A stretch of 64,000 nucleotides of DNA from Methanoculleus caldifontis (GTDB lineage Archaea; Halobacteriota; Methanomicrobia; Methanomicrobiales; Methanoculleaceae): the NCBI RefSeq assembly GCF_032842345.1, contig NZ_WBKO01000002.1:82208-146207 (forward strand), in the 5' to 3' direction. Under the pieces are notes generated by a model. It searched no databases. It saw only the letters and a list, made by a program, of their open reading frames with translations, and was not told where the DNA came from. Below, piece after piece: positions 1 through 64,000 of the stretch; position 1 is the first letter of the stretch, and each line of letters starts with the position of its first letter. Position numbers and translations under genes: made by a program.

Positions 1-1
1 G

Positions 2-838
2 CCGAAGGTGGGGTTCACGGCAGAGGAGCATGCCGAAGTCGGGTACGAGACCTGGATGGGCGGGTTCGACTTCGTCAAGGACGACGAGAACCTGACGTCG
101 CAGTCGTTCAACCGGTTCGACGACCGTGTTCGGGCCATGACGAAACTGCGCGACAGGGCCGAGCAGGAGACCGGCGACGTGAAATCCGCGCTCATCAACA
201 TCACGGCCGATACGGAGACGATGAAGGAGCGGGCAAAGATGCTCGCGGACCACGGCTGGAACTACGCGATGATCGACGTGGTTGTGGTCGGGACCTCCGC
301 CGTCGCGACCCTCCGGGACTACTGCTCCGACCTCGGCCTTGCCATCCACGCCCACCGGGCGATGCACGCGGCCTTCGACCGGGACGAGAAGCACGGGATC
401 ACGATGCAGTTCCTGGCAAAGATCATGCGGCTCATCGGCGTCTCGCAGATCCACACTGGGACCGCGGTGGGGAAACTCGTCGGCACCCGGGCCGAGGCCA
501 CCCTGCTTGCGGATGTGCTCCGCGAGAAGCATACGAACGCTCTGGAGCACACAGCCCTCGAACAGGACTGGGGCAGCATCAAGAGCGCGTTCCCGGTCTC
601 GTCGGGCGGCCTCCACCCAGGCCTCGTCCCGGACGTGCTCGATATCTACGGCACGGAGCTCGTCCTCCTCGTCAGCGGCGGCATCCACGGCCACCCGAAG
701 GGTACGCGGGCGGGCGCGATGGCCGCGATGCAGGCGATCGAGGCCTGGCAGGACGGCCAGACCCTGGACGAGAAGGCAAAGAAGGCCCCCGAACTGGGGG
801 AGGCCCTCGAGAAGTGGGGCTACTATAAACCCAAATAA
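2..838 (+). CDS. rbcL: Form III ribulose-1,5-bisphosphate carboxylase large subunit, C-terminal part
   Basis: The window opens inside this gene; 278 residues of the catalytic barrel remain, and the start lies to the left. The first residues read PKV, followed by GGFDFVKDDE, the RuBisCO active-site motif with the carbamylated lysine. Loop 6 (TGTAVGK) carries the lysine that closes over CO2, and SGGLHPG and SGGIHGHPKGT are the phosphate-binding stretches. The HPKGTRAGA wording and the methanogen context fit form III, which in archaea acts on RuBP from AMP/nucleoside salvage or in the reductive hexulose-phosphate pathway (family knowledge). It ends one base before the stop codon of the convergent neighbour. 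Enzyme identity is very sure; the metabolic role is inferred. Confidence 0.96.
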   Translation, partial: PKVGFTAEEHAEVGYETWMGGFDFVKDDENLTSQSFNRFDDRVRAMTKLRDRAEQETGDVKSALINITADTETMKERAKMLADHGWNYAMIDVVVVGTSAVATLRDYCSDLGLAIHAHRAMHAAFDRDEKHGITMQFLAKIMRLIGVSQIHTGTAVGKLVGTRAEATLLADVLREKHTNALEHTALEQDWGSIKSAFPVSSGGLHPGLVPDVLDIYGTELVLLVSGGIHGHPKGTRAGAMAAMQAIEAWQDGQTLDEKAKKAPELGEALEKWGYYKPK

Positions 839-1627
839 TCATTTTTCCGCCGCGGCGGTGCGCAGGTTCCCGGCCGGGCAGGTCTCCAGGCCCGGCAGGC
901 CGCCTCTCTGCACCGACCGCGAGAGCTGCATGAGCTCCGCCTCGAACTCCTCGATGTACTCCTGCATCGAGAGGCTGCCCTCGGGAAACGGGCAGTCGAT
1001 GTCGTAGAGCCGCTCGATCATCGGGTCGGAGGGGAGCATGTCGACGGCGATCCCCGTCTCTTCTGAGGCCTCCACCATCGCTTTCCGGAACGGTCCGATG
1101 CAGTAGGCGAGCCGGCGGCGGTAGGTCTCGCGGGTCTTTTCGAGGTAGCCCTTCAGCCGGTAGACCTCGATCCGGTGGAAGTCCCGCCGGATCCGCTCGT
1201 CCGTGGCCTTGCCGAGCATGTAGTGGTAGTTCCTGTAGGGGTACATGCACTCGAGTTCCGCAGGCACGGTCCCGCAGGTGCCGAAGATGACGATATGGTA
1301 GTCCGCCGGGTCGAGGACACCGTCGATGACCCGCCGGAAGAGTTTATGGCTCGGGCTCTGGCTGTAGGGTTTCCGCACGGCGCAGGGCAGAAAGAGCCCG
1401 ATCTCTCTTGGCGTTATGGTGTAGTCGTCGATGATGAACCGGTACGCGTCCTCAAACTCCTTCCGGTAGAAGGGAGGGTCGAAGATCTCGATATCGTTCC
1501 CATGTCTGTCCCGCACGACCTCGACGACCCGCCTGGGGGTGCCCGCACTCCTTGCCTGCACTATCCGATCCTCCTCGATGAAAAAAGATCCCTCTTTTTC
1601 GTGTATGATGTTCGCCGGGAGATCCAA
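839..1627 (-). CDS. ArcS-like archaeosine synthase core protein (DUF5591 type)
   Basis: This 262-residue cytoplasmic protein carries LPCAVRKPYSQSPSH at residues 80-94, which matches the PC-x3-KPY-x2-S-x2-H signature of archaeosine synthase ArcS, the enzyme that converts preQ0 at tRNA position 15 towards archaeosine. The segment GTCGTVPAELE and the YPYRNYHYMLG stretch are typical of the same core domain. Full-length ArcS proteins also have TGT-like and PUA domains, which are absent, so this is a stand-alone core domain or a paralogue. It is convergent with rbcL with no intergenic base. The family is well supported; whether it acts on tRNA cannot be seen from the sequence. Confidence 0.8.
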   Translation of the reverse strand: MDLPANIIHEKEGSFFIEEDRIVQARSAGTPRRVVEVVRDRHGNDIEIFDPPFYRKEFEDAYRFIIDDYTITPREIGLFLPCAVRKPYSQSPSHKLFRRVIDGVLDPADYHIVIFGTCGTVPAELECMYPYRNYHYMLGKATDERIRRDFHRIEVYRLKGYLEKTRETYRRRLAYCIGPFRKAMVEASEETGIAVDMLPSDPMIERLYDIDCPFPEGSLSMQEYIEEFEAELMQLSRSVQRGGLPGLETCPAGNLRTAAAEK

Positions 1628-2017
1628 AAAAGACCGATCCTGCAGTGCGGGTTACCCGTGACGGGAGGATCTTCGGGACTGCTGCCCGGCGGCTGAGGGA
1701 CACCTGTTCCGCACCGCATTTCCCGGCCGGCCCCCTGCTGGTTCAGGCCTTGCGAGCACCCCATAGTCGCGGGGCGAGAGAGCCGCGTCGGTCCAGTCCT
1801 TGAGCCGGGCATGGGGCTCCGCACCGGATAGATCTTTGTTCGACGGGCGTCTGCCTCTCAGGAGGTCGACCGCTCCCCCGGGACGGTGCGGCGAACAGTA
1901 TATATGCCAATGCACGTATGGACTGGAGCATCGTAATTCTGCGGGGAAACGGCAGGGGGCCGGCCGGGAAGACTGGTAAGGCCTGCCCGTTCCCCGCTGC
2001 TCCGGGGGTACGCTGGT
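1628..2017. other. Intergenic region before pgk
   Basis: This 390-bp divergent gap has no convincing gene; the short reading frames in it are antisense to neighbouring coding regions or lack ribosome binding sites. It holds a probable TATA box about 115 bp before pgk, so the pgk mRNA would have a leader of roughly 90 nt. No riboswitch or hairpin that I could name is evident. Confidence 0.5.
1898..1905 (+). promoter_or_regulatory. Probable TATA box of the pgk-pfkA operon
   Basis: GTATATAT is the only AT-rich block in an otherwise G+C-rich gap. It would place transcription start near 1927 and give a leader of about 90 nt before pgk. It is symmetrical enough that it could also serve the divergent ArcS-like gene. 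Confidence 0.45.
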
Positions 2018-3229
2018 ATGCAGAACGTGATCACAAGACGGAAGAAGACGATCCGGGATATCGACGTGAGGGGTAAGCGGGTGCTCGTCCGCGCCGACCT
2101 CAACGTGCCGCTCGACGACGACGGCGACATCGCCGACGACACCCGCATCCGGGCCAGCCTGCCGACGATACGCTACCTCTGCGAGCGGGATGCACGGGTC
2201 ATCCTCTGCTCCCACCTGGACCGGCCGCAGGGGGTGGTCGTGGAACGGCTGCGCCTCGCCCTCGTCGCGAACCGGCTCTCGGTTCTCCTCAACCGGCCGG
2301 TCGCCGCGCTCCGCGACTGCGTCGGGCCGGAGGTGGAGAGCGCGGTCGCGGCGATGAGCGGCGGGGATATCGTCCTCCTCGAGAACCTCCGGTTCCACCC
2401 CGAGGAGAAGACAGGCGACCCGGCCTTCGTGGAGGGCCTCGCGGGCCTCGCGGATGTCTACGTCAACGATGCCTTCGGCGCGTCCCACCGGGCCCATGCC
2501 TCGGTCGTGGGCGTGCCGGGACGGCTGCCGGCGGTCGCCGGGCTCCTGCTCGAGAAGGAGCTGGACGCCTTTACGCGTATCCTCCAGAACCCCGAGCGGC
2601 CGTTCGCCGCGGTGATCGGCGGGGCCAAGGTGAGCGACAAACTGGAGGTCCTTGAGAACATCATCCCCCGCGTGGACCTCCTCATCGTCGGGGGAGGCAT
2701 GGCGGCGACGTTCTTTGCAGGCCGGGGCTACGGGACCGGCCGGTCGCGTCTCGAGGCCGACCGCCTGGACGCTGTCGGGAGGCTTGAGGCGAAGGCGGCC
2801 GAACGCGGCGTCCGCCTCCTCCTGCCCCCTGACGTCGTCGTCGCGGAGAGGCTGGAAGCGGGCTCGCCGGCTGTGGTCGTGCCTGCCGCGGAGATCCCGG
2901 AGGACCGGGTCATCGCCGACATCGGGCCCGGGGCCGCCGACGAGTTCAGCCGCGAGCTGAGCAGATGCCGGACCGTCGTCTGGAACGGGCCGATGGGCGT
3001 CTTCGAGATCCCGGAGTTCGCGGAGGGGACGCGCCGGGTTGCCGCGGCCCTCGCCAACCTCGACGGCACCACGGTCATCGGCGGCGGGTCGACGACGGAC
3101 GCGGTGGTGCGATTCGGGCTTGCGGACCTGATGACCCACGTCTCGACGGGCGGCGGGGCCGCGCTCACGGTGCTTGCGGGAAAGGTACTTCCCGGAGTCG
3201 AAGCGCTCGACGATGCGGGGGAGCCATGA
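2018..3229 (+). CDS. pgk: Phosphoglycerate kinase, bacterial type
   Basis: The 403-residue protein transfers phosphate between 1,3-bisphosphoglycerate and ADP. Visible family motifs are VRADLNVPLDDDG (residues 24-36), SHLDRPQG with the usual Gly replaced by Asp, LLENLRFHPEE, VYVNDAFGASHRAHAS, GGAKVSDKLEVLEN, NGPMGVFE and STGGGAALTVLAGK near the C-terminus. The wording follows bacterial Pgk much more closely than the archaeal type. The nucleotide-site motif usually written GGGD is GGGS at 355-358. The stop overlaps the start of the phosphofructokinase gene (ATGA), so the two are translationally coupled. RuBisCO, which makes 3-phosphoglycerate, the substrate of Pgk, lies about 1.2 kb upstream. 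The start has only a weak ribosome binding site. Confidence 0.95.
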   Translation: MQNVITRRKKTIRDIDVRGKRVLVRADLNVPLDDDGDIADDTRIRASLPTIRYLCERDARVILCSHLDRPQGVVVERLRLALVANRLSVLLNRPVAALRDCVGPEVESAVAAMSGGDIVLLENLRFHPEEKTGDPAFVEGLAGLADVYVNDAFGASHRAHASVVGVPGRLPAVAGLLLEKELDAFTRILQNPERPFAAVIGGAKVSDKLEVLENIIPRVDLLIVGGGMAATFFAGRGYGTGRSRLEADRLDAVGRLEAKAAERGVRLLLPPDVVVAERLEAGSPAVVVPAAEIPEDRVIADIGPGAADEFSRELSRCRTVVWNGPMGVFEIPEFAEGTRRVAAALANLDGTTVIGGGSTTDAVVRFGLADLMTHVSTGGGAALTVLAGKVLPGVEALDDAGEP

Positions 3230-4197
3230 AACGGATCGGGATCCTGACGAGCGGCGGCGACGCTCCGGGGATGAACGCCTGTATCAGGGCGGCGGTGCGG
3301 ACCGCGCTCGCCCACGACCTTGCCGTCGTCGGGATACGCCGGGGGTATGCCGGGCTCGTTACCGGCGATGCGGTGCCGCTCGACCGTGGGGCGATCCGGA
3401 ACATCATCCACCTCGGCGGCACGGTCCTCGAGACCTCCCGGAACCCCGACTTCTATACGGAGGAAGGACGGCGCCGGGCGGCGGAGGCCATCGACCGGAT
3501 GGGGCTCGACGGCATCGTCCTGATCGGGGGCGAGGGGACGTTCCACGGTGCAAGCCTGCTTGCCGCCGAGAACGATACGGCGGCGCTCGTGGGGGTTCCC
3601 GGGAGCATCGACAACGACGTCTACGGGACCGATTACTGCATCGGGTTCGATACGGCAGCGAACTGTGCGGTCCAGGCGATCGACCGCATCCGCGACACGG
3701 CCCGGTCGCACGAGCGCCTCTTCTTCATCGAGGTGATGGGGCGGACGGCGGGGTTCCTGGCACTCGAGAGCGGTATCGCCGGCGGCGCCGAGGAACTGGT
3801 CATCCCGGAAGAGGACCTCTCGATAGCCCGGATCAGCGAGCGGATCGGCGCAGGGTTCACCATAGGAAAGAAGAGCGCGATCGTGGTGGTGGCGGAGGGG
3901 AAGACGCCGGGCATCTCCTTTGAGATAGCGAAGGAGGTTAGCGAGCGCCTCGATTTCGACTCCCGCGTCGTCGTCCTCGGCCACCTCCAGCGGGGCGGGC
4001 CGCCGACGCTGCGCGACCGGGTGCTCGGGAGCCTCCTCGGTGCCGCGGCCGTCGAGGCCCTGCTCGAAGGGCGGAGCGGGTGCATGGTGGGGGAGGTCGG
4101 CGGCGACCTCGCATGCACGCCGCTCGAAGAGACCTGGCAGAAGAAGAAACCGCTCAACGAGAACCTGCGGCGTATATTTTTGTTCCTCTCGGAGTAG
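3226..4197 (+). CDS. pfkA: 6-phosphofructokinase, bacterial PfkA family
   Basis: The start at the ATGA overlap with pgk gives MKRIGILTSGGDAPGMNA, the canonical PfkA N-terminus, and a protein of 323 residues, the normal bacterial length. VPGSIDNDVYGTD (124-136) contains the catalytic Asp, and VMGRTAGFLAL and HLQRGGPPTLRDR contact fructose 6-phosphate. The phosphate-donor site reads GGEGT (101-105): Gly104, and Gly126 in place of the Lys of PPi enzymes, predict ATP use, but the metal-binding Asp103 is Glu, an unusual change. Most methanogens that have a phosphofructokinase use the unrelated ADP-dependent enzyme, so this looks acquired from bacteria (inference). Confidence 0.92.
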   Translation: MKRIGILTSGGDAPGMNACIRAAVRTALAHDLAVVGIRRGYAGLVTGDAVPLDRGAIRNIIHLGGTVLETSRNPDFYTEEGRRRAAEAIDRMGLDGIVLIGGEGTFHGASLLAAENDTAALVGVPGSIDNDVYGTDYCIGFDTAANCAVQAIDRIRDTARSHERLFFIEVMGRTAGFLALESGIAGGAEELVIPEEDLSIARISERIGAGFTIGKKSAIVVVAEGKTPGISFEIAKEVSERLDFDSRVVVLGHLQRGGPPTLRDRVLGSLLGAAAVEALLEGRSGCMVGEVGGDLACTPLEETWQKKKPLNENLRRIFLFLSE

Positions 4198-4277
4198 GGG
4201 GGAGACTGCCCGGAGGCCTGACAGGGTGTGCCGGGGCCTCGTCCCCCTCTCCCGCCCCCTATCCCCCGGTGGGGCCT

Positions 4278-4697
4278 TCAGACGGATGTCTCCCAGCCCT
4301 GGCCCATATCGACGAGGGGCCGGACTTCCGTTACCTCGAACGTCACCGAGGCGTGGATCATCGCCGCCGCATCCTCGCCTGCGACACTGGCGATCTGTTT
4401 GCGGTAGGTCTCCAGCATCTCCCCGGAGGTCGCGTACTCCTTCATCCTCAGGTAGACCCGGAGCCCCTTCCAGTCCATGATCGTCTCTCCGCTCTCTACG
4501 ATCGTGTAGACGGCGTTCGGGTTCTCCTGCAGGTACTCAAACGTGCGGTTCTTCCCGAGCCCCATGACGACGGTCTTCTCGTCGACCATCATCGGCGAGC
4601 CGAAGACCGCCGCGTCGGCCTTTCCTTCCCTGTTTGCGGTGCTGAGGATGCCGATCCTCGGCTGTTTGTTGAAGTAATCCATCAGTTTCGATGCCAT
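4278..4697 (-). CDS. Pyridoxamine 5'-phosphate oxidase-like FMN-binding protein
   Basis: This is a 139-residue split-barrel flavoprotein. The N-terminal stretch PRIGILSTANREGKADAAVFG and the following PMMVDEKTVVMGL are the typical first strands of the PNPOx-like family, whose members bind FMN or F420 as small dimers. The family includes general stress and heme-oxygenase-like proteins, so the substrate cannot be assigned. GGAG lies ten bases before the ATG. It is a single gene, convergent with pfkA across 80 bp. Confidence 0.82.
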   Translation of the reverse strand: MASKLMDYFNKQPRIGILSTANREGKADAAVFGSPMMVDEKTVVMGLGKNRTFEYLQENPNAVYTIVESGETIMDWKGLRVYLRMKEYATSGEMLETYRKQIASVAGEDAAAMIHASVTFEVTEVRPLVDMGQGWETSV

Positions 4698-4797
4698 GAT
4701 TCATTTCTCCGGTCGATCCCGGATCTACGCTTCTGTTTAAAAAGGGTATGGGTTTCGAAGTCCTCCGGGTGAAGGAGGGGCTGCAGGAGCCGCGCCC

Positions 4798-5928
4798 TCA
4801 GATTGCCAGGAACTCCCCGGGTGCGAGGCTGGTGGCGAGCATCACCATGTTGATCTCCCGGTGCCCGGTCCAGGTGCCGGCTTCCTGGTTTCTCCGGTCC
4901 GTCCAGAACCCCTCGATTGCATCGGCAAGCGGCACATACTGCAGGAGAGCGTCCGCCCGCCGGGAGAGGGCCGGATTCTCCCGCACGCGCTCGGCAAGAG
5001 CACCGGCCGCCCGAAGCCCGATCGAGAGGCCGAGTTCGCGGAAGGCGAGGCGGTAGTCTGCAGGGTGCCGGAGGGTCCCGCCCCGTGCGAAGGCGGTGAG
5101 GCCCGCGAGAGCCGCGTCGAGGACGGAGGCCGGCAGGTCTTCGTGGATAGACCCGGCACGACCGAGCTGCGCCAGCCTCCAGGCGTCGAAGAGGAGGCCG
5201 CCGATCCCGAGCGGGTCGCTCGTGGCAAGGCCCCCTCCCCGGCAGATGCGGGCGATATCGGCGATCTCGGCCGAGAGAGCGGTCCCCCCGGCCGCCGCCC
5301 GGACCTCGCTGTAGGTGACGAGCCCGTCGAGCGGGTCGTGCTGCCCCATCGCCGGGACGAGCGGCCGCGAGAGGTCGACGCTCATCTTCCAGTACATGCT
5401 CTTCCCCCCGCCGGAGGGAGGTGTGTAGGTGAACGCTGCGTGGGCGGCCTTTGCAAGTTCCGTCGCCCACCGGACGTAGACCGGGTCGGCGGCGACCCGG
5501 CCCACACGGTTGAGCGCGTGCATCCACTTCGTCAGGTAGTGGTAGTACTGCCCGTCCCTGTCCCACTCCAGCCGTTCGTCGAACGGTTCGTCGGGCTTTC
5601 GTTCGGGGAGCGGTTTGCCGATCCGGAGACCGCCCCGGGTGGGATGGGCCTCGCCCTCCTCTTCGGGGAGCCCGCTGATCCAGCCCGTGCGAGGGTCGTC
5701 GTCGCGGTGCCGGCCGAGGGTGTGGTGCACCTGGTCGACGAGGCGGAGGGCGAGGTCGCGGTAGGCTCTGTCATTCGTCCGCCGGAAGAGTTCGAGGTAG
5801 TTGCAGACCGCATAAGCATCCGTCCAGAGGTAGCGCCGTGGGCGGGTCCGGGGTGGGTCAAGCCCGGTCAGACCGGCAAACTCTGCCATGAGGTCCCGGA
5901 CGATCACGGTACTGGTATTCTCGGTCAT
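4798..5928 (-). CDS. Conserved protein of unknown function, probable alpha/alpha-barrel
   Basis: I do not recognise the family. The 376-residue protein has no signal peptide or membrane segment. It is rich in paired helices separated by Trp/Tyr-containing loops (for example RRYLWTDAYAVCNYLEL and DGQYYHYLTKWMHALNR), which resembles six-hairpin glycosidase or terpene-cyclase-like alpha/alpha barrels. The spacing of Asp and Trp residues around WTDAYAV and WDRDGQYYHY suggests an enzyme pocket, but no catalytic pair can be named. It is transcribed alone, with 100 bp to the downstream FMN-binding gene. Confidence 0.7.
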   Translation of the reverse strand: MTENTSTVIVRDLMAEFAGLTGLDPPRTRPRRYLWTDAYAVCNYLELFRRTNDRAYRDLALRLVDQVHHTLGRHRDDDPRTGWISGLPEEEGEAHPTRGGLRIGKPLPERKPDEPFDERLEWDRDGQYYHYLTKWMHALNRVGRVAADPVYVRWATELAKAAHAAFTYTPPSGGGKSMYWKMSVDLSRPLVPAMGQHDPLDGLVTYSEVRAAAGGTALSAEIADIARICRGGGLATSDPLGIGGLLFDAWRLAQLGRAGSIHEDLPASVLDAALAGLTAFARGGTLRHPADYRLAFRELGLSIGLRAAGALAERVRENPALSRRADALLQYVPLADAIEGFWTDRRNQEAGTWTGHREINMVMLATSLAPGEFLAI

Positions 5929-6008
5929 CCCGTCTACCGGGATGCTCCAACAGTCTCTTAAGTGTTATCCCGGCAGTTAGATACGGCGGAGGGGCGCACA
6001 GGGGAGGT

Positions 6009-6158
6009 ATGGCAGATGTTGCAGGCGAGTATGCCGCCGTCGGAGCGGTAATCGGAGCGGTCGTGGGAGTGATGCTTGCCGGAATACCCGGCGTGATTGC
6101 GGGCATCGCGGTCGGTGCGGTTACCGGATGGTATATCGGAAAGAGTGCCCGCAAGTAG
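6009..6158 (+). CDS. 49-residue glycine-zipper membrane peptide
   Basis: A small reading frame starts at an ATG placed only one base after GGGGAGG and ends with TAG. The product reads MADVAGEYAAVGAVIGAVVG and continues with Gly every three or four residues (AGIPGVIAGIAVGAVTG) before a charged KSARK tail. That is one or two membrane-spanning glycine-zipper helices, as in small pore-lining or membrane-insertion peptides. It lies between two minus-strand genes on the plus strand. No homologue is known to me. The composition and the ribosome binding site favour a real gene, though the very short spacing is unusual. Confidence 0.6.
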   Translation: MADVAGEYAAVGAVIGAVVGVMLAGIPGVIAGIAVGAVTGWYIGKSARK

Positions 6159-6237
6159 TGTCGCGGGGTCTGTTGTGTCCGGGAGATGCCGGCGGTGCAT
6201 TGCCCGTACCTCGCAAAAAAGCGTGGGAGCTAGGCAT

Positions 6238-7146
6238 CTACGTGTTTGCCAGGACCGACGCCATGAGTACGCCGTACGCTGTCCTCATCTCATCGACGGC
6301 GTCTTCGTAGGTGTGAAATGCCTCCGGAGAGATCCACCCGTCTCTCTCGTATACGGAGAAGAAGGCGTCCGTCGCCGACCGGTACTCCGCGACGGCCACC
6401 ATCATCGCCTGGTACTCCCCGGCAACTGCGGCGTTCCCGCCGGCGTGCAGGTAGGCTGTTGCGTTGAACGCCTCTGCTCCCGCCGCGAACCGGTCCATCC
6501 CCGCGCTGAACTTCTCTTTCTCCTCGACGTTGCCGAGAATGACGTACTTATATGACTCTCCGATCGACTCCAGCAGTTCTTCCTGCATCGCGAGGAGGGT
6601 GACGGCCGCAGCCGCGTCCCCGGAGAGGTCCCTGCCGTCATCGGGCAGCGTGGCACGGTAGACATCAGCAAACCGATCGAGGGCCGACCTCAACCGCCCG
6701 ACGTCGTCCTCAAACGCCTGAAGGGTGGGAGCCGAGACGTTTCCGTTTGCCTCGTACTCCTCAAATACCGCAAGAGCAGAATACATCGCCGCTGTACGGG
6801 CCTCATCGGCCTTACCGTACTCTTCTTTCAGGAGTTTTCGCCCGGGTTCTCCGCTCGTGCCGATGATCTCCTGGATCTCGTCGTTCAGAGCGCCTGCCCG
6901 GATCATGCATACGAGGAACTCCATCTTCTCCTCCGTCTCGCCCGAGACGATGTACTCGAGCGCCTCGTTTCTTCCCTCGAGTATCATTACATGCATCCGG
7001 CCAGAGACCACCGCGCTATCTGCTGCGGCGTTGAGCGGCCCCGGAGGCCCGGCGGTTGCCGCAGAATCGGCAGCGGTGCATCCCGCTGCGGCGATCAGCA
7101 CCAGAAGCAGGAAAGCCAGTAGAATACCGGTCGTCAAACTCCGCAT
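6238..7146 (-). CDS. Secreted lipoprotein of unknown function
   Basis: The chosen ATG gives MRSLTTGILLAFLLLVLIAA followed by the lipobox AAGC, so the mature protein would be lipid-anchored outside the membrane from the Cys. An upstream in-frame start would put 12 extra residues before the signal peptide and is less likely. The remaining 280 residues are strongly helical, with acidic heptad-like segments (EEKMEFLVCMIRAG, EEKEKFSAGMDRFAAGAEAF) that appear twice, suggesting two related helical bundles, similar in style to four-helix sensor domains. There is no catalytic motif. A TATA-like AAGTATTTAG lies about 55 bp upstream. Confidence 0.75.
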   Translation of the reverse strand: MRSLTTGILLAFLLLVLIAAAGCTAADSAATAGPPGPLNAAADSAVVSGRMHVMILEGRNEALEYIVSGETEEKMEFLVCMIRAGALNDEIQEIIGTSGEPGRKLLKEEYGKADEARTAAMYSALAVFEEYEANGNVSAPTLQAFEDDVGRLRSALDRFADVYRATLPDDGRDLSGDAAAAVTLLAMQEELLESIGESYKYVILGNVEEKEKFSAGMDRFAAGAEAFNATAYLHAGGNAAVAGEYQAMMVAVAEYRSATDAFFSVYERDGWISPEAFHTYEDAVDEMRTAYGVLMASVLANT

Positions 7147-7489
7147 GACCGAATATTCGCTCAGGAGCGGTAATAAGAACACCGATCTCTCCCACGCACT
7201 AAATACTTGTGAATACCTTTTTGGCGATGTGATTGCCCTGGCCTGGAGATCCGCACATCTATGTTCCGGATAGCAGGAGTGCGACCGTTCGTCGCTCCTC
7301 TATGAAGTTCGCCGGCAGGCCCCGACAGCACGCAGCGGCGATATCCTCCTGTGCCGCCTTTCATTGCCTCTGCTCCGGCACCGGAACCTGTGCAGACTTT
7401 CACCTGTCCGGCGTTCGGAAATGCCGGGATCGATCCGCGGAGCGAGGTCGTCTGCCGGTCCTGCAAAAAGAGAATCGCCGGCCCTCGCC
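7147..7489. other. Intergenic region without a recognised gene
   Basis: This 343-bp gap separates two minus-strand genes. It holds the probable promoter of the lipoprotein gene and an imperfect hairpin around 7277-7299 (GGAG-TG-CGAC pairing with GTCGCTCC) that may be part of a terminator after the F420 oxidoreductase gene. The rest shows no codon bias or motif I can interpret. Confidence 0.4.
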
Positions 7490-8515
7490 TCACCGCGGCG
7501 CAGGACCCGGGCCGGGGACCATCCTGCCCTCGGACTCGACACGCGGGGGCTTGATCCCGAACTCCGGCAGGATGGTGTCATGTGCGAGGTTGATGAACCT
7601 CTCCTGGTCCGGGCCCACCTGGTGGAGCAGGATGCTGTCGTAGCCGATATCGGCAAGCTCGCCCACCTTCTCGATAATCTTCTGCGGGTCGGAGCTGCAG
7701 AGGACCTTCTTCGCAACATCGTCCGGCGTCACCATCTGCTGCATCTGCTCAAAGTGCGTCGGGGTGGGGACGATCCAGTTCAGTTCCCCTTTGTTTGCCG
7801 CGACGGGGAACCACTCGTATGCCGTGCGCTTCGCCTCGTCAACACTTCGGCCATAACAGACCGCGGTCTCGACCATGCACGATTTGCCCTCGCCGCCTGA
7901 AGCGCGGAACGTCTGGATGACCTCTTCCGGCTTCTGTTCGTAGTGGATGAGCGCGTCGCCGATCTCACCGGCGACCTCCGCCGCCATCGGCCCTTCCGCC
8001 GAGATCCGTATCTTCGGGAGCTGCTCGGGCAGTTCGAAGATCTGTGCGTTGTCGACGGTGTAGTAGTTGCCGTAGTAGTCCTTCATCCCGCCTTTCCAGA
8101 GTGTCCTGATGATATTCACCGCCTCCCGGAGCATATCGAGCCGCACCGGCGCGGACGTCGGGAAGATGCCCCCGATGATGTGCTCGTTTAAGCTCTCTCC
8201 CGTCCCGAGGCCGAGTTCGAACCTTCCCGGCATCATGCTCGCTGCGGTTGCAGCGGCCTGCGCGACGATCGCCGGGTGGTAGCGCATCAGCGGACAGGTC
8301 ACGCCGGTGGAGACCTTGATCCGCGAGGTGGTCTGGGATATCCCGCCGATGGTGCACCAGGCAAACCCGGCATGTCCGTGGTTCGAGATCCACGGGAGGT
8401 AGTGGTCGCTGATGCTCACGAACGAGAAACCGGCATCCTCGGCAAGTCTTGCGTTGTGTACCAGTTCGGACGCACTGTGCGCCTCGGTGAAGAGTTTATA
8501 GCCAATCTCTACCAT
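7490..8515 (-). CDS. F420-dependent LLM-class oxidoreductase (glucose-6-phosphate dehydrogenase-like)
   Basis: The start at the ATG preceded by GAGGAGAGAAGG gives MVEIGYKLFTEAHSASELV and a 341-residue protein, the usual length for the TIM-barrel luciferase-like F420 family. ISDHYLPW (with His near residue 40), TSRIKVSTGVTCP, and GRFELGLGTGESLNEHIIG are typical of the subgroup related to F420-dependent glucose-6-phosphate dehydrogenase. The enzyme should transfer hydride between F420 and an alcohol or hemiacetal substrate; the substrate in methanogens is not known. It is monocistronic, downstream of and in the same direction as the GAF regulator. Confidence 0.88.
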   Translation of the reverse strand: MVEIGYKLFTEAHSASELVHNARLAEDAGFSFVSISDHYLPWISNHGHAGFAWCTIGGISQTTSRIKVSTGVTCPLMRYHPAIVAQAAATAASMMPGRFELGLGTGESLNEHIIGGIFPTSAPVRLDMLREAVNIIRTLWKGGMKDYYGNYYTVDNAQIFELPEQLPKIRISAEGPMAAEVAGEIGDALIHYEQKPEEVIQTFRASGGEGKSCMVETAVCYGRSVDEAKRTAYEWFPVAANKGELNWIVPTPTHFEQMQQMVTPDDVAKKVLCSSDPQKIIEKVGELADIGYDSILLHQVGPDQERFINLAHDTILPEFGIKPPRVESEGRMVPGPGPAPR

Positions 8516-8774
8516 TCCTTCTCTCTCCTCGTTAGTTCCCCGTCCCCTGTCCGGAGGTGTCGGGTATGGGCGGCGAGAGATCGTCACCGGCCTTAAACGT
8601 TGCGTCGATCGCCGGATGAAGGGAGTGTCGCCTCGAATAGTCGGTTCTGTCTCTGAATGGAGCCTGCCCCGGAGATGGGGTGTCCCCGCACCCGTTCTCT
8701 CCCCGCACGAATCCGGAGCGGACGGAAGAAGTGAGGGTTGCCGGGGAACGCCCCGGTAAAGCAGGACGGACCGG

Positions 8775-10415
8775 CTACCCCCCTCCGGCATCCGTGTGCA
8801 GCGCCGTACCGAGCGCCCGGGCAAGCCTCGACCGTTCGAGGGCGATGCCGAGCTGGAGCCCGATGGAGGAGAGGTTCTCAAGGCTCGTCGGCAGATAGTG
8901 CTTCTCTTCTTTGCTACCCATATTCAGCAGGCCGACTACCCGGTCGGCGACCTTTATCGGGAGGATGAGCAGCGTGCGGACACCTTGCGCCCGGATGGCG
9001 GGGTCGATGAGGGCTTCGTACTCCGGCGTCCCGGAGAGCAGATACACGACGTTGCGCTCCCTGTATGCACGCTCAAAGAGTCCGTCGAAGACGCCCGATA
9101 TGCACATCTTCCTGAGGCTCTCGGGCATGTTCCGCTGAACCCTCGGAACCATCTCGTCCCGATCGTCCTTGAGATAGACGCAGCCCATCTCAAAGCCCAG
9201 TGAGCCCATGGCCGCTTCGATGGACCGCTCAAGGATCGCCTCTTCATCGCTCGCGGTGTTCAGGATGGTGGAGACGGCGTTCATCGCGAGGAGCGTGTTG
9301 ACGAACTCCGACCGCTCCCGGTCGAGCCGCTGCATCTTCAAGGCGCTTGCGATCTCGTCTGCGACGATCTCGACGCTCTCGATCTCCGTCGCACCGACGC
9401 CGGACTCAAGGAAGAGGAGCACGGCACCGACGGCCCGCTCCTCCTCGATGATCGGGACGGCGACGATGTAATCGATCGTGCTGCCGTCCCCTGCAGCCAG
9501 GCGGCGGAGAACGTCGTCCTCCATGGCTTCGGAGACGGTCTCAAGCGTTGCCATGCAGCCCGAGAGAAGGGACGAGACAGCTTTGAGCAGTTCTGCGGAG
9601 ACCGGGAACGTGCTGTAGGCGACGCGCATGTCGGCCATCACGACGCTGCCCTGGACGAAGGGCACCAGACTCTCGCGAACCCCCTTCAGGGTCTCCTGCA
9701 GGAGTTCGGTCTCGCCTCCTGCGGTGCCAGCCGCCCTGATGATATAGAGAAGTGCCTCCATGTGCCTCCGGGTCCTTCTCCTGCTCGCAAGGTCCTCGCC
9801 GATGAGGACCCGGGCGCCGGGCGGATCTCCTGCGCCGGGGGAAACAAGAGTGAACCGGTAGGGCCGGTAGACCCCCGTCTTCTCCGCGAGGTCGAGTTCG
9901 ATTGAGGTGGCGGCCCCGTTCGCCGACCGGTCGAGGTGCTCGAGCCTCGCGGCCTGGGACGGGTGGACCAGATCGGAGAACTTCGCTGCCCCTGGAAAGA
10001 GGGAGGCGAAAAGCCGGTTTCGGGCGAGGATCCTGAGATCCTTGCTCACCGTCAGAATGAGGGCCTCCGGGAGGTCAAGACTGTCTTCGAGTTCCGCCTC
10101 CCTGATCAGGAGGGCATGGAGTTCGAAAGCCGCCGAGGCGAGTGTTCGAAGACCACGGGGCGTGCCTTCCGTATCCTCGCGGATTGCTATTGCCGGACCA
10201 TCCTCCGGCGCCTGCTTTACCATCCACAGTTTATTCCGCCCGATCTCCCGGAAATCGGCGATCCCCTTTGCGTGGAGCGTCCAGAGGTACTTGAGGACGG
10301 TGGCCCTGCTCTTTCCGATCCCCATGGAGATCTTGTCGAGCATGCACTCCTCGGGCGGGTGCGACCGAAGGTAGGCGATGATCAGGTGCTCGGTGTCCGC
10401 GAGGTCTTCCGTCAT
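8775..10415 (-). CDS. Winged-helix, PAS-like and double GAF domain transcription regulator
   Basis: The 546-residue protein starts with an ATG five bases after GAGGAG. Residues 1-70 form a winged helix-turn-helix (ISMGIGKSRATVLKYLWTLH, then a wing GIADFREIGRNKLW). Residues about 95-205 resemble a PAS fold (VSKDLRILARNRLFASLFPG). Two GAF-like sensor domains follow at about 215-370 (VPIIEEERAVGAVLLFLE) and 380-535 (LLILPIKVADRVVGLLNMGS), joined by a helix with heptads. It is likely a ligand- or redox-responsive regulator in the cytoplasm. It diverges from the DUF169/TusA/DsrE operon, and palindromes built on TATAC/GTATA lie in the gap, so it probably controls itself and that operon. Confidence 0.85.
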   Translation of the reverse strand: MTEDLADTEHLIIAYLRSHPPEECMLDKISMGIGKSRATVLKYLWTLHAKGIADFREIGRNKLWMVKQAPEDGPAIAIREDTEGTPRGLRTLASAAFELHALLIREAELEDSLDLPEALILTVSKDLRILARNRLFASLFPGAAKFSDLVHPSQAARLEHLDRSANGAATSIELDLAEKTGVYRPYRFTLVSPGAGDPPGARVLIGEDLASRRRTRRHMEALLYIIRAAGTAGGETELLQETLKGVRESLVPFVQGSVVMADMRVAYSTFPVSAELLKAVSSLLSGCMATLETVSEAMEDDVLRRLAAGDGSTIDYIVAVPIIEEERAVGAVLLFLESGVGATEIESVEIVADEIASALKMQRLDRERSEFVNTLLAMNAVSTILNTASDEEAILERSIEAAMGSLGFEMGCVYLKDDRDEMVPRVQRNMPESLRKMCISGVFDGLFERAYRERNVVYLLSGTPEYEALIDPAIRAQGVRTLLILPIKVADRVVGLLNMGSKEEKHYLPTSLENLSSIGLQLGIALERSRLARALGTALHTDAGGG

Positions 10416-10428
10416 ACTCTCCTCATGT

Positions 10429-10444
10429 TATACTATATGGTATA
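10429..10444. promoter_or_regulatory. Palindrome overlapping the GAF-regulator promoter
   Basis: TATACTATATGGTATA is a 16-bp dyad with 14 of 16 symmetric positions, sitting 13 bp before the regulator's start codon and overlapping its TATA-like region. It shares the TATAC...GTATA arms with the dyad at 10566-10580, which suggests one protein binds both. Confidence 0.6.
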
Positions 10445-10554
10445 AATTTCACGGGACGATAAACGTATCTCCGGTCCACGGCTCGCGGTCAGCGGACCGG
10501 GGCAAGGTCTGGGGCGTTGGTGGCGGGCCCGTGCTCCAGCCCGGGGAAAGGTTC

Positions 10555-10562
10555 TTATAAAA
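10555..10562 (+). promoter_or_regulatory. TATA box of the DUF169-TusA-DsrE operon
   Basis: TTATAAAA is a good archaeal TATA box, predicting a transcription start near 10585 and a leader of about 45 nt. The dyad at 10566-10580 lies between it and the start. Confidence 0.65.
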
Positions 10563-10565
10563 TAT

Positions 10566-10580
10566 ACTATACAGTATAGT
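10566..10580. promoter_or_regulatory. Operator-like palindrome in the DUF169 operon promoter
   Basis: ACTATACAGTATAGT is a perfect dyad with 7-bp arms around one central base. It begins directly after the TATA box, where a bound repressor would block the transcription machinery. The regulator encoded divergently is the obvious candidate to bind it (inference). Confidence 0.68.
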
Positions 10581-10631
10581 TATACTAATTCGACAGCGCC
10601 CCGTGCATCCGGGGCGATAGTGAGGAATACC

Positions 10632-11312
10632 ATGTCGCACGAGATGATCGCAAAGGAGTTACAGGGTCTGCTGGGGTTGAAGGGAAGCCCCGTTGCCGTA
10701 AAACTTGTAAAGACAGAGGCTGACGTGCCCGATGGCTACCCGAAGGTTCCGGAGAAGAGTAGGCACTGCCAGTTCGTGCAGGATGCCCGGCTTAAGGGCA
10801 TGAAGGGATACGCGACCCGGACCGAGCACCTCTGCAAGGGTGGCGCGGGCGTGATGGGCATCGAACCCCTCCCGGAGGCGGTGGCGACCGGCAGCATGTA
10901 TCACAACCTCGGCAATTTCAGGACGGCGGAGGGGGCGCTCGAAACGGTCGCCGCCATCCCGAAGTGCGCCGGAGATCACTACGCCTCCGTCTACTCGCCA
11001 CTTGAATCGGCGGAGTTCGAGCCGGACGTCGTCGTCATCGTGGCGACCCCGCGGCAGGCGCTGAGACTGAGCCAGGCTTACCTTTATACCGACGGCGGCA
11101 GGTTCTCCTGCGACTACGCCGGGATTCAGTCCATCTGCGCGGACGCCGTCGTCGCCGTGAAGGAGCGCGGCGTGCCGAACCTGACGCTCGGCTGCAACGG
11201 CTCGCGAAAGAACTCGGGGATCGCCGAGGACGAGGTCATCCTTGGTATACCGCCGCGAAACCTCCCCGCGATCGTCGAGGCGCTCAAGGTGTTCGCGGAG
11301 AAGTGGGGATAA
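10632..11312 (+). CDS. DUF169 family protein
   Basis: The ATG at 10632 is preferred over the GTG twelve bases upstream because TGAGG lies seven bases before it. The 226-residue product reads MSHEMIAKELQGLLGLKGSP and contains the family blocks KSRHCQFVQDARLKG, FSCDYAGIQSICADAV and TLGCNGSRKNSGIAEDE, rich in conserved Cys, typical of the uncharacterised archaeal/bacterial DUF169 family. The three or more Cys (CQF, CDY, CAD, GCNG) suggest a metal or redox cofactor. It is first in an operon, three bases before the TusA/DsrE fusion gene, which points to a link with sulfur or redox chemistry. Its biochemical activity is unknown. A second DUF169 gene lies at 20030. Confidence 0.85.
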   Translation: MSHEMIAKELQGLLGLKGSPVAVKLVKTEADVPDGYPKVPEKSRHCQFVQDARLKGMKGYATRTEHLCKGGAGVMGIEPLPEAVATGSMYHNLGNFRTAEGALETVAAIPKCAGDHYASVYSPLESAEFEPDVVVIVATPRQALRLSQAYLYTDGGRFSCDYAGIQSICADAVVAVKERGVPNLTLGCNGSRKNSGIAEDEVILGIPPRNLPAIVEALKVFAEKWG

Positions 11313-11315
11313 GGC

Positions 11316-12152
11316 ATGGCACGAAGAATCCCGGCATATGGGATCAGGGCGCCGAACTCCTGCATCCTCGCGGAGAACGTCCTCCGGAACGCGGCCGAAC
11401 CGGACGAGGAACTCCGGTTCGTGCTCAGCCCCGGCGCCGAGGAGGGCATGGATGCCGTGGCAGAGAAGTTCGGGTATACCCTGGAGGTCGGACGGAGCGG
11501 CGACGCCGTGGAGGCGCGGATGGTCCCGAACGGCAGAACGATGCAGGAGGTCGACGTTACGGGAGACACCTGCCCCGGCCCGGCGATCACGGTCGGCAAC
11601 CTTCTTTCGTCGCTCCCGGTCGGGGAGCGGCTGAAGGTGAACTGCAAGAACCGTTCCTCGCTCGACGACATCGCCCGTGCGGTCAAGTCGACCGGCTCCC
11701 GGGTCGTCGGGGAGGGGACCAATGGGGAGCGGCACTACCTGATCGCGGAGAAGGCGGAGCGGCCGGCGGAGGGGGTGGTCGTAGCGAACCGGGACGCCGT
11801 GGTGATCGTCCAGAGCAACGGCATCGGTAACGCCGAGCGGGCCTACGCGACGTTCCTCTTCTCGAAGGTGGCGCTCTCGATGGGGAAGAAAGTGATCGTT
11901 TTCCTGCTCATGGACGGCGCGAGCATCGCGAAACGTGGGGCCACTATGGGCGTGAAGCACCCGGCCTTCGAGCGGCTCGACCGGCTCATGGACGAGGCGA
12001 TCGGAGCCGGAGCGGCGATCTATGTCTGCGAGATCTCGGCACAGTTCCGGGGGATCGGCGAGAGCGACCTCGTTCCCGGCGTGAAGATCGCAGGGGCCGC
12101 GACCTACCTCGACCTCGTCAGCAACCCGGCCCATGCGGTTGTGAACTTCTGA
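11316..12152 (+). CDS. TusA-like / TusA / DsrE fusion protein
   Basis: This 278-residue protein joins three sulfur-carrier folds. Residues 75-145 are a TusA domain with DVTGDTCPGPAITVGNLLSS, whose Cys86 in the CPGP motif would carry persulfide. Residues 5-60 look like a degenerate copy: APNSCILAENVLRNAAEPDE keeps a Cys16 but not the CPxP, and ends with EKFGYTLEV as TusA domains do. Residues about 155-278 are a DsrE-like domain (VIVQSNGIGNAERAYATFLF, GKKVIVFLLMDG, YVCEISAQF). In known systems, TusA and DsrE relay sulfur between desulfurases and acceptors; here the relay is probably intramolecular. It sits between DUF169 and a membrane protein. Confidence 0.88.
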   Translation: MARRIPAYGIRAPNSCILAENVLRNAAEPDEELRFVLSPGAEEGMDAVAEKFGYTLEVGRSGDAVEARMVPNGRTMQEVDVTGDTCPGPAITVGNLLSSLPVGERLKVNCKNRSSLDDIARAVKSTGSRVVGEGTNGERHYLIAEKAERPAEGVVVANRDAVVIVQSNGIGNAERAYATFLFSKVALSMGKKVIVFLLMDGASIAKRGATMGVKHPAFERLDRLMDEAIGAGAAIYVCEISAQFRGIGESDLVPGVKIAGAATYLDLVSNPAHAVVNF

Positions 12153-12161
12153 GGTGAGAAG

Positions 12162-12491
12162 ATGGACATGACCTATCTCGTCATCGCCCTCGCGGTCCTC
12201 GCAAGCAGCCTCGTCACCGGGTTCATCACCTTCCGGATGCTCGGGATGCGCCTTGCGCCGCACTTCGCGGCGCTCGCGCTTGCCCTCCTCGCCACCCTCG
12301 CCGCCGTCGCGACCGGGCTCTTTGCGCTCGTCCTCGCGGCCGCCGCCCTGCAGATGCTCGCGGCGGTCACGGCATACACTCAGATCTGGCCGACGCTGAA
12401 GTACTCCTTCCAGACGTCGCCGGGTTACGCGCCGCACCTTGCCCTCGTGACAATGCTCCCCGTCCTTGCCCTCGCAGCAGTCGTGCTGTAA
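12162..12491 (+). CDS. Small integral membrane protein of the DUF169-TusA-DsrE operon
   Basis: This 109-residue protein starts ten bases after the DsrE fusion with GAGGTGAGAAG before the ATG. It has three to four hydrophobic helices (residues 4-24, 32-54, 55-75 and 88-109) and almost no polar residues outside short loops such as TQIWPTLKYSFQTSPGYAPH. It has no known motif. Its position makes it the probable membrane partner of the cytoplasmic sulfur carriers, for instance for anchoring, but that is inference. Confidence 0.78.
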   Translation: MDMTYLVIALAVLASSLVTGFITFRMLGMRLAPHFAALALALLATLAAVATGLFALVLAAAALQMLAAVTAYTQIWPTLKYSFQTSPGYAPHLALVTMLPVLALAAVVL

Positions 12492-12494
12492 GGG

Positions 12495-12505
12495 TTCTTA
12501 TTTTT
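12495..12505 (+). terminator. Possible T-rich terminator after the DUF169 operon
   Basis: TTCTTATTTTT follows the stop codon by three bases, in the 22-bp gap between convergent genes. Oligo-T runs of this type end transcription in archaea. It is short and only weakly supported. Confidence 0.35.
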
Positions 12506-12513
12506 ACAGCCGC

Positions 12514-13323
12514 TCAGTAGCCTGTCGCGTAGTAGTAGCCGTCTTCTTCCCTGACGCGGACCGGAACCCGGAAAAGCCCGCCGATGGCATCGTCGGTCAG
12601 GACTTCCCCCTTTTCGCCGTCCATCCGGACGGCGCCGTCCCGTATCAGGACGACCCGGCCGATCTCAGGGATGATGTCGGGGAGGCTGTGCGTTACGAGG
12701 ATGATGCCGGTGCCCGATTGCGCGATCTTTCGGAGGGTCTTTCTGAAGGTGTGGAGCGCGTGGAGATCGAGGCTGTTCGTGGGCTCGTCGAGGACGAGGG
12801 TGCCCGGGTCGTGGACCAGCGCCCGCCCGATCAGGAGCCTGCGACCCTCGCCCGAGGAGATCTCCGTCATCGGGCGGTCGGCGAGATGAGCGACCTCGAG
12901 GAATTCGAGGATCTCGTCGGTCTTTTGCTCCATTTCGGGCGTCACCTCATGGGAGAGGAAGAGCCCGATGCTCGAGAAGAACCCCGAGAGCACGACCTCG
13001 CGACCCGATACTTTGCGGGTGAAGGTCTGCTGGAGGTCGCCGGAAACAAGCCCGATATAGGACCGGAGGTCAAAGGCGTCCCACCTGTCCTGCCCCCTGA
13101 ACCTGAAGACGACCTCTGGGCCCGGAGAGGAAGGGTAGTACTCGCGGGTGATCGCCCGGATGAGCGACGACTTTCCGGCACCGTTCGGGCCGAGAATGGC
13201 GATCTGCTCTCCTTCGCGGATGGTGAGCGATACCTGGTCGAGGAGTCTTCGGCCGCTCCGGACGACGCTGACGTTCCGGAACTCGATCAGAGGTTGGAGG
13301 GAGCATCGAGAGCCGTCAGTCAT
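12514..13323 (-). CDS. ABC transporter ATP-binding protein (ModF/YlmA-like)
   Basis: This 269-residue protein has Walker A GPNGAGKSS (about residue 44), a Q-loop in GDLQQTF, the signature ISSGEGRRLLIGRAL, Walker B TLVLDEPT and the switch His in VTHS. The SSGE signature and the domain length match stand-alone ATPases of the ModF/YlmA group. No permease or binding protein is beside it, so the partner is elsewhere or the protein is regulatory. It is convergent with the DUF169 operon. Confidence 0.88.
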   Translation of the reverse strand: MTDGSRCSLQPLIEFRNVSVVRSGRRLLDQVSLTIREGEQIAILGPNGAGKSSLIRAITREYYPSSPGPEVVFRFRGQDRWDAFDLRSYIGLVSGDLQQTFTRKVSGREVVLSGFFSSIGLFLSHEVTPEMEQKTDEILEFLEVAHLADRPMTEISSGEGRRLLIGRALVHDPGTLVLDEPTNSLDLHALHTFRKTLRKIAQSGTGIILVTHSLPDIIPEIGRVVLIRDGAVRMDGEKGEVLTDDAIGGLFRVPVRVREEDGYYYATGY

Positions 13324-13425
13324 GCCGGCCGCTCCGTCGGGTGGGATTTGTGGGGAAAGTATCTGACATGGAACTCATCGAATATCTTGCTGTGATATTG
13401 GGCTGTTGTCCTCAAAAGGTATCCT

Positions 13426-14175
13426 TCATCGTTGCGGGGCGCCGAGCAGCGCGGCAACCCTCTCCGGATCGTCCGTGTAGACATGGAGGAACCCGGCGGG
13501 TTCCAGCTTCACTCTGACGTAGCCGGGATACCGCAGACCGATCAGGGCGCGATAGAGCCACTCCAACATAAACACCGTCCAGCCGACCGCCAGGAGAACC
13601 TGAAAGCCGAGATAAGGGTCGGTAACAGGACCGCCCGGGTAGCGCATCAACCCGTTCCCTACGGTGGCAAAGAACATCACTGCAGCCATGAGGATCAGGA
13701 GCAGTGCGGATGCCCACTGGGGTATGGGCAGGTAGGGCTGTTTCACCTCGACCGACCGGATCGTATCCTTTCCAAAGACAAGTGGCCGGGCACGCGATCT
13801 CCGGACGATGACGGAGTTTCCGGAGGATTCTACTACGGTTCGATACGGATCGAAGCAGATGCGCCATGCGGCCCACGCCAGAAGGGAGACGGCCAGGGAG
13901 GTAAAGGTGAGCCCGGGCCACAGGGAGGGGATCAGGATGGATACCACGAGGAGGAGAAGGAAAACCAGGACAGCGAACGGCATCAGCACAAAGAAGCGAG
14001 GACTGGTGTACTCCACGAATACATCCTCCACCACCTCCCGGCTGCTGTCCGCCTCCATCCCGGTCTCAACCTCATCGCCCGGCGCGGCGTACCGCCGCCG
14101 GCAGGCTCCGGCCGCCGCTGCGTTCGGGCACCAGCCCATCCACCGGCGTATCGCTTCAGCGAACCTCATCGACAT
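13426..14175 (-). CDS. GWCP-tag membrane protein A (DUF1673-like)
   Basis: The start is set by GGAGG nine bases before ATG and gives a 249-residue protein with MSMRFAEAIRRWMGWCPNA at its N-terminus. After a basic, probably disordered linker (ACRRRYAAP) come two membrane helices (about 60-100), a globular strand-rich segment (SVIVRRSRARPLVFGKDTIR), two more helices and a C-terminal TDDPERVAALLGAP. The last motif recurs in protein C. The globular part resembles bacterial PH-like domains of small membrane proteins. It is the last gene of the operon and overlaps the upstream gene by 10 nt. The family name is from memory of Methanosarcina DUF1673 proteins with the same N-terminal tag; function is unknown. 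Confidence 0.8.
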   Translation of the reverse strand: MSMRFAEAIRRWMGWCPNAAAAGACRRRYAAPGDEVETGMEADSSREVVEDVFVEYTSPRFFVLMPFAVLVFLLLLVVSILIPSLWPGLTFTSLAVSLLAWAAWRICFDPYRTVVESSGNSVIVRRSRARPLVFGKDTIRSVEVKQPYLPIPQWASALLLILMAAVMFFATVGNGLMRYPGGPVTDPYLGFQVLLAVGWTVFMLEWLYRALIGLRYPGYVRVKLEPAGFLHVYTDDPERVAALLGAPQR

Positions 14176-14651
14176 GCGGATGCCTCCCCACCGAAGTTTG
14201 CACGGTAGATCTCCTTCCGGTGGAAAAGGTAAATCACCATGATGATGATCCCGCCGACAAGCGTCGCCGCCCCCCAGGTCAGCGGCCGCCAGGTGACGAT
14301 ATCGCCAAGCAGCGTCTCCCTCTCGAAGCTGCTCCCGGCGCGGATACTCTGCGCATCGTAATACACCGCAACGGCGGAGAGGACGACGAGAAGCGGGAGG
14401 AACTCCCGCTGGTAGACGACCGGGAAGAGCCATGCGAGAGCAATGAGGATCAGCAGCATGTTCTCCTGGTAGCCGCTCCGGTCTCCGCCTGCAGTGCCAG
14501 CCGGCTCCGGGGCAGGGTTTGGCCCCGGGTTCCTTCCCTTCCAGGCATTTTCGTAGCCCGCTTCCGCGCTCGCGCGCCGGACGGGTCTGACGGCGTCGGC
14601 GTTCGGGCACCAGCCGAGTTTCTTCCGGATATACTCCAGAAATACTGTCAT
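14166..14651 (-). CDS. GWCP-tag membrane protein B
   Basis: This 161-residue protein begins MTVFLEYIRKKLGWCPNADA, the shared tag, followed by a linker rich in Pro and Gly (RNPGPNPAPEPAGTAGG) and three or four membrane helices in residues 65-145. Unlike A and C it lacks the TDDPERV tail. It overlaps protein C by 4 nt and protein A by 10 nt, so translation is coupled. No activity can be named. Confidence 0.76.
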   Translation of the reverse strand: MTVFLEYIRKKLGWCPNADAVRPVRRASAEAGYENAWKGRNPGPNPAPEPAGTAGGDRSGYQENMLLILIALAWLFPVVYQREFLPLLVVLSAVAVYYDAQSIRAGSSFERETLLGDIVTWRPLTWGAATLVGGIIIMVIYLFHRKEIYRANFGGEASACR

Positions 14652-15358
14652 CCGGCTACCCCCAGCATTCGGGCAACCCGTTCGGGGTCATCGGTGTAGA
14701 TTGTGGCGATCTTCTTCTTTGTCGTTATCGTCAGGGTTCGCGGGTAATGTGTCCGCACGTAAGTGCGGTAGAAGATCACGGGGAAGAAGACCGCGCCGCC
14801 AAGCCCGAAGATAAACCGCATGGAGGTCGGGTTATCCCATCCGTGGTATATACCGGCGGCCGCCGATACGAGAAGCGCCGCCAGCGCCGCCAGCGCCGTC
14901 GCAAGGAGCCAGGAGGGGGCGGGGAGTTTGTTCTCGTTCACCTCCGCCTTCACGACGGCACTCTTCGGGATGACGACGGGCCGAAAGAGCGGTCGCCTGA
15001 TGGTGATCGTCTCTGAAGATATCTTGATGTGGGCCCTTCGCATGACCCCGTACAACTCCGCACCGGAGAAAGCCAGCAGAAGAGCCAGCAGGATAAGGCG
15101 CCATGCAGAGGTTGTCACAGCGAGGCATACGATGAACAGAGCGCCGGCAACAATCAGAATAAGGTACATTGCCGGGGTGCCGATCGGGCCGTAGTCAACC
15201 AGTGCACCCTCCACCACCTCCCGGCCCCCCTCTCTCGCCGTACCGACTCCGACCTCGCCCTCCGGCGCGGCGTATCGCCGTCTGCAGGCTCCGGCGGCTG
15301 CCGCGTTCGGGCACCAGCCCATCCATCTCCGTATCGCCCCGGCGAATCTCATCAGCAT
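14648..15358 (-). CDS. GWCP-tag membrane protein C (paralogue of A)
   Basis: This 236-residue protein starts MLMRFAGAIRRWMGWCPNA and shares with A the linker ACRRRYAAP, the order helix pair / strand domain (KISSETITIRRPLFRPVVIP) / helix pair, and the tail YTDDPERVARMLG. The two therefore arose by duplication. The tag is predicted to be cytoplasmic because it is followed by many Arg residues. It overlaps D by 7 nt and B by 4 nt. Confidence 0.79.
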   Translation of the reverse strand: MLMRFAGAIRRWMGWCPNAAAAGACRRRYAAPEGEVGVGTAREGGREVVEGALVDYGPIGTPAMYLILIVAGALFIVCLAVTTSAWRLILLALLLAFSGAELYGVMRRAHIKISSETITIRRPLFRPVVIPKSAVVKAEVNENKLPAPSWLLATALAALAALLVSAAAGIYHGWDNPTSMRFIFGLGGAVFFPVIFYRTYVRTHYPRTLTITTKKKIATIYTDDPERVARMLGVAG

Positions 15359-15963
15359 ACGGGCTCCTCCCGCGTCGCCGCATCCAGGGCATACATCGAC
15401 CCTTTCTCTGCGATCAGGGTAGTGCGGTGCCGCCGCTCCCAGAGGAGCGTGACGCCGTACTGGGCCCAGCCGAAGAGGCTCAAGGCCAGCGTGAACCTGA
15501 CGATCCAGCCGGACATACCGCTCAGGACAAAATAACCAATAAAGGCGACGAGAATAACGGCGGCTGCCGGCATGCTCAGGCGCCGGATGATGCGCAGTCT
15601 TTTACTCATGTTGGCCCGGATGAACTCACCGGCAACAACCCGCGCATACTGCTTCCGGCAACCGAGCAGGAAGCCGATGAACCCTCCCACCCCGATGCCG
15701 AGGCCCGTCCACAGGGTCGGGTACCCCGGAGTATCCTCGATCAGGAGAAGTGCTGCCGCTGCCGCCGCTGAGAAGGCTACCGCTGTAACCAGCAGCTGGT
15801 TGTGGTAGCGGTTCCACCAGCCGGGCCCGGTCCGGGAGAGGCCGTCCCCTCCGCCCGGCGCCGCGACCGTCGCCGGATGCACCGCTGGATTCACCCGCAT
15901 CGATCCTGCCATGGGGCACCAGCCCATCCACCTCCGTATCGTCTCGGAGGCCTTCATTATCAT
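15352..15963 (-). CDS. GWCP-tag membrane protein D
   Basis: This 203-residue protein starts MIMKASETIRRWMGWCPMAG. A Gly/Pro-rich linker follows, then a helix pair (QLLVTAVAFSAAAAAALLLI and LWTGLGIGVGGFIGFLLGC) and a second pair near residues 130-175, ending with WERRHRTTLIAEKGSMYALD. It is a close paralogue of E: about 120 bp (15690-15810) are nearly identical to 16294-16413. It overlaps E by 4 nt and C by 7 nt. Confidence 0.79.
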   Translation of the reverse strand: MIMKASETIRRWMGWCPMAGSMRVNPAVHPATVAAPGGGDGLSRTGPGWWNRYHNQLLVTAVAFSAAAAAALLLIEDTPGYPTLWTGLGIGVGGFIGFLLGCRKQYARVVAGEFIRANMSKRLRIIRRLSMPAAAVILVAFIGYFVLSGMSGWIVRFTLALSLFGWAQYGVTLLWERRHRTTLIAEKGSMYALDAATREEPVC

Positions 15964-16565
15964 GCGCGTTCACCCTCCGTTGCCATATCCAGGGTATATA
16001 CCGACCCCCACTCCGCGATCATGATCGCCCGGTGCCGTCGCTCCCAGAGGATCGTGAGGCCATACCAGGTCCAGAAGATGAGGCTTGCGCCCAGCACGAG
16101 CGCGATAACCCGGTCGAACATCCCGCCCAGAACAAGATACGCCACACCGACAGCGAAGACAACGGAGAGCACCGGCACCTTCAGATACTGAACAATGCGC
16201 TGTCTTCGGGTCATGTTCTCCCTGCGGAGCTCGCCGGCTGCAACCCGCGCGTACCTGGAGCGGTAACTGAGCAGAGAGCCGAGGAGCGCTCCTACCCCGA
16301 TGCCGAGGCCCGTCCACAGGGTCGGGTACCCCGGAGCATCCTCGATCAGGAGAAGTGCTGCCGTTGCAGCCGCCGAGAAGGCTACCGCCGTAACCAGCAG
16401 CTGGTTGTGATGGCGCCTCCACCACCCGGGTTCGACCCGGAGGAGGGCATCCTGCCCGCCCGCCGTTGCGACTGTCGCCGGCCGCACCGCGAGATCCGGT
16501 CGCATCGATCCAGTCATGGGGCACCAGCCCAGGTATGCCCGGATCGTCTCCATAAAAGGCATCAT
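15960..16565 (-). CDS. GWCP-tag membrane protein E (recent duplicate of D)
   Basis: The start MMPFMETIRAYLGWCPMTG is used because GGGAGATGGT precedes it and because gene F starts the same way; an upstream extension has no family similarity. The 201-residue protein follows D throughout: paired helices, a polar loop with RRENMTRRQRIVQYL, a second helix pair, and WERRHRAIMIAEWGSVYTLD at the end. Strong nucleotide identity with D in the first helix pair indicates recent duplication or gene conversion. It overlaps D by 4 nt. Confidence 0.79.
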   Translation of the reverse strand: MMPFMETIRAYLGWCPMTGSMRPDLAVRPATVATAGGQDALLRVEPGWWRRHHNQLLVTAVAFSAAATAALLLIEDAPGYPTLWTGLGIGVGALLGSLLSYRSRYARVAAGELRRENMTRRQRIVQYLKVPVLSVVFAVGVAYLVLGGMFDRVIALVLGASLIFWTWYGLTILWERRHRAIMIAEWGSVYTLDMATEGERA

Positions 16566-16689
16566 ACCATCTCCCGGATTTTTTGTCTGCCCGCTGCCAT
16601 TTCCACCAAAATGGATTTGTTGTGGATTCGCACCCAGAATATGTCCCGGACGGGTGTGCAAACCAGATCCATCGTCCCATGAGTTATCA
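16566..16689 (-). other. Spacer carrying a remnant of a regulator-gene end
   Basis: This is the only non-overlapping junction in the operon. Reading the minus strand, the 18 bases CCGGGAGATGGTATGATG before protein E are identical to the junction where the regulator gene ends in front of protein F, including the codons for REMV and the stop. The rest of the spacer does not match the regulator. It looks like the scar of a duplication that copied the junction along with a tag-protein gene. Confidence 0.55.
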
Positions 16690-17451
16690 TCAATCTGTTC
16701 CCTCCAGTGTGCGTCGCCGTTCCCAGATGTAGAAGATGGGAAAAGAAACGATACCAATAAGCACGATTGCCTGGAGGAGGGGGACAATAGGATACCCCAA
16801 TGCTAGGTAGCGCAGAAGAAAGATCATGGCTACTATGAGGTAGAAGACAACTGATCGCGCAACGGTGACGCGTTGAACACCACCGTCGGTGAAGACAATG
16901 CGTGTCAGGAACAGGCTGATGACGATAAGGACGGGAAGCCAGTAGATCTGGCTGATAGAGTACGCAAGGGATGTGTAGAGGTAGATTAGGAAGATTATAG
17001 CGAGAAGGACGGCATCGAACACTTTCTCGATGGCAGTTCCTCTCCGCTTCGTTTTCTTCTCTCTGTTTCTTGACCCGAGGGCGTGATGGAGGATGCTCAC
17101 AGGATTGGGATCGGTCAGATGCTCTTTTCGCCTGTACCACACCACGGTGCAGAAGACTACTACAGTGATCGCCAGTGGCAGGGGAAACAACAGAAATGCC
17201 GGTATTGGGAGATAGCCAGTCGTAATGACGAAAGCAGTGATGATGACCAAGATCCAGAAGACTGCAGTTGAGCGCCAGAATTCTTCTTTGACGATGGAAT
17301 CGATCTTCATACTTATACCGCCTATGCGCCGTTGGCCGTCATGTGGAGTGTCCCCGCGCATGCCGGGTCCCGGCTGCATCTGCCGATGGATCTGCCCCTC
17401 CGCGGGGCACCAGCCCAGGTATGCCCGGATCGTCTCCATGAGGGGCATCAT
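16690..17451 (-). CDS. GWCP-tag membrane protein F
   Basis: This 253-residue protein begins MMPLMETIRAYLGWCPAEG and overlaps the regulator gene by 4 nt (ATGA). After a linker it has two membrane helices (about 62-105), a cytoplasmic basic loop (RNREKKTKRRGTAIEK), and four more hydrophobic segments to the C-terminus, ending WERRRTLEGTD. Its base composition in the interior (more A+T than the neighbours) differs from the rest of the operon, which may mean that a foreign or faster-evolving body was joined to the common N-terminal tag. Confidence 0.78.
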   Translation of the reverse strand: MMPLMETIRAYLGWCPAEGQIHRQMQPGPGMRGDTPHDGQRRIGGISMKIDSIVKEEFWRSTAVFWILVIITAFVITTGYLPIPAFLLFPLPLAITVVVFCTVVWYRRKEHLTDPNPVSILHHALGSRNREKKTKRRGTAIEKVFDAVLLAIIFLIYLYTSLAYSISQIYWLPVLIVISLFLTRIVFTDGGVQRVTVARSVVFYLIVAMIFLLRYLALGYPIVPLLQAIVLIGIVSFPIFYIWERRRTLEGTD

Positions 17452-17894
17452 ACCATCTCCCGGAGTTTCGCAAAGAGTTCGTCGGCCATACGGGTCGGGT
17501 CGTCGGTCTTCGTGAGCGTAATCCCCAGCTCGTCCGCGTAGTTCCAGAGGAGTTCGATGCATTGGGTGTAGCGCCGGCACGCGCCGCAGTCGCCCTCGTG
17601 CTCGTACCAGACCTGTACCCCGCGGTCTGCCGAGATAAAGACGATCGCAGCCGTATCGAAGGGAACGGAACGGCCGAAGAGGACGCCTTTCTCCGCGTTC
17701 AGGCGCTCGACCTCGATCTGGTTCGCGTGCGCCATCTCGACGAGCGTCTCCTCGACCTTCCGGTCCATGGCAAGCAGCGCCTTCGAGACCGCCTGGCGGG
17801 ATATGCTGAAGCGGTCTGCGATATGGATGTTGGCAAGGCCGCTGCGGCGGAGTTTCCAGAACGCGAACTGCCTGTCGTCCAGGGAGAGAGGCAT
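17448..17894 (-). CDS. HTH regulator leading the GWCP operon
   Basis: This 148-residue protein has an N-terminal helix-turn-helix (LANIHIADRFSISRQAVSKA, residues 20-39), a helical linker, and a C-terminal sensor-like part with VSADRGVQ-type strands and the cluster CGACRRYTQC (Cys103, 106, 112), which could bind a metal or an Fe-S cluster or act as a thiol switch. It is the first gene of the six-protein tag operon and is coupled to it by ATGA. The palindrome between its TATA box and start codon suggests autoregulation. The start ATG is likely at or next to the transcription start (leaderless). Confidence 0.82.
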   Translation of the reverse strand: MPLSLDDRQFAFWKLRRSGLANIHIADRFSISRQAVSKALLAMDRKVEETLVEMAHANQIEVERLNAEKGVLFGRSVPFDTAAIVFISADRGVQVWYEHEGDCGACRRYTQCIELLWNYADELGITLTKTDDPTRMADELFAKLREMV

Positions 17895-17896
17895 AC

Positions 17897-17916
17897 GTCA
17901 ACATTGGCGGGTTGAC
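17897..17916. promoter_or_regulatory. Operator-like dyad of the GWCP operon
   Basis: GTCAAC and GTTGAC form 6-bp arms separated by 8 bp. The dyad fills the space between the TATA box and the regulator's start codon, the typical place for an archaeal repressor. The best candidate to bind it is the HTH protein encoded next to it. Confidence 0.6.
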
Positions 17917-17922
17917 TATATA
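17917..17922 (-). promoter_or_regulatory. TATA box of the GWCP operon
   Basis: TATATA lies about 25 bp before the regulator ATG on the minus strand, so the transcript would begin at or within a few bases of the start codon. Confidence 0.6.
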
Positions 17923-18078
17923 GGTGATTCGATCTATTCCCTCTCAAACTTATCTGTGAACGCGTCCGGGTGCCGGGAGAGACCGGCATCCCCGCCGCTA
18001 CCTTTTCTGCTTATGGAAACGCTCTGGACCACGTATACAGCCGCACAAAAGGGAAGCCTTAACTATTCGTAGATCACT

Positions 18079-18114
18079 AGAGTGATTGGTCAATCCAGAT
18101 TGACCGGTCACTCT
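18079..18114. promoter_or_regulatory. 36-bp operator of the TetR-aldo-keto reductase operon
   Basis: Two 17-bp arms around a CA centre match in 15 of 17 positions. Each arm includes a 10-bp site of the form TGAYYGGTCA (TGATTGGTCA at 18083 and the perfect palindrome TGACCGGTCA at 18101), 18 bp apart. It ends 16 bp before the TetR start codon. Two dimers of the TetR protein binding one face of the DNA would fit the spacing (inference). Confidence 0.75.
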
Positions 18115-18130
18115 AACGAGGCACACCCGT

Positions 18131-18709
18131 ATGGCCGAAGACAGGAACGATAAGAAGACAGCCATCGCCGCCACGGCGGTCAGGCTCTTTACGGAGAGGG
18201 GATTTCACGGCACCCCCACGTCGCTCATCGCGCGCGAGGCCGGCGTCTCGAACGGGACCCTCTTCCACTATTTCCCGACAAAAGAGGAGCTCATCAACTT
18301 CGCCTACTACGAGATCAAGAGCCGGATGGCGGGAGAGATCGGCGGGGGAGTCGAGGAAGAGCGGACAGACAGGGAGAAGATGTGGAGAATGTGGCGCAAC
18401 GCGATCCTCTGGGGAGTCGATCATCCCGACGAGTATCTCTTCGTCCAGCAGTTCTGTTCGTCCCCGTTCATCAGGAAGCTGCCCCCCGAGGAGATCCTGA
18501 AGAACGCCCCGGCCGCATTCGAGGTGCTTGCCGGGACCATCGAGAAGAGCTGCCTGAAGGGCATGCCGATCGAGGTTGCCTTCTCCGTCATATGCTCTCC
18601 GATCGATGCGGTTGTCAGGTCGATCGTCAACTCGGACGGAGACCTCGATCGGGACCGGCTGATCGACACTTCGTTCGGAATCGTGTGGAGAGGCCTGACG
18701 GGCGAGTAA
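18131..18709 (+). CDS. TetR/AcrR family transcriptional regulator
   Basis: This 192-residue protein has the TetR DNA-binding domain at residues 8-55, with the recognition helix in LIAREAGVSNGTLFHYFPTK. The helical C-terminal domain (residues 60-190) would bind an inducer and form the dimer; it holds two Cys (QQFCSSPF, EKSCLKG). It is first in an operon with an aldo-keto reductase, and the large dyad in front of it suggests that it represses both. The inducer is probably an electrophile or aldehyde handled by the reductase (inference). Confidence 0.92.
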   Translation: MAEDRNDKKTAIAATAVRLFTERGFHGTPTSLIAREAGVSNGTLFHYFPTKEELINFAYYEIKSRMAGEIGGGVEEERTDREKMWRMWRNAILWGVDHPDEYLFVQQFCSSPFIRKLPPEEILKNAPAAFEVLAGTIEKSCLKGMPIEVAFSVICSPIDAVVRSIVNSDGDLDRDRLIDTSFGIVWRGLTGE

Positions 18710-18747
18710 CGGGCTCTCCTGGTTCGAGAAAAAAAGAGGTACCAACT

Positions 18748-19956
18748 ATGCTGTATCGGACGATGAAGAAGACCGGCGACGAACTCTCGGTGCTGGGCTT
18801 CGGCTGCATGAGGCTGCCGAGAAAGGGCATGGGCATCGATGAAGAACGGGCGGTTAACCAGATCAGGTACGCCGTCGACCACGGGGTGAACTATCTCGAC
18901 ACCGCGCTGATGTACCCCGGAAGCGAGCAGTTGCTCGGCCGGGCGCTCGCCGACGGCTACCGGGAGAAGGTCAAACTTGCGACGAAACTGCCGCACATGC
19001 TCGTCACATCCCGCGAAGATATGGACCGGATGCTCGATCTCCAGCTCAAGACCTTGAAGACCGACCATATCGACTACTACCTGATCCACAGCCTCACAAG
19101 CGGCGAAGGCTGGGGAAAGATGAAGAGTCTCGGGGTCGCGGACTTCCTCGATGCGGCGAAGGCGGACGGGCGTATCGTGAACGCGGGTTTTTCCGCGCAC
19201 TGCGCTGTCGGGACGTTCAAGGAGATCGTCGACGACTACGACTGGGACTTCTGCCAGATCCAGTACAACTACTTAGACGAGATGAACCAGGCGGGGACCG
19301 AGGGACTCATGTATGCGGCTTCAAAGGGGCTCGGCGTCGTCGTCATGGAGCCGCTCCGGGGCGGCTACCTTGCGGGGAACCCGCCGGCGCCGGTGCAGGC
19401 CGTCTGGGACGAGGCCGACGTGAAGAGGACGCCGGCGGAATGGGCACTCCGCTGGATCTGGAATCATCCGGAGGTCACGGTGGTCCTCTCGGGGATGAAC
19501 GAAGAGCAACATATCGAGGAGAACATCCGAATCGCCAGCGAAGCCTGCCCGAACTCCCTCACAGAGAAAGAGCTCGAGATCGTCGACCGGGCGGCGGAAG
19601 CCTACCGTGAGACGAACCGGGTCGGCTGCACCGGGTGCCGGTACTGCATGCCCTGCCCCGCGGGCGTCAACATCCCCGGATGCTTCGAGGCCTACAACAC
19701 CGACGGGGGAACGCTCCAGTCGAAGGTCATGTATCAACTCCGGGTTGGGGGGAAGATGGACGGGGCGACACCGGCGTATGCGTCGCTGTGCAAGAACTGC
19801 GGCAAGTGCGTGAAGGTATGCCCCCAGCACCTCCCTATCCCGCAGCACCTCAGCGAGGTCGCGAAGGAGTACGAGACCTTTGGCGCCCGGCTCATCGGGG
19901 GCATAACGGTATACGCCCTCAGGCTCATGCGCTGGAACACGATGAGGAAAGCCTGA
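18748..19956 (+). CDS. Aldo-keto reductase with C-terminal 4Fe-4S ferredoxin domain
   Basis: The ATG at 18748 gives MLYRTMKKTGDELSVLGFGC, the standard start of this group, and 402 residues. The barrel has the catalytic Tyr in DTALMYPGSEQLL, Lys in KLATKLPH and His in YYLIHSLTS. Two iron-sulfur motifs follow: CTGCRYCMPCPAGVNIP near residue 293 and LCKNCGKCVKVCPQHLPIP near 350. Such proteins are common in anaerobes; they are presumed to reduce carbonyls with NAD(P)H or ferredoxin, but substrates are unknown. It is 38 bp downstream of the TetR gene, so the two form an operon. Confidence 0.92.
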   Translation: MLYRTMKKTGDELSVLGFGCMRLPRKGMGIDEERAVNQIRYAVDHGVNYLDTALMYPGSEQLLGRALADGYREKVKLATKLPHMLVTSREDMDRMLDLQLKTLKTDHIDYYLIHSLTSGEGWGKMKSLGVADFLDAAKADGRIVNAGFSAHCAVGTFKEIVDDYDWDFCQIQYNYLDEMNQAGTEGLMYAASKGLGVVVMEPLRGGYLAGNPPAPVQAVWDEADVKRTPAEWALRWIWNHPEVTVVLSGMNEEQHIEENIRIASEACPNSLTEKELEIVDRAAEAYRETNRVGCTGCRYCMPCPAGVNIPGCFEAYNTDGGTLQSKVMYQLRVGGKMDGATPAYASLCKNCGKCVKVCPQHLPIPQHLSEVAKEYETFGARLIGGITVYALRLMRWNTMRKA

Positions 19957-20029
19957 ACGGGCAGGAGAGAGGGGGCCGTCCGGAAGGCGGATCAGAATAT
20001 TAATCCCCGCCGCCTCCAGACAGGGTCAT

Positions 20030-20800
20030 ATGGATACAGCACTGCGCGACACCTACATCGAACTCCACGAGAGGTACTTCCCGGGGACCGAGCTTCCCGT
20101 CGCCTTCGAGGTCGGAGGCGCCACCGACGGGGTGGAGAAGGCCCCCGCCCCGAAGGGTTGGAAGTGCTTCGTCTGCGACCTCACGAAGGTCCGAAAAGGG
20201 ACGAGCCTTGTCTTCGACGAGGATTCGATCGGGTGCCGCGGAGGGCGGTTCTACCTCGGTTACGACGCCGAACGGTTCCCCGGCTTCCGCTACTTCCTCT
20301 CCTACGGGAAGCCCGGCGAGATGGAGGGGGAGCGCTACAAGCAGACGCCGGAGATCGTCGACGACCTCGACCGGGGGACCGCCCGGATACCCACGAAGGG
20401 CAAAAGCATCGTCTTCAAGCGCTGGGACCGCCTCACGGAGAGAGACAACCCCGACGCCGTCGTCTTCTTCGCCCGCCCGGAGGTGCTCTCCGGTCTCTTC
20501 ACGCTCGCGAACTTCGACCAGGCCGACCCGTACGGTGTCGTCTGCCCGTTCGGCGCCGGGTGCAGCTCGGTCTTCTCCTTCCCGTGGCTCGAGCAGCAGA
20601 ACGAGAATCCAAGAGCGGTGCTCGGGATGTTCGACCCCTCGGCACGGCCCTGCGTCCCGCTGGATACCCTGACGATGGCCTTCCCGATGAAGAAGTTTAC
20701 GAAGGTGGTAGGCTATATGGAGGAGAGTTTCCTCACGACGGGCGCCTGGGAGAAGGTGATGAAGAAGGTTGCCCGGAGCAACGCGCTTCATTCACCCTGA
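20030..20800 (+). CDS. DUF169 family protein, second copy
   Basis: This 256-residue cytoplasmic protein shares the DUF169 layout: an N-terminal part with LPVAFEV and KCFVCDLTKVRKG, DEDSIGCRGG, FFARPEVLSGLFTLANFDQ, CPFGAGCSS and a C-terminal PMKKFTKVVGYMEESFLT. Several Cys (KCFVC, GCRGG, CPFGAGC) are positioned as in the first copy at 10632. The sequence between it and the reductase gene contains ATATTAAT, a likely TATA box, so it probably has its own promoter though it lies close to the TetR operon. Function unknown. Confidence 0.83.
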   Translation: MDTALRDTYIELHERYFPGTELPVAFEVGGATDGVEKAPAPKGWKCFVCDLTKVRKGTSLVFDEDSIGCRGGRFYLGYDAERFPGFRYFLSYGKPGEMEGERYKQTPEIVDDLDRGTARIPTKGKSIVFKRWDRLTERDNPDAVVFFARPEVLSGLFTLANFDQADPYGVVCPFGAGCSSVFSFPWLEQQNENPRAVLGMFDPSARPCVPLDTLTMAFPMKKFTKVVGYMEESFLTTGAWEKVMKKVARSNALHSP

Positions 20801-20815
20801 AAATGGGATGGGGAA

Positions 20816-21574
20816 TCAGCCGAGCGTCCTGTTGAAGAACGCGACCATTTCCTCGTAGGCATCCTCCGCGACGGGAGTCTCCGAGATCTCTCCGTCCTCG
20901 ATCATGAACCCGTGGGGCTCGCCCTGGTAGACCTTGAGCTCGAAGTACTTCCCGGCCTCATCGAGATCGGTCGCGTAGCGGTAGATGTCGGCCACCGGGC
21001 TTGGTTCATCCGCCGTGCCGTGGATGATCAGCATCGGGTCGGTGATGTTCTCGATGAACTCTGCCGGCGGGGTCCCGTTCGCCTGTCCGCCGGAGTAGGG
21101 GAAGCCGTACCAGGCGACGCCCGAACTGAACTCCTCTATTTGCGGCAGGAAGAGCATCGTGTAGCGCCCGCCCGCGCAGAACCCCGTCAGTCCGAGGCTG
21201 CTCTCGTTGACTTCGGGCCGGGTGTCGAGATACGCGACCGTGTCCCGGACCAGCCCTTCCATCACTTCATCATCGGGCGCCTCTTCAAAGGTCTGCCACT
21301 CCGGGGCGATGACGACGTACCCCTCGCCGGCAAGACGGTCGACAAGGGCCTGGTACCCGGGTTCCAGCCCGTTGAAGGAGTGGATCAGCACGACTCCCGG
21401 GTGGGTCCCGTCTTCTCCGGGCGTCGTGATATAGGCCGGGTAACTCTGGCCGCCGCTCTGGATGTTCACCGTCGTTCCATTTCGTATCTCTGCGGTCCCT
21501 ATCTCGGTTGCGCCGGCGCAGCCGACGAGGAGGAGCAGAGATACGACCGCTGCAAGCAGGATAACATTTCTCAT
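20816..21574 (-). CDS. Dienelactone hydrolase family lipoprotein
   Basis: The start with GGAGGGAGACCC in front gives MRNVILLAAVVSLLLLVGCA, a lipoprotein signal with the lipobox LVGC. The mature 230 residues are an alpha/beta hydrolase with VVLIHSFNGLEPG (oxyanion loop), GFCAGGRYTMLF with the nucleophilic Cys as in dienelactone hydrolase, HGTADEPSPV containing the Asp and GEPHGFMIE the His. It is therefore an extracellular, membrane-anchored hydrolase. The natural substrate is unknown. It is convergent with the second DUF169 gene over a 15-bp gap. Confidence 0.9.
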   Translation of the reverse strand: MRNVILLAAVVSLLLLVGCAGATEIGTAEIRNGTTVNIQSGGQSYPAYITTPGEDGTHPGVVLIHSFNGLEPGYQALVDRLAGEGYVVIAPEWQTFEEAPDDEVMEGLVRDTVAYLDTRPEVNESSLGLTGFCAGGRYTMLFLPQIEEFSSGVAWYGFPYSGGQANGTPPAEFIENITDPMLIIHGTADEPSPVADIYRYATDLDEAGKYFELKVYQGEPHGFMIEDGEISETPVAEDAYEEMVAFFNRTLG

Positions 21575-21893
21575 GGGTCTCCCTCCGTCAGGGTGCACCC
21601 CCATCCGGCTCATACCACTTAACATTGTCACCCGGCATGACCGGCGAGGGGCACTCGGTACTACCCGAACACATTGCACGATCCAGCGGCTGCACCCTCG
21701 GGAACCGGCGGTCAGGGCGGCATGTGAAAGGGGAGGTGGAGGCCTTCCGGGCTTCTTCATCGCCCGGACACCGGTGGAGTGCTATGGCGGTGAGGGCCGG
21801 GTCGCCCGGAGAGATGGGCGGTGTTCCGGTTTACGCTCCGGTCGGCAGGGGAAGAAAGATAACCCCCCTGCCTACTATACAGGTGTAGAACCG
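21575..21893. other. Divergent intergenic region
   Basis: This 319-bp gap between the hydrolase and PAS genes must hold both promoters. The block ACTATAC at 21874-21880 is close to the PAS gene and may be its TATA element. No gene, repeat or hairpin of note is visible. Confidence 0.4.
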
Positions 21894-23765
21894 ATGGATG
21901 CAGATCCGGGTCAGTATGAGCACGCCATCGATCGGCTCAGGGCTCTCTGCGAGAGGACGGTCGATGAAACCGAGAGGCAGATCCTCACAGAAGCAGTAGC
22001 CGTCCTCTCCGGGCTGCACAGCAAGAACAAGGAGCAGGTTGGTCTGGCGGACGCAATCCTGTCGGCCACCGGCCGAGGGGTGATCGCTTATGATGCCGGC
22101 GGCAGGGTGATCAGGGCGGGTCCGGCGATGGACGAGATGGCCGTGACGAGCCTGGTCGGCATGGAGATGCAGGCGGTCGCTGCGGCCCTGACGGTACGCC
22201 ACCCCGATGGCCGGCAGGTGCGGCAGGAAGAACTGCCGGCCTACCGGGCTCTCAAGGGGGAGACGGTGGCAGGAGAGCGGCTGGATATCACGAGCCGTGA
22301 GGGGAGGACCATCCACGCTCTGGTCTCCGCCGCCCCCGTTATCATCGGGGGCGTGCCCTCCGGAGCCGTCGTGGCCTGGCAGGATGTCACCGAGCAGGAG
22401 CAGATACAGCGTCGCTTAAACGAGATGAGCACCCTGCTCGAAGGGATGTTCGAGAGCCTCGGCGACATCGTCGGGCTCCAGCTCCCCGACCATACTATCC
22501 TCCGCTACAACAGGGCCGGTTACGAGGCGCTTGGCATGACGCCTGAAGAGGTGATCGGGAGGAAGTGCTACGAGCTGATCGGCCGCGACCGTCCCTGCGA
22601 TGTCTGTGCGACCCGGGCCGCCGTCCGGAGCAAACGTCAGGAGCGTCTGGAGAAGTATGTCCCCGAGATGGGGCGATACCTTGAGTGCCGGAGCACACCG
22701 GTCCTGGACGAGAACGGGAATCTCCTCCTGATCGTCGAGCACCTCCACGACATCACCGACCGGGTCCTTGCCATGGACGCACTCCGGGAGAGCGAGGCGA
22801 CGGCCCGGGCGCTCCTCAACGCCCCGACCGACGCGATCAGCCTTATCAGTGCGGACGGGCGGCTGATCGACGTCAACGAGACGATGCTCAGGCGCTATGG
22901 GAAAGGCAGAGAGGAAGTCGTCGGCAGGCATATCAACGAGATCTTCCCCCCCAGGATCGCCCGCGAGCGTCTCGAGCGTCTCGCTGAGGTTCTCGAATCG
23001 GGGGCACCGGTCCGATTCGAAGAGCGAGGGGTGATGGGCTGGTACGATGTCGTCATCTACCCCATCAGGGACGAGACCGGCCGGGTCGCTCGATTGGCGG
23101 TCATCGGCCGGGACATCACCGACCGGAAGCAGATGGAAGAGCGGCTCGTGGAGAGCGAAGAACGACTCCGGAGTATCTTCAGGGAGGCGGGGATCGGCAT
23201 TGCCCTCCTGGACCTCGACTGGAGGATCACGCAGACCAACCCGGCGTTCCGTCGGATGCTGGGCTACGAGGAGAGTGATCTCGTAGGCAGATCCGTTGCC
23301 GAGGTCACGCACCCTGACGACATTGAGGCGAACCGGGCCCTCTTCTACGAGATGGTGGCGGGCCGCCGGAAAAGGTTCCAGCTGGAGAAACGCTACATCG
23401 GAAAAGACGGCCGCGTCGTGTGGGCCCGCCTGACCGCGACCATACTCGGGGACACGAAGGATCTGCCGCGCTTTGTCGTCAGCATGGTCGAGGATATCAA
23501 CGACCGGAAGATGGCTGAGACCCTGAGGACGGAGGCATTCAACCGGATCGAGCAGAACATGGAACAGTTTGCAATCCTTGGCGACCATGTCCGCCATCCC
23601 CTGCAGGTGGTCCTTGCACGGGCGGACCTCATGGACGACGAGGAGACCGCCGAGAAGATCCGGGAGCAGGTCCGGCGGATCAACAAGTATATCAAGGAAC
23701 TCGACCGGGGCTGGATAGAGAGCCGGAAGATCCGGGAGTTCCTGCGGCGTCACGAGATGGTGTAG
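21894..23765 (+). CDS. Four-PAS sensor protein with an H-box but no ATPase domain
   Basis: The chosen ATG gives MDADPGQYEHAIDRLRAL and 623 residues without membrane segments. PAS domains lie at about 45-160, 185-305, 310-425 and 430-545, the second with DRPCDVCATRAAV, a Cys pair as in metal- or redox-sensing PAS_4 domains. The last 75 residues include ILGDHVRHPLQVVLARADLM, which matches the histidine-containing helix of methanogen kinases, and then a coiled tail; there is no HATPase domain. It may be a scaffold or receive phosphate from another kinase (inference). Confidence 0.85.
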   Translation: MDADPGQYEHAIDRLRALCERTVDETERQILTEAVAVLSGLHSKNKEQVGLADAILSATGRGVIAYDAGGRVIRAGPAMDEMAVTSLVGMEMQAVAAALTVRHPDGRQVRQEELPAYRALKGETVAGERLDITSREGRTIHALVSAAPVIIGGVPSGAVVAWQDVTEQEQIQRRLNEMSTLLEGMFESLGDIVGLQLPDHTILRYNRAGYEALGMTPEEVIGRKCYELIGRDRPCDVCATRAAVRSKRQERLEKYVPEMGRYLECRSTPVLDENGNLLLIVEHLHDITDRVLAMDALRESEATARALLNAPTDAISLISADGRLIDVNETMLRRYGKGREEVVGRHINEIFPPRIARERLERLAEVLESGAPVRFEERGVMGWYDVVIYPIRDETGRVARLAVIGRDITDRKQMEERLVESEERLRSIFREAGIGIALLDLDWRITQTNPAFRRMLGYEESDLVGRSVAEVTHPDDIEANRALFYEMVAGRRKRFQLEKRYIGKDGRVVWARLTATILGDTKDLPRFVVSMVEDINDRKMAETLRTEAFNRIEQNMEQFAILGDHVRHPLQVVLARADLMDDEETAEKIREQVRRINKYIKELDRGWIESRKIREFLRRHEMV

Positions 23766-24133
23766 GAGTGTCCGGCGGTGCAAGACCGATCCCGGCATCT
23801 CATTCCGCAAGGACTGTCGGAACGACAGGAGCACAGTGCGTTCTTCGCGGCTCGCACCGTCAGGCTTCAGAGGGAAGCCAGTGATTTGACTTCCAGCGGG
23901 GGCTTTCCCAGAATGTGGAGGGCTGTGAATGATAGCCTGCGCTTCATATCAACCGTGCATCCCTCATATGCACGGGCATCCCGGTAGGAGGGGGCACTTT
24001 GCCGCCGGGTAATGGTGGCCAGGAGAGCGGCCTTCAGCCATTGAGGAACACCTCAGAGCACCTTCCGGGAATAGAGGTTGTCGGGCGCACCCGTTCCAAA
24101 AAATCTTAACCTGAGCCGAAAGCAGATCACTAC
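23766..24133. other. Intergenic region before the MFS exporter
   Basis: The 368-bp gap has no gene or RNA that I recognise. The last 40 bp before the exporter hold AAAAAATCTTAACC, a possible TATA-like element. Nothing else stands out. Confidence 0.4.
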
Positions 24134-25627
24134 ATGCATCAACCGGACGGCAGCGCCCCGCAGCAGCGATACACCCTGCTCATGGTCTCGATCGCGGTCG
24201 CGATGTTCATGACGTCGCTTGACGGGACCATTGTGAATATCGCTCTTCCCACGATCTCGACGATCTTCGACCTTCCCTCGACGACGGTCAGCTGGGTTGC
24301 GACGGCGTACCTGCTGGTGCTGACGGGCTCTATCCTCGTCTTCGGGAAGGTGGCGGACAGGATCGGTTTCAAGACCGTCTTCCTCGCCGGGTTCTGCGTC
24401 TTCACGGCAAGCTCGTTCTTCTGCGGCTTTTTTCCGGAACTCTTCGACTCGTTCTGGGTGCTGATCGGCGCGCGGGTGCTCCAGGCGATCGGCGGAGCGA
24501 TGATCGCCGCGATCGCCCCGGCCCTGATTGCGGCGTTCCTCCCGATGACGATGAAAGGAAAGGCGATGGGGATCGTGACCACGTTTGCGGCCTTCGGGAC
24601 CGCGGCCGGCCCGATACTCGGCGGCCTCCTGACGCAGTACCTCTCCTGGAACTGGATCTTCTACATCAACGTCCCGGTCGGGATCGTTGCCGTCCTGCTC
24701 GGCTCGTACGCGATACCGGCGGGCCGGACGGCGGGCGGGGCGCCTTCGCCGTTCGACCGGCTCGGTGCGGTCCTCATATTCGTCGGGCTCGGCTCCCTGA
24801 TCTACGCCGTCAGCGAGGGATCCGCGCTCGGCTGGACGGACCCGGCGATCCTCGCTGCACTCGCGGCTGCAGGGATCGCGCTCGGATACCTCGTCCTCCA
24901 CGAACGGAGGACGGCCGATCCGCTGCTGGACTTCCGGCTCTTTGCGAACAGGAACTTCCTCTACGTCAACCTCATGCTCGCCCTCTCCTACTTCCTCTTC
25001 GGCGGCGTCAACTACCTCCTCCCGTTCTTCCTCGAACTGGTGAAGGGCTTTGACCCTTCGACCTCCGGGCTCGTCCTCACCGCGCTCTCGTTCGCGATGA
25101 TGGCAAGCGGCATCCTCTCCGGCATGCTCATCAACAGCCTCGGGAACCGGAGGCTCTGCATCGCCGGCGCGCTCGTCGTCTCCGCCGGATACCTGCTGTT
25201 CCATCTCTTCTCGGCGGCAAGCACGCTCCACTACATCATCGGCACGTTCGCTATCGTGGGGTTCGGCCTCGGTTTCCTGCTCTCCCCCGGCACGAACATG
25301 GCGATGAACATGGCCCCCCGTGATAAACACGGCATGGTATCGAGCCTCATCTCCGTGGAGCGCTCCGGCCCGATAACCCTCGGCATCTCCTTTGCCAGCA
25401 TGCTCTTCATCCAGGCGATGCTCACGGTCGGGTCCCATCGCCACGTCACGGCGTCTTCCCCGGCGAACATCAAAATAGACGTGCTTGCCACCGGTTTCGA
25501 TCTGGTCTTCATCGCCATCTTCGCCGTCTCGCTTGCCGTCGTCGTCCTCGCGGTCTTGAGCCGGGACGAGGTCCATGCCGACAACCTCGAAGAGGGTGCC
25601 TTCGAGGCCGCGGTCGCCGGGGTGTAA
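24134..25627 (+). CDS. MFS drug exporter, DHA2 (EmrB/QacA) family
   Basis: The 497-residue protein has 14 predicted membrane helices. SLDGTIVNIALPTIS in helix 1 is motif D1 of the family, and GKVADRIGFKTVF is motif A. The pattern continues with GARVLQAIGGAMI (motif B) and GPILGGLL (motif C). It exports hydrophobic compounds in exchange for protons. No regulator is adjacent. T6 (CTCTTTTTTCGG) follows the stop by about 15 bp and may terminate transcription. Confidence 0.92.
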   Translation: MHQPDGSAPQQRYTLLMVSIAVAMFMTSLDGTIVNIALPTISTIFDLPSTTVSWVATAYLLVLTGSILVFGKVADRIGFKTVFLAGFCVFTASSFFCGFFPELFDSFWVLIGARVLQAIGGAMIAAIAPALIAAFLPMTMKGKAMGIVTTFAAFGTAAGPILGGLLTQYLSWNWIFYINVPVGIVAVLLGSYAIPAGRTAGGAPSPFDRLGAVLIFVGLGSLIYAVSEGSALGWTDPAILAALAAAGIALGYLVLHERRTADPLLDFRLFANRNFLYVNLMLALSYFLFGGVNYLLPFFLELVKGFDPSTSGLVLTALSFAMMASGILSGMLINSLGNRRLCIAGALVVSAGYLLFHLFSAASTLHYIIGTFAIVGFGLGFLLSPGTNMAMNMAPRDKHGMVSSLISVERSGPITLGISFASMLFIQAMLTVGSHRHVTASSPANIKIDVLATGFDLVFIAIFAVSLAVVVLAVLSRDEVHADNLEEGAFEAAVAGV

Positions 25628-25641
25628 GGCCCTTCCGGCTC

Positions 25642-25647
25642 TTTTTT
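25642..25647 (+). terminator. Possible T-rich terminator after the MFS gene
   Basis: A T6 run follows the stop codon of the exporter, in the gap between two convergent genes. Oligo-T ends transcription in archaea; the run is short. Confidence 0.35.
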
Positions 25648-25714
25648 CGGAATCCCACAACGAAGGCTGACCGGGCCAGGGCATCGGTCCCCGCCCCGCC
25701 CCTTCACCCGCGGA

Positions 25715-27208
25715 TCACGTCTCATCGGCAGAGCTGCCCTCTGCCTCCTCCCTGCTGAAAAGCCTCGTGCGGACGGTATCGGCCAGATCGTCGGTTGTCA
25801 GGAGAAGAAGCGTGTCTTCGGCCTCGATGACGGTGCTGCCGCCCGGAACAAAGCGTTTCTCCCGCTTCTGCATCAGGATGATGAGGGTCCCCTTCGGCAG
25901 TCCGAGGTCGACGACCTGCTTCCCGACAACCGGGGCTTCGGGGGGGATGACGAGTTCCAGCAGCTCGCTCGGGGTGTCTGGGTTCATCTCGAACTCCCTG
26001 GAGAGTTTGTGTGTCTCCTGGAGCGGTGCGGAGAGGCCGAGCCACCGGGCGACGGATGGGATCGACGTCCCGTGAACGAGCGCCGAGACGAGGACGATGA
26101 AGAAGACGAGGTTGAAGATCGTCTCCGCGCCGGGCACGCCTGCGACAAGGGGGTAGGTCGCGAGAATGATCGGGACGGCACCCCGCAGCCCCACCCAGGA
26201 GACGAGGATCTTCTCGTTTATCGGCATCTTCCAGGGGAGGAGCGAGATCATGACGGCGACCGGTCGCGCGACCAGGAGGAGGAAGAGCGCGGCGAGGAGG
26301 CCGGGGACGATCTCGGCTACGAGCTGCGAGGGGAAGACGAGCAGGCCGAGCGCAAGGAACATCACGATCTGCATCAGCCACGCGATCCCGTCGTGGAACC
26401 GGACCAGGCTCTTCTTGTGGACAACGATGCTGTTGCCCATGACCAGCCCGGCGATGTAGACCGCGATGAACCCGTTCCCCCCGAGGGTGGCGGTCAGCCC
26501 GTAGGTCAGCAGCACCATCGTGAGGCTGAGCACCGGATACAGCCCCTCGAACTCCAGTTTGAGGCGGTTGATCAGGAAGACGATCGCCTGCCCCATCCCG
26601 TAGCCGAGCAGGCCGCCGACCGCCATCTGCTGCACGAACATCGGGAGGATGGCGAGGAGCGACGTGCCGGGGATGAGGATCACGCTGATGACACCGATGG
26701 TGAGCAGGACTGCCATGGGGTCGTTGCTCCCCGATTCAAGCTCGATGAGCGGCCGCAGGTTCCCCTGCAGACGTGCTCTCGCCGTCCGGAGGATGGAGAA
26801 GACCGCGGCCGCATCGGTGGACGAGACGACCGCACCGAGGAGGAGGGCCGTAAGCGGCGGGAAGCCGAGGACCAGGACGGCAAACGCCCCAAGCAGGCCT
26901 GCGGTCAGCACGACGCCGAGCGTCGAGAGGGCGATCCCGGGTCCAAGGATCGGCCGGATCTGCTCCCACCGGGTGTCGAGGCCGCCGGAGAAGAGGATAT
27001 ACGCAAGTGCGATAATCCCGATGATCTGTGCGAGCCCCGGATCGTCGAACGGGATCCCGCCCGGACCCTCCGAACCCGCCAGCATCCCGACGATGAGGAA
27101 GATGAGGAGCGCAGGAACGCCGAGCCTCTCCGAGAACTTGTTTGCCAGGATGCTGATCAGGAAGAGCAGCGATATCCCGAGAAGCAGGAGTTCGAGAGTG
27201 ACCACCAT
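25715..27208 (-). CDS. K+(Na+)/H+ antiporter of the CvrA/NhaP2 type with a TrkA-C domain
   Basis: The start MVVTLELLLLGISLLFLISI gives 497 residues; the longer upstream reading frame is not hydrophobic. Twelve or more membrane helices contain SSTDAAAVFSIL and ELESGSNDPMAVLLT, the ion-binding ND motif of CPA1 antiporters. Residues 410-480 form a TrkA-C domain (VVGKQVVDLGLPKGTLIILM) that senses nucleotides or ions in the cytoplasm. It would exchange K+ or Na+ for protons to control pH and osmotic balance. It is divergent from the AI-2E-family gene. Confidence 0.91.
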   Translation of the reverse strand: MVVTLELLLLGISLLFLISILANKFSERLGVPALLIFLIVGMLAGSEGPGGIPFDDPGLAQIIGIIALAYILFSGGLDTRWEQIRPILGPGIALSTLGVVLTAGLLGAFAVLVLGFPPLTALLLGAVVSSTDAAAVFSILRTARARLQGNLRPLIELESGSNDPMAVLLTIGVISVILIPGTSLLAILPMFVQQMAVGGLLGYGMGQAIVFLINRLKLEFEGLYPVLSLTMVLLTYGLTATLGGNGFIAVYIAGLVMGNSIVVHKKSLVRFHDGIAWLMQIVMFLALGLLVFPSQLVAEIVPGLLAALFLLLVARPVAVMISLLPWKMPINEKILVSWVGLRGAVPIILATYPLVAGVPGAETIFNLVFFIVLVSALVHGTSIPSVARWLGLSAPLQETHKLSREFEMNPDTPSELLELVIPPEAPVVGKQVVDLGLPKGTLIILMQKREKRFVPGGSTVIEAEDTLLLLTTDDLADTVRTRLFSREEAEGSSADET

Positions 27209-27444
27209 CTGTGCATACGATTCAGGCCTGAACCTCCTTAAGGCTGACCCTTCACGACCTTTTGCCGGGATGACGCTCCGGCGGTCTTTCCGCTCTTCCG
27301 TGCAGGGGGGCGGCAGGGTGAGATGAAACGGCCCGGCCTTCCATCGATGGACCGGAGTTTTCACGGTCCCCGGATAGATCACCCCGATCTGTTTCGGGGG
27401 ATTGATATGGTTGCCACATGAACTGTTACCTGGTGGAACCCAGG

Positions 27445-28533
27445 ATGGCAGACACTCCCGCTCTTTCCAGGTCTCTTGGCACCGTGCTCCTTCTGACGGC
27501 GGCGATCTTCCTCGTCATCGGAATCCGGTCGATTGCGTATATCGTGACCATCATCGTTGTCTCGTTGATCCTCGCCATGCTCGCCTACCCCGCAACAAAG
27601 GCGCTCCGGTCGCGGGGCCTGCCGGAGGGGGCCGCCGTCGGCGCGGTCGCGATCGTCGCCTGCCTTGCCGTCATGCTGCTCTGTTATCTCGTCTTCTTCT
27701 CGTTCGAGAGTCTGGTCCAGGATATTCCTCTCTACCAGCAGGAGTTGAGCGCCCGGCTCGCAGAAGTCCTCGCCGTCCTGGACCGGTTCGGGATCGATAC
27801 GGGCTCGTTCTCCCCGTCATCGATCGACCTGCAACGGTTTGCCGGGATCCTCTCCTCGTCCGCCCTGAGCCTCGTCGACCTTCTCCTCTACCTCTTCTTC
27901 ATAGCCGTGACGACGATCTTCATGCTCCTCGAAGCGCCGAGAGTGCCCGGCCGTATACAGAAGTTGGCAGGGGGCGGGTCGGGGAAGATCGAAGGGTTCT
28001 CCCGCATGAGCAGGTTCCTGATCGACTTCGTCATCGTCAGGACCGAGGCGAATCTCGTCCACGGCTTCCTCTTCGGCACCTTCCTCTGGGTCATGGGGGT
28101 GCATGCGGCCGTTCTCTGGGGGGTGCTGACGTTCCTCCTCTCCTACATCCCCTATATCGGACTGGTCGTCGCGGCGCTCCCGGCGATCTTCTTTGCCTGG
28201 CTGCAGTTCGGGATCTGGGGCGCGATTGTGGTGCTCGCGGCCGTCGCCGTCCTGAACGCGCTGGTGGAGAACCCGATCTTCGCGCACTTTGCGTCGAGAC
28301 GGTTTGATATCCCCGCCCTCGTGGTCATCCTCTCAGTCATCTTCTGGGGCTGGGCCCTCGGCGTCGCCGGGATGATCTTCGCCGTCCCGCTCACCCTCAT
28401 CATCCTGATGGTCTTCCAGTTCAGCGACGACTGGGCGTGGGTGAACACGATCCTCGGTGTCGACCATCTCTTCATGGGGGAGCAGACACCCCCGGTGGAG
28501 AGCAGGGGAGTCGAAGCGCCGCCGGCGAGGTAG
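27445..28533 (+). CDS. AI-2E family transporter (TerC-independent permease)
   Basis: This protein has about eight membrane helices and the family motifs LLLYLFFIAVTTIFMLLE, WGVLTFLLSYIPYIG and NPIFAHFASRR. The family includes AI-2 exporters and Na+/H+ antiporters, so the substrate is open. An ATG nine codons earlier (27418) is also possible; the ATG at 27445 is preferred because GGTGG lies about nine bases before it. The product is 362 residues. No ligand-synthesis gene is near. Confidence 0.88.
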   Translation: MADTPALSRSLGTVLLLTAAIFLVIGIRSIAYIVTIIVVSLILAMLAYPATKALRSRGLPEGAAVGAVAIVACLAVMLLCYLVFFSFESLVQDIPLYQQELSARLAEVLAVLDRFGIDTGSFSPSSIDLQRFAGILSSSALSLVDLLLYLFFIAVTTIFMLLEAPRVPGRIQKLAGGGSGKIEGFSRMSRFLIDFVIVRTEANLVHGFLFGTFLWVMGVHAAVLWGVLTFLLSYIPYIGLVVAALPAIFFAWLQFGIWGAIVVLAAVAVLNALVENPIFAHFASRRFDIPALVVILSVIFWGWALGVAGMIFAVPLTLIILMVFQFSDDWAWVNTILGVDHLFMGEQTPPVESRGVEAPPAR

Positions 28534-28612
28534 GATAGAGGTACCGACCTTTTTCCGCCTCTGCCCCGCCATGCCGGAAGGTTGATACCTTCTTCAGGCA
28601 TGCTCTCCTGGA

Positions 28613-28882
28613 ATGAAGATGCTGCACACAAAGGAGATCATCCAGAAGATCTGGGACGCACAGGGCTACGGGAACCTGGCGGTCTGGGGGGACGGTGCGA
28701 CCGTTGTCATCGCCCCGGGGGAGAGCCCGGAGAGGGGCGGGAAGGCGCCGCTCGCAGTCTTCAAGCCCATTCCCCTGGTGGCGGGATTCTCGATGCTGGA
28801 CTTCGCCCTCCACGACCCCGCGCTGCTGAGCCTGATCGAGACGACGATACGAGAGGCCGGCGGTGAGATCGAGCGGGACTGA
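28613..28882 (+). CDS. Small conserved protein of unknown function
   Basis: The 89-residue product MKMLHTKEIIQKIWDAQGYG has an alpha/beta pattern (LAVWGDGATVVIAPGE, PLAVFKPIPLVAGFSMLDFA) and no membrane segment or Cys motif. It has codon use like its neighbours, an in-frame length that fits the gap, and it starts 80 bp after the AI-2E-family gene. I do not recognise the family. Confidence 0.65.
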   Translation: MKMLHTKEIIQKIWDAQGYGNLAVWGDGATVVIAPGESPERGGKAPLAVFKPIPLVAGFSMLDFALHDPALLSLIETTIREAGGEIERD

Positions 28883-28981
28883 GAGGGCGGCAGGCATCCG
28901 GGGCGATGGGCGGCCGGTCCCGGCGGGGAATCCCGGTCGGGACGACCATAAAAAATGGGTTTTGATGGGTCCGGAGAAGAG

Positions 28982-29383
28982 TTACTCGGTCGTCTTGCCG
29001 TCGAAGTGCTCTTCGCTGGCCATGGCCTCTTCGCGGGTCTTCCGGACGATCTTGTCCTGGTGCTCCGGCGGGGAGTATATGGTGTAGAGCTTGAGGTTGG
29101 CGGTCTTTGAGGTGTTTATCACGTTGTGGTTCGCGCCGCTCGGCACGATCACGGCGCTGCCGTCCTTTACCGCGTATTCCGTGTTGTCGATGATGACTTT
29201 CCCCTCTCCTTCCTCGAACCGGAAGAACTGGTCGACGTCGTCGTGCACCTCCGCGCCGATCTCCTCGCCGGGCTTGAGGGACATCAGCACGAGCTGGTTG
29301 AACTTCCCCGTGTAGAGGACTCTGCGGAAGTCGGTGTTCTGTACCGTCTCTTTCTCGATATCGGCCATAAATCCTTTCTTCAT
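28982..29383 (-). CDS. Cupin domain protein
   Basis: The ATG lies eight bases after AAAGGAGGT, one of the strongest ribosome binding sites in the window. The 133-residue product has the two cupin motifs: PGEEIGAEVHDDVDQFFRFE (metal-binding His and Glu replaced in part by D/Q) and VPSGANHNVINT with the second His. It is a small beta-barrel protein that may bind a metal and a sugar or small ligand. It has a dyad in its promoter at 29405-29421. Confidence 0.87.
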   Translation of the reverse strand: MKKGFMADIEKETVQNTDFRRVLYTGKFNQLVLMSLKPGEEIGAEVHDDVDQFFRFEEGEGKVIIDNTEYAVKDGSAVIVPSGANHNVINTSKTANLKLYTIYSPPEHQDKIVRKTREEAMASEEHFDGKTTE

Positions 29384-29717
29384 CACTACAACCTCCTTTG
29401 TGGAGTAACGGTTAGTGTTACCGATGCAATGTGAGGCGCCGCGACTATTTATCCTTTAGGATGCCGGAGGTCCGGGCGGGCTTTGGAAAGCAAGAGAGCG
29501 ACTCCCGATCGGCCGTCTGGTTTTGAGGGCCGGATCTGCGGGCTCTCCACCGCCGGGGTGCCTGTCATTCACGCAGGCGGGAGAACTCCTCCTGAGCTGC
29601 CGGTCAGGGACGGGTCCGACGGAGCAGATCCCCGGGAGAGACCGGCATCTGGCGGCGTTTCATATGCCGGTGGATCGGATCGCGGTCCCCCCGGAGGGCG
29701 GTGCGAGAGGGGGAATC
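29384..29717. other. Intergenic region before the cupin gene
   Basis: The first 70 bp hold the cupin promoter (GGATAAATAG as TATA region near 29450) and a dyad. From about 29460 to 29717 no gene or known element is visible; reading frames there have no ribosome binding site. Confidence 0.4.
29405..29421. promoter_or_regulatory. GTAAC/GTTAC dyad in the cupin promoter
   Basis: GTAAC and GTTAC are 7 bp apart around the predicted transcription start of the cupin gene. The same arms with the same flanking wording GTAACGGTT and GTTACCGAT occur before the symporter gene at 39602. It may be a shared operator. Confidence 0.45.
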
Positions 29718-30032
29718 TCACGCCCCGCCCTTCTTCACCTCCTCGATCATCTCCTCGACCTCCTCGTAGCCGTGCCGGTAAAACTCCTCTTCCGTGGGCT
29801 CGATCTCCCGGAGGAGACGGAGGAACTCCCCGGCGTGCTCCTTCTCCTCATCCGCGATATCCCGCATCACCTTCCGGACCAGCGGGTCGTCGGTCGACTC
29901 GGCGATCTGGTTGTAGAGCTGGATCGCCTCGTATTCGGCAGCGATCGAGAACCGGATGGTCCGGATGAGTTCCCCCCGGTCCAGTTTGCGTTCCATGCGG
30001 TTCCCGGAGAACGGATTTGCAAATTCGGGCAT
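29718..30032 (-). CDS. Ferritin-like diiron protein (encapsulated ferritin-like group)
   Basis: The 104-residue protein begins MPEFANPFSGNRMERKL, and two helices carry the diiron ligands: AAEYEAIQLYNQIAES and DIADEEKEHAGEFLRLL (Glu, Glu-x2-His). This short two-helix form with the FANPFSG start resembles the encapsulated ferritin-like proteins, which form the dimer that completes the iron site and which are usually loaded into encapsulin shells. No encapsulin gene is in this window. It probably oxidises and helps store iron or limits oxidative stress. Confidence 0.85.
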   Translation of the reverse strand: MPEFANPFSGNRMERKLDRGELIRTIRFSIAAEYEAIQLYNQIAESTDDPLVRKVMRDIADEEKEHAGEFLRLLREIEPTEEEFYRHGYEEVEEMIEEVKKGGA

Positions 30033-30360
30033 CTCGAATGACCTCGGGGGCTCATGCGACGGGGCGTTATTTATAGGTTGGGCCGGTTACTGCTCGAGAG
30101 CCTGTGGCCACAGGACGGTCTATGTCTCATTCTTAGAGTGATGCTTGACGATGAGATCGATTCTGCTACATCTCCCCATCTCCGCGCACTCATCGGACCA
30201 CCCTGGGTTTGGAATCGGGAGGAGATATTATGCTCAAGGTGACAATCTCGTTCAAGATGGCAATAGGTGTTCTACCAAATGGGAGCTGTGGTCGATATCG
30301 GTCAATTAACGTCCGGGCCGCAGACCGCACCCGGCACGATGATCCGGCGGAAAAAGAGAC
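30033..30360. other. Intergenic region upstream of a MITE
   Basis: This gap between the ferritin-like gene and the mobile element is less G+C-rich than its surroundings. It contains TTATTTATAGG at 30068, a likely TATA element for the minus-strand ferritin-like gene or for a plus-strand transcript, and one small reading frame with a strong ribosome binding site. Confidence 0.4.
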
Positions 30361-30379
30361 CTTAAAACGGCTCTGTTGA
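30230..30379 (+). CDS. Possible small protein with its 3' end altered by the MITE
   Basis: An ATG follows GGGAGGAG at a spacing of 6. The 49-residue product starts MLKVTISFKMAIGVLPNGSC and ends in KETLKRLC, the last codons being provided by the terminal repeat of the mobile element. If the element and one copy of the target duplication are removed, the same frame ends in KETLKR and a stop two codons earlier. So insertion left the frame almost unchanged. The peptide has no known relative; the case rests on the ribosome binding site. Confidence 0.35.
   Translation: MLKVTISFKMAIGVLPNGSCGRYRSINVRAADRTRHDDPAEKETLKRLC
30361..30368 (+). repeat. Target-site duplication, left copy
   Basis: CTTAAAAC directly before the left terminal repeat is repeated exactly at 30614-30621 directly after the right terminal repeat. 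Confidence 0.8.
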
Positions 30380-30613
30380 AATGGTCTACACCCTCTGGAG
30401 AACACTCAGTTACGTGGAGAGGGTACTGGTGTGACCTCACGCGAAGCCGCGAAGGCGCGAAGCCTGAAATGGGTGTTGACAGCCTCTTTCGCGTTCTTCG
30501 CACCTGACGGTGCTCAAGCTCGCTACGCTCGCACTTCGCGGCTTCGCGTGAGTCAAGATGTATGGATAATCCTGCAATGGACTCGATCTCAGGGAGAGGG
30601 TTTCAACAGAGCC
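30369..30613. mobile_element. 245-bp MITE with 13-bp terminal inverted repeats
   Basis: The ends GGCTCTGTTGAAA and TTTCAACAGAGCC are perfect inverted repeats, and CTTAAAAC flanks them as an 8-bp target duplication. No transposase is encoded. The terminal sequence GGCTCTGTTG and the 8-bp duplication resemble elements of the IS6 type, so a transposase of that group could have moved it (inference). A second, internal 18-bp inverted repeat is at 30436-30453 and 30535-30552. The intact duplication suggests a fairly recent insertion. Confidence 0.85.
30436..30552. repeat. Internal 18-bp inverted repeat within the MITE
   Basis: CTCACGCGAAGCCGCGAA at 30436-30453 pairs perfectly with 30535-30552. The 81 bp between contain further GCGAAG and CTTCGC copies, so the RNA could form a long hairpin. 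It may be the spread-out core of the element or an older repeat that was captured by it. Confidence 0.75.
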
Positions 30614-30621
30614 CTTAAAAC
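30614..30621 (+). repeat. Target-site duplication, right copy
   Basis: CTTAAAAC follows the right terminal repeat and matches the left copy exactly. Confidence 0.8.
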
Positions 30622-30736
30622 GGTAAACGGGGTGGCATCGGCAGAAGAGCAACCGTCGTTTCACGGGTGCAACTATCGGGCCAATACCGGAAGAGAGGAT
30701 GAAATGGTCCGGATTCCCGGTAGCGCCGTCCGATCC

Positions 30737-32440
30737 TCACGCGACTCTCGCGATCCTCCCCTCCGGCTTCATCTCCGCCGGCTCCGGGAGAGATTCCATA
30801 TACGCGACCAGTGCATCGACATCGAACGGCCCGTTGACTATGTTCGTGCCTTCTCTGAAGGTGGTATACTTGTCGCCGCCGGTCGCAAGGAAGTCGACCA
30901 TTGCTGCTGTATACTCGGCACTCGGGTCCAGCGGAGTGCCGTTTACCAGGACCTCGACAATCCTGCTGCCGATGGGCTTTCTTTCGTCGAAGGTATACGA
31001 CAGCCCGGAGACTGCGAGATTGTGGGGCGGTAACGGAGTCTCCCACTGCCGTTCCAGCACGTCCCGGACCCGGTCTCCCGTCATGGTCATCGAGAGCACG
31101 GTCGAAGAGAACGGCTGCACAGCATAAAGGTCGCCCCACGTGACGGTACCCTCAGCTATCTCCGCCCGGAGCGATCCGGTGGTGACAAACGCGATATCGG
31201 TGTTCATTGCCGCCCGCTGGCCGTCGGCGACGAGGTTGCCGAGCGTGGATTCGCCGGCATCGGTCTGCAACCGCGTGATATTCGCCGATGCAACCGTTAT
31301 GATCCGGCTGATCATCGGCCCGACCGCCTCTTCGCTCATCTCAAGCAATGATAGGGCCTCCGGGTCGGGAGAGGTGCCAGGCGGGCGGTCTGCATACGTC
31401 GGGACGATCCGTGCCGACGTATAGATGACCTCGCCGGTGAGGGGGTCGATGACGAGATCGATGTCGGCAAACGCCCTGCTGTAACTGTATGCCTGCGTCA
31501 CCAGCACCGGTTCTTCGCCGGCGTTCTCCAGGTAGGCGTTGGTGAACGCATGGGTGTGGCCCGAGAGGACGACATCCACGTCCGGGTCAAGGCCGGCGAC
31601 GATCCCTGCGATCCTGCCCGTGACGTTGCCTCCCTCCCGGGTCGGACCGTCATAGGGCTCCTGCCGGCCGCCTTCGTGGAGGAGGACGACGATCGCATGC
31701 ACTCCCTGCTGCCGGACCTCCAGGACGTAACGGTTGATCGATTCGGTCTCGTTTTTAAAGACGACCTGTTCGAGGTTGATAGCCTTCTGGATCGAAGGCG
31801 TCTCGACTGTTGTGGCACCGATAAACGCGATCTTCGCACCCCCGGCATCCCGGATCGTGTAGGGGGCGGCAAGGAGGGTGCCGTTCGTCCTCCAGACCAC
31901 GTTCGAGCAGACATATTCCGCTGCCGCACCCGGGTAGGGATCTACCATGCGGACGACGTTCGTCGCACCGTTCCCGCCACGAACCATCCGCAGCAGTTCG
32001 TCCGTGCCCCGGTCGAACTCGTGGTTGCCGAAGGTCGCGATCATCTCCGGGTAGTCGTCCGCGAGGCTGTTGAAGAAGAGCAGGGTGGGCTCGTCCAGCA
32101 GCAACCCGGACTCCGGCGGCGACGCGCTGACGATGTCCCCGGGGAGCGCGATGAACGTGGCCGTCCGGTCGCCGTCCGCCACCGCGCTTCTGAGGTACGA
32201 CGCAAGCACCGGCGCGCTCCCGGCCGGCTCGCCGTTGAGGTTCTGCCCGGGAGGCAGCTGCCCGTGGAAATCGTTGACTGCGAGGATCTTGACGTGTACC
32301 GGTTCTGCTGCCGGAGACGACGGGGGGCAGAAGTAGTCCGAGAGTGCGATGGGGACGAGAACGACGAACAGGAGAATCAGCAGGCCGGCGACCGCCTGCC
32401 GTCGGTGCGATCTGCCGCGTGTGGACGAACCGGCTGTCAT
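30737..32440 (-). CDS. Membrane-anchored 5'-nucleotidase / UDP-sugar hydrolase family protein
   Basis: The 567-residue protein has a cytoplasmic basic start and one membrane helix (residues 16-36), after which the enzyme faces outside. The metallophosphatase half contains LAVNDFHGQL, GDIVSASPPES, GNHEFDRG and LSGHTHA, which bind two metals. The C-terminal 5'-nucleotidase domain (about 390-550) has LGNLVADGQRAAM and the substrate loop around SGLSYTFD. The product should hydrolyse nucleotides or related phosphate esters, supplying nucleosides and phosphate. It lies 123 bp beyond the mobile element. Confidence 0.92.
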   Translation of the reverse strand: MTAGSSTRGRSHRRQAVAGLLILLFVVLVPIALSDYFCPPSSPAAEPVHVKILAVNDFHGQLPPGQNLNGEPAGSAPVLASYLRSAVADGDRTATFIALPGDIVSASPPESGLLLDEPTLLFFNSLADDYPEMIATFGNHEFDRGTDELLRMVRGGNGATNVVRMVDPYPGAAAEYVCSNVVWRTNGTLLAAPYTIRDAGGAKIAFIGATTVETPSIQKAINLEQVVFKNETESINRYVLEVRQQGVHAIVVLLHEGGRQEPYDGPTREGGNVTGRIAGIVAGLDPDVDVVLSGHTHAFTNAYLENAGEEPVLVTQAYSYSRAFADIDLVIDPLTGEVIYTSARIVPTYADRPPGTSPDPEALSLLEMSEEAVGPMISRIITVASANITRLQTDAGESTLGNLVADGQRAAMNTDIAFVTTGSLRAEIAEGTVTWGDLYAVQPFSSTVLSMTMTGDRVRDVLERQWETPLPPHNLAVSGLSYTFDERKPIGSRIVEVLVNGTPLDPSAEYTAAMVDFLATGGDKYTTFREGTNIVNGPFDVDALVAYMESLPEPAEMKPEGRIARVA

Positions 32441-32617
32441 AAAAAGAGGTCCTTCCGGACGGTATAAATACCAGCCGGAATAGATCCGGGCAGGGGCGAG
32501 TAAACCGGGTTCTTATACAACCTGATCGGCATGATGCCCGTCCGGCACGGCAGGTTCTATCCTGCATTCACCGGGCGGCCGGATGAGCGACTCCTCACGG
32601 TTCCGGGGACGGGGCGC

Positions 32618-33055
32618 TCAGCCGTCCCGGGAAAGTATCGCCGCGACTGTGATCGCGTAGGTGATCGTCTCCCCCGCGAGCGGGTGATTTGCATCGACGG
32701 TGATGCTTTTCTCGTCCAGGTCGAGGACGGTCACCAGGCAGGGCTTTCCCATCACCTCCACCTTGAGGAACTCCCCGGGGACCGGTTCGTGGTCGAGGTT
32801 CAGTTTCTTGCGTTTTATCGTGACCACGAGTTTCTTGTGGAATTTCCCGTAGGCCTTCTCCGGGGGGAGCACCACGGTCACCGTTTCGCCGGGCTCTCTG
32901 CCGATCAGCGCCTCTTCAAAGAGGGGGTTGATCTGCTTCGCCCCGAGGGTTACCCGGACCGGCTCTCCCGGTCGGGTGTCCTCAAAGACCTCCCCGTCGG
33001 GGCGGGTGCTGGTGAAGTGCAGGAGCAGGGTGTCGCCGTCTGTCACGGGTGCCAT
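32618..33055 (-). CDS. FKBP-type peptidyl-prolyl isomerase, SlyD-like
   Basis: The 145-residue protein has the FKBP core (LLLHFTSTRPDGEVFEDTRP, ALIGREPGETVTVVLPPEKAYG) with an inserted flap domain (KLVVTIKRKKLNLDHEPVPG and the strand part with KPCLVTVLD) before the last strand NHPLAGETITYAITV, as in archaeal short FKBPs. It should catalyse prolyl isomerisation and act as a chaperone in the cytoplasm. It lacks the metal-binding His tail of SlyD. Single gene. Confidence 0.92.
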   Translation of the reverse strand: MAPVTDGDTLLLHFTSTRPDGEVFEDTRPGEPVRVTLGAKQINPLFEEALIGREPGETVTVVLPPEKAYGKFHKKLVVTIKRKKLNLDHEPVPGEFLKVEVMGKPCLVTVLDLDEKSITVDANHPLAGETITYAITVAAILSRDG

Positions 33056-33128
33056 AGGTGCCTGATCGGTTTGTCGGCAGGGGTTTTAATTCATCGGGAA
33101 TACGGTGAATCTGCAGGGAGTGACCCGG

Positions 33129-33545
33129 CTAATCAGGCAGTCGTCCGTAACTGTTGTTATATACCTTGCCGGGCTCAGGCCGGGTGAGCTTAAGTCCGGT
33201 CCATACGTCGTCGATACGCAGGTTGACGCTTTCGACCAGCCCGTGGTTATACCCGATCGCGATCACCTTTCTGATGTTGAGGTCCGTACCCAACTGTCCG
33301 CCCTTTGGCCACGATATCCATAGTTTGCCGCCAGGGGCGAGGTGCGCTTTTAGTTCCGCAAGGTGCGTATCAAGTTCTGCCAGGCTTTTGACAAAGTAGT
33401 GTATGTAGTCGAACGTGCCCTCCAGGTCATCGGCTATATTCAGCGAGGGTAGATTCATTGCCGCCACGGCCTCTGGTGGCGCATCCATGAAGAATGCTCT
33501 CGTTCCTTCTTTAACACCCATTTTTTCCGAGACGGACTCTGGCAT
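33129..33545 (-). CDS. DUF3052-like protein
   Basis: The ATG after GAGG gives MPESVSEKMGVKEGTRAFFM and 138 residues. The order of motifs (KMGVKEG, DYIHYFVKSLAEL, LAPGGKLWISWPKG, TDLNIRKVIAIGYNHGLVE, VDDVWTGLKLTR) follows the DUF3052 family, a Rossmann-like fold of unknown function often described as methyltransferase-like. No SAM-binding loop is complete. It is adjacent to tRNA-Thr but on its own transcript. Confidence 0.72.
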   Translation of the reverse strand: MPESVSEKMGVKEGTRAFFMDAPPEAVAAMNLPSLNIADDLEGTFDYIHYFVKSLAELDTHLAELKAHLAPGGKLWISWPKGGQLGTDLNIRKVIAIGYNHGLVESVNLRIDDVWTGLKLTRPEPGKVYNNSYGRLPD

Positions 33546-33727
33546 ATGTAGATTGCCTCTGGTGTAGCATCGCAAAGAAGATCACCCTGCCGGCCCGCTC
33601 CAGAACAACGCCGGGGGTCTCGTCAGAGCAGCCGGCAAAACTGCGTTACGCCGCCTGAACTCTGCACGTTCGCGGCCTGCCATAACAGGTGTATCGGACC
33701 CTCGATGAATGCTGTATTACAAAACAG

Positions 33728-33800
<73 letters not shown>

Positions 33801-33830
33801 CTAATGCACCATTCATGTTGGAAGTTTTCC

Positions 33831-33838
33831 CTATAAAA
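33831..33838 (-). promoter_or_regulatory. TATA box of tRNA-Thr
   Basis: CTATAAAA on the plus strand (TTTTATAG on the minus) is 31 bp before the tRNA gene, the usual archaeal tRNA promoter distance. Confidence 0.6.
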
Positions 33839-33880
33839 TGTTACGGATAGTGCCGGCCGGAGATCCCGATACGGCCGGCC

Positions 33881-34612
33881 TTATTCTCCCCGCGCGCCGG
33901 CATCGATCGCTTCGAGCGCGGCTATGCTGGCGGTCACTCCCTCGAACGTCTCGACCTCGACGATGGGGACGACGTTGTTCTTCTGCACGGCTTTCATCAC
34001 GGCGGCAAAGTCGATCGTCCCGGCTCCGACCGGGGAGTGCGTATCGTCATCGCCCTTGTTGTCGTGCAGGTGGAAGTGGGCCGTCGGGTGCGCGAGGAAG
34101 CAGTCCAGGCACCCGTTCAGGTTCGCGTGGCCGACATCGAGCGCAAGCCCGATCCCGTCGATGAGCGGCAGATCTTCGCAGGAGCGCAGGAAGAAGTACT
34201 CCCAGTTCCCCATGTTCTCGACGAAGAACGTGACCGAACATTCGGCGGCAGCCGCCTTGAGTTCCTCAAGCGACTGTCGGAACTTCCCCGCCGCCCGGTC
34301 CCGCTCTTCGAGCCATGCGTAGTAGCCCGGGTGGACGACCACATCCGCCCCCACCTCAGCGGCGATCTCGAACGTCTCCGTCAGGACCTCGACGCTCGCC
34401 CGCCGGATGGGCTCAAGAAGACTCGCGATGTTGACCCCGCGGGACGGTGCGTGGATGAAGTAGAGGTAGGAGTAACTCTCCAGCGGCTCCGCGCTCGCGA
34501 GGTAGTGGAGCCCTTCGTCCATCACCTCCACGCAGTCGGTTACGGGGGCAAGTCTATCGAGTGCTGTAGCGAGCGGCTCGCGGTGAAGGCAGTACGTGGA
34601 GATACCGAACAT
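33881..34612 (-). CDS. Sugar phosphate isomerase/epimerase-like TIM-barrel protein
   Basis: The start MFGISTYCLHREPLATALDR gives 243 residues; the longer reading frame upstream lacks support. The protein is an AP-endonuclease-2-type TIM barrel with the metal ligands in VVVHPGYYAW, FFVENMGNWEYFF (Glu), LALDVGHANLNG (Asp, His) and HLHDNKGDDDTHSPVGAG. The last two stretches are typical of hydroxypyruvate isomerase and sugar epimerases. The substrate is not predictable. It is divergent from the helical-repeat protein. Confidence 0.87.
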   Translation of the reverse strand: MFGISTYCLHREPLATALDRLAPVTDCVEVMDEGLHYLASAEPLESYSYLYFIHAPSRGVNIASLLEPIRRASVEVLTETFEIAAEVGADVVVHPGYYAWLEERDRAAGKFRQSLEELKAAAAECSVTFFVENMGNWEYFFLRSCEDLPLIDGIGLALDVGHANLNGCLDCFLAHPTAHFHLHDNKGDDDTHSPVGAGTIDFAAVMKAVQKNNVVPIVEVETFEGVTASIAALEAIDAGARGE

Positions 34613-34754
34613 ACAGGATCTTCTTGCCGGTATCTTAAATAGGTTCAGCACGGGTGGCCGAATTCCCCTGCCGTACCTGCTCTCCGGGAGCCCTCCGGCA
34701 GCGCGAAAGGCAAATCCAGAGGGTTTATGACACTCGCGCCCCAAAAGAATAATC

Positions 34755-35933
34755 ATGGCTGACGGCTTCGTTCCGGGGGTTGTCGTCTCAAATCAGCTCG
34801 AGAGAGCAAAGGCTGAGATATTCTCTTTCATCGAGTCCAATGCCGAAGCCATCGATGAGAACTTCCCTGTGTTCTTTGGAAAGATCGTCACGATCCTCGA
34901 CCGTGCAGGTGTTCCCGTTCCGGATACGGTGCACGACGAGTTCATCGATGCAATCGTCTACCGGGTCTTTACCGTCAGCAAGCGGGCGGAGGACGCGCGG
35001 TTCGTCAACCGTGCCTGCGAGATCGCCTGCGGGATGAAGCGCAAGAAGGAGCGGAAGGCCGGCGTCCATCTTGCAGCTGCCGTCAGGCTGATGAAACTCG
35101 GGATGCCGCTTGCGGCGGCGGCTTACCTCCAGCCTTACCGGAGGCACGACGCTGCCGTAGGACTCTGGCACGCCTACTGCTATTACGTCCTCTACAAAGA
35201 AGGCTCGACCGAGCCCGGCTACTCTGCCGCCGAGCGCTGGAACTACCTGAAGTCTGCGCGCCAGTACATCGAAGAACTCGGGCAGCTCCGCCCGGGTCTC
35301 CAGCGGCTGGCGAGGGGGGAGTTCGAGCAGGACCTGTGGCTTGCCGAGCCGTTCTGGGTGATGGTCTTCCTTGCGACCGAGTGGATCCCCGAGAACCGCT
35401 GGTTCCTGGAGGTCGGGATCCTGCAGGCGAAGCAGGAGAAGAACGAGGTTGCCCTGGTGAAGATGCTCCAGATCGGCCTCATCCGGTTCTCCGGCGATAT
35501 GCTCTTCTACCGGGAGGCCTACCACCTCAAGTTCGAGCAGGGGGACCTCGGCGACGCCCTGGGCCTCATCCGGGACATGCTCCAGCGGTTCCCCGCCGAC
35601 CCCGAACCGGTCTACTACGGCCTCCGGACCGCCCTCTACCTCCCCCGTGAGGGAGAGTTCAATGAGTTCCGGACGCTTGCGGAGGGGATGCAGATGCCGG
35701 GGCACGTCCTCTGCCTCATCGACTACGCCTACGCCTTCATTCGGGGGAGACAGGCCCAGGCGACGCTCTGCCTCGACGAGTTCCACCGGAAGTACCCTTC
35801 GCTGAACTACTACTCCGACCTGCTCCGGTTCGTCACCGCCGACGCTCCCGCAAGCCGGGAAGGCGCCTGCCGGGCGGTCTTCGTCTCGGTCGACCACTTC
35901 TGCAGGAGAATGCTCAAGATCGCCGAGACATAA
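34755..35933 (+). CDS. Helical-repeat protein of unknown function
   Basis: I do not recognise this 392-residue protein. It is almost wholly helical with pairs of 15-20-residue helices (AAVRLMKLGMPLAAAAYLQP, ALGLIRDMLQRFPADPEPVY), which resembles TPR-like solenoids, and it is cytoplasmic. The tail holds a Cys (RAVFVSVDHFCRRM). It starts 142 bp after the divergent TIM-barrel gene and 26 bp before the radical SAM gene, so these two probably form an operon, though the partner role is unknown. Confidence 0.75.
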   Translation: MADGFVPGVVVSNQLERAKAEIFSFIESNAEAIDENFPVFFGKIVTILDRAGVPVPDTVHDEFIDAIVYRVFTVSKRAEDARFVNRACEIACGMKRKKERKAGVHLAAAVRLMKLGMPLAAAAYLQPYRRHDAAVGLWHAYCYYVLYKEGSTEPGYSAAERWNYLKSARQYIEELGQLRPGLQRLARGEFEQDLWLAEPFWVMVFLATEWIPENRWFLEVGILQAKQEKNEVALVKMLQIGLIRFSGDMLFYREAYHLKFEQGDLGDALGLIRDMLQRFPADPEPVYYGLRTALYLPREGEFNEFRTLAEGMQMPGHVLCLIDYAYAFIRGRQAQATLCLDEFHRKYPSLNYYSDLLRFVTADAPASREGACRAVFVSVDHFCRRMLKIAET

Positions 35934-35959
35934 GGGTATGTGCCGCGAGGAGAACCCTG

Positions 35960-36928
35960 ATGAGCCCTCGCGACGATAGGTTGCCCGGATACCTCATGGC
36001 CTACCAGCACCTCTTCGGCCCGGTCCCCTCCCGGCGCCTCGGCATCTCGCTCGGGATCGACCTGGTGCCGCACAAGACCTGCACCTTCAACTGCGTCTAC
36101 TGTGAGTGCGGGCAGACGACCGACCTCACCTGCGAGCGGCGCGAGTACGTCCCGACGGACCGGGTCCTCGCCGAACTCGACGATTTTCTCGCGCGGGACC
36201 CGGACCTCGATTACGTCACGTTTGCCGGGTCCGGGGAGCCAACGCTTCACTCCGGCATCGGCGAGATCATCGCCTTCATCAAGGACCTCTACCCCCGCTA
36301 CCGGGTCGCGGTGTTGACGGGGAGCGCGCCTCTTGCTGACCCGGAGGTCCGGACTGCCCTCATGCGGGCGGACCTCGTGGTGCCCTCGCTCGACGCAGTC
36401 TCAGAGGAGGTCTTTCTGGAGGTCAACCGCCCCTGTTCTGGCCTCACGGCCGCAGGGGTGCTTGCCGGGATAACGGCCTTCGCGAGGGAGTTTCCCGGCG
36501 AGGTCTGGCTCGAGGTCTTCATCGTTCCCGGCAAAAACGATACGGAGGAGGAACTCCTCCGGATACGGGACGCCGTCGCCGCCATCGGGCCGGACCGCGT
36601 CCAGGTGAACACCCTCGACCGTCCGGGCACCGAGGCCTGGGTCCGGCCGGCACTGCCCCGGACGGTCGAGAGGGCGGTATCGCTCCTCGGCGGGAACGCG
36701 GAGGCGATCGGAGCGGCGTGCACCGGCCCGGTGGTGCTGCCCGATCTCCGTGAGGCCCTGGAGAGCATCCTCTCGACCGTCAGGCGCCGGCCCTGCACGC
36801 CCGGCGATCTCGCCGTCCTCCTCGGCCTCCGTCCGGCCGAGATCTCCAAATGCCTGAGGGTCCTTGAGGATACCGGGATGGTGGAGACCGTGCAGGAAAA
36901 GAGAGGGATGTTTTACCGCGCGGTCTGA
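35960..36928 (+). CDS. Radical SAM protein with C-terminal winged helix
   Basis: The 322-residue protein has the radical SAM cluster motif CTFNCVYCECG (residues 38-48) and the GSGEPTLH and RVAVLTGSAPLAD blocks of a SAM barrel. Residues 270-322 (CTPGDLAVLLGLRPAEISKC) form a winged helix that may bind nucleic acid or another protein. The ATG has GGAG seven bases before it. It belongs to the group related to MoaA/tRNA wybutosine-type enzymes named only by domain; substrate unknown. It is downstream of the helical-repeat gene and ends at the base before the stop codon of mscS. Confidence 0.9.
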   Translation: MSPRDDRLPGYLMAYQHLFGPVPSRRLGISLGIDLVPHKTCTFNCVYCECGQTTDLTCERREYVPTDRVLAELDDFLARDPDLDYVTFAGSGEPTLHSGIGEIIAFIKDLYPRYRVAVLTGSAPLADPEVRTALMRADLVVPSLDAVSEEVFLEVNRPCSGLTAAGVLAGITAFAREFPGEVWLEVFIVPGKNDTEEELLRIRDAVAAIGPDRVQVNTLDRPGTEAWVRPALPRTVERAVSLLGGNAEAIGAACTGPVVLPDLREALESILSTVRRRPCTPGDLAVLLGLRPAEISKCLRVLEDTGMVETVQEKRGMFYRAV

Positions 36929-37966
36929 TCAGGCGCGCAGGTGGACGTCCATCTGCGGGAACGGGATCTCGATACCCTCTTCTGCAAACCGTTCGCAGAC
37001 CCGGGTGTTGACGTAGTCCTGGACGTCCCAGAGCTGGTTGAAGACTTTTGCCCAGATGACGAGCGTGAAGTTCAGGCTCGACGCTCCGAACTCGAGGAAG
37101 TATACGGACGGCGCAGGATCGGAGAGGACGTACTCCGACCGTGCCGCGGCCTCGTTGCCGATCTCGAGAAGAACCTCCTTCACACGCTTGACGTCGCTGC
37201 CGTATGCGACTGAGACCGGGATCTTGATCTTTAGCCTGACGTCCGGCATGGCGTAGTTGACGATGACGCTGCTTGCGACCTTGGAGTTCGGGATGGTCAC
37301 CATCTGGTAGTCCAGGGTCTTGATCCGGGTGCTCCGGGGACCGATGCTGACCACGTCCCCGAGGTAGGTGTCGATCTTGATGCGGTCATTGACCGCAAAC
37401 GGTCTGTCCGCGAGGATCACCGCACCCCCGAAGAAGTTGGAGATGATGTCCTGGGCCGCGAGCGCCACCGCGAGGCCGGCGATCCCGGCGCCGGCGATGA
37501 GCGGCGTGATGTCTATCTCAAGTATCCGGAGCACCATGAGGATGGCGATGAACCAGACCACGTAGCGCGCCGAAATCTCAAGCAGCCGGATGATCCGGTC
37601 GTCGAGATCGGTCTCGGTCTGTGACGCCATCCATCTCCCGTAGAGGCTGACGAAACTGTAGACGAATGAGGAGACCACCCAGGCCGCGATGAAGGTTCCC
37701 ACCGCGGTGAAGTACTTGGCGGAGAAGAGCCACGCATACTCTCCGAGGAGAGCTTCGGGGTCGACGAAGAGCGTTACGGCGATCCAGACGGAGCCTACGA
37801 TGATAGCGATACAGAGGGGCTTGTCGAGCGAGTAGAGGATGATGTCGTCCAGCTTCGAGTCGGTGAGGTCGGCCCTTTTCTGCCCCCACCGGAAGACCTC
37901 ATGGACGACGAAGGCTGCGAAGATCCCGCAAAGGATGATCGCGCTTCCATACAGGATGCTGTTCAT
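36929..37966 (-). CDS. mscS: Mechanosensitive ion channel MscS family
   Basis: The ATG giving MNSILYGSAIILCGIFAAFV is chosen over an upstream one that would put a polar stretch before the first helix. The 345-residue protein has about four or five membrane helices. The channel motif runs from GAGIAGLAVALAAQDIISNF (pore helix, residues about 165-185) to FFGGAVILADRPFAVNDRIK. The cytoplasmic cage follows. It opens under membrane tension to release solutes on osmotic downshift. It is divergent from hypD. Confidence 0.93.
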   Translation of the reverse strand: MNSILYGSAIILCGIFAAFVVHEVFRWGQKRADLTDSKLDDIILYSLDKPLCIAIIVGSVWIAVTLFVDPEALLGEYAWLFSAKYFTAVGTFIAAWVVSSFVYSFVSLYGRWMASQTETDLDDRIIRLLEISARYVVWFIAILMVLRILEIDITPLIAGAGIAGLAVALAAQDIISNFFGGAVILADRPFAVNDRIKIDTYLGDVVSIGPRSTRIKTLDYQMVTIPNSKVASSVIVNYAMPDVRLKIKIPVSVAYGSDVKRVKEVLLEIGNEAAARSEYVLSDPAPSVYFLEFGASSLNFTLVIWAKVFNQLWDVQDYVNTRVCERFAEEGIEIPFPQMDVHLRA

Positions 37967-38013
37967 GCCGGTACTAATATGTGCTGCCGGGTGGAATATA
38001 AGCATGAGAATCC

Positions 38014-39045
38014 ATGGCGGTTGGTAAGGAGATCCTTGATGCGTTGCACGCTCTCGTCGACCGGGAGATCACGCTCATGCACATCTGCGGCACCCACGAG
38101 GCGGCGATAGCGCGCGCCGGGCTCCGGAGCGTCCTCCCTCCGAAGCTCAAGATCGTGATGGGGCCGGGCTGCCCGGTCTGCATCACCCCGCAGGGCGAGA
38201 TCGATGCCGCGCTCGACCTGGTGGAGCGGGACTGCACTATCGCGACCTACGGCGACCTGCTGCGCGTTCCCGGGTCGAAGGGGTCGCTGGAGTCGAGCGG
38301 CGGGGACGTCAGGGTGGTGCAGGGCGTCCATAAGGCGGTCGAGATCGCGCGGCGAGAGCCGGACCGCGAGGTCGTCTTCATATCGGTCGGGTTCGAGACA
38401 ACCGCGCCGACCGTCGCCGCCACGATCCTTTCCCGCCCGCCGGAGAACTTCTCGATCCTCTCGTGCCACCGGCTCGTCCCGCCTGCGATGGAGTGGCTCC
38501 TCGGCCAGGGGGAGGCGGCGATCGACGGGTTCATCCTCCCCGGGCATGTCTGCGCGGTGATGGGCTACGAGGAGTACGAAAAGTTCCCCGTCCCGCAGGT
38601 GGTCGCGGGGTTCGAGCCGGAGGACATCCTCCTCGGCCTTCTGATGGCGGTGCAGCAGGTCCGCGACGGGGTGCACCGGGTGGAGAACGCCTACCCGCGC
38701 GTGGTCACCCGTGAGGGGAACGTCAAGGCGAAACGCCTGATGTACGAGGTCTTCGAGCCGTTCGACATCGAGTGGCGCGGTTTCCCCGTGATCCCGGCAT
38801 CGGGCCTCCGCCTGAAGTCCGAGTTCGAGGGTTACGACGCGCAGAAGAAGTTCGGCATCGAGATCCGGCATGTCGACAAGCACTCTGCCTGCATCTGTGA
38901 CAAGGTGCTCCGCGGCGTCGCGCGGCCCTCCGACTGCCGGCTCTTTTCGAAGGCCTGCACCCCGCGCACCCCGGTCGGCCCCTGCATGGTCAGCCACGAA
39001 GGAGCGTGCAAAATCTGGCATCTCTATGAATCGCGGAGGGCATGA
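38014..39045 (+). CDS. hypD: Hydrogenase maturation protein HypD
   Basis: The 343-residue protein shows all HypD blocks: LMHICGTHEA, GPGCPVCITP, GFETTAPTVA, LPGHVCAVMGYEEY, and the C-terminal Fe-S motif around CICDKVLRGV and CTPRTPVGPCMVSHEGAC. HypD with HypC carries the Fe(CN)2CO group made for [NiFe]-hydrogenases, which methanogens need for H2 oxidation. The start is an ATG. It is divergent from mscS across 47 bp; the other hyp genes are not in the window. Confidence 0.97.
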   Translation: MAVGKEILDALHALVDREITLMHICGTHEAAIARAGLRSVLPPKLKIVMGPGCPVCITPQGEIDAALDLVERDCTIATYGDLLRVPGSKGSLESSGGDVRVVQGVHKAVEIARREPDREVVFISVGFETTAPTVAATILSRPPENFSILSCHRLVPPAMEWLLGQGEAAIDGFILPGHVCAVMGYEEYEKFPVPQVVAGFEPEDILLGLLMAVQQVRDGVHRVENAYPRVVTREGNVKAKRLMYEVFEPFDIEWRGFPVIPASGLRLKSEFEGYDAQKKFGIEIRHVDKHSACICDKVLRGVARPSDCRLFSKACTPRTPVGPCMVSHEGACKIWHLYESRRA

Positions 39046-39097
39046 AGCCCTCCCCGCCGCTGGCCTTTTATACCATGCCTGACAACCTATTATGGCA

Positions 39098-39169
39098 GTC
39101 CCGGTAGGGTAGTGGATATCCTGAAAGCCTCCGGAGCTTTCGACCCGGGTTCGAATCCCGGCCGGGGCG
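39098..39169 (+). tRNA. tRNA-Arg (anticodon CCG)
   Basis: The acceptor stem is GTCCCGG pairing with CCGGGGC (one G-T pair), the anticodon stem is AAAGC/GCTTT with loop CTCCGGA, giving CCG, and the T-arm reads CCGGG-TTCGAAT-CCCGG. The discriminator is G and CCA is not encoded. It reads CGG codons. There is 52 bp to the end of hypD. Confidence 0.93.
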
Positions 39170-39567
39170 TTTCGATCTTTGCGATCGCTTCCACCCAGGC
39201 AAGTTTTTTTTCATTCAGGTATATATCACAGCGATAGCCGTCTGCACTCTCGATCCGCCGATCCGGCCCTATCTCCTTGTATCTCTTCTCCGCGCGCGGG
39301 AGTCTCCGGCCCACGCCGAAAGGCAGGGGAAGCGGGCACTCCGGGGCGGGGGGTTACCCGCCGTCGCAGAGGCCTCCTGGCAAATCAGGCCCTCCACCGG
39401 TGTAGTATCCGGCAGCGATGATGTCTCACCCGTTTGAGGGGAGAAATCTATCGCATAATTTAAATACAATAAGTCTGGATGATATCTGGGCACTCGATGA
39501 CTGGTAACAAATCTGAGTCCTGCCATTGCACGACTGTGCAGAGCGTATTTTTCTTTATATTTAGTTA

Positions 39568-39594
39568 GGGAACCGGCCGTTTTGCCGCGTTCCC
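39568..39594. promoter_or_regulatory. GC-rich hairpin before the symporter
   Basis: GGGAAC...GTTCCC with an inner GGC/GCC pair form a stem at 39568-39594, closed by a TTTT-containing loop. It covers the expected transcription start or the start of the leader. It could be an operator or an RNA element. Confidence 0.4.
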
Positions 39595-39601
39595 GTGTAA
39601 T

Positions 39602-39620
39602 GTAACGGTTTTCACGTTAC
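39602..39620. promoter_or_regulatory. GTAAC/GTTAC dyad before the symporter
   Basis: GTAAC at 39602 and GTTAC at 39616 are 9 bp apart and are followed by CGAT, as before the cupin gene at 29405-29421. It is 17 bp before the small symporter subunit. Confidence 0.45.
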
Positions 39621-39636
39621 CGATAGGTGGTTTGTC

Positions 39637-39765
39637 ATGTTTGGAATTACTGATCCCTCGATCTGGTTTGGCTATCTGCTTGCGCTCGGATTTACGCTCG
39701 CATGCTTAGTGTACGGTCTTTTGAACTGGAATAACGGCGTGGAGGAACAACGGGATGGCAGTTGA
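39637..39765 (+). CDS. Symporter small accessory protein
   Basis: The 42-residue protein MFGITDPSIWFGYLLALGFT continues with one membrane helix and a polar tail NWNNGVEEQRDGS. It overlaps the following symporter gene by 11 nt and is translated from an ATG preceded by GGTGG. Small single-helix proteins with the same first words accompany sodium:solute symporters in many methanogens and bacteria. It probably assists assembly or stability. Confidence 0.88.
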   Translation: MFGITDPSIWFGYLLALGFTLACLVYGLLNWNNGVEEQRDGS

Positions 39766-41332
39766 TACCGGGCTCTTCATCGCGATAACGCTCGTTTATC
39801 TCCTCATCACCATCGGCCTCGGCTATCTCGGCTACCGGCAGACGAAAGGCGACGACGACTACATGGTTGCCGGCAGGAAAGTCCACCCCGTCGTTCTTGC
39901 CCTCTCTTATGGCGCGACGTTCATCAGCACATCCGCCATCATCGGTTTCGGCGGGGTTGCGGCCCAGCTCGGGATGGGCATGATCTGGCTGACCGTCCTC
40001 AACATCGGGCTCGGAATCTTCATCGCATTCATCTTCTTCGGGAAGCGGACCCGCAGTATCGGGAGCAGGCTCCGTGCCGTGACCTTCCCCGACCTGATGG
40101 GGAAATGTTACCAGTCGCCGTTCATGCGGTATACCGCAGGGCTCGTCATCCTCATCAGCATGCCGCTGTATACGGCCGCGATCCTGATCGGCGGGGCCCA
40201 GTTCATCACGAGCACGCTGCAGATCCCCTATACCACCGCGCTCATCGCATTTGCCGCGATCGTCGCCCTGTACGTGATCCTGGGCGGGCTCATCGCCGTC
40301 ATGTACACGGACGCGCTCCAGGGCGGGATCATGCTCGTCGGCATGACCATCCTTCTCGTGCTCACCTACGTCCAGCTCGGCGGCGTCGTCGAGGCGAACA
40401 GCGCCCTTGCCGCGATGTCGGACCTCGTTCCGGGCGCGCTTGAAGCCGGAGGGATGACCGGATGGGCCTCTATGCCGGAGTTCGGTTCCTCCATCTGGCT
40501 CACGCTGGTGACGACGCTCGTTCTCGGTGTCGGAATCGGCGTGCTGGCGCAGCCCCAGCTCGTCGTCCGGTTCATGACCGTCAAGGACAACAGGTCGCTG
40601 AACCGTGCGGTCCTGGTCGGCGGGCCGTTCATCCTGATGATGACCGGAGTCGCCTTCACGGTCGGCGCGCTGACGAACGTCTACTTCTACCGGACCGAAG
40701 GAGTGATCGCCCTTCAGGCGGCCACCGGCGGCAACATCGACACGATCTTCCCGAACTTCATCAACGCCTCGATGCCGGACCTCTTCGTCGTCATCTTCAT
40801 GCTGGCGCTCCTTGCTGCCGCGATGTCCACCCTGAGCTCCCTCTTCCACACCATGGGAACGTCGCTCGGCTTCGATGTCGTGCGGCGCACCGGAGCGGAG
40901 AGACCGTCGATGAGGCTGATCCAGGTTGCGACCCTCGTCATGATCGTCATCAGTGTCGTCCTCGCCTTCATCATGCCCGGCAGCATCATCGCACGGGCGA
41001 CGGCGATGTTCATGGGTCTCTGCGCATCGGCGTTCCTGCCGGCCTACGCTCACGCCATGTACAGCAGCAGGCCGTCGCTCCGCGCGGCAAAGATGAGTCT
41101 CGTCGCCGGTGCGGCAGTCTGGTTCGCATGGACCGCCTTTGTCCATATCAAGGAGTCGGAGCCCCTCGGCCTCTCGAACCTCCTCTTCGGGGTGCCGGCG
41201 ATCCTCCCCATGCCCTGGCAGGTCGTGGACCCTCTGGTCATCGCCCTCCCCCTCTCGGCAGCCGCGCTGGCGGTCGGGTGGGCGCTCGACCGCCACGACG
41301 TGGTTGCGGAAGGGCCGGCCGAGGCCGCCTGA
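39755..41332 (+). CDS. Sodium:solute symporter (SSS family)
   Basis: The 525-residue protein has 13 or so membrane helices. YMVAGRKVHPVVLALSYGAT, FPDLMGKCYQ and GGLIAVMYTDALQGGIML are typical of SSS transporters. GGAGGAACAACGGG precedes the ATG. It would import an organic solute using the Na+ gradient; the family includes proline, pantothenate and acetate carriers, so the solute is open. The small protein upstream is coupled to it. CCCCCTTTTT at 41354 may terminate transcription. Confidence 0.92.
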   Translation: MAVDTGLFIAITLVYLLITIGLGYLGYRQTKGDDDYMVAGRKVHPVVLALSYGATFISTSAIIGFGGVAAQLGMGMIWLTVLNIGLGIFIAFIFFGKRTRSIGSRLRAVTFPDLMGKCYQSPFMRYTAGLVILISMPLYTAAILIGGAQFITSTLQIPYTTALIAFAAIVALYVILGGLIAVMYTDALQGGIMLVGMTILLVLTYVQLGGVVEANSALAAMSDLVPGALEAGGMTGWASMPEFGSSIWLTLVTTLVLGVGIGVLAQPQLVVRFMTVKDNRSLNRAVLVGGPFILMMTGVAFTVGALTNVYFYRTEGVIALQAATGGNIDTIFPNFINASMPDLFVVIFMLALLAAAMSTLSSLFHTMGTSLGFDVVRRTGAERPSMRLIQVATLVMIVISVVLAFIMPGSIIARATAMFMGLCASAFLPAYAHAMYSSRPSLRAAKMSLVAGAAVWFAWTAFVHIKESEPLGLSNLLFGVPAILPMPWQVVDPLVIALPLSAAALAVGWALDRHDVVAEGPAEAA

Positions 41333-41358
41333 CGGCCTTCCCTCTCATAAAAACCCCC

Positions 41359-41363
41359 TTTTT
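41359..41363 (+). terminator. Possible terminator after the symporter
   Basis: A short TTTTT follows AAAAACCCCC, 27 bp after the stop; it could form a small hairpin with an oligo-T tail. Weak. Confidence 0.3.
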
Positions 41364-41529
41364 CGGGCGCGCATCAGTCACGCCGCCGGCGTCTCGAAGA
41401 GAACTCCTGCAGGTGTGCGGGTGAGCATTCCTATACGGGTCTGCCCGTTCGGCCGGCGAGCTCCCCGACTCCGACGGTTACTATAAAGCAACTCCGATCC
41501 TATTCTGAACCCTGTGGGAGGGGGCATCC

Positions 41530-43305
41530 ATGGCACCATTGAGCGAAACTGGCCGCGTATTCATCATCGGGCTCCTGCTTGGCGTATCGGTCTTTCTGAC
41601 CTACTACTTCCATGCAGTGCTCTCGATAGGCGCCGTCTTCTCCCATTTCTTCTACATACCCATCATCCTCGCCGCGCTCTGGTGGGGGAGAAAGGGTATC
41701 GGCGTGGCGTTCTTTCTCGGCGGGCTCATCATGGCAAGCCACTTCTTTTTCAGAACCGACGCGGGGACCGTCAACGACTACGGGCGGGTGCTGATGTTCG
41801 TCGTGGTTGCATTCGTCATCGCCTCGCTCTCCGAGCAGTTGAAGAGGCGACAGAAGGACGTCGAGAACGAGCGTGACCGGGCCCAGGGCTATCTGGACGT
41901 GGCCGCCGTCCTCCTCGTCGTCATCAACGCGGACCAGACCGTCGGCCTCATCAACCGCCGCGGATGCGAGTTCCTGGGATACCGGGAGGACGAAGTGGTC
42001 GGGAAGAACTGGTTCGATCTGGCGATCCCGGAACGCAACAGGGAGGAAGCCCGGCGGGCGTTCATCCGCCTGATCTCCGGGAGTCCCACGGCACCCGGGA
42101 CGGACGAGAACCTCGTAGTGACGAGGAACGGCGATGAGCGCACGCTCATCTGGAAAGAGGCCGTCCTGCGCGACGCCGATGGTCGCGCCACCGGGATTCT
42201 CGGGTCGGGGAAGGACATCACCGACCGGATTCGGGCTGAGGAGGCGCTCCGGAGGAGCGAGGCGCAGCTCCGCGCGATCATCGAGAACCTGAACGAGGGA
42301 CTGGTCGTTCTTGACCTCGACGGCAACCCGCTCTACTGGAACCGTGCCGCCCAGGAGCTCTACCGTCTCTCCGATCCTGGAGAGATCCCTGGAAGTGCGA
42401 CTGAGCTCAGCAAGATCTTTGAGTTCACGACAGTAGACGGCGTCCCGTTGCCGGCGAAGGAGCGACCGCTCTCGCGGATCCTGAGCGGAGAGCAGATCCG
42501 GGATATGGAAGTGCGTATCCGGCGCATCGGGGACGAATGGGAACGCATGTTCTGTTTCGGCGGCACGCTCGTCAGCGATGCAGAGGGCACCCCGTTCATG
42601 GCCGTGATCACGTTCACCGATATCACCGAGCGCAAAGAGGCACAAGAAGCCATCCTCTCTGCGAACGAGGAGGCGAACCTCTACCTGGACATCATGGCGC
42701 ACGACATCAACAACGCCAACACCGTGGCGCTTGGATACAGCGAGATCCTCGGCGAAGATCTGGAGGGAAAGAACCGGGAGATCGCGCAGATGGTTCGCTC
42801 GTCGATCCTCCGGAGCATCGGGATCATCCGGAACGTCTCGACGATCCGGCGCCTCCGCTCGCCGAACCCTGTGTTGAAGCCTGTCGATCTCGACGCAGCG
42901 ATCCAGGCCGAAATACGGCAGCACCCCGAGACCGTCATCAGATACAGCGGCCGGCCGATCCGTGTCAGAGCCGACGATCTCCTTCCCACTGTCTTTGCAA
43001 ACCTCATCGGCAACAGCATCAAGTTCGGGGAGCCCGGTGTCGTGGTCACGGTCCGGGTCGAGGAGCAGAACGGCGGGGTGCTGGTCTCTGTCGAGGACAC
43101 CGGCCCCGGCATACCCGATGCCATGAAGCCCGCCCTCTTCTCCCGGTTCCAGAAGGGCACGAGTTCAAGGAGCGGCAAGGGCCTCGGCCTTTATATCGTC
43201 CGGATGCTTATCGAGCGATATGGAGGAAGCATCCGGATGGAGGACCGGGTACCCGGAAGGCCGGAGGAAGGAGCGGCCTTCCGGTTCACGTTGGAGAAGG
43301 CCTGA
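41530..43305 (+). CDS. Membrane PAS sensor histidine kinase
   Basis: The 591-residue protein has three membrane helices (residues about 10-30, 42-66 and 84-104), a coiled connector, PAS domains at about 115-235 and 240-370, and a kinase core. The phosphorylated His is H391 in IMAHDINNANTVALGY, followed by the HATPase with FANLIGNSIKFG (N box), EDTGPGIP (G1) and GKGLGLYIV (G2). It senses a signal with the PAS domains and phosphorylates a response regulator not in direct contact. It is convergent with the permease gene at a 12-bp gap. Confidence 0.92.
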   Translation: MAPLSETGRVFIIGLLLGVSVFLTYYFHAVLSIGAVFSHFFYIPIILAALWWGRKGIGVAFFLGGLIMASHFFFRTDAGTVNDYGRVLMFVVVAFVIASLSEQLKRRQKDVENERDRAQGYLDVAAVLLVVINADQTVGLINRRGCEFLGYREDEVVGKNWFDLAIPERNREEARRAFIRLISGSPTAPGTDENLVVTRNGDERTLIWKEAVLRDADGRATGILGSGKDITDRIRAEEALRRSEAQLRAIIENLNEGLVVLDLDGNPLYWNRAAQELYRLSDPGEIPGSATELSKIFEFTTVDGVPLPAKERPLSRILSGEQIRDMEVRIRRIGDEWERMFCFGGTLVSDAEGTPFMAVITFTDITERKEAQEAILSANEEANLYLDIMAHDINNANTVALGYSEILGEDLEGKNREIAQMVRSSILRSIGIIRNVSTIRRLRSPNPVLKPVDLDAAIQAEIRQHPETVIRYSGRPIRVRADDLLPTVFANLIGNSIKFGEPGVVVTVRVEEQNGGVLVSVEDTGPGIPDAMKPALFSRFQKGTSSRSGKGLGLYIVRMLIERYGGSIRMEDRVPGRPEEGAAFRFTLEKA

Positions 43306-43317
43306 GCCCGGTCGGGC

Positions 43318-45027
43318 TCAGTGCTCGAAGTGCAGCCTGACCCGGCACTCGCCGCCCCGCCCATCCGTGCGCACGCTGTCGGCGTACTGCCGGATCAGGA
43401 GGACGGGGAGGCGGGCAAGGTCCCCCTCATCGTCGGACTGACCGCCGGCAGCAGAGGGGCCGGGCTCGAGGTCGAGCGGTCTTCCCCGATAGCGGGCGTC
43501 GATCGAGAGCGCCTCTTCGGTGAACTTCACGTCCACCTGCACCGGACCGTCCGCGGCATCGACGATGGTGATCAGTTCCATCAGTTCGTTCACGGCGGAC
43601 TCGGCCCGGCGGATCACCTCGGGCCGGGCACCCCAGGCGCCGCCGACCCGCTCGAAGAACGAGAATATGGCGTTGGGGAATCCGGTCCCGGGTTCGAGGA
43701 CCAGCGACTGCCGCTCCGCGATCCCGATCCTGAAGATCAGGTTGACGACGAGTGCCGTCACCGTCGCGACGGAGAGCGAGGAGGCAAAGACGGGCTGGAC
43801 GAGCGGGTGCATCCCTGCGGTGAAATCCGGGATCATCCCCGCCCCGAGGCCGAAGATGAACGAGAGCCCGACGACGAAGGTCCTGCGGGCATCAAGCATC
43901 CTTGAGGTGATGATCCGCAGCCCCGTGACGATGATGAAGGTGACGGCGAAGATGACGACCGACCCCATCACCGGTTGCGGCATGATGACGAACGCCGCGG
44001 CCAGTTTTGGGACGAAGACGAGGACGAGAAGGATCGCCGCAACGACGTAGGCAATCGCCCTGCTCGCCGCTGCCGTCCCGATGGAGAGCCCGACGTTGCT
44101 TGAGGAGGTCGCCTGCCCCATCCCGCCGAGGAGTCCCGCGACCACGGCGGAGAGGCCGTCGGCGAGGATTCCGCCGCTGATGTTCTTCATATCGGGCCGT
44201 TTCCACCCGGTATCGTTGATCTTCTGGCAGGTGGTCAGGTCGCCGATGGTCTTGAAGGTCGAGGAGATGACGACGACGATGAACGGGAGGAGGAGCGCAG
44301 CATCAAACGACCATCCCGGGTGGCGGATCTCGGGGAACGCAAAGAGCGGCGCATCGACGAACCGGGCGATCGCATCGGGACCGAGAACGCCCGTCGCCGC
44401 GGCGGCGACGTATCCCACCACCATCCCGACGAGGACCGAGTAGAGCCGGAGGCTCCCTCTGCCCCAGACGCTCGCAGCGACCATGGTGCCGAGGGTGACA
44501 GCGGCGACGAAGAGCTCGGCCGGCTCCGTGAAGGGATCGCCGGTCCCGGTGCCGAGGAGGTTCTGGACCGCGATGGGTATGACCGCGATCCCGACCATCG
44601 TGACGACCACGCCGGTGACTTCGGTCGGGAAGAGGAACCGGAGGCGGTGAAGGAACCGTGAGAAGAGGGCTTCGGCTGCACCGGCGACGGCCGTCATGCC
44701 GTAGAGCAGGGAGAGCCCGCCGGTCTGCATGGCAAGAAGGGATGCGGAGATGTAGGACGGGCCGCAGACCGCCGGACAGAGGTAGCCCGAACCGATCCCC
44801 TTCCTGTTGATCGTCTGCAGCACCGTTCCGATACTCCCGGCGAGCATCGACATCGTGACGATGAATGCTGCGTCTTCGGCGGTGCCCCCGACCGCCCTGA
44901 TGATGACGACCGGGAAGACGAGCGCGCTCGTAACGAGGAAGATGTGCTGGAGACCGAGGAGGAGGAGGGTTACGGTCGGGGGCGTCTCGTCCACGCCGTA
45001 GATCAGGTCGGGCGGTTTTGTCGGCAT
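43318..45027 (-). CDS. NCS2-family nucleobase permease with C-terminal HATPase-like extension
   Basis: Residues 1-445 are a xanthine/uracil permease with 14 predicted helices; GLQHIFLVTSALVFP, the Gln/Glu region around SSTFKTIGDLTTCQKIND and NVGLSIGTAAASRAIAYV are family motifs. After the last helix the protein continues for about 120 cytoplasmic residues: RRAESAVNELMELITIVDA resembles the N box helix of HATPase domains of the anti-sigma factor type, and further strands follow, although the Gly-rich ATP lid is not clear. Full-length NCS2 proteins are about 430-460 residues, so the tail is an addition. It may regulate transport by ATP or by a partner. Confidence 0.88.
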   Translation of the reverse strand: MPTKPPDLIYGVDETPPTVTLLLLGLQHIFLVTSALVFPVVIIRAVGGTAEDAAFIVTMSMLAGSIGTVLQTINRKGIGSGYLCPAVCGPSYISASLLAMQTGGLSLLYGMTAVAGAAEALFSRFLHRLRFLFPTEVTGVVVTMVGIAVIPIAVQNLLGTGTGDPFTEPAELFVAAVTLGTMVAASVWGRGSLRLYSVLVGMVVGYVAAAATGVLGPDAIARFVDAPLFAFPEIRHPGWSFDAALLLPFIVVVISSTFKTIGDLTTCQKINDTGWKRPDMKNISGGILADGLSAVVAGLLGGMGQATSSSNVGLSIGTAAASRAIAYVVAAILLVLVFVPKLAAAFVIMPQPVMGSVVIFAVTFIIVTGLRIITSRMLDARRTFVVGLSFIFGLGAGMIPDFTAGMHPLVQPVFASSLSVATVTALVVNLIFRIGIAERQSLVLEPGTGFPNAIFSFFERVGGAWGARPEVIRRAESAVNELMELITIVDAADGPVQVDVKFTEEALSIDARYRGRPLDLEPGPSAAGGQSDDEGDLARLPVLLIRQYADSVRTDGRGGECRVRLHFEH

Positions 45028-45272
45028 GGCTGTCCTGTTGTCTCGGCTGAACCGGCGTCTCGTCCCACTCGAATCGATGAAACGCCTGTTTTATCAACAA
45101 TCTCTGTTCCGGGTGGAGAAAAGACTTCTGAATACGATTTTCTCGTCCCGGTGCGCCTCCGGGCCGGAACCGGTGCCGTCCGGAACAGTCCTGACGGTAC
45201 AGGAGCTCAAACGAGAAGCGCAAGCGCTATCCTCCCGGAGAGCGGATTGTCTGCAGACAGGTGTTCACAGCC

Positions 45273-46139
45273 ATGCATTACCGTATCGTCGACGTCTTCG
45301 CAGAGAATAAGTATGCCGGCAACCCGCTCGCCGTGGTGCTGGATGCCGGAGGGCTCTCCGATGCGGCCATGCAGGCGATCGCGCGGGAGATGCACCTTTC
45401 CGAGACCGCATTCGTCAGGTCGGCTGGAGGGGAGGAACACGCCTATGACGTGCGCATCTTCACGCCGGAGCGCGAAGTCCCTTTCGCCGGGCACCCGACG
45501 CTCGGTACGGCCTACGTGATCCGGGAGGAGGTCCTGCAGGAGCCCGTTCCCGAGGTCCGGCTGAACCTCGCGGCAGGAGAGATCCCCGTCTCGTTTACCC
45601 CTGACGGGCTCCTCTGGATGCGGCAGAACCCGCCGGCCTTCATGGGAGAGCTTCCTGCCGATACCCTCGCAGGGGTCCTCTCCCTCCCGGAGGAGGCGAT
45701 CGATCTCCGGTTCCCGGTAGAAGAGGTCTCCACCGGGCTCCCGTTCATCATCGTCCCGGTGAGGAGCCGGGAAGCCGTGCGGCGGGCGAAGATCGACCGC
45801 GATGCCTATGAGGCGCTCATCCGGACGACGGCGGCAAAAGCCGTCTTCGTCTTCTGCCCGGAACCTTACCGGCCGGAGAACACGTTCAACGCACGGATGT
45901 TTGCCGATCACTTCGGCGTCCCGGAGGACCCGGCAACAGGCAGCGCAAACGGGTGTCTCGCCGGATACCTCCTCCGGCATGGGTATTTCCCGGGCGACTC
46001 GCTCAGCATCCGCGTGGAGCAGGGCTGCGAGATAGGCCGCCCGTCCCTGATCTACTGCCGGGCAGAGCGGCGCGAGGAGTCCATCGCGGTGCAGGTCGGC
46101 GGCCGGGTCATTCCGGTTGCCCGCGGAGAACTCCTGTAG
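45273..46139 (+). CDS. PhzF family isomerase, first copy
   Basis: The ATG at 45273 gives MHYRIVDVFAENKYAGNPLA and 288 residues; an in-frame GTG four codons upstream is possible. The PhzF fold is recognised by HLSETAFV with the catalytic Glu, EVPFAGHPTLGTAYV and EDPATGSANGCLAGYLL. It is a two-domain isomerase-like protein whose best-known member acts in phenazine synthesis; most archaeal ones have unknown substrates. It is convergent with, and overlaps by 32 bp, a second PhzF gene. Confidence 0.93.
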   Translation: MHYRIVDVFAENKYAGNPLAVVLDAGGLSDAAMQAIAREMHLSETAFVRSAGGEEHAYDVRIFTPEREVPFAGHPTLGTAYVIREEVLQEPVPEVRLNLAAGEIPVSFTPDGLLWMRQNPPAFMGELPADTLAGVLSLPEEAIDLRFPVEEVSTGLPFIIVPVRSREAVRRAKIDRDAYEALIRTTAAKAVFVFCPEPYRPENTFNARMFADHFGVPEDPATGSANGCLAGYLLRHGYFPGDSLSIRVEQGCEIGRPSLIYCRAERREESIAVQVGGRVIPVARGELL

Positions 46140-47025
46140 AGAGGACGTAACTCCCGTCGATCCGCACCTGCCCCCGCCCGCCGAACATGAGCCCGCCGTC
46201 TTCCGGGCGGAGCAGGCGGACGATGTTCGGATCTTCCCGGTCGGGCCCCTGCTCGATGACGAGCGACCGATCGGTCCATAGGTTCTCCCGGACAAGGAAG
46301 TTCCCGAGGGCGGCGTTCCCCGAGCCGGTCGCCGGGTCTTCCAGGTACCCGAACGTCGGGGCGAAGACCCGGCTGTGCAGGTCGTGCTCCGCATACTCCG
46401 TCTCGTGGGTGTAGATGACGACCACGTCGACGGCGTGGGCGAAGGCGAACGCGCGGAGCGCCGTGTAGTCGGGAGAACACCGGATACAGGCGTCGAGCGA
46501 GACGAGGGGGACGAGAAGCGTATCGAGGCCGGCGTTCACGACACCGATAGGTATACCGGGATCGATCTCCGGGAGCTCGAGGCCGAGAGCGGCGGCGGTC
46601 TCTGCGGCGCCCGGACATGCACTGGAGAACTCCGGCTCGGGAGCCCGGATGTACACCATACCGTCCACGGTTGTCCGGTTCAGGACTTTGACGACGCCTT
46701 TGTTCGTCTGGAGGAGCAGGCTCTCCCGGTTCCGGAACCGGTCGTCGTTTCGCACCAGGTCGTCCATGATGGCTATCGTCGCGTGGCCGCAGAACTCGAC
46801 CTCCCGCTCGCAGGAGAAGTATCGTATCGAGAGATCGCACACGCCCGGCGTGCCGTCGCGAAGAAAACCGACTTCCGAGACGAAACCCTTCAGTTCGCGG
46901 GCAATCTGCTGCATATCCCCATCGGTGATCTCATCGTCCGGAAAGAGAGCGATATACCCTGCAGGGTTCCCGGACGATCGCCCGGATGCAAAAGCATCGA
47001 TCTTCTTGAATCGGTAGCGTTTCAC
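46108..47025 (-). CDS. PhzF family isomerase, second copy
   Basis: The GTG at 47025 has GGAG eight bases before it and gives MKRYRFKKIDAFASGRSSGN and 305 residues. It carries KGFVSEVGFL, EVEFCGHATIAIMD and EDPATGSGNAALGNFLV, the same motifs as the first copy, but the two are only distantly similar. An extra insert with Cys (EPEFSSACPGAAETAA) lies between. The 32-bp 3' overlap of two paralogues means each gene's end is encoded opposite the other. Confidence 0.92.
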   Translation of the reverse strand: MKRYRFKKIDAFASGRSSGNPAGYIALFPDDEITDGDMQQIARELKGFVSEVGFLRDGTPGVCDLSIRYFSCEREVEFCGHATIAIMDDLVRNDDRFRNRESLLLQTNKGVVKVLNRTTVDGMVYIRAPEPEFSSACPGAAETAAALGLELPEIDPGIPIGVVNAGLDTLLVPLVSLDACIRCSPDYTALRAFAFAHAVDVVVIYTHETEYAEHDLHSRVFAPTFGYLEDPATGSGNAALGNFLVRENLWTDRSLVIEQGPDREDPNIVRLLRPEDGGLMFGGRGQVRIDGSYVLSTGVLRGQPE

Positions 47026-47347
47026 GTATTCACTCCTATCGATGACGGCCCTTCCGTCGCCGCGCGAGAACCGTCTTCCCGGGCAGGCTTCGGGCTCTCA
47101 TCCGTTTATATCCGGCGCAGATGCCGGAACCGGCGCTGACCGTCCATCCAGCGTTTATACGGCCGCGGAGGGGAAGAATTTTGCCGTGTAATCCGCCGGC
47201 GTCGCCTGCAGGACGACAGGGGAGAAGGGATCACGTTCGGATCCGAACGTGCCGCCGGAGTCACGCTTCTTTTCTGTCGGATCGTATCTCCCGGTGCCCG
47301 GACGAAAAACGAAATCTTATCTCTGTCCAGAAGAAGTATCCCTATCG
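47026..47347. other. Intergenic region before the dCache kinase
   Basis: The 322-bp divergent gap contains a perfect 20-bp palindrome at 47232-47251 and a likely promoter (AAATCTTATC, 47309 region) for the kinase gene. The rest has no gene that I can support. Confidence 0.45.
47232..47251. promoter_or_regulatory. Perfect 20-bp palindrome
   Basis: CACGTTCGGATCCGAACGTG is fully symmetrical. It is about 95 bp upstream of the dCache kinase start. It is a strong candidate operator; no protein can be named. Confidence 0.5.
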
Positions 47348-49264
47348 ATGAAACTCCGGTCGCGGGTTCTGCTCCTGTACCTGTGCATCGCACTGCTGGT
47401 ACTGGTTCTCATCGGCGGAGTGCTCCCCTCGACCCTGCACGCACAGAACCTCGACACCGTCTCCGGAGATGCCATCGGTCAGCTCCGGCACATCGACTTT
47501 GCCCTCTCCAGCTTCATCAATGAAGCCGGACACGATGTCCTTGAGCTCTCGCTCAACAAGGGAGTGCGCACCCCCGACGCCGCCGATTTTACGAATTTTC
47601 TGAACGCCTCCGAGGAGGACTTCAGGTATTCCGGCAGCGCTCAGGAGCAGGAGATCATCGAGATCCTGAGAGGATACCAGACGTCGCACCCTTACGTCAG
47701 TTCGGTCTACATGGGCCGGGAGAACGGGGCTTTTATCAGGTCGTATCCGCGGGCGCGGCCCACGCCCTACGACCCCCGCGAGAGGCCGTGGTATATCCTC
47801 GCAAAAGATCACCCGGGGCAGGTCTCCGTGACGGACCCCTATCCGGCAGTCACTACGGACGATGTGAATATCGGGATCGTTACCCCGCTTCTGGACGAGA
47901 GCGGAACCATATACGGGGTGGTCGGTGCCGATATCACGCTGGTAGACCTGACCCGCTATATCTCGACGGTCGGCAGCGTGGGTGACGGGGAGATGATACT
48001 CACGGACCAGAGAGGCACGATCCTCGCCACCCGGGATTCTGCCAGGTTGTTTGGCAATATCGGTGAGACCCTCGGAGACCAGACAACAACTTTTCTCACC
48101 GCGGACGAGGGCGTCCTGGTCCTCAACGGCACTTACCTGATGTATTATACCTCTCCGGAACTCGGGTGGAAGATCGGAGTCTTCGTGCCGTTCAGCACCA
48201 TCGAGCAGGAGATCAACGACTCCATCGCACGCATCCTCCTCTTCGTGCTGCTGGCCCTCGTCCTGCTCAGCGCGATCACCACCGTCGTCCTCGACCAGAC
48301 CGTTATCCGGCCGCTCTCCCGCTTAACGGACGTGAGCCGGAAGATTGCCGAGACCGGGGACCTCGACCAGACCCTGGAGACGGGCGGCTCCGGGGAGATC
48401 GGGGTCCTTTCCCGGTCGTTTGAAGCAATGGTCGAGAAGATCCGTGCCGAAGAACAGGCCAAAGAACAGGCGCTTGCCGAGCTCGAAGACCACCGCGACC
48501 ATCTCGAGGAGACCGTCGCCGAGCGCACCCGTGAACTTGCGGAGGCAAAAGAGGCGGCGGAATCCGCCGACCAGCTCAAGTCGGTATTTCTCGCCACCAT
48601 GTCGCACGAGCTGCGGACCCCGCTCAACTCCATCATCGGATTCTCGGGGATCCTCCTCCAGGGTCTGGCAGGCCCGCTGAACGAAGAGCAGAAGAAACAG
48701 CTGGGCATGGTCTCTGAGAGTGCCGGGCACCTGCTCGCCCTGATCAACGATGTCCTCGACCTCTCGAAGATCGAGGCCGGGCAGCTGCAGCTTGCCGATG
48801 AGCCGTTCGACCTTGCAGCGTCGATTGAAATGGCGGTCCGGGCCGTCAGGCCGGCTGCGGAGGAGAAGAACCTCACGCTCCAGGTCGAGGTCGCACCGGA
48901 GGCGGGATGGATGAGAGGCGACTCCCGGCGCATGGAGCAGGTCCTCCTGAACCTGCTCAGCAACGCCGTCAAGTTCACCGAGCAGGGCCGGATCGGGGTC
49001 GTGTGCATGCTGGAGGGAGACCGGATCGTGATCCGGGTCGCCGATACGGGTATCGGGATCCGGCAGGAGGATCAGGAGAAACTCTTCAGGCCGTTCACCC
49101 AGCTTGAGACCGGCCTCGCGCGGCAGTATGAGGGTACTGGACTCGGGCTCTCGATATCAAAGAGACTCGTGGAGATGATGGGGGGGACCGTGGACGTGAA
49201 GAGCGAATACGGCAAAGGCAGCACATTCAGTGTGGCCGTGCCGGTTGGGAGGAAGACTGTATGA
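47348..49264 (+). CDS. dCache-HAMP sensor histidine kinase
   Basis: The start [20 protein letters not shown] is chosen because it begins at a membrane helix. The 638-residue protein has helix 1 (8-28), an extracellular dCache domain (35-290) with [10 protein letters not shown] and VTDPYPA, typical of small-ligand sensing, helix 2 (297-319), HAMP (320-372), a coiled coil, and HisKA with H420 in [14 protein letters not shown]. HATPase shows [22 protein letters not shown] and GTGLGLSIS. It overlaps the response regulator gene by 4 nt (ATGA). Confidence 0.93.
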
Positions 49265-49647
49265 AAACAATTCTCTACATCGAGGACAATGACCAGAACT
49301 TCTACCTCGTCAGCTTCATTCTGGGCACGAAAGGTCATGAAGTGATCCGGGCGCGGGACGGCAGGGAGGGCATCGATCTGGCCGTCGCGATGAGGCCCGA
49401 TCTCATCCTGCTCGATATCCAGCTGCCGGTAATGGACGGATATGCAACGGCACGCGAGTTAACGAAGTGTCCCGGACCGGCCGGTACGCCCATTGTCGCC
49501 CTGACCTCCTATGCCATGGCCGGCGACCGGGAGAAAGCGCTCGCTGCGGGATGCACCGGGTACATCGAAAAGCCGATAAACCCGAAGACATTCACCGAAC
49601 AGATCGAAGATTACCTGACTGCCGGTACGGCCGGGAGACATGACTGA
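49261..49647 (+). CDS. CheY-like response regulator
   Basis: The 128-residue single receiver domain has the acidic pair E8-D9, the phosphoacceptor Asp52 in [11 protein letters not shown], Thr/Ser in [13 protein letters not shown] and Lys in EKPINP. No output domain is present, so it acts through protein contact. It is coupled to the dCache kinase and touches the next gene (stop and start share one base, TGATGG), forming a three-gene operon. The kinase is the likely donor. Confidence 0.95.
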
Positions 49648-51200
49648 TGGCAAGAATCCTGATAGCCGACGATCTCCAGCCGAATCGCTACCTGCTGGAG
49701 TCGACCCTGAAGGGGTACGGCTTCGAGGTGACCGTAACGCAGAACGGAGCAGAAGCGCTGGATGCCGCACGCAGCAATCCACCGGATCTCATCATCACCG
49801 ACATCCTGATGCCGGTCATGGATGGTTTCGAGCTCTGTCGCCGGTGGAAGGCCGACGAGCGGCTGAGGTCCGTGCCGTTCATCTTCTATACCGCAACCTA
49901 TACCGACCGGAAGGACGAACTGTTCGCGAGAAGCCTCGGGGCCGAGCGGTTCATCGTCAAACCGCAGAGGCCTGAAGAGTTGGTACAGGCCGTGCGTGAA
50001 GTCCTCGAAGAGAACCGGAAGTCTTTGTCGACCCGGGAGCCTGCCGTCGACGAGACGGAGATCCTCCGGCAGTACAGCGAGGTGCTGTTTCGCAAACTCG
50101 AGAAGAAGGTAGCGCAGCTGGAGGCCGATATCGCCGAGCGCAGAAAGATAGAGGCGGCATTATCGGAGAGCGAGAAGTTCCTCAACGCCATCGTGGAAAA
50201 CCTCCCCGTCATGCTCTCCGTCAGGGATGCGCGGGACCTGCAGCTGGTGAGGCTCAACAGAGCAGGCGAAGACCTGCTTGGGTATGCCCGGGAAGAAGTA
50301 TACGGAAAGACCGATCGCGATCTCTTTCCCAAGATCATGGCGGACCGTTATATCGGGACGGATCGGAACGTCCTGAGAGAGAGACATATCCTTGAGATCC
50401 CGCGGGAGACGATCCGGACGAAGAAGAATGGGGAACGGATTCTTCATACGAGAAAGATCCCGATCTGCGACGAGGAAGGAGAGCCGAAGTACCTGCTTGA
50501 GATATCGGAGGATATCACCGAACAGGTTGCAGTAGAGGAGGCGCTGAACCGTGCTACAAGGAAGCTGAGCCTCCTGAACGGTATCACGTTCGATGAGATC
50601 CAGAGTGCGGTGTTCTCGCTCTCCGGGTATCTCCAGCTGGAGAAGGAGTCGGGAACCGATGCACAGCGGGAGCAGTATCGGGAAAAACAGGCCGCCATCG
50701 TGCAGATACTTCAAAATTCGCTTGATTTCTCCAGGAACTATCAGAATCTCGGACTGAAGCCTCCGGCCTGGCAGAATGTGATGCATGCATTCCTCTACGC
50801 AATATCCCACCTCTGCATGCTCGAGATGTCGCGCGATCTCAGGGTCGAAGGGCTGGAGATCTATGCCGACCCGCTCCTTGAGAAGGTCTTCTTTGCGCTG
50901 GTGGAGAACGTCGTCCGGCATGGGGAGAAGGCAACGCGGATCAGCCTGGAGCACCATGAGACCGATGATGGGCTGATCCTCATCTTTGAGGACGACGGGT
51001 CCGGAATACCGGTGCATATGAAAGAGAAGATATTTGAGAGGAGGTGTAAGGACAAGCCCGGCATGGGTCTCTTCCTTGCCCGCGAGATCCTCTCGATCAC
51101 CGGCATAACAATCCGGGAAACCGGCGAGTCGATGAAAGGAGCACGGTTCGAGATGCTGGTGCCGAGAGGGGCATACCGCTTCGTGGGGAATGCGGAATAA
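49647..51200 (+). CDS. Receiver-PAS-HATPase protein lacking the phospho-accepting histidine
   Basis: The 517-residue protein has a receiver domain with Asp52 in LIITDILMPVMDG, a coiled linker, a PAS domain (175-295) and a kinase-like core. The H-box position reads LLNGITFDEIQSAVFSLSGY (residues 309-328), where the neighbouring paralogue at 51437 has SSITRHDLLNQ; the His is replaced. The HATPase (about 395-510) looks intact: ENVVRHG, FEDDGSGIP and GMGLFLA. It may act as a phosphatase, ATP sensor or a kinase that uses another protein's His. It continues the operon of the dCache kinase and CheY. Confidence 0.88.
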   Translation: MARILIADDLQPNRYLLESTLKGYGFEVTVTQNGAEALDAARSNPPDLIITDILMPVMDGFELCRRWKADERLRSVPFIFYTATYTDRKDELFARSLGAERFIVKPQRPEELVQAVREVLEENRKSLSTREPAVDETEILRQYSEVLFRKLEKKVAQLEADIAERRKIEAALSESEKFLNAIVENLPVMLSVRDARDLQLVRLNRAGEDLLGYAREEVYGKTDRDLFPKIMADRYIGTDRNVLRERHILEIPRETIRTKKNGERILHTRKIPICDEEGEPKYLLEISEDITEQVAVEEALNRATRKLSLLNGITFDEIQSAVFSLSGYLQLEKESGTDAQREQYREKQAAIVQILQNSLDFSRNYQNLGLKPPAWQNVMHAFLYAISHLCMLEMSRDLRVEGLEIYADPLLEKVFFALVENVVRHGEKATRISLEHHETDDGLILIFEDDGSGIPVHMKEKIFERRCKDKPGMGLFLAREILSITGITIRETGESMKGARFEMLVPRGAYRFVGNAE

Positions 51201-51410
51201 CCGCAACCCTGTCTTGATATCGGCCTGCGTCCCGGTGGGCGATCGACTCGTACACGTTGACAGGGCGCCCGGAAAGCCCGTTACCTTGCATGAAGGGTAT
51301 TTATCGCCGGTGTGTTCCCCGGGTACGATGCTCCGGCCCCCGGGCGGGCGGGTGCGCTCTCTCTTTTGCCCGGAACCCGTCAACAACTCGATATGCAAAA
51401 AGATAGATAT

Positions 51411-51418
51411 TTATATAC
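51411..51418 (+). promoter_or_regulatory. TATA box of the 7TM kinase gene
   Basis: TTATATAC is 23 bp before the ATG at 51437. Transcription would start at the ATG or just before it, so the mRNA is probably leaderless. Confidence 0.55.
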
Positions 51419-51436
51419 TCCATATATGAGTAGTCG

Positions 51437-53155
51437 ATGGTTTCCTGGTACGAGATGCTGACCCTGCTCTATTTCCTCGCCACTGCTACCGTGGTGCTTC
51501 TCGGGGCATTCATACTCGGAAAAAATGCTCATAGCCGTATCCACCAGATCTTCTTCCTTGCCTCGCTCACGTGGGCGTTCTGGGCGTTCAGCGAGTTCAT
51601 GCAGCATACGCTGGAGGGCACGGCCGCCGCCGATCCCTGGATCGCGGCGGAGGCGATCTGGATCCTCGATACCGCCGTAGCCCTTCACTTCATCCTCCTG
51701 TTCGTAAAGAGCCCGTACCTCCACGCCTCCCGCACTCCCCGGGCGCTCGCCCCCCTCTACGTCCCGGCCATCGTATTCCTCTGCGTCGTCTGCTGCACGG
51801 ATCTCTTCATAGCCGCGCTCGCGCCGGCCTCCCCGGGACTGGATGGGCTGGCCGCCGGAGACCTCGTCGTTCTTCTCGCCTATCTCTGGGCACTCATCTG
51901 CGCCGGGATCGGCTGGATTCTCTGCATCCGGTACGTGCTGCGGACCCCGGCCGGGGGAGAACGGCGGCAGGCCGCCCTCGTCGCCATCGGCCTGACCGTT
52001 CCGGTGATCTCCGGCTTCTCGTACCTGGCGTCGGACGCGGTGCCGTGGCTCATGGTCTTCGAGCTCCCGCCGGTCACCGCGCTCTGGTTCTCGCTCTTCG
52101 TCGGGTACGCGATCTGGAAACACGGGCTCTTCATCATCACGCCGCAGACGACGGCCGATACCATCATATCCACGATGAACGACGGGCTGCTCCTCCTCGA
52201 CGACCACAACCGCGTTCTCGAGACGAATGCGGCGCTGACGACGATGCTCGGGCGCGACCGCCCCGACCTGATCGGCATTCCGGCGGAGACGCTCTTCTCC
52301 AACCGGCTGGAGGCCGCGGATATATTCTCGGCCGTCCTTACGGCCGGATCGGTTCCTGACCGCGAGACCGTCCTGCAGCGGAGGGACGGCCGGCCGCTCC
52401 CGGTCAGCCTCTCCGGTGCCGCCGTCGGGAACGACGACGGAGGGGTTGCCGGGATCGTGATGATCGTCCGGGATATCGCGGAGCGGAAAATGCACGAGAA
52501 CGCTCTCTCCGAGTCGAACAGGAAACTCGCGCTCCTCTCGAGCATCACCCGGCACGACCTTCTGAATCAGGTCATGGTCATCCGCGGCCACCTCCACTTC
52601 GCGTCGGAAGATACGGAGGACGCCGCCGTCCGTGACCGGCTCGCGAAGTGCGACGCGGCGGCCGCACTCATCCAGCAGCAGGCCGAGTTCACCCGCGACT
52701 ACCAGGACCTCGGCCAGCAGTCCCCGGTCTGGCAGAAGGTCAGTTCCGTCGTGGCGGCCGAGGCTGCTGCATTCCGGGGAGTACCGGTCACGATCCGCGC
52801 CGATACCGACGGCACGGAGATCTATGCGGACCCCCTCTTCTCCAGGGTCGTCTACAACCTCATCGACAACGCGCTCCGCCACGGCGGGAACGTGACGGCG
52901 ATCTCCTTCTCGGTCCGGCAGGATAACGGCTCTGCCATCCTTCGCTGCGAGGACAACGGGGAGGGGGTCCTGCCCGGAGAGAAGGAGGGACTGTTCCGGT
53001 GGGGCGTCGGCAGGAATACGGGCCACGGCCTCTTTCTCTCCCGCGAGATCCTCGCCATCACCGGAATAGAGATCCAGGAGACCGGCTCGCCCGGCAGCGG
53101 TGCGCGGTTCGAGATGCGGATCCCTGAGGGCAACATCAGGTACGGCGAGGCATAA
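51437..53155 (+). CDS. 7TM-PAS histidine kinase
   Basis: The 572-residue protein has seven N-terminal membrane helices (about 8-230), matching the histidine-kinase N-terminal 7TM domain; then a PAS domain (235-350), a HisKA-like region with H373 in SSITRHDLLNQVMVI and a HATPase with IDNALRHG, CEDNGEGVLPG and TGHGLFLSREI. It shares its C-terminal half with the preceding receiver-PAS protein, for example ITGIEIQETG and GARFEM. It starts a new transcript. Confidence 0.92.
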   Translation: MVSWYEMLTLLYFLATATVVLLGAFILGKNAHSRIHQIFFLASLTWAFWAFSEFMQHTLEGTAAADPWIAAEAIWILDTAVALHFILLFVKSPYLHASRTPRALAPLYVPAIVFLCVVCCTDLFIAALAPASPGLDGLAAGDLVVLLAYLWALICAGIGWILCIRYVLRTPAGGERRQAALVAIGLTVPVISGFSYLASDAVPWLMVFELPPVTALWFSLFVGYAIWKHGLFIITPQTTADTIISTMNDGLLLLDDHNRVLETNAALTTMLGRDRPDLIGIPAETLFSNRLEAADIFSAVLTAGSVPDRETVLQRRDGRPLPVSLSGAAVGNDDGGVAGIVMIVRDIAERKMHENALSESNRKLALLSSITRHDLLNQVMVIRGHLHFASEDTEDAAVRDRLAKCDAAAALIQQQAEFTRDYQDLGQQSPVWQKVSSVVAAEAAAFRGVPVTIRADTDGTEIYADPLFSRVVYNLIDNALRHGGNVTAISFSVRQDNGSAILRCEDNGEGVLPGEKEGLFRWGVGRNTGHGLFLSREILAITGIEIQETGSPGSGARFEMRIPEGNIRYGEA

Positions 53156-53245
53156 ACCCGGACAGACCCGCGAGGCCCGTGCTTCCGTGGAGCACGGCCA
53201 CGTTCCTGGAAAGTATATAGGGCATCCGCCCGTTCCATTTAAGTG

Positions 53246-53428
53246 ATGACGATGAATGCGTGGAGCGCAGCAATCCTCGGAACAGCCATCATCTGGGCGG
53301 CAGCCATCATGACCACGGCATTCCTGCTTCTCGGAACGGATTACTTCGGTCCGCTCATTCCCATCCTCGGCGGCGGAGCGGCGGGGAATCTCATCGTTCT
53401 TGCGGGGGCAAAGAGCATACGGGAGTAA
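53246..53428 (+). CDS. Small two-helix membrane protein
   Basis: The product MTMNAWSAAILGTAIIWAAA has two hydrophobic segments (residues 6-27 and 35-53), the second with GPLIPILGGGAAGN. A GTG and a later ATG are alternative starts in the same frame. It is 60 residues, with no catalytic motif. Similar small proteins of unknown role occur in methanogens. It is 90 bp after the 7TM kinase. Confidence 0.65.
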   Translation: MTMNAWSAAILGTAIIWAAAIMTTAFLLLGTDYFGPLIPILGGGAAGNLIVLAGAKSIRE

Positions 53429-53543
53429 GGCCCCTGCTGCCCGGGCGGGGACATGGGAATCCAGAGGAACCGGCATACCGGGAAACCCGGGTCTTATCTC
53501 CCCGTTCCGGGAAGACAGCAGCCGCGAAAAAGAGTGGGAGAGG

Positions 53544-54230
53544 TTAGTTGGTCTTTCTTCCCGCAACCAGCAGCAGTCCCACGATCAGCAGAGCACCGCC
53601 GGCCAGAGCCGGGGAGAGCGGCGACTTCTGGGTGGGAGCCGGCGCGGGGTTCATCGTCGCGTACAGGTCGATCGTCTCGCCCTTGGCGGGGTACCGGTCG
53701 ACGGAGCCCGTATAGGTCGTGTAACCGTCCTTTGTCAGGGTGTAGGTCCTGTAGGGGGTCCCGGTCGTGTAGACCTGCACGGAGAGGATACTCTGGCTGA
53801 TAGTACCCTTGACTTCGTTGTCGAACATGACCGTCGCGCCTTCAACATTGGAGTGGACGGTGTACCAGCCGACATCTCCTCCGATCAGCGTCGGCGGAAC
53901 GGGTTCGGTCGGATTGAGAGTTGCGTAGAGGTCGAAGACCTCGCCCTTGCCGGGAACGGAGTTGACGCCGCTGTAGTAGGTGGCGTATCCGTCCTTCTCG
54001 ACGCGGTACGTGCTGTAGGGAGCTCCGGTGGTGTAGACCGGGACGTACAGCACGCCGCCCTGGATCACGCCCTGGTACTCGTTGTCGAAGTAGACCTGTG
54101 CTCCATCCACGTTACAGTTGACTGCATACCATCCGTTGTCCCCGCCTACGGGCGGCTGAGCGCTCGAGGGGAGAACGATACAGCAGGCAACGACTAAAAA
54201 GATCAGGAAATTGCGTAAAATGCTCTGCAT
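53544..54230 (-). CDS. Surface protein with two PEGA-like repeats
   Basis: The start is fixed by GGAGG five bases before the ATG and gives MQSILRNFLIFLVVACCIVL as signal peptide, cut after SSAQ. Two copies of a 75-residue PEGA-like unit follow (GWYAVNCNVDGAQVYFDNEY and GWYTVHSNVEGATVMFDNEV), each ending with a VFDLYATLNP or TIDLYATMNP. After a Pro-rich spacer the C-terminus is one membrane helix with RKTN. It is a cell-surface protein anchored at its C-terminus, likely for envelope binding. Confidence 0.86.
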   Translation of the reverse strand: MQSILRNFLIFLVVACCIVLPSSAQPPVGGDNGWYAVNCNVDGAQVYFDNEYQGVIQGGVLYVPVYTTGAPYSTYRVEKDGYATYYSGVNSVPGKGEVFDLYATLNPTEPVPPTLIGGDVGWYTVHSNVEGATVMFDNEVKGTISQSILSVQVYTTGTPYRTYTLTKDGYTTYTGSVDRYPAKGETIDLYATMNPAPAPTQKSPLSPALAGGALLIVGLLLVAGRKTN

Positions 54231-54531
54231 GGAAACCTCCGCTGTAATCAATAGATTCTTTTTTAATGGATATATCTTTCCCTATTATATCATCGTAGAC
54301 GTGGCTTAATATTCGATTTCCTGTGGAAAAAGCGAGAAATATTTGAATTGGGGCCAACTGGCGCGCAGGGATATTTCACGCAAGGCATGGATGTGCATGG
54401 CAGCCCGGATGTGAGCAGCCGGCCACAGACGGGGAGATTGCCGTTCTGGAACCGGGCAATCTGCTAAACAATCCTGAAAACTACGGGGAATAACAGAAAG
54501 AGATATATATGCATCATCCACTTTCCCTTTT
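54231..54531. other. Divergent intergenic region
   Basis: This 301-bp gap contains A+T-rich stretches near both genes, the promoter of the lipoprotein gene (TATA box at 54503) and, near 54245-54290, a TTTTTTAATGGATATATCT block that probably includes the promoter of the PEGA gene. No gene is supported. Confidence 0.45.
54503..54510 (+). promoter_or_regulatory. TATA box of the transglutaminase-like lipoprotein gene
   Basis: ATATATAT is 25 bp before the ATG at 54532, which suggests a leaderless or nearly leaderless mRNA. Confidence 0.55.
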
Positions 54532-56064
54532 ATGAATAGCAACGCAGTTACCGCTCTCCTGACAGTATCCGTCCTGCTCATCCTCTTTGCGGCCGGATGC
54601 ACCGCTACGACGCAGGAGCAGGGAGCGCTCGACGCATCGGCTGCCTCTCCGGCCGATGAGGCCTATGCCCGCGGACTGGCAGAGTATGCGGACGCCAGGT
54701 ACCGGGTCGCCGAAGAATGCTTTGCGGAGGCTTACGCCCTCTACACCGACGCCGGCGATTCTGACAGGGCACGGATAGCCCGCGATGCCATGTTCCGGAC
54801 GAACAGGACGTACATCGAGTACCCGCTCGACAGACCGGCCGCGGAAGCGGCACTGCGGGAGAAGGTTCCCGGCATCGCCGACGAGGATATAGCCGACTGG
54901 CTGGAGAACCGTGCGCAGAAGATCGTCTCGGAGAACGAGACGCTGTACTTCTACGACGTCGCCGAAAACTACCTCTACGCGCACGTCGATCAGATGCAGA
55001 AGCAGAACGAGAGGGGGCTCGACTTCGACTACGTCGCCAGGTACGCCTGGTCGGAGAACCGGTCCGGAAAGACCGGCCCCTACGTGAACCCGGTGCATTA
55101 TGCAGGTTTCGAGCGGCTTGAGGTCCCGTACGAGGCGCTTCCCTCGTCAGGAGTGCTGAAGATCTGGTTCCCGCTCCCGGTCGAGACGGATTCACAGAGA
55201 AACATCACCGTCACCAACCTCTCGTGCCCGGACTTCATCGTCGCCGGCCCGTTCACCACGGGCCCTATCGGCTACGTCTACTACGAGATCCCGGCCGGAG
55301 CGGTCAACGGAAACCTCGTTCTCTCGGCAGATATCGACTTTATCTCCTACGAGCAGATCTTTGACGAGATCGACCCTGCATTGGTCGGAGAGTACAACAC
55401 GAGCGACCCCGAGTACGTGCTGTATACGGCATCCGAGCGGAACATCGAGATCACCGACGCCATACGCGAGAAGGCGCTCGCTATCGTCGGGAACGAGACG
55501 AACCCGCATCTCCGGGCGCAGATGATCTACCGCTACATCATCGAGACCTACCCCTACAGCCACGTCCCGCACCTCTCGCTCGACTCCCGCGAGCCGAAGG
55601 TCGCCGAGTCCACCCATATGTTCGAGACCGGCCACGGCGACTGCGGCACCCAGAGCACGCTCTTCTCTGCACTCTGCCGGTCGCTCGGCATCCCCGCCCG
55701 CGCCGTCGGCGGCTACCAGATGCTCATTGCCGAGACGCCCGGCACCCACTTCTGGGCGGAGTACTATCTGCCCGGCTACGGCTGGGTGCCGAACGACGTG
55801 ACGGTCGCCGAGATTGCCGACTGGGTCGTCATTCCCGACGCGAAGCGTACTGCGTTCAAGGACTACTACGCCATGAACCTCGATCCCACGCGTTTCGTCA
55901 TTCAGAAGGACGTCGACGCCCCGATGGACCCGGCCCTGCCGGAAGAGGCCGCCATCTTCAGGTTCGTCAGGCAGTATCCGGCGATCGTCTCCGATACGGC
56001 AGAATACGATCTGGATCTCTTCAGCTGGGACTGCTTCAGCGTCAGCCTTGCGGCTGTCGAGTGA
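54532..56064 (+). CDS. Transglutaminase-like lipoprotein
   Basis: MNSNAVTALLTVSVLLILFA leads to the lipobox FAAGC, so the protein is anchored to the outer face of the membrane. The middle contains a helical TPR-like segment (ARGLAEYADARYRVAEECFA). The C-terminal transglutaminase core has Cys in GHGDCGTQSTLFSALCR, His in GTHFWAEYYLPGYG and Asp in VPNDVT. Proteins of this class cleave or crosslink peptides, or act as peptidases in the envelope. It is a 510-residue protein with a leaderless-type promoter. Confidence 0.9.
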   Translation: MNSNAVTALLTVSVLLILFAAGCTATTQEQGALDASAASPADEAYARGLAEYADARYRVAEECFAEAYALYTDAGDSDRARIARDAMFRTNRTYIEYPLDRPAAEAALREKVPGIADEDIADWLENRAQKIVSENETLYFYDVAENYLYAHVDQMQKQNERGLDFDYVARYAWSENRSGKTGPYVNPVHYAGFERLEVPYEALPSSGVLKIWFPLPVETDSQRNITVTNLSCPDFIVAGPFTTGPIGYVYYEIPAGAVNGNLVLSADIDFISYEQIFDEIDPALVGEYNTSDPEYVLYTASERNIEITDAIREKALAIVGNETNPHLRAQMIYRYIIETYPYSHVPHLSLDSREPKVAESTHMFETGHGDCGTQSTLFSALCRSLGIPARAVGGYQMLIAETPGTHFWAEYYLPGYGWVPNDVTVAEIADWVVIPDAKRTAFKDYYAMNLDPTRFVIQKDVDAPMDPALPEEAAIFRFVRQYPAIVSDTAEYDLDLFSWDCFSVSLAAVE

Positions 56065-56272
56065 AGGTCCCACTAACTACCTTTTTTGTGCTGCGGGTGC
56101 GGAGGCCGTTCCGATCCTCCAGGACGCAGGACTCTCGAACCTCCCTGCACGATGCTCCGCCCGCTTGCTGCCCGATAGTATCAGGTATTATGATGCCCTC
56201 CCGCACACTCTCTACACACGGAGGTTCCACATCGGGCACAGCCCGATGCCGACAATCTGCGGAGTGAGGAGC

Positions 56273-57004
56273 ATGTTCAAGAGAATCACCTGTACCCGTA
56301 TCGACGGCGGCCAGATCGTTCGGGATGCCGCCGGGGAGGCGCCGGCGGCGATCTTCGTCAACGGCAGGCACCTGACGACCGTGATCCTGAGCCCCGGGGG
56401 GTTTCAGGACTTTATCACCGGCTACCTCTACACGGAAGAGCTCATCAGAGGCGTCGACGAGATCGAGTCGGTCAGGGTCGAGGAGAACCGGATCAGCGTC
56501 CTCACAAAGAACCCCTTCCGGAGAGGAAGCGTCAAGAAGACGATCCTCTCCGGGTGTGGCGGGGCCGTTTCCTACATCGACACGCAGAAGTTGCCCTCAA
56601 TCGACTCGGACCTCACGGTATCCGTCCCGGAGATCGCGGCCGCCGTGGCCGCTCTCCCCGCGCCCGGCATGCTCGACGCGGTCGCCCTTGTATCCGGGGG
56701 CCGGATCGTCGCCTGCTCCGAGGATCTCGACCGGCATAACGCCCTCGACCGGGTGATCGGCCGGGGGCTGCGTGACGGTCTCGACTTCTCCCGGACGCTC
56801 GCCGTCGGCACCGGGTCTGCCACCTCCGAGATGGTCCGCAAATGCCTGGTGGCGAAGATCCCGGTGCTGATCACCACCGGACCCCCGACGGCTCTCGCCG
56901 TGAAGATCGGCGAGGAGACCGGGCTCTGCATCGTCGGGTCCGCGGGAACCCCGGAGATGGCGGTCTATACGCACCCGGAGAGGATAGCCGGGATAAGTGC
57001 GTGA
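56273..57004 (+). CDS. fdhD: Formate dehydrogenase accessory sulfurtransferase FdhD
   Basis: The ATG with GTGAGGAGC before it gives MFKRITCTRIDGGQIVRDAA and 243 residues; the reading frame upstream is not FdhD-like. The conserved block RGSVKKTILSGCGG holds the sulfur-carrying Cys, and later GRIVACSEDLDRHNALDRVIGR and TGSATSEMVRKC are typical. Only one Cys of the CxxC of E. coli FdhD is visible, as in other archaeal members. FdhD takes sulfur from a cysteine desulfurase and gives it to the Mo/W cofactor of formate dehydrogenase, which fits a methanogen that can use formate. It is convergent with a desulfurase fusion. Confidence 0.92.
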   Translation: MFKRITCTRIDGGQIVRDAAGEAPAAIFVNGRHLTTVILSPGGFQDFITGYLYTEELIRGVDEIESVRVEENRISVLTKNPFRRGSVKKTILSGCGGAVSYIDTQKLPSIDSDLTVSVPEIAAAVAALPAPGMLDAVALVSGGRIVACSEDLDRHNALDRVIGRGLRDGLDFSRTLAVGTGSATSEMVRKCLVAKIPVLITTGPPTALAVKIGEETGLCIVGSAGTPEMAVYTHPERIAGISA

Positions 57005-57064
57005 GCGCTCCTGACGGGGTGCCTCAAGAAAATTCTGATCGAAAAGAACTGCTGCCGGGGGACC

Positions 57065-59701
57065 TCACCGGCCCCGGCTGATCTCGTCGACGGCCGCGAC
57101 GAGGAGGTCGATCTCCTGCTCTGTCGTGAAGGCCGCCATGCTCGCCCGCACCGTCCCGTTCGGGAGGTTCAGGTGCTCCATGAGCGGCTGGCAGCAGTGG
57201 TGCCCCGACCGCACCAGGATATCCGCCTCCTCGTCGAGGAGCTGTGCTGCCTCCTGGGGGTGGACGCCGTCGATGGTGAACGAGACGACGCCGATCCGGG
57301 ACCCGGGCTTCCGGCCGGCATAGACCGTGACCCCGTCGAGCGCGGAGAGCCCCGCGATGAGCCGGGCGGTCAGGCGCTCCTCGTGCCGCCGGATCCGGTC
57401 CATCCCGATCGCCGAGAGGTAGTCCACGGCGACGCCGAGGGCGATCCCGCCGCCGACGTTCGGTGTCCCGGCCTCGTAGCGCTGGTAGCCGTCCGCCGGG
57501 ACGAAACCTTCGGCGGTTACGTTCTCGACCATGCCCCCGCCGAGGACCGGGGGTTCGAGGAGTGCCTCGCGCATCCAGAGAACCCCGGTCCCGGTCGGCC
57601 CGAAGATCTTGTGCCCCGAGAAGCAGAGGAAGTCGCAACCGAGGTCTGAGACGTCGAGCGGCATGTGCGGCGCGGACTGTGCGGCGTCCAGGAGGAGGAG
57701 CGTGCCGTGCTCCCGGCAGATCCGGGCGATCTCCGCAACAGGCGTCGTCACACCGAGGACGTTCGAGGCGTGGCTGACCGCAACGAGCCGGACGCCCCCG
57801 GCAACCGCTTTCTCGAGCGCTGCAAGGTCGAGCGCGTAATCGGCATCGATCCCGATCACGTCGAGTCCGACCCCATGCTTTGCAAGCGCTCTCCAGGGCA
57901 GGAGGTTTGAGTGGTGCTCGAGGATGGTGGTCGCCACGCGGTCGCCCGGCTTCCAGGAGAGGCCCTGCGCGACCATGTTGATCGCGTCCGTGGCGTTCTT
58001 CGTAAAGACCGTGATCCCGGCCTCACCGCCGACGAACCGGGCCACCTTCTCGTGGGCGTGCCAGTAACGCTGCGTGGCGATCCGGGTCAGGCGGTGGACG
58101 CCGCGGCCGACGTTGGCGCGGTAGCGGTGCTCGAACTCGACGAGCGCCTCCACGACCGGCTCCGGCGAGAAGCTCGTCGCCGCGTTGTCCAGGTAGACGA
58201 TATCGCCGAGGATCGGGAAGTCCTTCCGGATCTCGTCGGGAGTAAACTCATTCTTTGCCGGTGCCGCCGGCTCACGGGTTTTTATTGCCTTCGTCGTTGC
58301 CACTTCCGCTCTCTTCGTTACCGGGGCCGCCTTCAGGGTGAAGTCCTCGTTGACGGGGATGCCGCGGTCCCTGCAGATCTCGCGCATCTTCGGGGGCAGC
58401 GCCCGCCACCGCCAGAGTCCCCACCGGTGATAGGCGTCCGGCAACCCATTCTTCTCCGCCCACCGGATAAGGAATTCGTCCCAGCGATCCGTCAGGGCCG
58501 GGTGCATCCGGCGGAGGTCTTCGTACTCGCTCTCGAGCACCGCCGGGCAGAGGTAGCAGCCGATCCGCTCAAGGCCCTTCTCGTAGAGCGGGTTCATCGG
58601 GGCCTCCTGCCACCAGAGGTAGAGGTAGACCTCGAGCGCCCGCCAGCTCCGGATCGGCGAGACGTTCAGCTGCATGGGGTTTGCCGGGTTCTGGCTCGTC
58701 TCGTCGAGTTCGGCACGGTTCCAGGACTCGTACCAGCGGTTCCCCTGGATGGTGACGCAGGGGCCGGTCTCGGCGAGGTAGATCTTCAGGGGGTGGAGTT
58801 TTAAGAGCTTGCAGCACCAGCGGTTGTCCTTCCCCGGCGGCCCCGCCTTCTCGACCGCCTGGAAGAAGTCGCCGCCCTTCCTGATGATCTCGACCCCCTG
58901 CGACGCCACGAACTCCACGGTCTCGGGGAGTTCGATCCCGGTATCGATGAAGAACGCCTTATCGATCCCCGCCTTTCGGGCGAGGTGGAGGACGGCGGTG
59001 CTGTCCTTCCCGCCGGAGAACGAGACGTTCGCGCACGGCCGGTCGTTGATGTGCTTCTTGATGGTCCGTATCGCGTTCCGCTCCAGGTTCTTTAAGTGGT
59101 AGCGGTTCTTCTCGATCACCACGTCCCAGTCCGGGTCGGGCCGGGTGCGGGGCGAGACGGGGGCGAGCTCCTTGACCCGGATCTGCCCGTCCCTGACGAT
59201 ACCGGTCCCGAACCGGTTCTTGTAGGAGACGATGACCGTCCCGTCTGGCACGGGGCTCTTCAGGGGAAATCGTTTCCCGCCGATGCGTCCCTTATGGGCG
59301 CTCACGGCCGCCTCGGCCTCGAGGTCGACGACCCCGCGCGTCGCGTACGGCAGTATATACGGGAGCGCTTCGGGGGCGATATCAAGGCTGAACTTCCGGG
59401 CGACCGGGTCGAACGTGAGCCAGCCGAACCGGTCGCCATGCGCGATCACGAGGTCGGCCCGGTCGGCGCCGCCGGTCTTGTTCAGGAGCACGACCTTCTG
59501 CAGCGGAAGATCGCCGAACCGTTCGGCAAGGAGGCTCCGGATGAGGGCCATATCCGCCGCGAGTGCAGGCCGGAGATCGTAGGGCTGCAGGAGCGCTATC
59601 TCCCTGACTCTCGCTCCGCAGGCGCAGGTGCGCCCGATGAGAGGGACGTTGCACTGGTCGCACCAGTAGAGGACTTTCTTCACTGCCGGTTCGCGTATCA
59701 C
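57065..59701 (-). CDS. PAPS reductase-family / cysteine desulfurase fusion
   Basis: The 878-residue protein starts at a GTG (another GTG is six codons in). Residues 10-30 form a Zn ribbon (WCDQCN and CACG). Residues 90-180 are PUA-like, 190-420 a PAPS-reductase/ATP-pyrophosphatase domain with SGGKDST (229-235) and a Cys-rich GCYLCPAVLE, and 478-878 a SufS-type PLP enzyme with DNAATSF, the lysine in FSGHKIFGPTGTGV and the catalytic Cys in RSGHHCCQPLM. The desulfurase would make persulfide from cysteine, and the first half may activate a substrate such as tRNA or sulfate for sulfur transfer. FdhD, a sulfur acceptor, is next door. Confidence 0.9.
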   Translation of the reverse strand: MIREPAVKKVLYWCDQCNVPLIGRTCACGARVREIALLQPYDLRPALAADMALIRSLLAERFGDLPLQKVVLLNKTGGADRADLVIAHGDRFGWLTFDPVARKFSLDIAPEALPYILPYATRGVVDLEAEAAVSAHKGRIGGKRFPLKSPVPDGTVIVSYKNRFGTGIVRDGQIRVKELAPVSPRTRPDPDWDVVIEKNRYHLKNLERNAIRTIKKHINDRPCANVSFSGGKDSTAVLHLARKAGIDKAFFIDTGIELPETVEFVASQGVEIIRKGGDFFQAVEKAGPPGKDNRWCCKLLKLHPLKIYLAETGPCVTIQGNRWYESWNRAELDETSQNPANPMQLNVSPIRSWRALEVYLYLWWQEAPMNPLYEKGLERIGCYLCPAVLESEYEDLRRMHPALTDRWDEFLIRWAEKNGLPDAYHRWGLWRWRALPPKMREICRDRGIPVNEDFTLKAAPVTKRAEVATTKAIKTREPAAPAKNEFTPDEIRKDFPILGDIVYLDNAATSFSPEPVVEALVEFEHRYRANVGRGVHRLTRIATQRYWHAHEKVARFVGGEAGITVFTKNATDAINMVAQGLSWKPGDRVATTILEHHSNLLPWRALAKHGVGLDVIGIDADYALDLAALEKAVAGGVRLVAVSHASNVLGVTTPVAEIARICREHGTLLLLDAAQSAPHMPLDVSDLGCDFLCFSGHKIFGPTGTGVLWMREALLEPPVLGGGMVENVTAEGFVPADGYQRYEAGTPNVGGGIALGVAVDYLSAIGMDRIRRHEERLTARLIAGLSALDGVTVYAGRKPGSRIGVVSFTIDGVHPQEAAQLLDEEADILVRSGHHCCQPLMEHLNLPNGTVRASMAAFTTEQEIDLLVAAVDEISRGR

Positions 59702-59966
59702 GTAAAGAATACTTGGTTGCTGCAGACATTAAGTGAACCGGTGATGCAGGGGCGCCGGAGATCGTCCGGATCCCGGCCCGGGCCGATATCGGGGTCGCAC
59801 CGGGCCGTCGGTGGCGATCGCGCCCGTCCGGTGACCCTGCGGCTGCCATGGCGCCGCACCTGCTTCTACGCGGTAGAGGCACGCAGAGGGTGCCGCAGTC
59901 TGCCCCGGATCTCGCCGGCGGGTACCTGGCACAACATTTATTCGTTTATAGGCGAACAATGTGTGT

Positions 59967-60275
59967 ATGCCATCGCGTTGCGTGAACAACCTCGGTGGGA
60001 AGGTGCTCCTCCAGGACGTAACCCCTGATCAGGTGAACGACTACGTGCGCAAGCACTGCAAGGAGTACTATGAGATCCCTCCGGGTTTTGTCTTCCGGGA
60101 CATCCGGATGCTCTTAAAGTCCCCCATGCTCGTCGGCCTCCAGATCCGGAAGCAGAGAGTCCTTCTGCCGTTCACGAAGCCCTGCCCCGGCTATGGGACG
60201 GTGCTCTACGAGATCGCGGCAAAGGAGGCAGACCTCGACTTCATCCGCAACAACCTGGTGAAGGTCTCCGGGTGA
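59967..60275 (+). CDS. Small conserved protein of unknown function
   Basis: The ATG gives MPSRCVNNLGGKVLLQDVTP and 102 residues; a GTG two codons earlier is also possible. The alpha/beta product has RKHCKEYYEIPPGFVFRDIR and KPCPGYGTVLYEIAAKEADL, without a membrane segment. The two Cys pairs do not form a known cluster motif. TTTATA elements lie 15-30 bp before the start. I cannot assign a family. Confidence 0.7.
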   Translation: MPSRCVNNLGGKVLLQDVTPDQVNDYVRKHCKEYYEIPPGFVFRDIRMLLKSPMLVGLQIRKQRVLLPFTKPCPGYGTVLYEIAAKEADLDFIRNNLVKVSG

Positions 60276-60460
60276 GAAGAGCGGTCCGCTTCGGAGTCCA
60301 CGATAGGCAGGTACGGCGGTGGTTCGGGGCCGTATCTGCAGGGCGACAGGGCGGTGGGTCTGAACCCCTCCGGGAATGGGCCGATGCGCCCGGCAGGGCA
60401 ATCGCCTCTTTTTTTCCACTCAGTTTCACTGAATTCTGCTCTCCGGAAGACCTGCTGATC

Positions 60461-60501
60461 GATCGCTATATATCCCCTGAATTGAAAGACTTATAGCGAT
60501 C
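60461..60501. promoter_or_regulatory. Inverted repeat spanning the phosphate operon promoter
   Basis: GATCGCTATA (60461-60470) and TATAGCGATC (60492-60501) are perfect 10-bp inverted repeats with 21 bp between them. The left arm contains part of the TATA box (CTATATATC), and the right arm ends three bases before the GTG start of the DUF47 gene. It is a strong candidate operator for a phosphate-responsive regulator, or a hairpin at the start of the mRNA. Confidence 0.6.
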
Positions 60502-60504
60502 ATT

Positions 60505-61134
60505 GTGGGCATTAAAGAGTGGGTAGTCCCTCAGGATAAGATTTTTTTTGATCTCTTCGACCGTATGGCCGCGACTGTCGTTTCAGCCGCCGATCTGCTC
60601 GTGGAGTTCGTTGAGAACTTTGAGAACGTGAAAGAGCAGTGTCACCGGATGAAGGAGATCGAGCACCAGGGAGACGAGATCACGCACCAGATCTACGAGC
60701 AGCTGAACCGGACGTTCATCACACCGCTCGAGCCCGAAGAGATCTCTCGCCTTGCGTCGGCACTGGACGACATCCTCGACTACATCGACGGCACCGCGCA
60801 GCAGATGTACAGCTACGGCATCACCGAGACCGATGACTCGATGATCCAGCTGGCAAAACTGATCCAGCTCAGCGTCGTCGAGATCGAGAAGGCCGTCACC
60901 GGCATCCGGACAATCAAGCATCCGAGCCTGATCGAGGAGCGGTGTATCGAGGTGAACCGCCTGGAGAACGTCGCGGACAACGTCCTCGGTCACGCTATCA
61001 GGGACCTCTTCAAGACGGGGGATGCGATCACCATCATCAAACTCAAGGACATCTATGAGAACCTCGAGATGGCGACCGATAAGTGCGAAGACGTTGCGAA
61101 TGTCCTGAGTGACATAGCCATCAGACACTCCTGA
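60505..61134 (+). CDS. DUF47 family (PhoU-like) phosphate transport accessory protein
   Basis: The GTG start gives a 209-residue all-helical protein with the PhoU-like pattern: MKEIEHQGDEITHQIYEQLN and RLENVADNVLGHAIRDL have the E-x3-D metal motifs, and ATDKCEDVANVLSDIAIRHS closes the bundle. DUF47 proteins are paired with PiT transporters and are thought to modulate them. The stop is five bases before the PiT start, so the two are an operon. Confidence 0.93.
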   Translation: MGIKEWVVPQDKIFFDLFDRMAATVVSAADLLVEFVENFENVKEQCHRMKEIEHQGDEITHQIYEQLNRTFITPLEPEEISRLASALDDILDYIDGTAQQMYSYGITETDDSMIQLAKLIQLSVVEIEKAVTGIRTIKHPSLIEERCIEVNRLENVADNVLGHAIRDLFKTGDAITIIKLKDIYENLEMATDKCEDVANVLSDIAIRHS

Positions 61135-61139
61135 CCGCT

Positions 61140-62324
61140 ATGGACCCGATCATCATCCTCGGTATTTCCCTCGCCCTCCTCTTCAATTTTTCAAACGGTT
61201 TGAACGACGCCGCAAACGCGATCGCCACCATCGTCGCGACCAAGGCCCTGACCCCCCTGCAGGCGGTCCTCCTCGCGGGGGTCTTCAACCTCCTCGGTCC
61301 TCTCCTCTTCACCACGGCGATCGCAGCGACGATCGGGAAGGGGATCGTCGATCCGTCGTTCCTTACGCCGGCGCTGATCCTCATGGCCCTGCTCGGGGCG
61401 GTAATATGGGTCCTTGCGACCTCTCTCCTCGGGATCCCGGTATCGAGCAGCCACGCCCTGATCGGGGGGCTTCTTGGCGCCGGCATCGCGGGCGCGGGAG
61501 CCGGAGCGGTCCTCTGGCCCTCCTCGACCATGGTCGCGCAGACCCTGACGTTCGGGCTTGTCGGCATCGTCCTCGGTGCGATCGTCACGGGGGCGTTCGC
61601 ATACCGGAAGGGTGAGTTCAAGCCGTGGAACCTCCTTGTCGGCGGGCTCATCGGACTGACGGCGGCCATCCCGCTCGCCATCGCGACCGGGTTCCTGAAG
61701 ATCAGCGGCATCCTCGCGGTCGTCCTCTTTATCTTTGTCTCCCCTACGCTCGGATTCATCGTCGCATTCGTCTTCGGTACCGCCGTCGTCCGTACCTTCC
61801 GCAACTATGCCCCGCGGCGCCTGACGGGCACCTTCCGGAACCTCCAGGTCTTCTCGGGGTCGCTCCAGGCGATCGGTCACGGCGGCAACGACGCCCAGAA
61901 CGCGATGGGGATCATCACCGCCATGCTCCTTGCCGGCGGGCTGATCTCCGAGTTCGCCGTCCCGCTCTGGGTGATCCTCGCGTCTTCGCTTGCCATCTCC
62001 ACCGGCACCCTCCTCGGAGGCTGGCGGGTCATCGACAAGATGGCGAACAAGATCACGAGGATCCGGCCCTACCAGGGCTTCGCCGCGTCGACATCTGCAG
62101 GGAGCGTCCTGTCGCTGATGAACGTCTTCGGCGTCCCCGTCTCGACGACCCATGCGACGACCGGCTCGATCATGGGCGTCGGCGCAACGCGTGGCTACTC
62201 GGCGGTCAAGTGGGGCGTGGTCCGCGAGATCCTCATCGCCTGGTTCCTGACGATCCCGGCGGCGGCGATTGTTGCCGGCGCGTGTGTCATTCTCGCCCGG
62301 TCTCTGGTGAGCGGGGTCTTCTGA
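61140..62324 (+). CDS. pit: Low-affinity inorganic phosphate transporter PiT
   Basis: The 394-residue protein has about ten membrane helices in two inverted halves, each with the PiT signature: FNFSNGLNDAANAIATIVAT at the N-terminus and GHGGNDAQNAMGIITAML in the second half, with GIPVSSSHALIGG and GVPVSTTHATTGS in the corresponding loops. It imports phosphate with H+ or Na+. It follows the DUF47 gene with 5 bp spacing. Confidence 0.95.
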   Translation: MDPIIILGISLALLFNFSNGLNDAANAIATIVATKALTPLQAVLLAGVFNLLGPLLFTTAIAATIGKGIVDPSFLTPALILMALLGAVIWVLATSLLGIPVSSSHALIGGLLGAGIAGAGAGAVLWPSSTMVAQTLTFGLVGIVLGAIVTGAFAYRKGEFKPWNLLVGGLIGLTAAIPLAIATGFLKISGILAVVLFIFVSPTLGFIVAFVFGTAVVRTFRNYAPRRLTGTFRNLQVFSGSLQAIGHGGNDAQNAMGIITAMLLAGGLISEFAVPLWVILASSLAISTGTLLGGWRVIDKMANKITRIRPYQGFAASTSAGSVLSLMNVFGVPVSTTHATTGSIMGVGATRGYSAVKWGVVREILIAWFLTIPAAAIVAGACVILARSLVSGVF

Positions 62325-62763
62325 GCGGGAACGGGACGGCGGCCGGGAGCGATCCCGGCCCGCTATGGCAGGTCCAACGCGAACCGCCCTGACGGCAGCA
62401 AAGGGTCCGTTAAGGACTTCAGCCATTCGAGATTCTTTATCTCCAGAATGGTCGCACCCACCCGATGCCTTGACGTGCCGACGGAAGAGTTAAGTCAATT
62501 ATATACCCGGACGATGAATATTAGCAATGTTCCCCATCATATGGGGATAAACCGATATCATACAACAAAGTCGTCTTCGATCTTTCAAGTTCCCCATCAT
62601 GTGGGGATGATCTGCGCTGGCAGGGGAGATTCATCCTCCTCCTGACCGGTACAATCCGGGTATCCCTTCCAGGTCGGCTTCTATGGGTGAAAAGGGGCTC
62701 TGCGGACGTTTCTTCAAACCGGCAGATTTATCCTCGCCGGCCCTGACTTGAAAACTTATTGCT
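62325..62763. other. Intergenic region with CRISPR remnant
   Basis: Of this 439-bp gap, the part before 62528 is A+T-richer and may be a leader; two CRISPR-like repeats lie at 62529-62614; between about 62615 and 62763 there is no gene that I can support. The Cas3 gene starts at 62764. Confidence 0.5.
62529..62614 (+). CRISPR. Two-repeat CRISPR remnant (type I-E-like repeats)
   Basis: GTTCCCCATCATATGGGGATAAACCG at the left is the archetypal palindromic repeat with the GGGGATAAACCG end typical of type I-E; a second copy starts 60 bp later, and differs at the end (GGGGATGATC). The period of 60 bp equals a 28-bp repeat and a 32-bp spacer, the I-E unit. Only one spacer is present. The degenerate right repeat suggests the far end of a small array. 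It lies 150 bp before a Cas3 gene on the same strand. Confidence 0.72.
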
Positions 62764-64000
62764 ATGGCTTCTTCCAGAACCGAAGATATCCACCGCTACT
62801 GGGGCAAGTATGCCACAAACGATGGCCTTGTATGGCACCTGCTCCCCTATCACTGCCTGGATGTCGCAGCGGTCGGTAATGAACTGCTCAGGAGAGATGA
62901 CCAGGTATTCCAGAAGACCGTCGGGGCGGTTCCTCTCCGTGATGAGTATGTCTGTTCGCTCATTCTATTCTTCCTTGCCGTTCACGACGTCGGGAAATTC
63001 TCCGAACGGTTCCAGGGCCTCAACACTGCACTCCAGTCCGGTCTTCAGGGTAGCGCCTGTCATATGCCATACAGTCATCACCATAGCACGATGGGCATGC
63101 TCGTCTTCATGCGGGAGATCTGGCCACAGATGCTGGATGAACATCGGCTTAGGGCAGATCGCGATGAGGATCCATTCGATCTGGAGGATCTCTTCCTTCC
63201 CTGGATACGGGCGGTGACTGGGCATCACGGGAAGCCCGTCACTGACAGCGGCACACTCTCTGACCTCTTCAGCCCGGCAGACCGGGAGGCAGCATGCGGG
63301 TTCGCACGGGCCTGCTCCGATCTGTTTCTTTCAGAGACTCCAGAAGAGCCGATCCGGTATTCAACCGAGTTGCACGAGGCTTTCACCCGAATATCCTGGC
63401 TGATCGCCGGGTTGGCTGTTTTAAGCGACTGGATAGGATCGGACTCCAATATATTCGAGTATCGCCGGGATCCGATGCCTCTTGACGAGTACTGGCAGCA
63501 CTATGCCGTACCACGGGCGAAAGAGGCGGTTGCCAGGGCGGGCGTCCTGCCATCCCTCGTGGCTCCCTTTCTGGGGATAGCATCTTTCCTTCCGGAAGGT
63601 GCAGTTCCTACACCTCTGCAGGAAGCCGCCGCGGACTGTGAACTGGCAGAGGGGCCCTGCCTCTTTATCATTGAGGATGTCACCGGGAGCGGAAAGACCG
63701 AGGCCGCACTTGCACTGACACATCGCCTCATGGAGCGCGGATCTGCCGAAGGCGTCTTCATGGCGTTGCCGACGATGGCTACCGCGAATGGCATGTACAG
63801 GCGATTCACGGAGAAGTACCGGCAATTTTTCGTTGATGGGGAACATCCCTCGCTACTCCTCTCCCACAGTGCAAGGAACCTCTCCAACCTCTGGCGCCAG
63901 TCTATCGGCCCGCAAACCGACAAGGTTGCCTCCCCTCCCGGGGAAGAAGCGGGATCGGTCGAATGTGCTGCCTGGCTTTCAGACAACCGCAAGAAATCTC
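62764..64000 (+). CDS. cas3: CRISPR-associated helicase-nuclease Cas3, N-terminal part
   Basis: The reading frame is open from this ATG to the end of the window (412 codons), so the gene is truncated by the window edge. The HD nuclease has PYHCLDVAAVG (His30), LAVHDVGKFSERFQ (H74-D75), SHHHSTMGM and TGHHGKPV. SDWIGSDSNIF is a stretch typical of type I-E Cas3. The helicase part starts with the Walker A motif VTGSGKTEAAL (residues about 305-315) and MALPTMATANGMYRR. Cas3 unwinds and degrades DNA marked by Cascade. The Cascade genes must lie to the right. Confidence 0.93.
   Translation, partial: MASSRTEDIHRYWGKYATNDGLVWHLLPYHCLDVAAVGNELLRRDDQVFQKTVGAVPLRDEYVCSLILFFLAVHDVGKFSERFQGLNTALQSGLQGSACHMPYSHHHSTMGMLVFMREIWPQMLDEHRLRADRDEDPFDLEDLFLPWIRAVTGHHGKPVTDSGTLSDLFSPADREAACGFARACSDLFLSETPEEPIRYSTELHEAFTRISWLIAGLAVLSDWIGSDSNIFEYRRDPMPLDEYWQHYAVPRAKEAVARAGVLPSLVAPFLGIASFLPEGAVPTPLQEAAADCELAEGPCLFIIEDVTGSGKTEAALALTHRLMERGSAEGVFMALPTMATANGMYRRFTEKYRQFFVDGEHPSLLLSHSARNLSNLWRQSIGPQTDKVASPPGEEAGSVECAAWLSDNRKKS

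Follow-up and report, generated by a model that had tools for sequence, protein, structure and literature searches.

A run of membrane proteins that begin alike and then go separate ways raises the question of what their common beginning is for. The 64,000-nucleotide stretch of Methanoculleus caldifontis DNA analyzed here (the window) carries such a run on its minus strand, in an operon (13426-17894) consisting of an HTH gene followed by six genes, T1-T6, that encode tagged membrane proteins (Table 1). The first-pass annotation of this DNA proposed that all these proteins bind one shared partner through the N-terminal tag, with variable bodies behind it. The sequence comparisons support this proposal. 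Neither of the two outcomes named there as refuting it came about: the tag is conserved in its own right, and the bodies do not form one family.

The tags of T1 to T6 are, in gene order, MMPLMETIRAYLGWCPAE, MMPFMETIRAYLGWCPMT, MIMKASETIRRWMGWCPMA, MLMRFAGAIRRWMGWCPNA, MTVFLEYIRKKLGWCPNA and MSMRFAEAIRRWMGWCPNA. The motif IRxxxGWCP was present in all six, as annotated, but the alanine given as a further part of it, two places after the proline, was found in four. The measured junctions from the HTH gene through to T6 were -4, +124, -4, -7, -4 and -10 nt, confirming the annotated overlaps of 4-10 nt at five of six. Also as annotated, an HTH protein with a cysteine cluster heads the operon; the cluster reads H-x3-C-x2-C-x5-C.

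Table 1 Features of the HTH-tag operon (positions within the window).
Feature	Position	Strand	Description
TATA box of HTH-operon promoter	17917..17924	-	CCTATATA; read from sequence
Candidate operator	17897..17916		perfect inverted repeat GTCAAC-N8-GTTGAC, downstream of TATA box and 2 nt short of the HTH ATG
HTH regulator, type A	17448..17894	-	148 aa; divergent Tfx/EnfR-like protein, putative autoregulator
Codons of H99-x3-C103-x2-C106-x5-C112	17559..17600	-	predicted Fe-S (or other metal) site of HTH regulator
T1	16690..17451	-	253 aa; tag and ~six-TM body (cluster 7); low-G+C cassette
T1 tag	17404..17451	-	MMPLMETIRAYLGWCP
T2	15960..16565	-	201 aa; DUF1673-type body (cluster 0); tag 16518-16565
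T3	15352..15963	-	203 aa; DUF1673-type body (cluster 0); tag 15913-15963
T4	14648..15358	-	236 aa; cluster 1 body, predicted PH-like with TM hairpins; tag 15308-15358
T5	14166..14651	-	161 aa; cluster 5 body, mostly two predicted TM segments; tag 14604-14651
T6	13426..14175	-	249 aa; cluster 1 body; tag 14125-14175
Direct repeat copy 1	17404..17468		HTH 3' end and T1 tag; 94% identical to 16518-16582
Direct repeat copy 2	16518..16582		upstream end and T2 tag; low G+C between copies

A conserved tag on variable membrane bodies

A search of the 2.6-Mb genome with GGNTGGTGYCCN gave 20 matches, of which the six here are in-frame N-terminal tags and the other 14 are not; no N-terminal GWCP tag was found in the genome outside this operon. 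Across loci, the tryptophan and the cysteine were invariant in the main-type tags (263/263). The GWCP codons vary synonymously (GGC/GGA/GGG/GGT, TGC/TGT and CCG/CCC/CCA/CCT), hence selection acts on the protein. Together, the match count and the synonymous variation rule out an origin of the tag by chance or as a repeat artefact, as well as a role as a DNA-level element. The tag helices within one operon differ widely. Several seemingly tagless loci proved to have variant tags, GRCP (L041 and L077), LWCP (L092) or VLCP (L106), and the others lay at contig ends (L078, L150) or had a stop or frame damage (L093). The two genes with GRCP for GWCP are first genes, and one of them adjoins a broken HTH gene.

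The bodies had been described as six quite different ones. Unrelated bodies do exist, but BLAST and profile comparisons place those of the window in four families, namely T2 with T3 (60% identity, E 3e-60), T4 with T6 (31% identity, E 3e-22), T1 alone and T5 alone. No other pair among T1-T6 gave a BLAST E below 0.01, and profile comparison left the four families unjoined. Across all loci the tag is carried by 13 multi-member BLAST clusters, four of them represented in the window, with predicted TM segments ranging from about 2 to 8 and with differing lengths. At the profile level a single homologous body family is ruled out, although clusters 1, 3 and 6 are related according to hhalign.

Sequence searches of the PDB with the bodies gave no clear relative. 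In the AF2 model of T6 (pLDDT 81.6) the tag helix leads through a disordered linker into beta strands, which two TM hairpins interrupt, and a C-terminal helix comes last; this predicted order of strands and helix may resemble that of PH domains. Many of the model's top Foldseek matches were PH domains, but with E above 0.2, and bPH_6 matched 3 of 58 members (T4/T6-type bodies).

The match of the tag to DUF1673 given in the first-pass annotation was right. With PF07895 (DUF1673; gathering cut-off 30.4 bits), T2, T3 and T6 scored above the cut-off (42.0, 48.6 and 35.1 bits), T4 and T5 fell below it (26.3 and 24.5 bits) with matches confined to the N-terminal tag region, and T1 had no match, while the MGWCP-type N-terminal motif was present in all six. 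The entry in Makarova et al. 2014 reads 'Membrane protein expansion in Methanosarcina, MGWCP motif, DUF1673' (PMC4158269). The family corresponds to arCOG06827, supercluster SC.00027; in the arCOG update it comprises four arCOGs and is classed among membrane proteins as uncharacterized (PMC4390880). The DUF1673 passages of these two papers assign it neither a function nor a regulator or operator and mention no variants of the tag and no unrelated bodies, and T1 and the cluster-2 bodies are either beyond the reach of the Pfam model or matched by the tag alone. In the literature searched, GWCP was mostly an acronym, PF07895 gave no match, and no earlier report of the regulator, the operator or the paired codes was found.

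The regulator and its candidate operator

Pairs of HTH gene and tag recur in Methanomicrobia, Methanosarcina, ANME-2 and Methanoperedens. Co-occurrence of the tag with the same HTH regulator, a check suggested in the annotation, was strongly positive: within the class, the HTH gene was present in 74 of 75 DUF1673 genomes and absent from 134 of the 157 others (Fisher p 1e-38, a guide only, the genomes being related). The HTH-only genomes inspected did contain tags, which had diverged so far that the Pfam model misses them. An overlap of 1-4 nt between the HTH stop codon and the first tagged gene is usual.

In the AF2 model of the HTH protein (mean pLDDT 91.7), helices alpha1-alpha2 are followed by a long alpha3 stem and an alpha+beta head. 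The best PDB matches in Foldseek were EnfR chains, albeit weak ones (TM 0.33-0.36, probability 0.82-0.87). Weak profile matches to the Tfx family were obtained for 45/49 and 18/49 regulators (TIGR00721 and NF053597, respectively). Since the TIGR00721 scores lie far below the curated cut-off (15.0 bits for the window protein against 60.25 bits; best member E 5e-6), we term the protein Tfx-like and do not place it as a member of the Tfx family. As modelled, its parts would follow one another as in Tfx/EnfR (PDB 8HNO), with two short helices, a long stem helix and an alpha+beta head of ~85 residues. The heads differ, with four strands followed by two helices in the model of the HTH protein, which also has the H-x3-C-x2-C-x5-C insertion, whereas the passages on EnfR mention no cysteine site (PMC10570040). 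EnfR, the solved Tfx member, is described there as a dimer that represses from a pseudo-palindromic operator. No effector domain is recognised in EnfR, and the authors propose that an unknown antirepressor exists (PMC10570040). The tagged proteins are a candidate for this predicted partner of Tfx-type repressors.

The metal motif is nearly invariant among regulators (Cys 129/129, His 127/129). Its ligand spacing is identical to that of the cluster N5 site of NuoG (HxxxCxxCxxxxxC; PMC11677225), and the corresponding profile, PF10588, matched 29 of 49 regulators (best E 2e-4). Unlike N5, this site sits in a small regulator and not in a complex I subunit, and binding of a cluster is predicted. 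The motif suggests that the HTH regulator is an Fe-S sensing protein in methanogens and anaerobic methane oxidisers.

The TATA box lies 23-30 nt upstream of the start codon, hence the HTH-operon mRNA is probably leaderless; nearly all aligned loci have an A/T-rich TATA-like element at the corresponding position. The candidate operator downstream of it is the only exact copy of GTCAAC-N8-GTTGAC in the 2.6-Mb genome. Of 97 type-A promoters, 81 had the perfect repeat, in most cases 2 nt upstream of the ATG. Genus-wide, the exact site was found in 28/28 genomes with the HTH gene and 0/7 without it, almost always once per genome, and twice in both genomes with two full HTH genes. It also occurs in Methanosarcinia, and in 77 of 78 promoters from named records, many of which are genomes already counted. 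A palindrome in a regulator's own promoter that is specific to that regulator and overlaps the initiation region is as found in autoregulated repressor operons, and a repressor bound between TATA box and start would be in the right place to act. Autoregulation of the operon by the HTH protein is well supported by sequence.

Two matched codes

In a second HTH subfamily (type B) both operator and tag differ: the operator is GTAAAT-N8-ATTTAC (31 promoters), and the tag reads GLCRKPP, with leucine in place of tryptophan (phenylalanine once). HTH type and tag type agreed in all 318 genes scored (263/263 and 55/55). Both types stand side by side within one genome (L069, L070, L072, L073), and the spelling of the tag tracks the HTH subfamily and not the species. 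The regulator positions that separate A from B are in the recognition helix (32, 35, 38), around the Cys site and the next helix (107, 108, 115, 116) and at a few others.

The regulator split into A and B only once, so the agreement of regulator, operator and tag across that split counts as one observation. Independent support for matched codes comes from two further patterns in the sequences. Cluster 2 bodies crossed between the codes at least five times, on strongly supported branches, clusters 1 and 5 have two type-B members each, and the tag of a crossed body was always of the local regulator's type. Moreover, an acidic residue at position 108 arose twice on the tree, each time with a basic residue after the CP/CR of the tag. 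The crossing of bodies could itself be mechanical, by recombination just downstream of the tag, and not selected. Types A and B provide two naturally separated versions for specificity tests, by swapping three tag residues or a few regulator residues.

A proposed feedback circuit and its alternatives

What the sequences show is one matching operator per regulator, matched types of regulator, operator and tag, and strict conservation of tag and metal motif. Among possible partners of the tag, the HTH protein itself is the most likely. We therefore favor, as a reading that is somewhat better than evenly poised, a circuit in which the HTH protein is a self-repressor and the tag its docking peptide, so that the membrane proteins exert feedback on the operon that encodes them. 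The product of the first gene would be a Tfx/EnfR-like repressor that acts as a dimer and probably carries a His-Cys3 Fe-S (redox or iron) site. By binding GTCAAC-N8-GTTGAC, downstream of the TATA box and ahead of the leaderless start codon, it would repress its own operon. The tag, an N-terminal cytoplasmic helix ending in GWCP, would dock on the note-head domain of the repressor, and the tagged membrane protein would either hold the repressor at the membrane or, depending on the state of the protein's own body, alter how the repressor binds DNA. The output of the operon may then track how much of the membrane proteins is present or what state they are in, with feedback of either sign. Reading 'address tag' as a cellular address is not favored over this docking. 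More speculatively, and in our view rather doubtfully, the tag cysteine might join or replace a ligand of the His-Cys3 Fe-S cluster, so that docking would be gated by redox or iron. If so, this would be a modular archaeal signaling system with interchangeable membrane sensors, one Fe-S repressor and a four-residue, circuit-specific docking code.

The Mlc repressor is sequestered at the membrane by the glucose transporter EIICB. The proposed circuit would work alike, a membrane protein keeping a repressor off DNA. There is no homology between the two systems, and in the proposed circuit a single short docking tag would be common to many unrelated membrane proteins, whose operon has the one exact copy of the regulator's operator in the genome. 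The circuit makes MGWCP/DUF1673, noted in 2014 as expanded but unexplained, testable as a regulator, an operator, a docking tag and variable membrane outputs.

A short cytoplasmic helix with GWCP, kept on unrelated bodies, would suit any common partner, and the tag might instead dock or assemble with a protein whose gene lies elsewhere, for example a redox protein or membrane scaffold, in which case the HTH protein would do no more than control transcription of the operon. We consider this unlikely: the tag is confined to operons led by the HTH gene (6/6 in its own genome), its spelling follows the HTH subfamily with both types in one genome, and two matching versions of the other partner, each linked to its HTH type, would be required.

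Fast-evolving, variable membrane bodies beside a conserved local regulator could also represent a conflict or defence system of effectors silenced by the regulator, as suggested for archaeal dark-matter islands, among whose common genes arCOG06827 is listed (PMC4158269). This is improbable, given that the operon is present in 28 of 35 genomes of the genus with regulators 78-91% identical to that of the window, and that the operon showed no known defence genes, nucleases included. It is also compatible with the feedback circuit, which concerns wiring and not purpose.

There is very little probability that all bodies are one fast-diverging family whose slowest part is a tag without separate function; PF07895 does cover tag and body in T2, T3 and T6, clusters 1, 3 and 6 are linked and the bodies evolve fast, but the other clusters are unrelated by profile and differ in TM number and length, the invariant tryptophan and cysteine cannot be residual similarity, and tag type follows the regulator across body crossings.

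Equally remote is the view that DNA recombination (gene conversion or cassette exchange at 5' ends) keeps the tags alike and matches them mechanically to the regulator. A 65-bp repeat surrounds the T1 and T2 tags, whose DNA is slightly closer within a genome (0.87) than between genomes (0.81), but synonymous codons vary around constant G, W, C and P, the helices diverge inside one operon, and the conservation spans two archaeal classes; recombination probably moves bodies and leaves retention of the motif unexplained. T1 itself looks like a cassette inserted at the HTH-tag junction. Ten loci carry T1 with low G+C and a gap of 124-127 nt, hence the insertion is not recent but old in the genus.

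The tagged operon and its bodies

The six tagged membrane-protein genes and leading HTH gene described in the first-pass annotation were all found, and five of the six junctions overlap, as it stated. An N-terminal GWCP is limited to these six proteins (T1-T6) in the whole 2.6 Mb genome. T2, T3 and T6 score above the cut-off for Pfam DUF1673 (PF07895), T4 and T5 are matched in the tag region only, and T1 has no match to DUF1673. The family, with its MGWCP motif, is described as uncharacterized in published work (PMC4158269, PMC4390880).

Tagged proteins were collected from about 140 loci, 382 in all, and BLAST on their bodies, after removal of the tag, yielded 13 multi-member clusters plus seven singletons; between about 2 and 8 TM segments are predicted per body. 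The window's bodies belong to four clusters (T1 in 7, T2/T3 in 0, T4/T6 in 1, T5 in 5), for which profile comparison found no relation to each other; clusters 1, 3 and 6 are related to one another by profile comparison. When cluster 0 or cluster 1 is aligned, hardly any invariant column falls outside the tag. The AlphaFold model of T6 (pLDDT 81.6) has a tag helix followed by a disordered linker, and its body is suggestive of a PH-like strand order interrupted by two TM hairpins. In one collected locus, L055, the GWCP motif occurs twice within a single open frame of 477 aa, which looks like a fusion of two tagged proteins.

The T1 body has 50–57% G+C in an operon of 61–64% G+C and is always followed by a gap of 124–127 nt. 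The swapping of bodies is probably aided by recombination at the tag: T1 is a low-G+C cassette between 65-bp repeats that contain the tag, and the HTH-end/tag junction is copied on both flanks.

Locations of features (window positions unless a locus is named)
Feature	Location	Remark
HTH gene and T1-T6	13426-17894	minus strand
Putative operator, GTCAAC-N8-GTTGAC	17897-17916	upstream alignment
Hybrid operator, GTCAAC-N8-GTTTAC	L176, L178, L179, L182, L183, L184, L186	Methanosarcina
T1 cassette	16518-17468; also L036, L037, L038, L044, L046, L047, L049, L099, L101	
Open frame with two GWCP motifs	L055:7823-9256	apparent fusion
Inverted repeats	18065-18120	probable operator of TetR-like gene
Divergent TetR-like gene	18131-18709	
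TusA-like/DsrE-like open frame	11316-12152	by eye

The HTH regulator and its putative operator

Across the class, the HTH gene is present in 74 of 75 DUF1673-bearing genomes, and GWCP genes also lie directly downstream of it in loci without a DUF1673 match. The pairing of HTH and tag reaches Methanosarcinia and is also seen in named records from Methanosarcina, Methanoperedens, ANME-2, Methanoregula and Methanolinea, many of the named Methanomicrobiales records being the same genomes as the first set. A rare GRCP variant replaces GWCP in L041 (first gene after HTH) and L077; in L077 the HTH gene is broken as well, which suggests that tag and regulator are decaying jointly.

Sequence conservation is higher in the HTH protein than in the bodies: within the genus its complete copies have 78–91% identity to the window's, and across the order identity is about 52–70%. 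It is Tfx-like, with matches below the family cut-offs (TIGR00721 in 45/49 members, NF053597 EnfR in 18/49), and the top PDB matches of its AlphaFold model (pLDDT 91.7; a pair of short helices, then a long one at 33-57, four strands and two further helices) are to EnfR and weak. H99, C103, C106 and C112 form an H-x3-C-x2-C-x5-C motif (Cys in 129/129, His in 127/129), with spacing equal to that of the NuoG N5 cluster ligands, and iron-sulfur binding is predicted from the sequence.

Alignment of upstream sequences revealed an inverted repeat between the TATA box and the HTH start codon, a position that suggests repression. Within the genus, exact copies are present in all 28 genomes that have an HTH match and absent from the seven that lack one. 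Almost all of these 28 have one copy, and G046 and G076, with two full HTH genes each, have two. Methanosarcinia carry the same element, which in Methanosarcina is an asymmetric hybrid of A and B half-sites. The distribution is the trace expected of a dedicated autoregulator, from which we infer DNA binding. Separate inverted repeats stand immediately before the divergent TetR-like gene and are probably that gene's own operator.

Two regulator types and a proposed circuit

Separate operons, found mainly in Methanoregula-like genomes and in many cases near an operon of the window's type (type A), are led by another HTH subfamily (type B, CIEFIWD); they have the operator GTAAAT-N8-ATTTAC and tags of the form G-L-C-R-K-x-P. 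With W, L, F, Y, M or I permitted at the second tag position for both types alike, and five spurious open frames excluded by inspection, this residue was W in 263/263 type-A tags and L in 54/55 type-B tags (F in one), and the C was present in 318/318 tags of both types. The types of regulator differ in the recognition helix (32, 35, 38), at the Cys site and next helix (107, 108, 115, 116), and in the stem and C-terminal helix.

Since the A/B split of the regulator is one event, agreement of type would by itself be weak evidence. Bodies have, however, crossed between the codes: in the cluster 2 tree, strongly supported branches require a minimum of five such changes, two type-B members are found in each of clusters 1 and 5, and crossed bodies in all three clusters always bear the local tag. 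Acidic residue 108 of the regulator has two origins, both coinciding with a basic residue after the tag's CP or CR. Were the tag bound by a partner other than the HTH protein, that partner would need two versions tracking both regulators. The most economical reading is that the HTH protein is a Tfx-like autorepressor that probably carries an Fe-S site. It would repress its own operon, and its head domain would dock on the N-terminal tag of each membrane protein under its control, allowing these proteins to feed back on their own expression. The parts, the operator and the matched types are established at the level of sequence, and from these we infer repression, docking, the sign of the feedback and the signal.

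This reading fits the unknown antirepressor that the EnfR authors propose for a Tfx protein (PMC10570040). In the open-access library searched, neither the regulator nor the operator, the tag codes or the unrelated bodies were found to be reported. The proposed circuit, its docking being putative, would be a variant within membrane-coupled autoregulation, a kind already known.

Type-A and type-B operons lie near each other in the same genome at L069, L070, L072, L073, L133 and L138, and the two differ in operator and in the spelling of the tag, each having its own; such neighbouring operons offer a natural pair for specificity tests. Elsewhere in the window, an open frame joining a TusA-like (TCPGP) part to a DsrE-like part was noted by eye.
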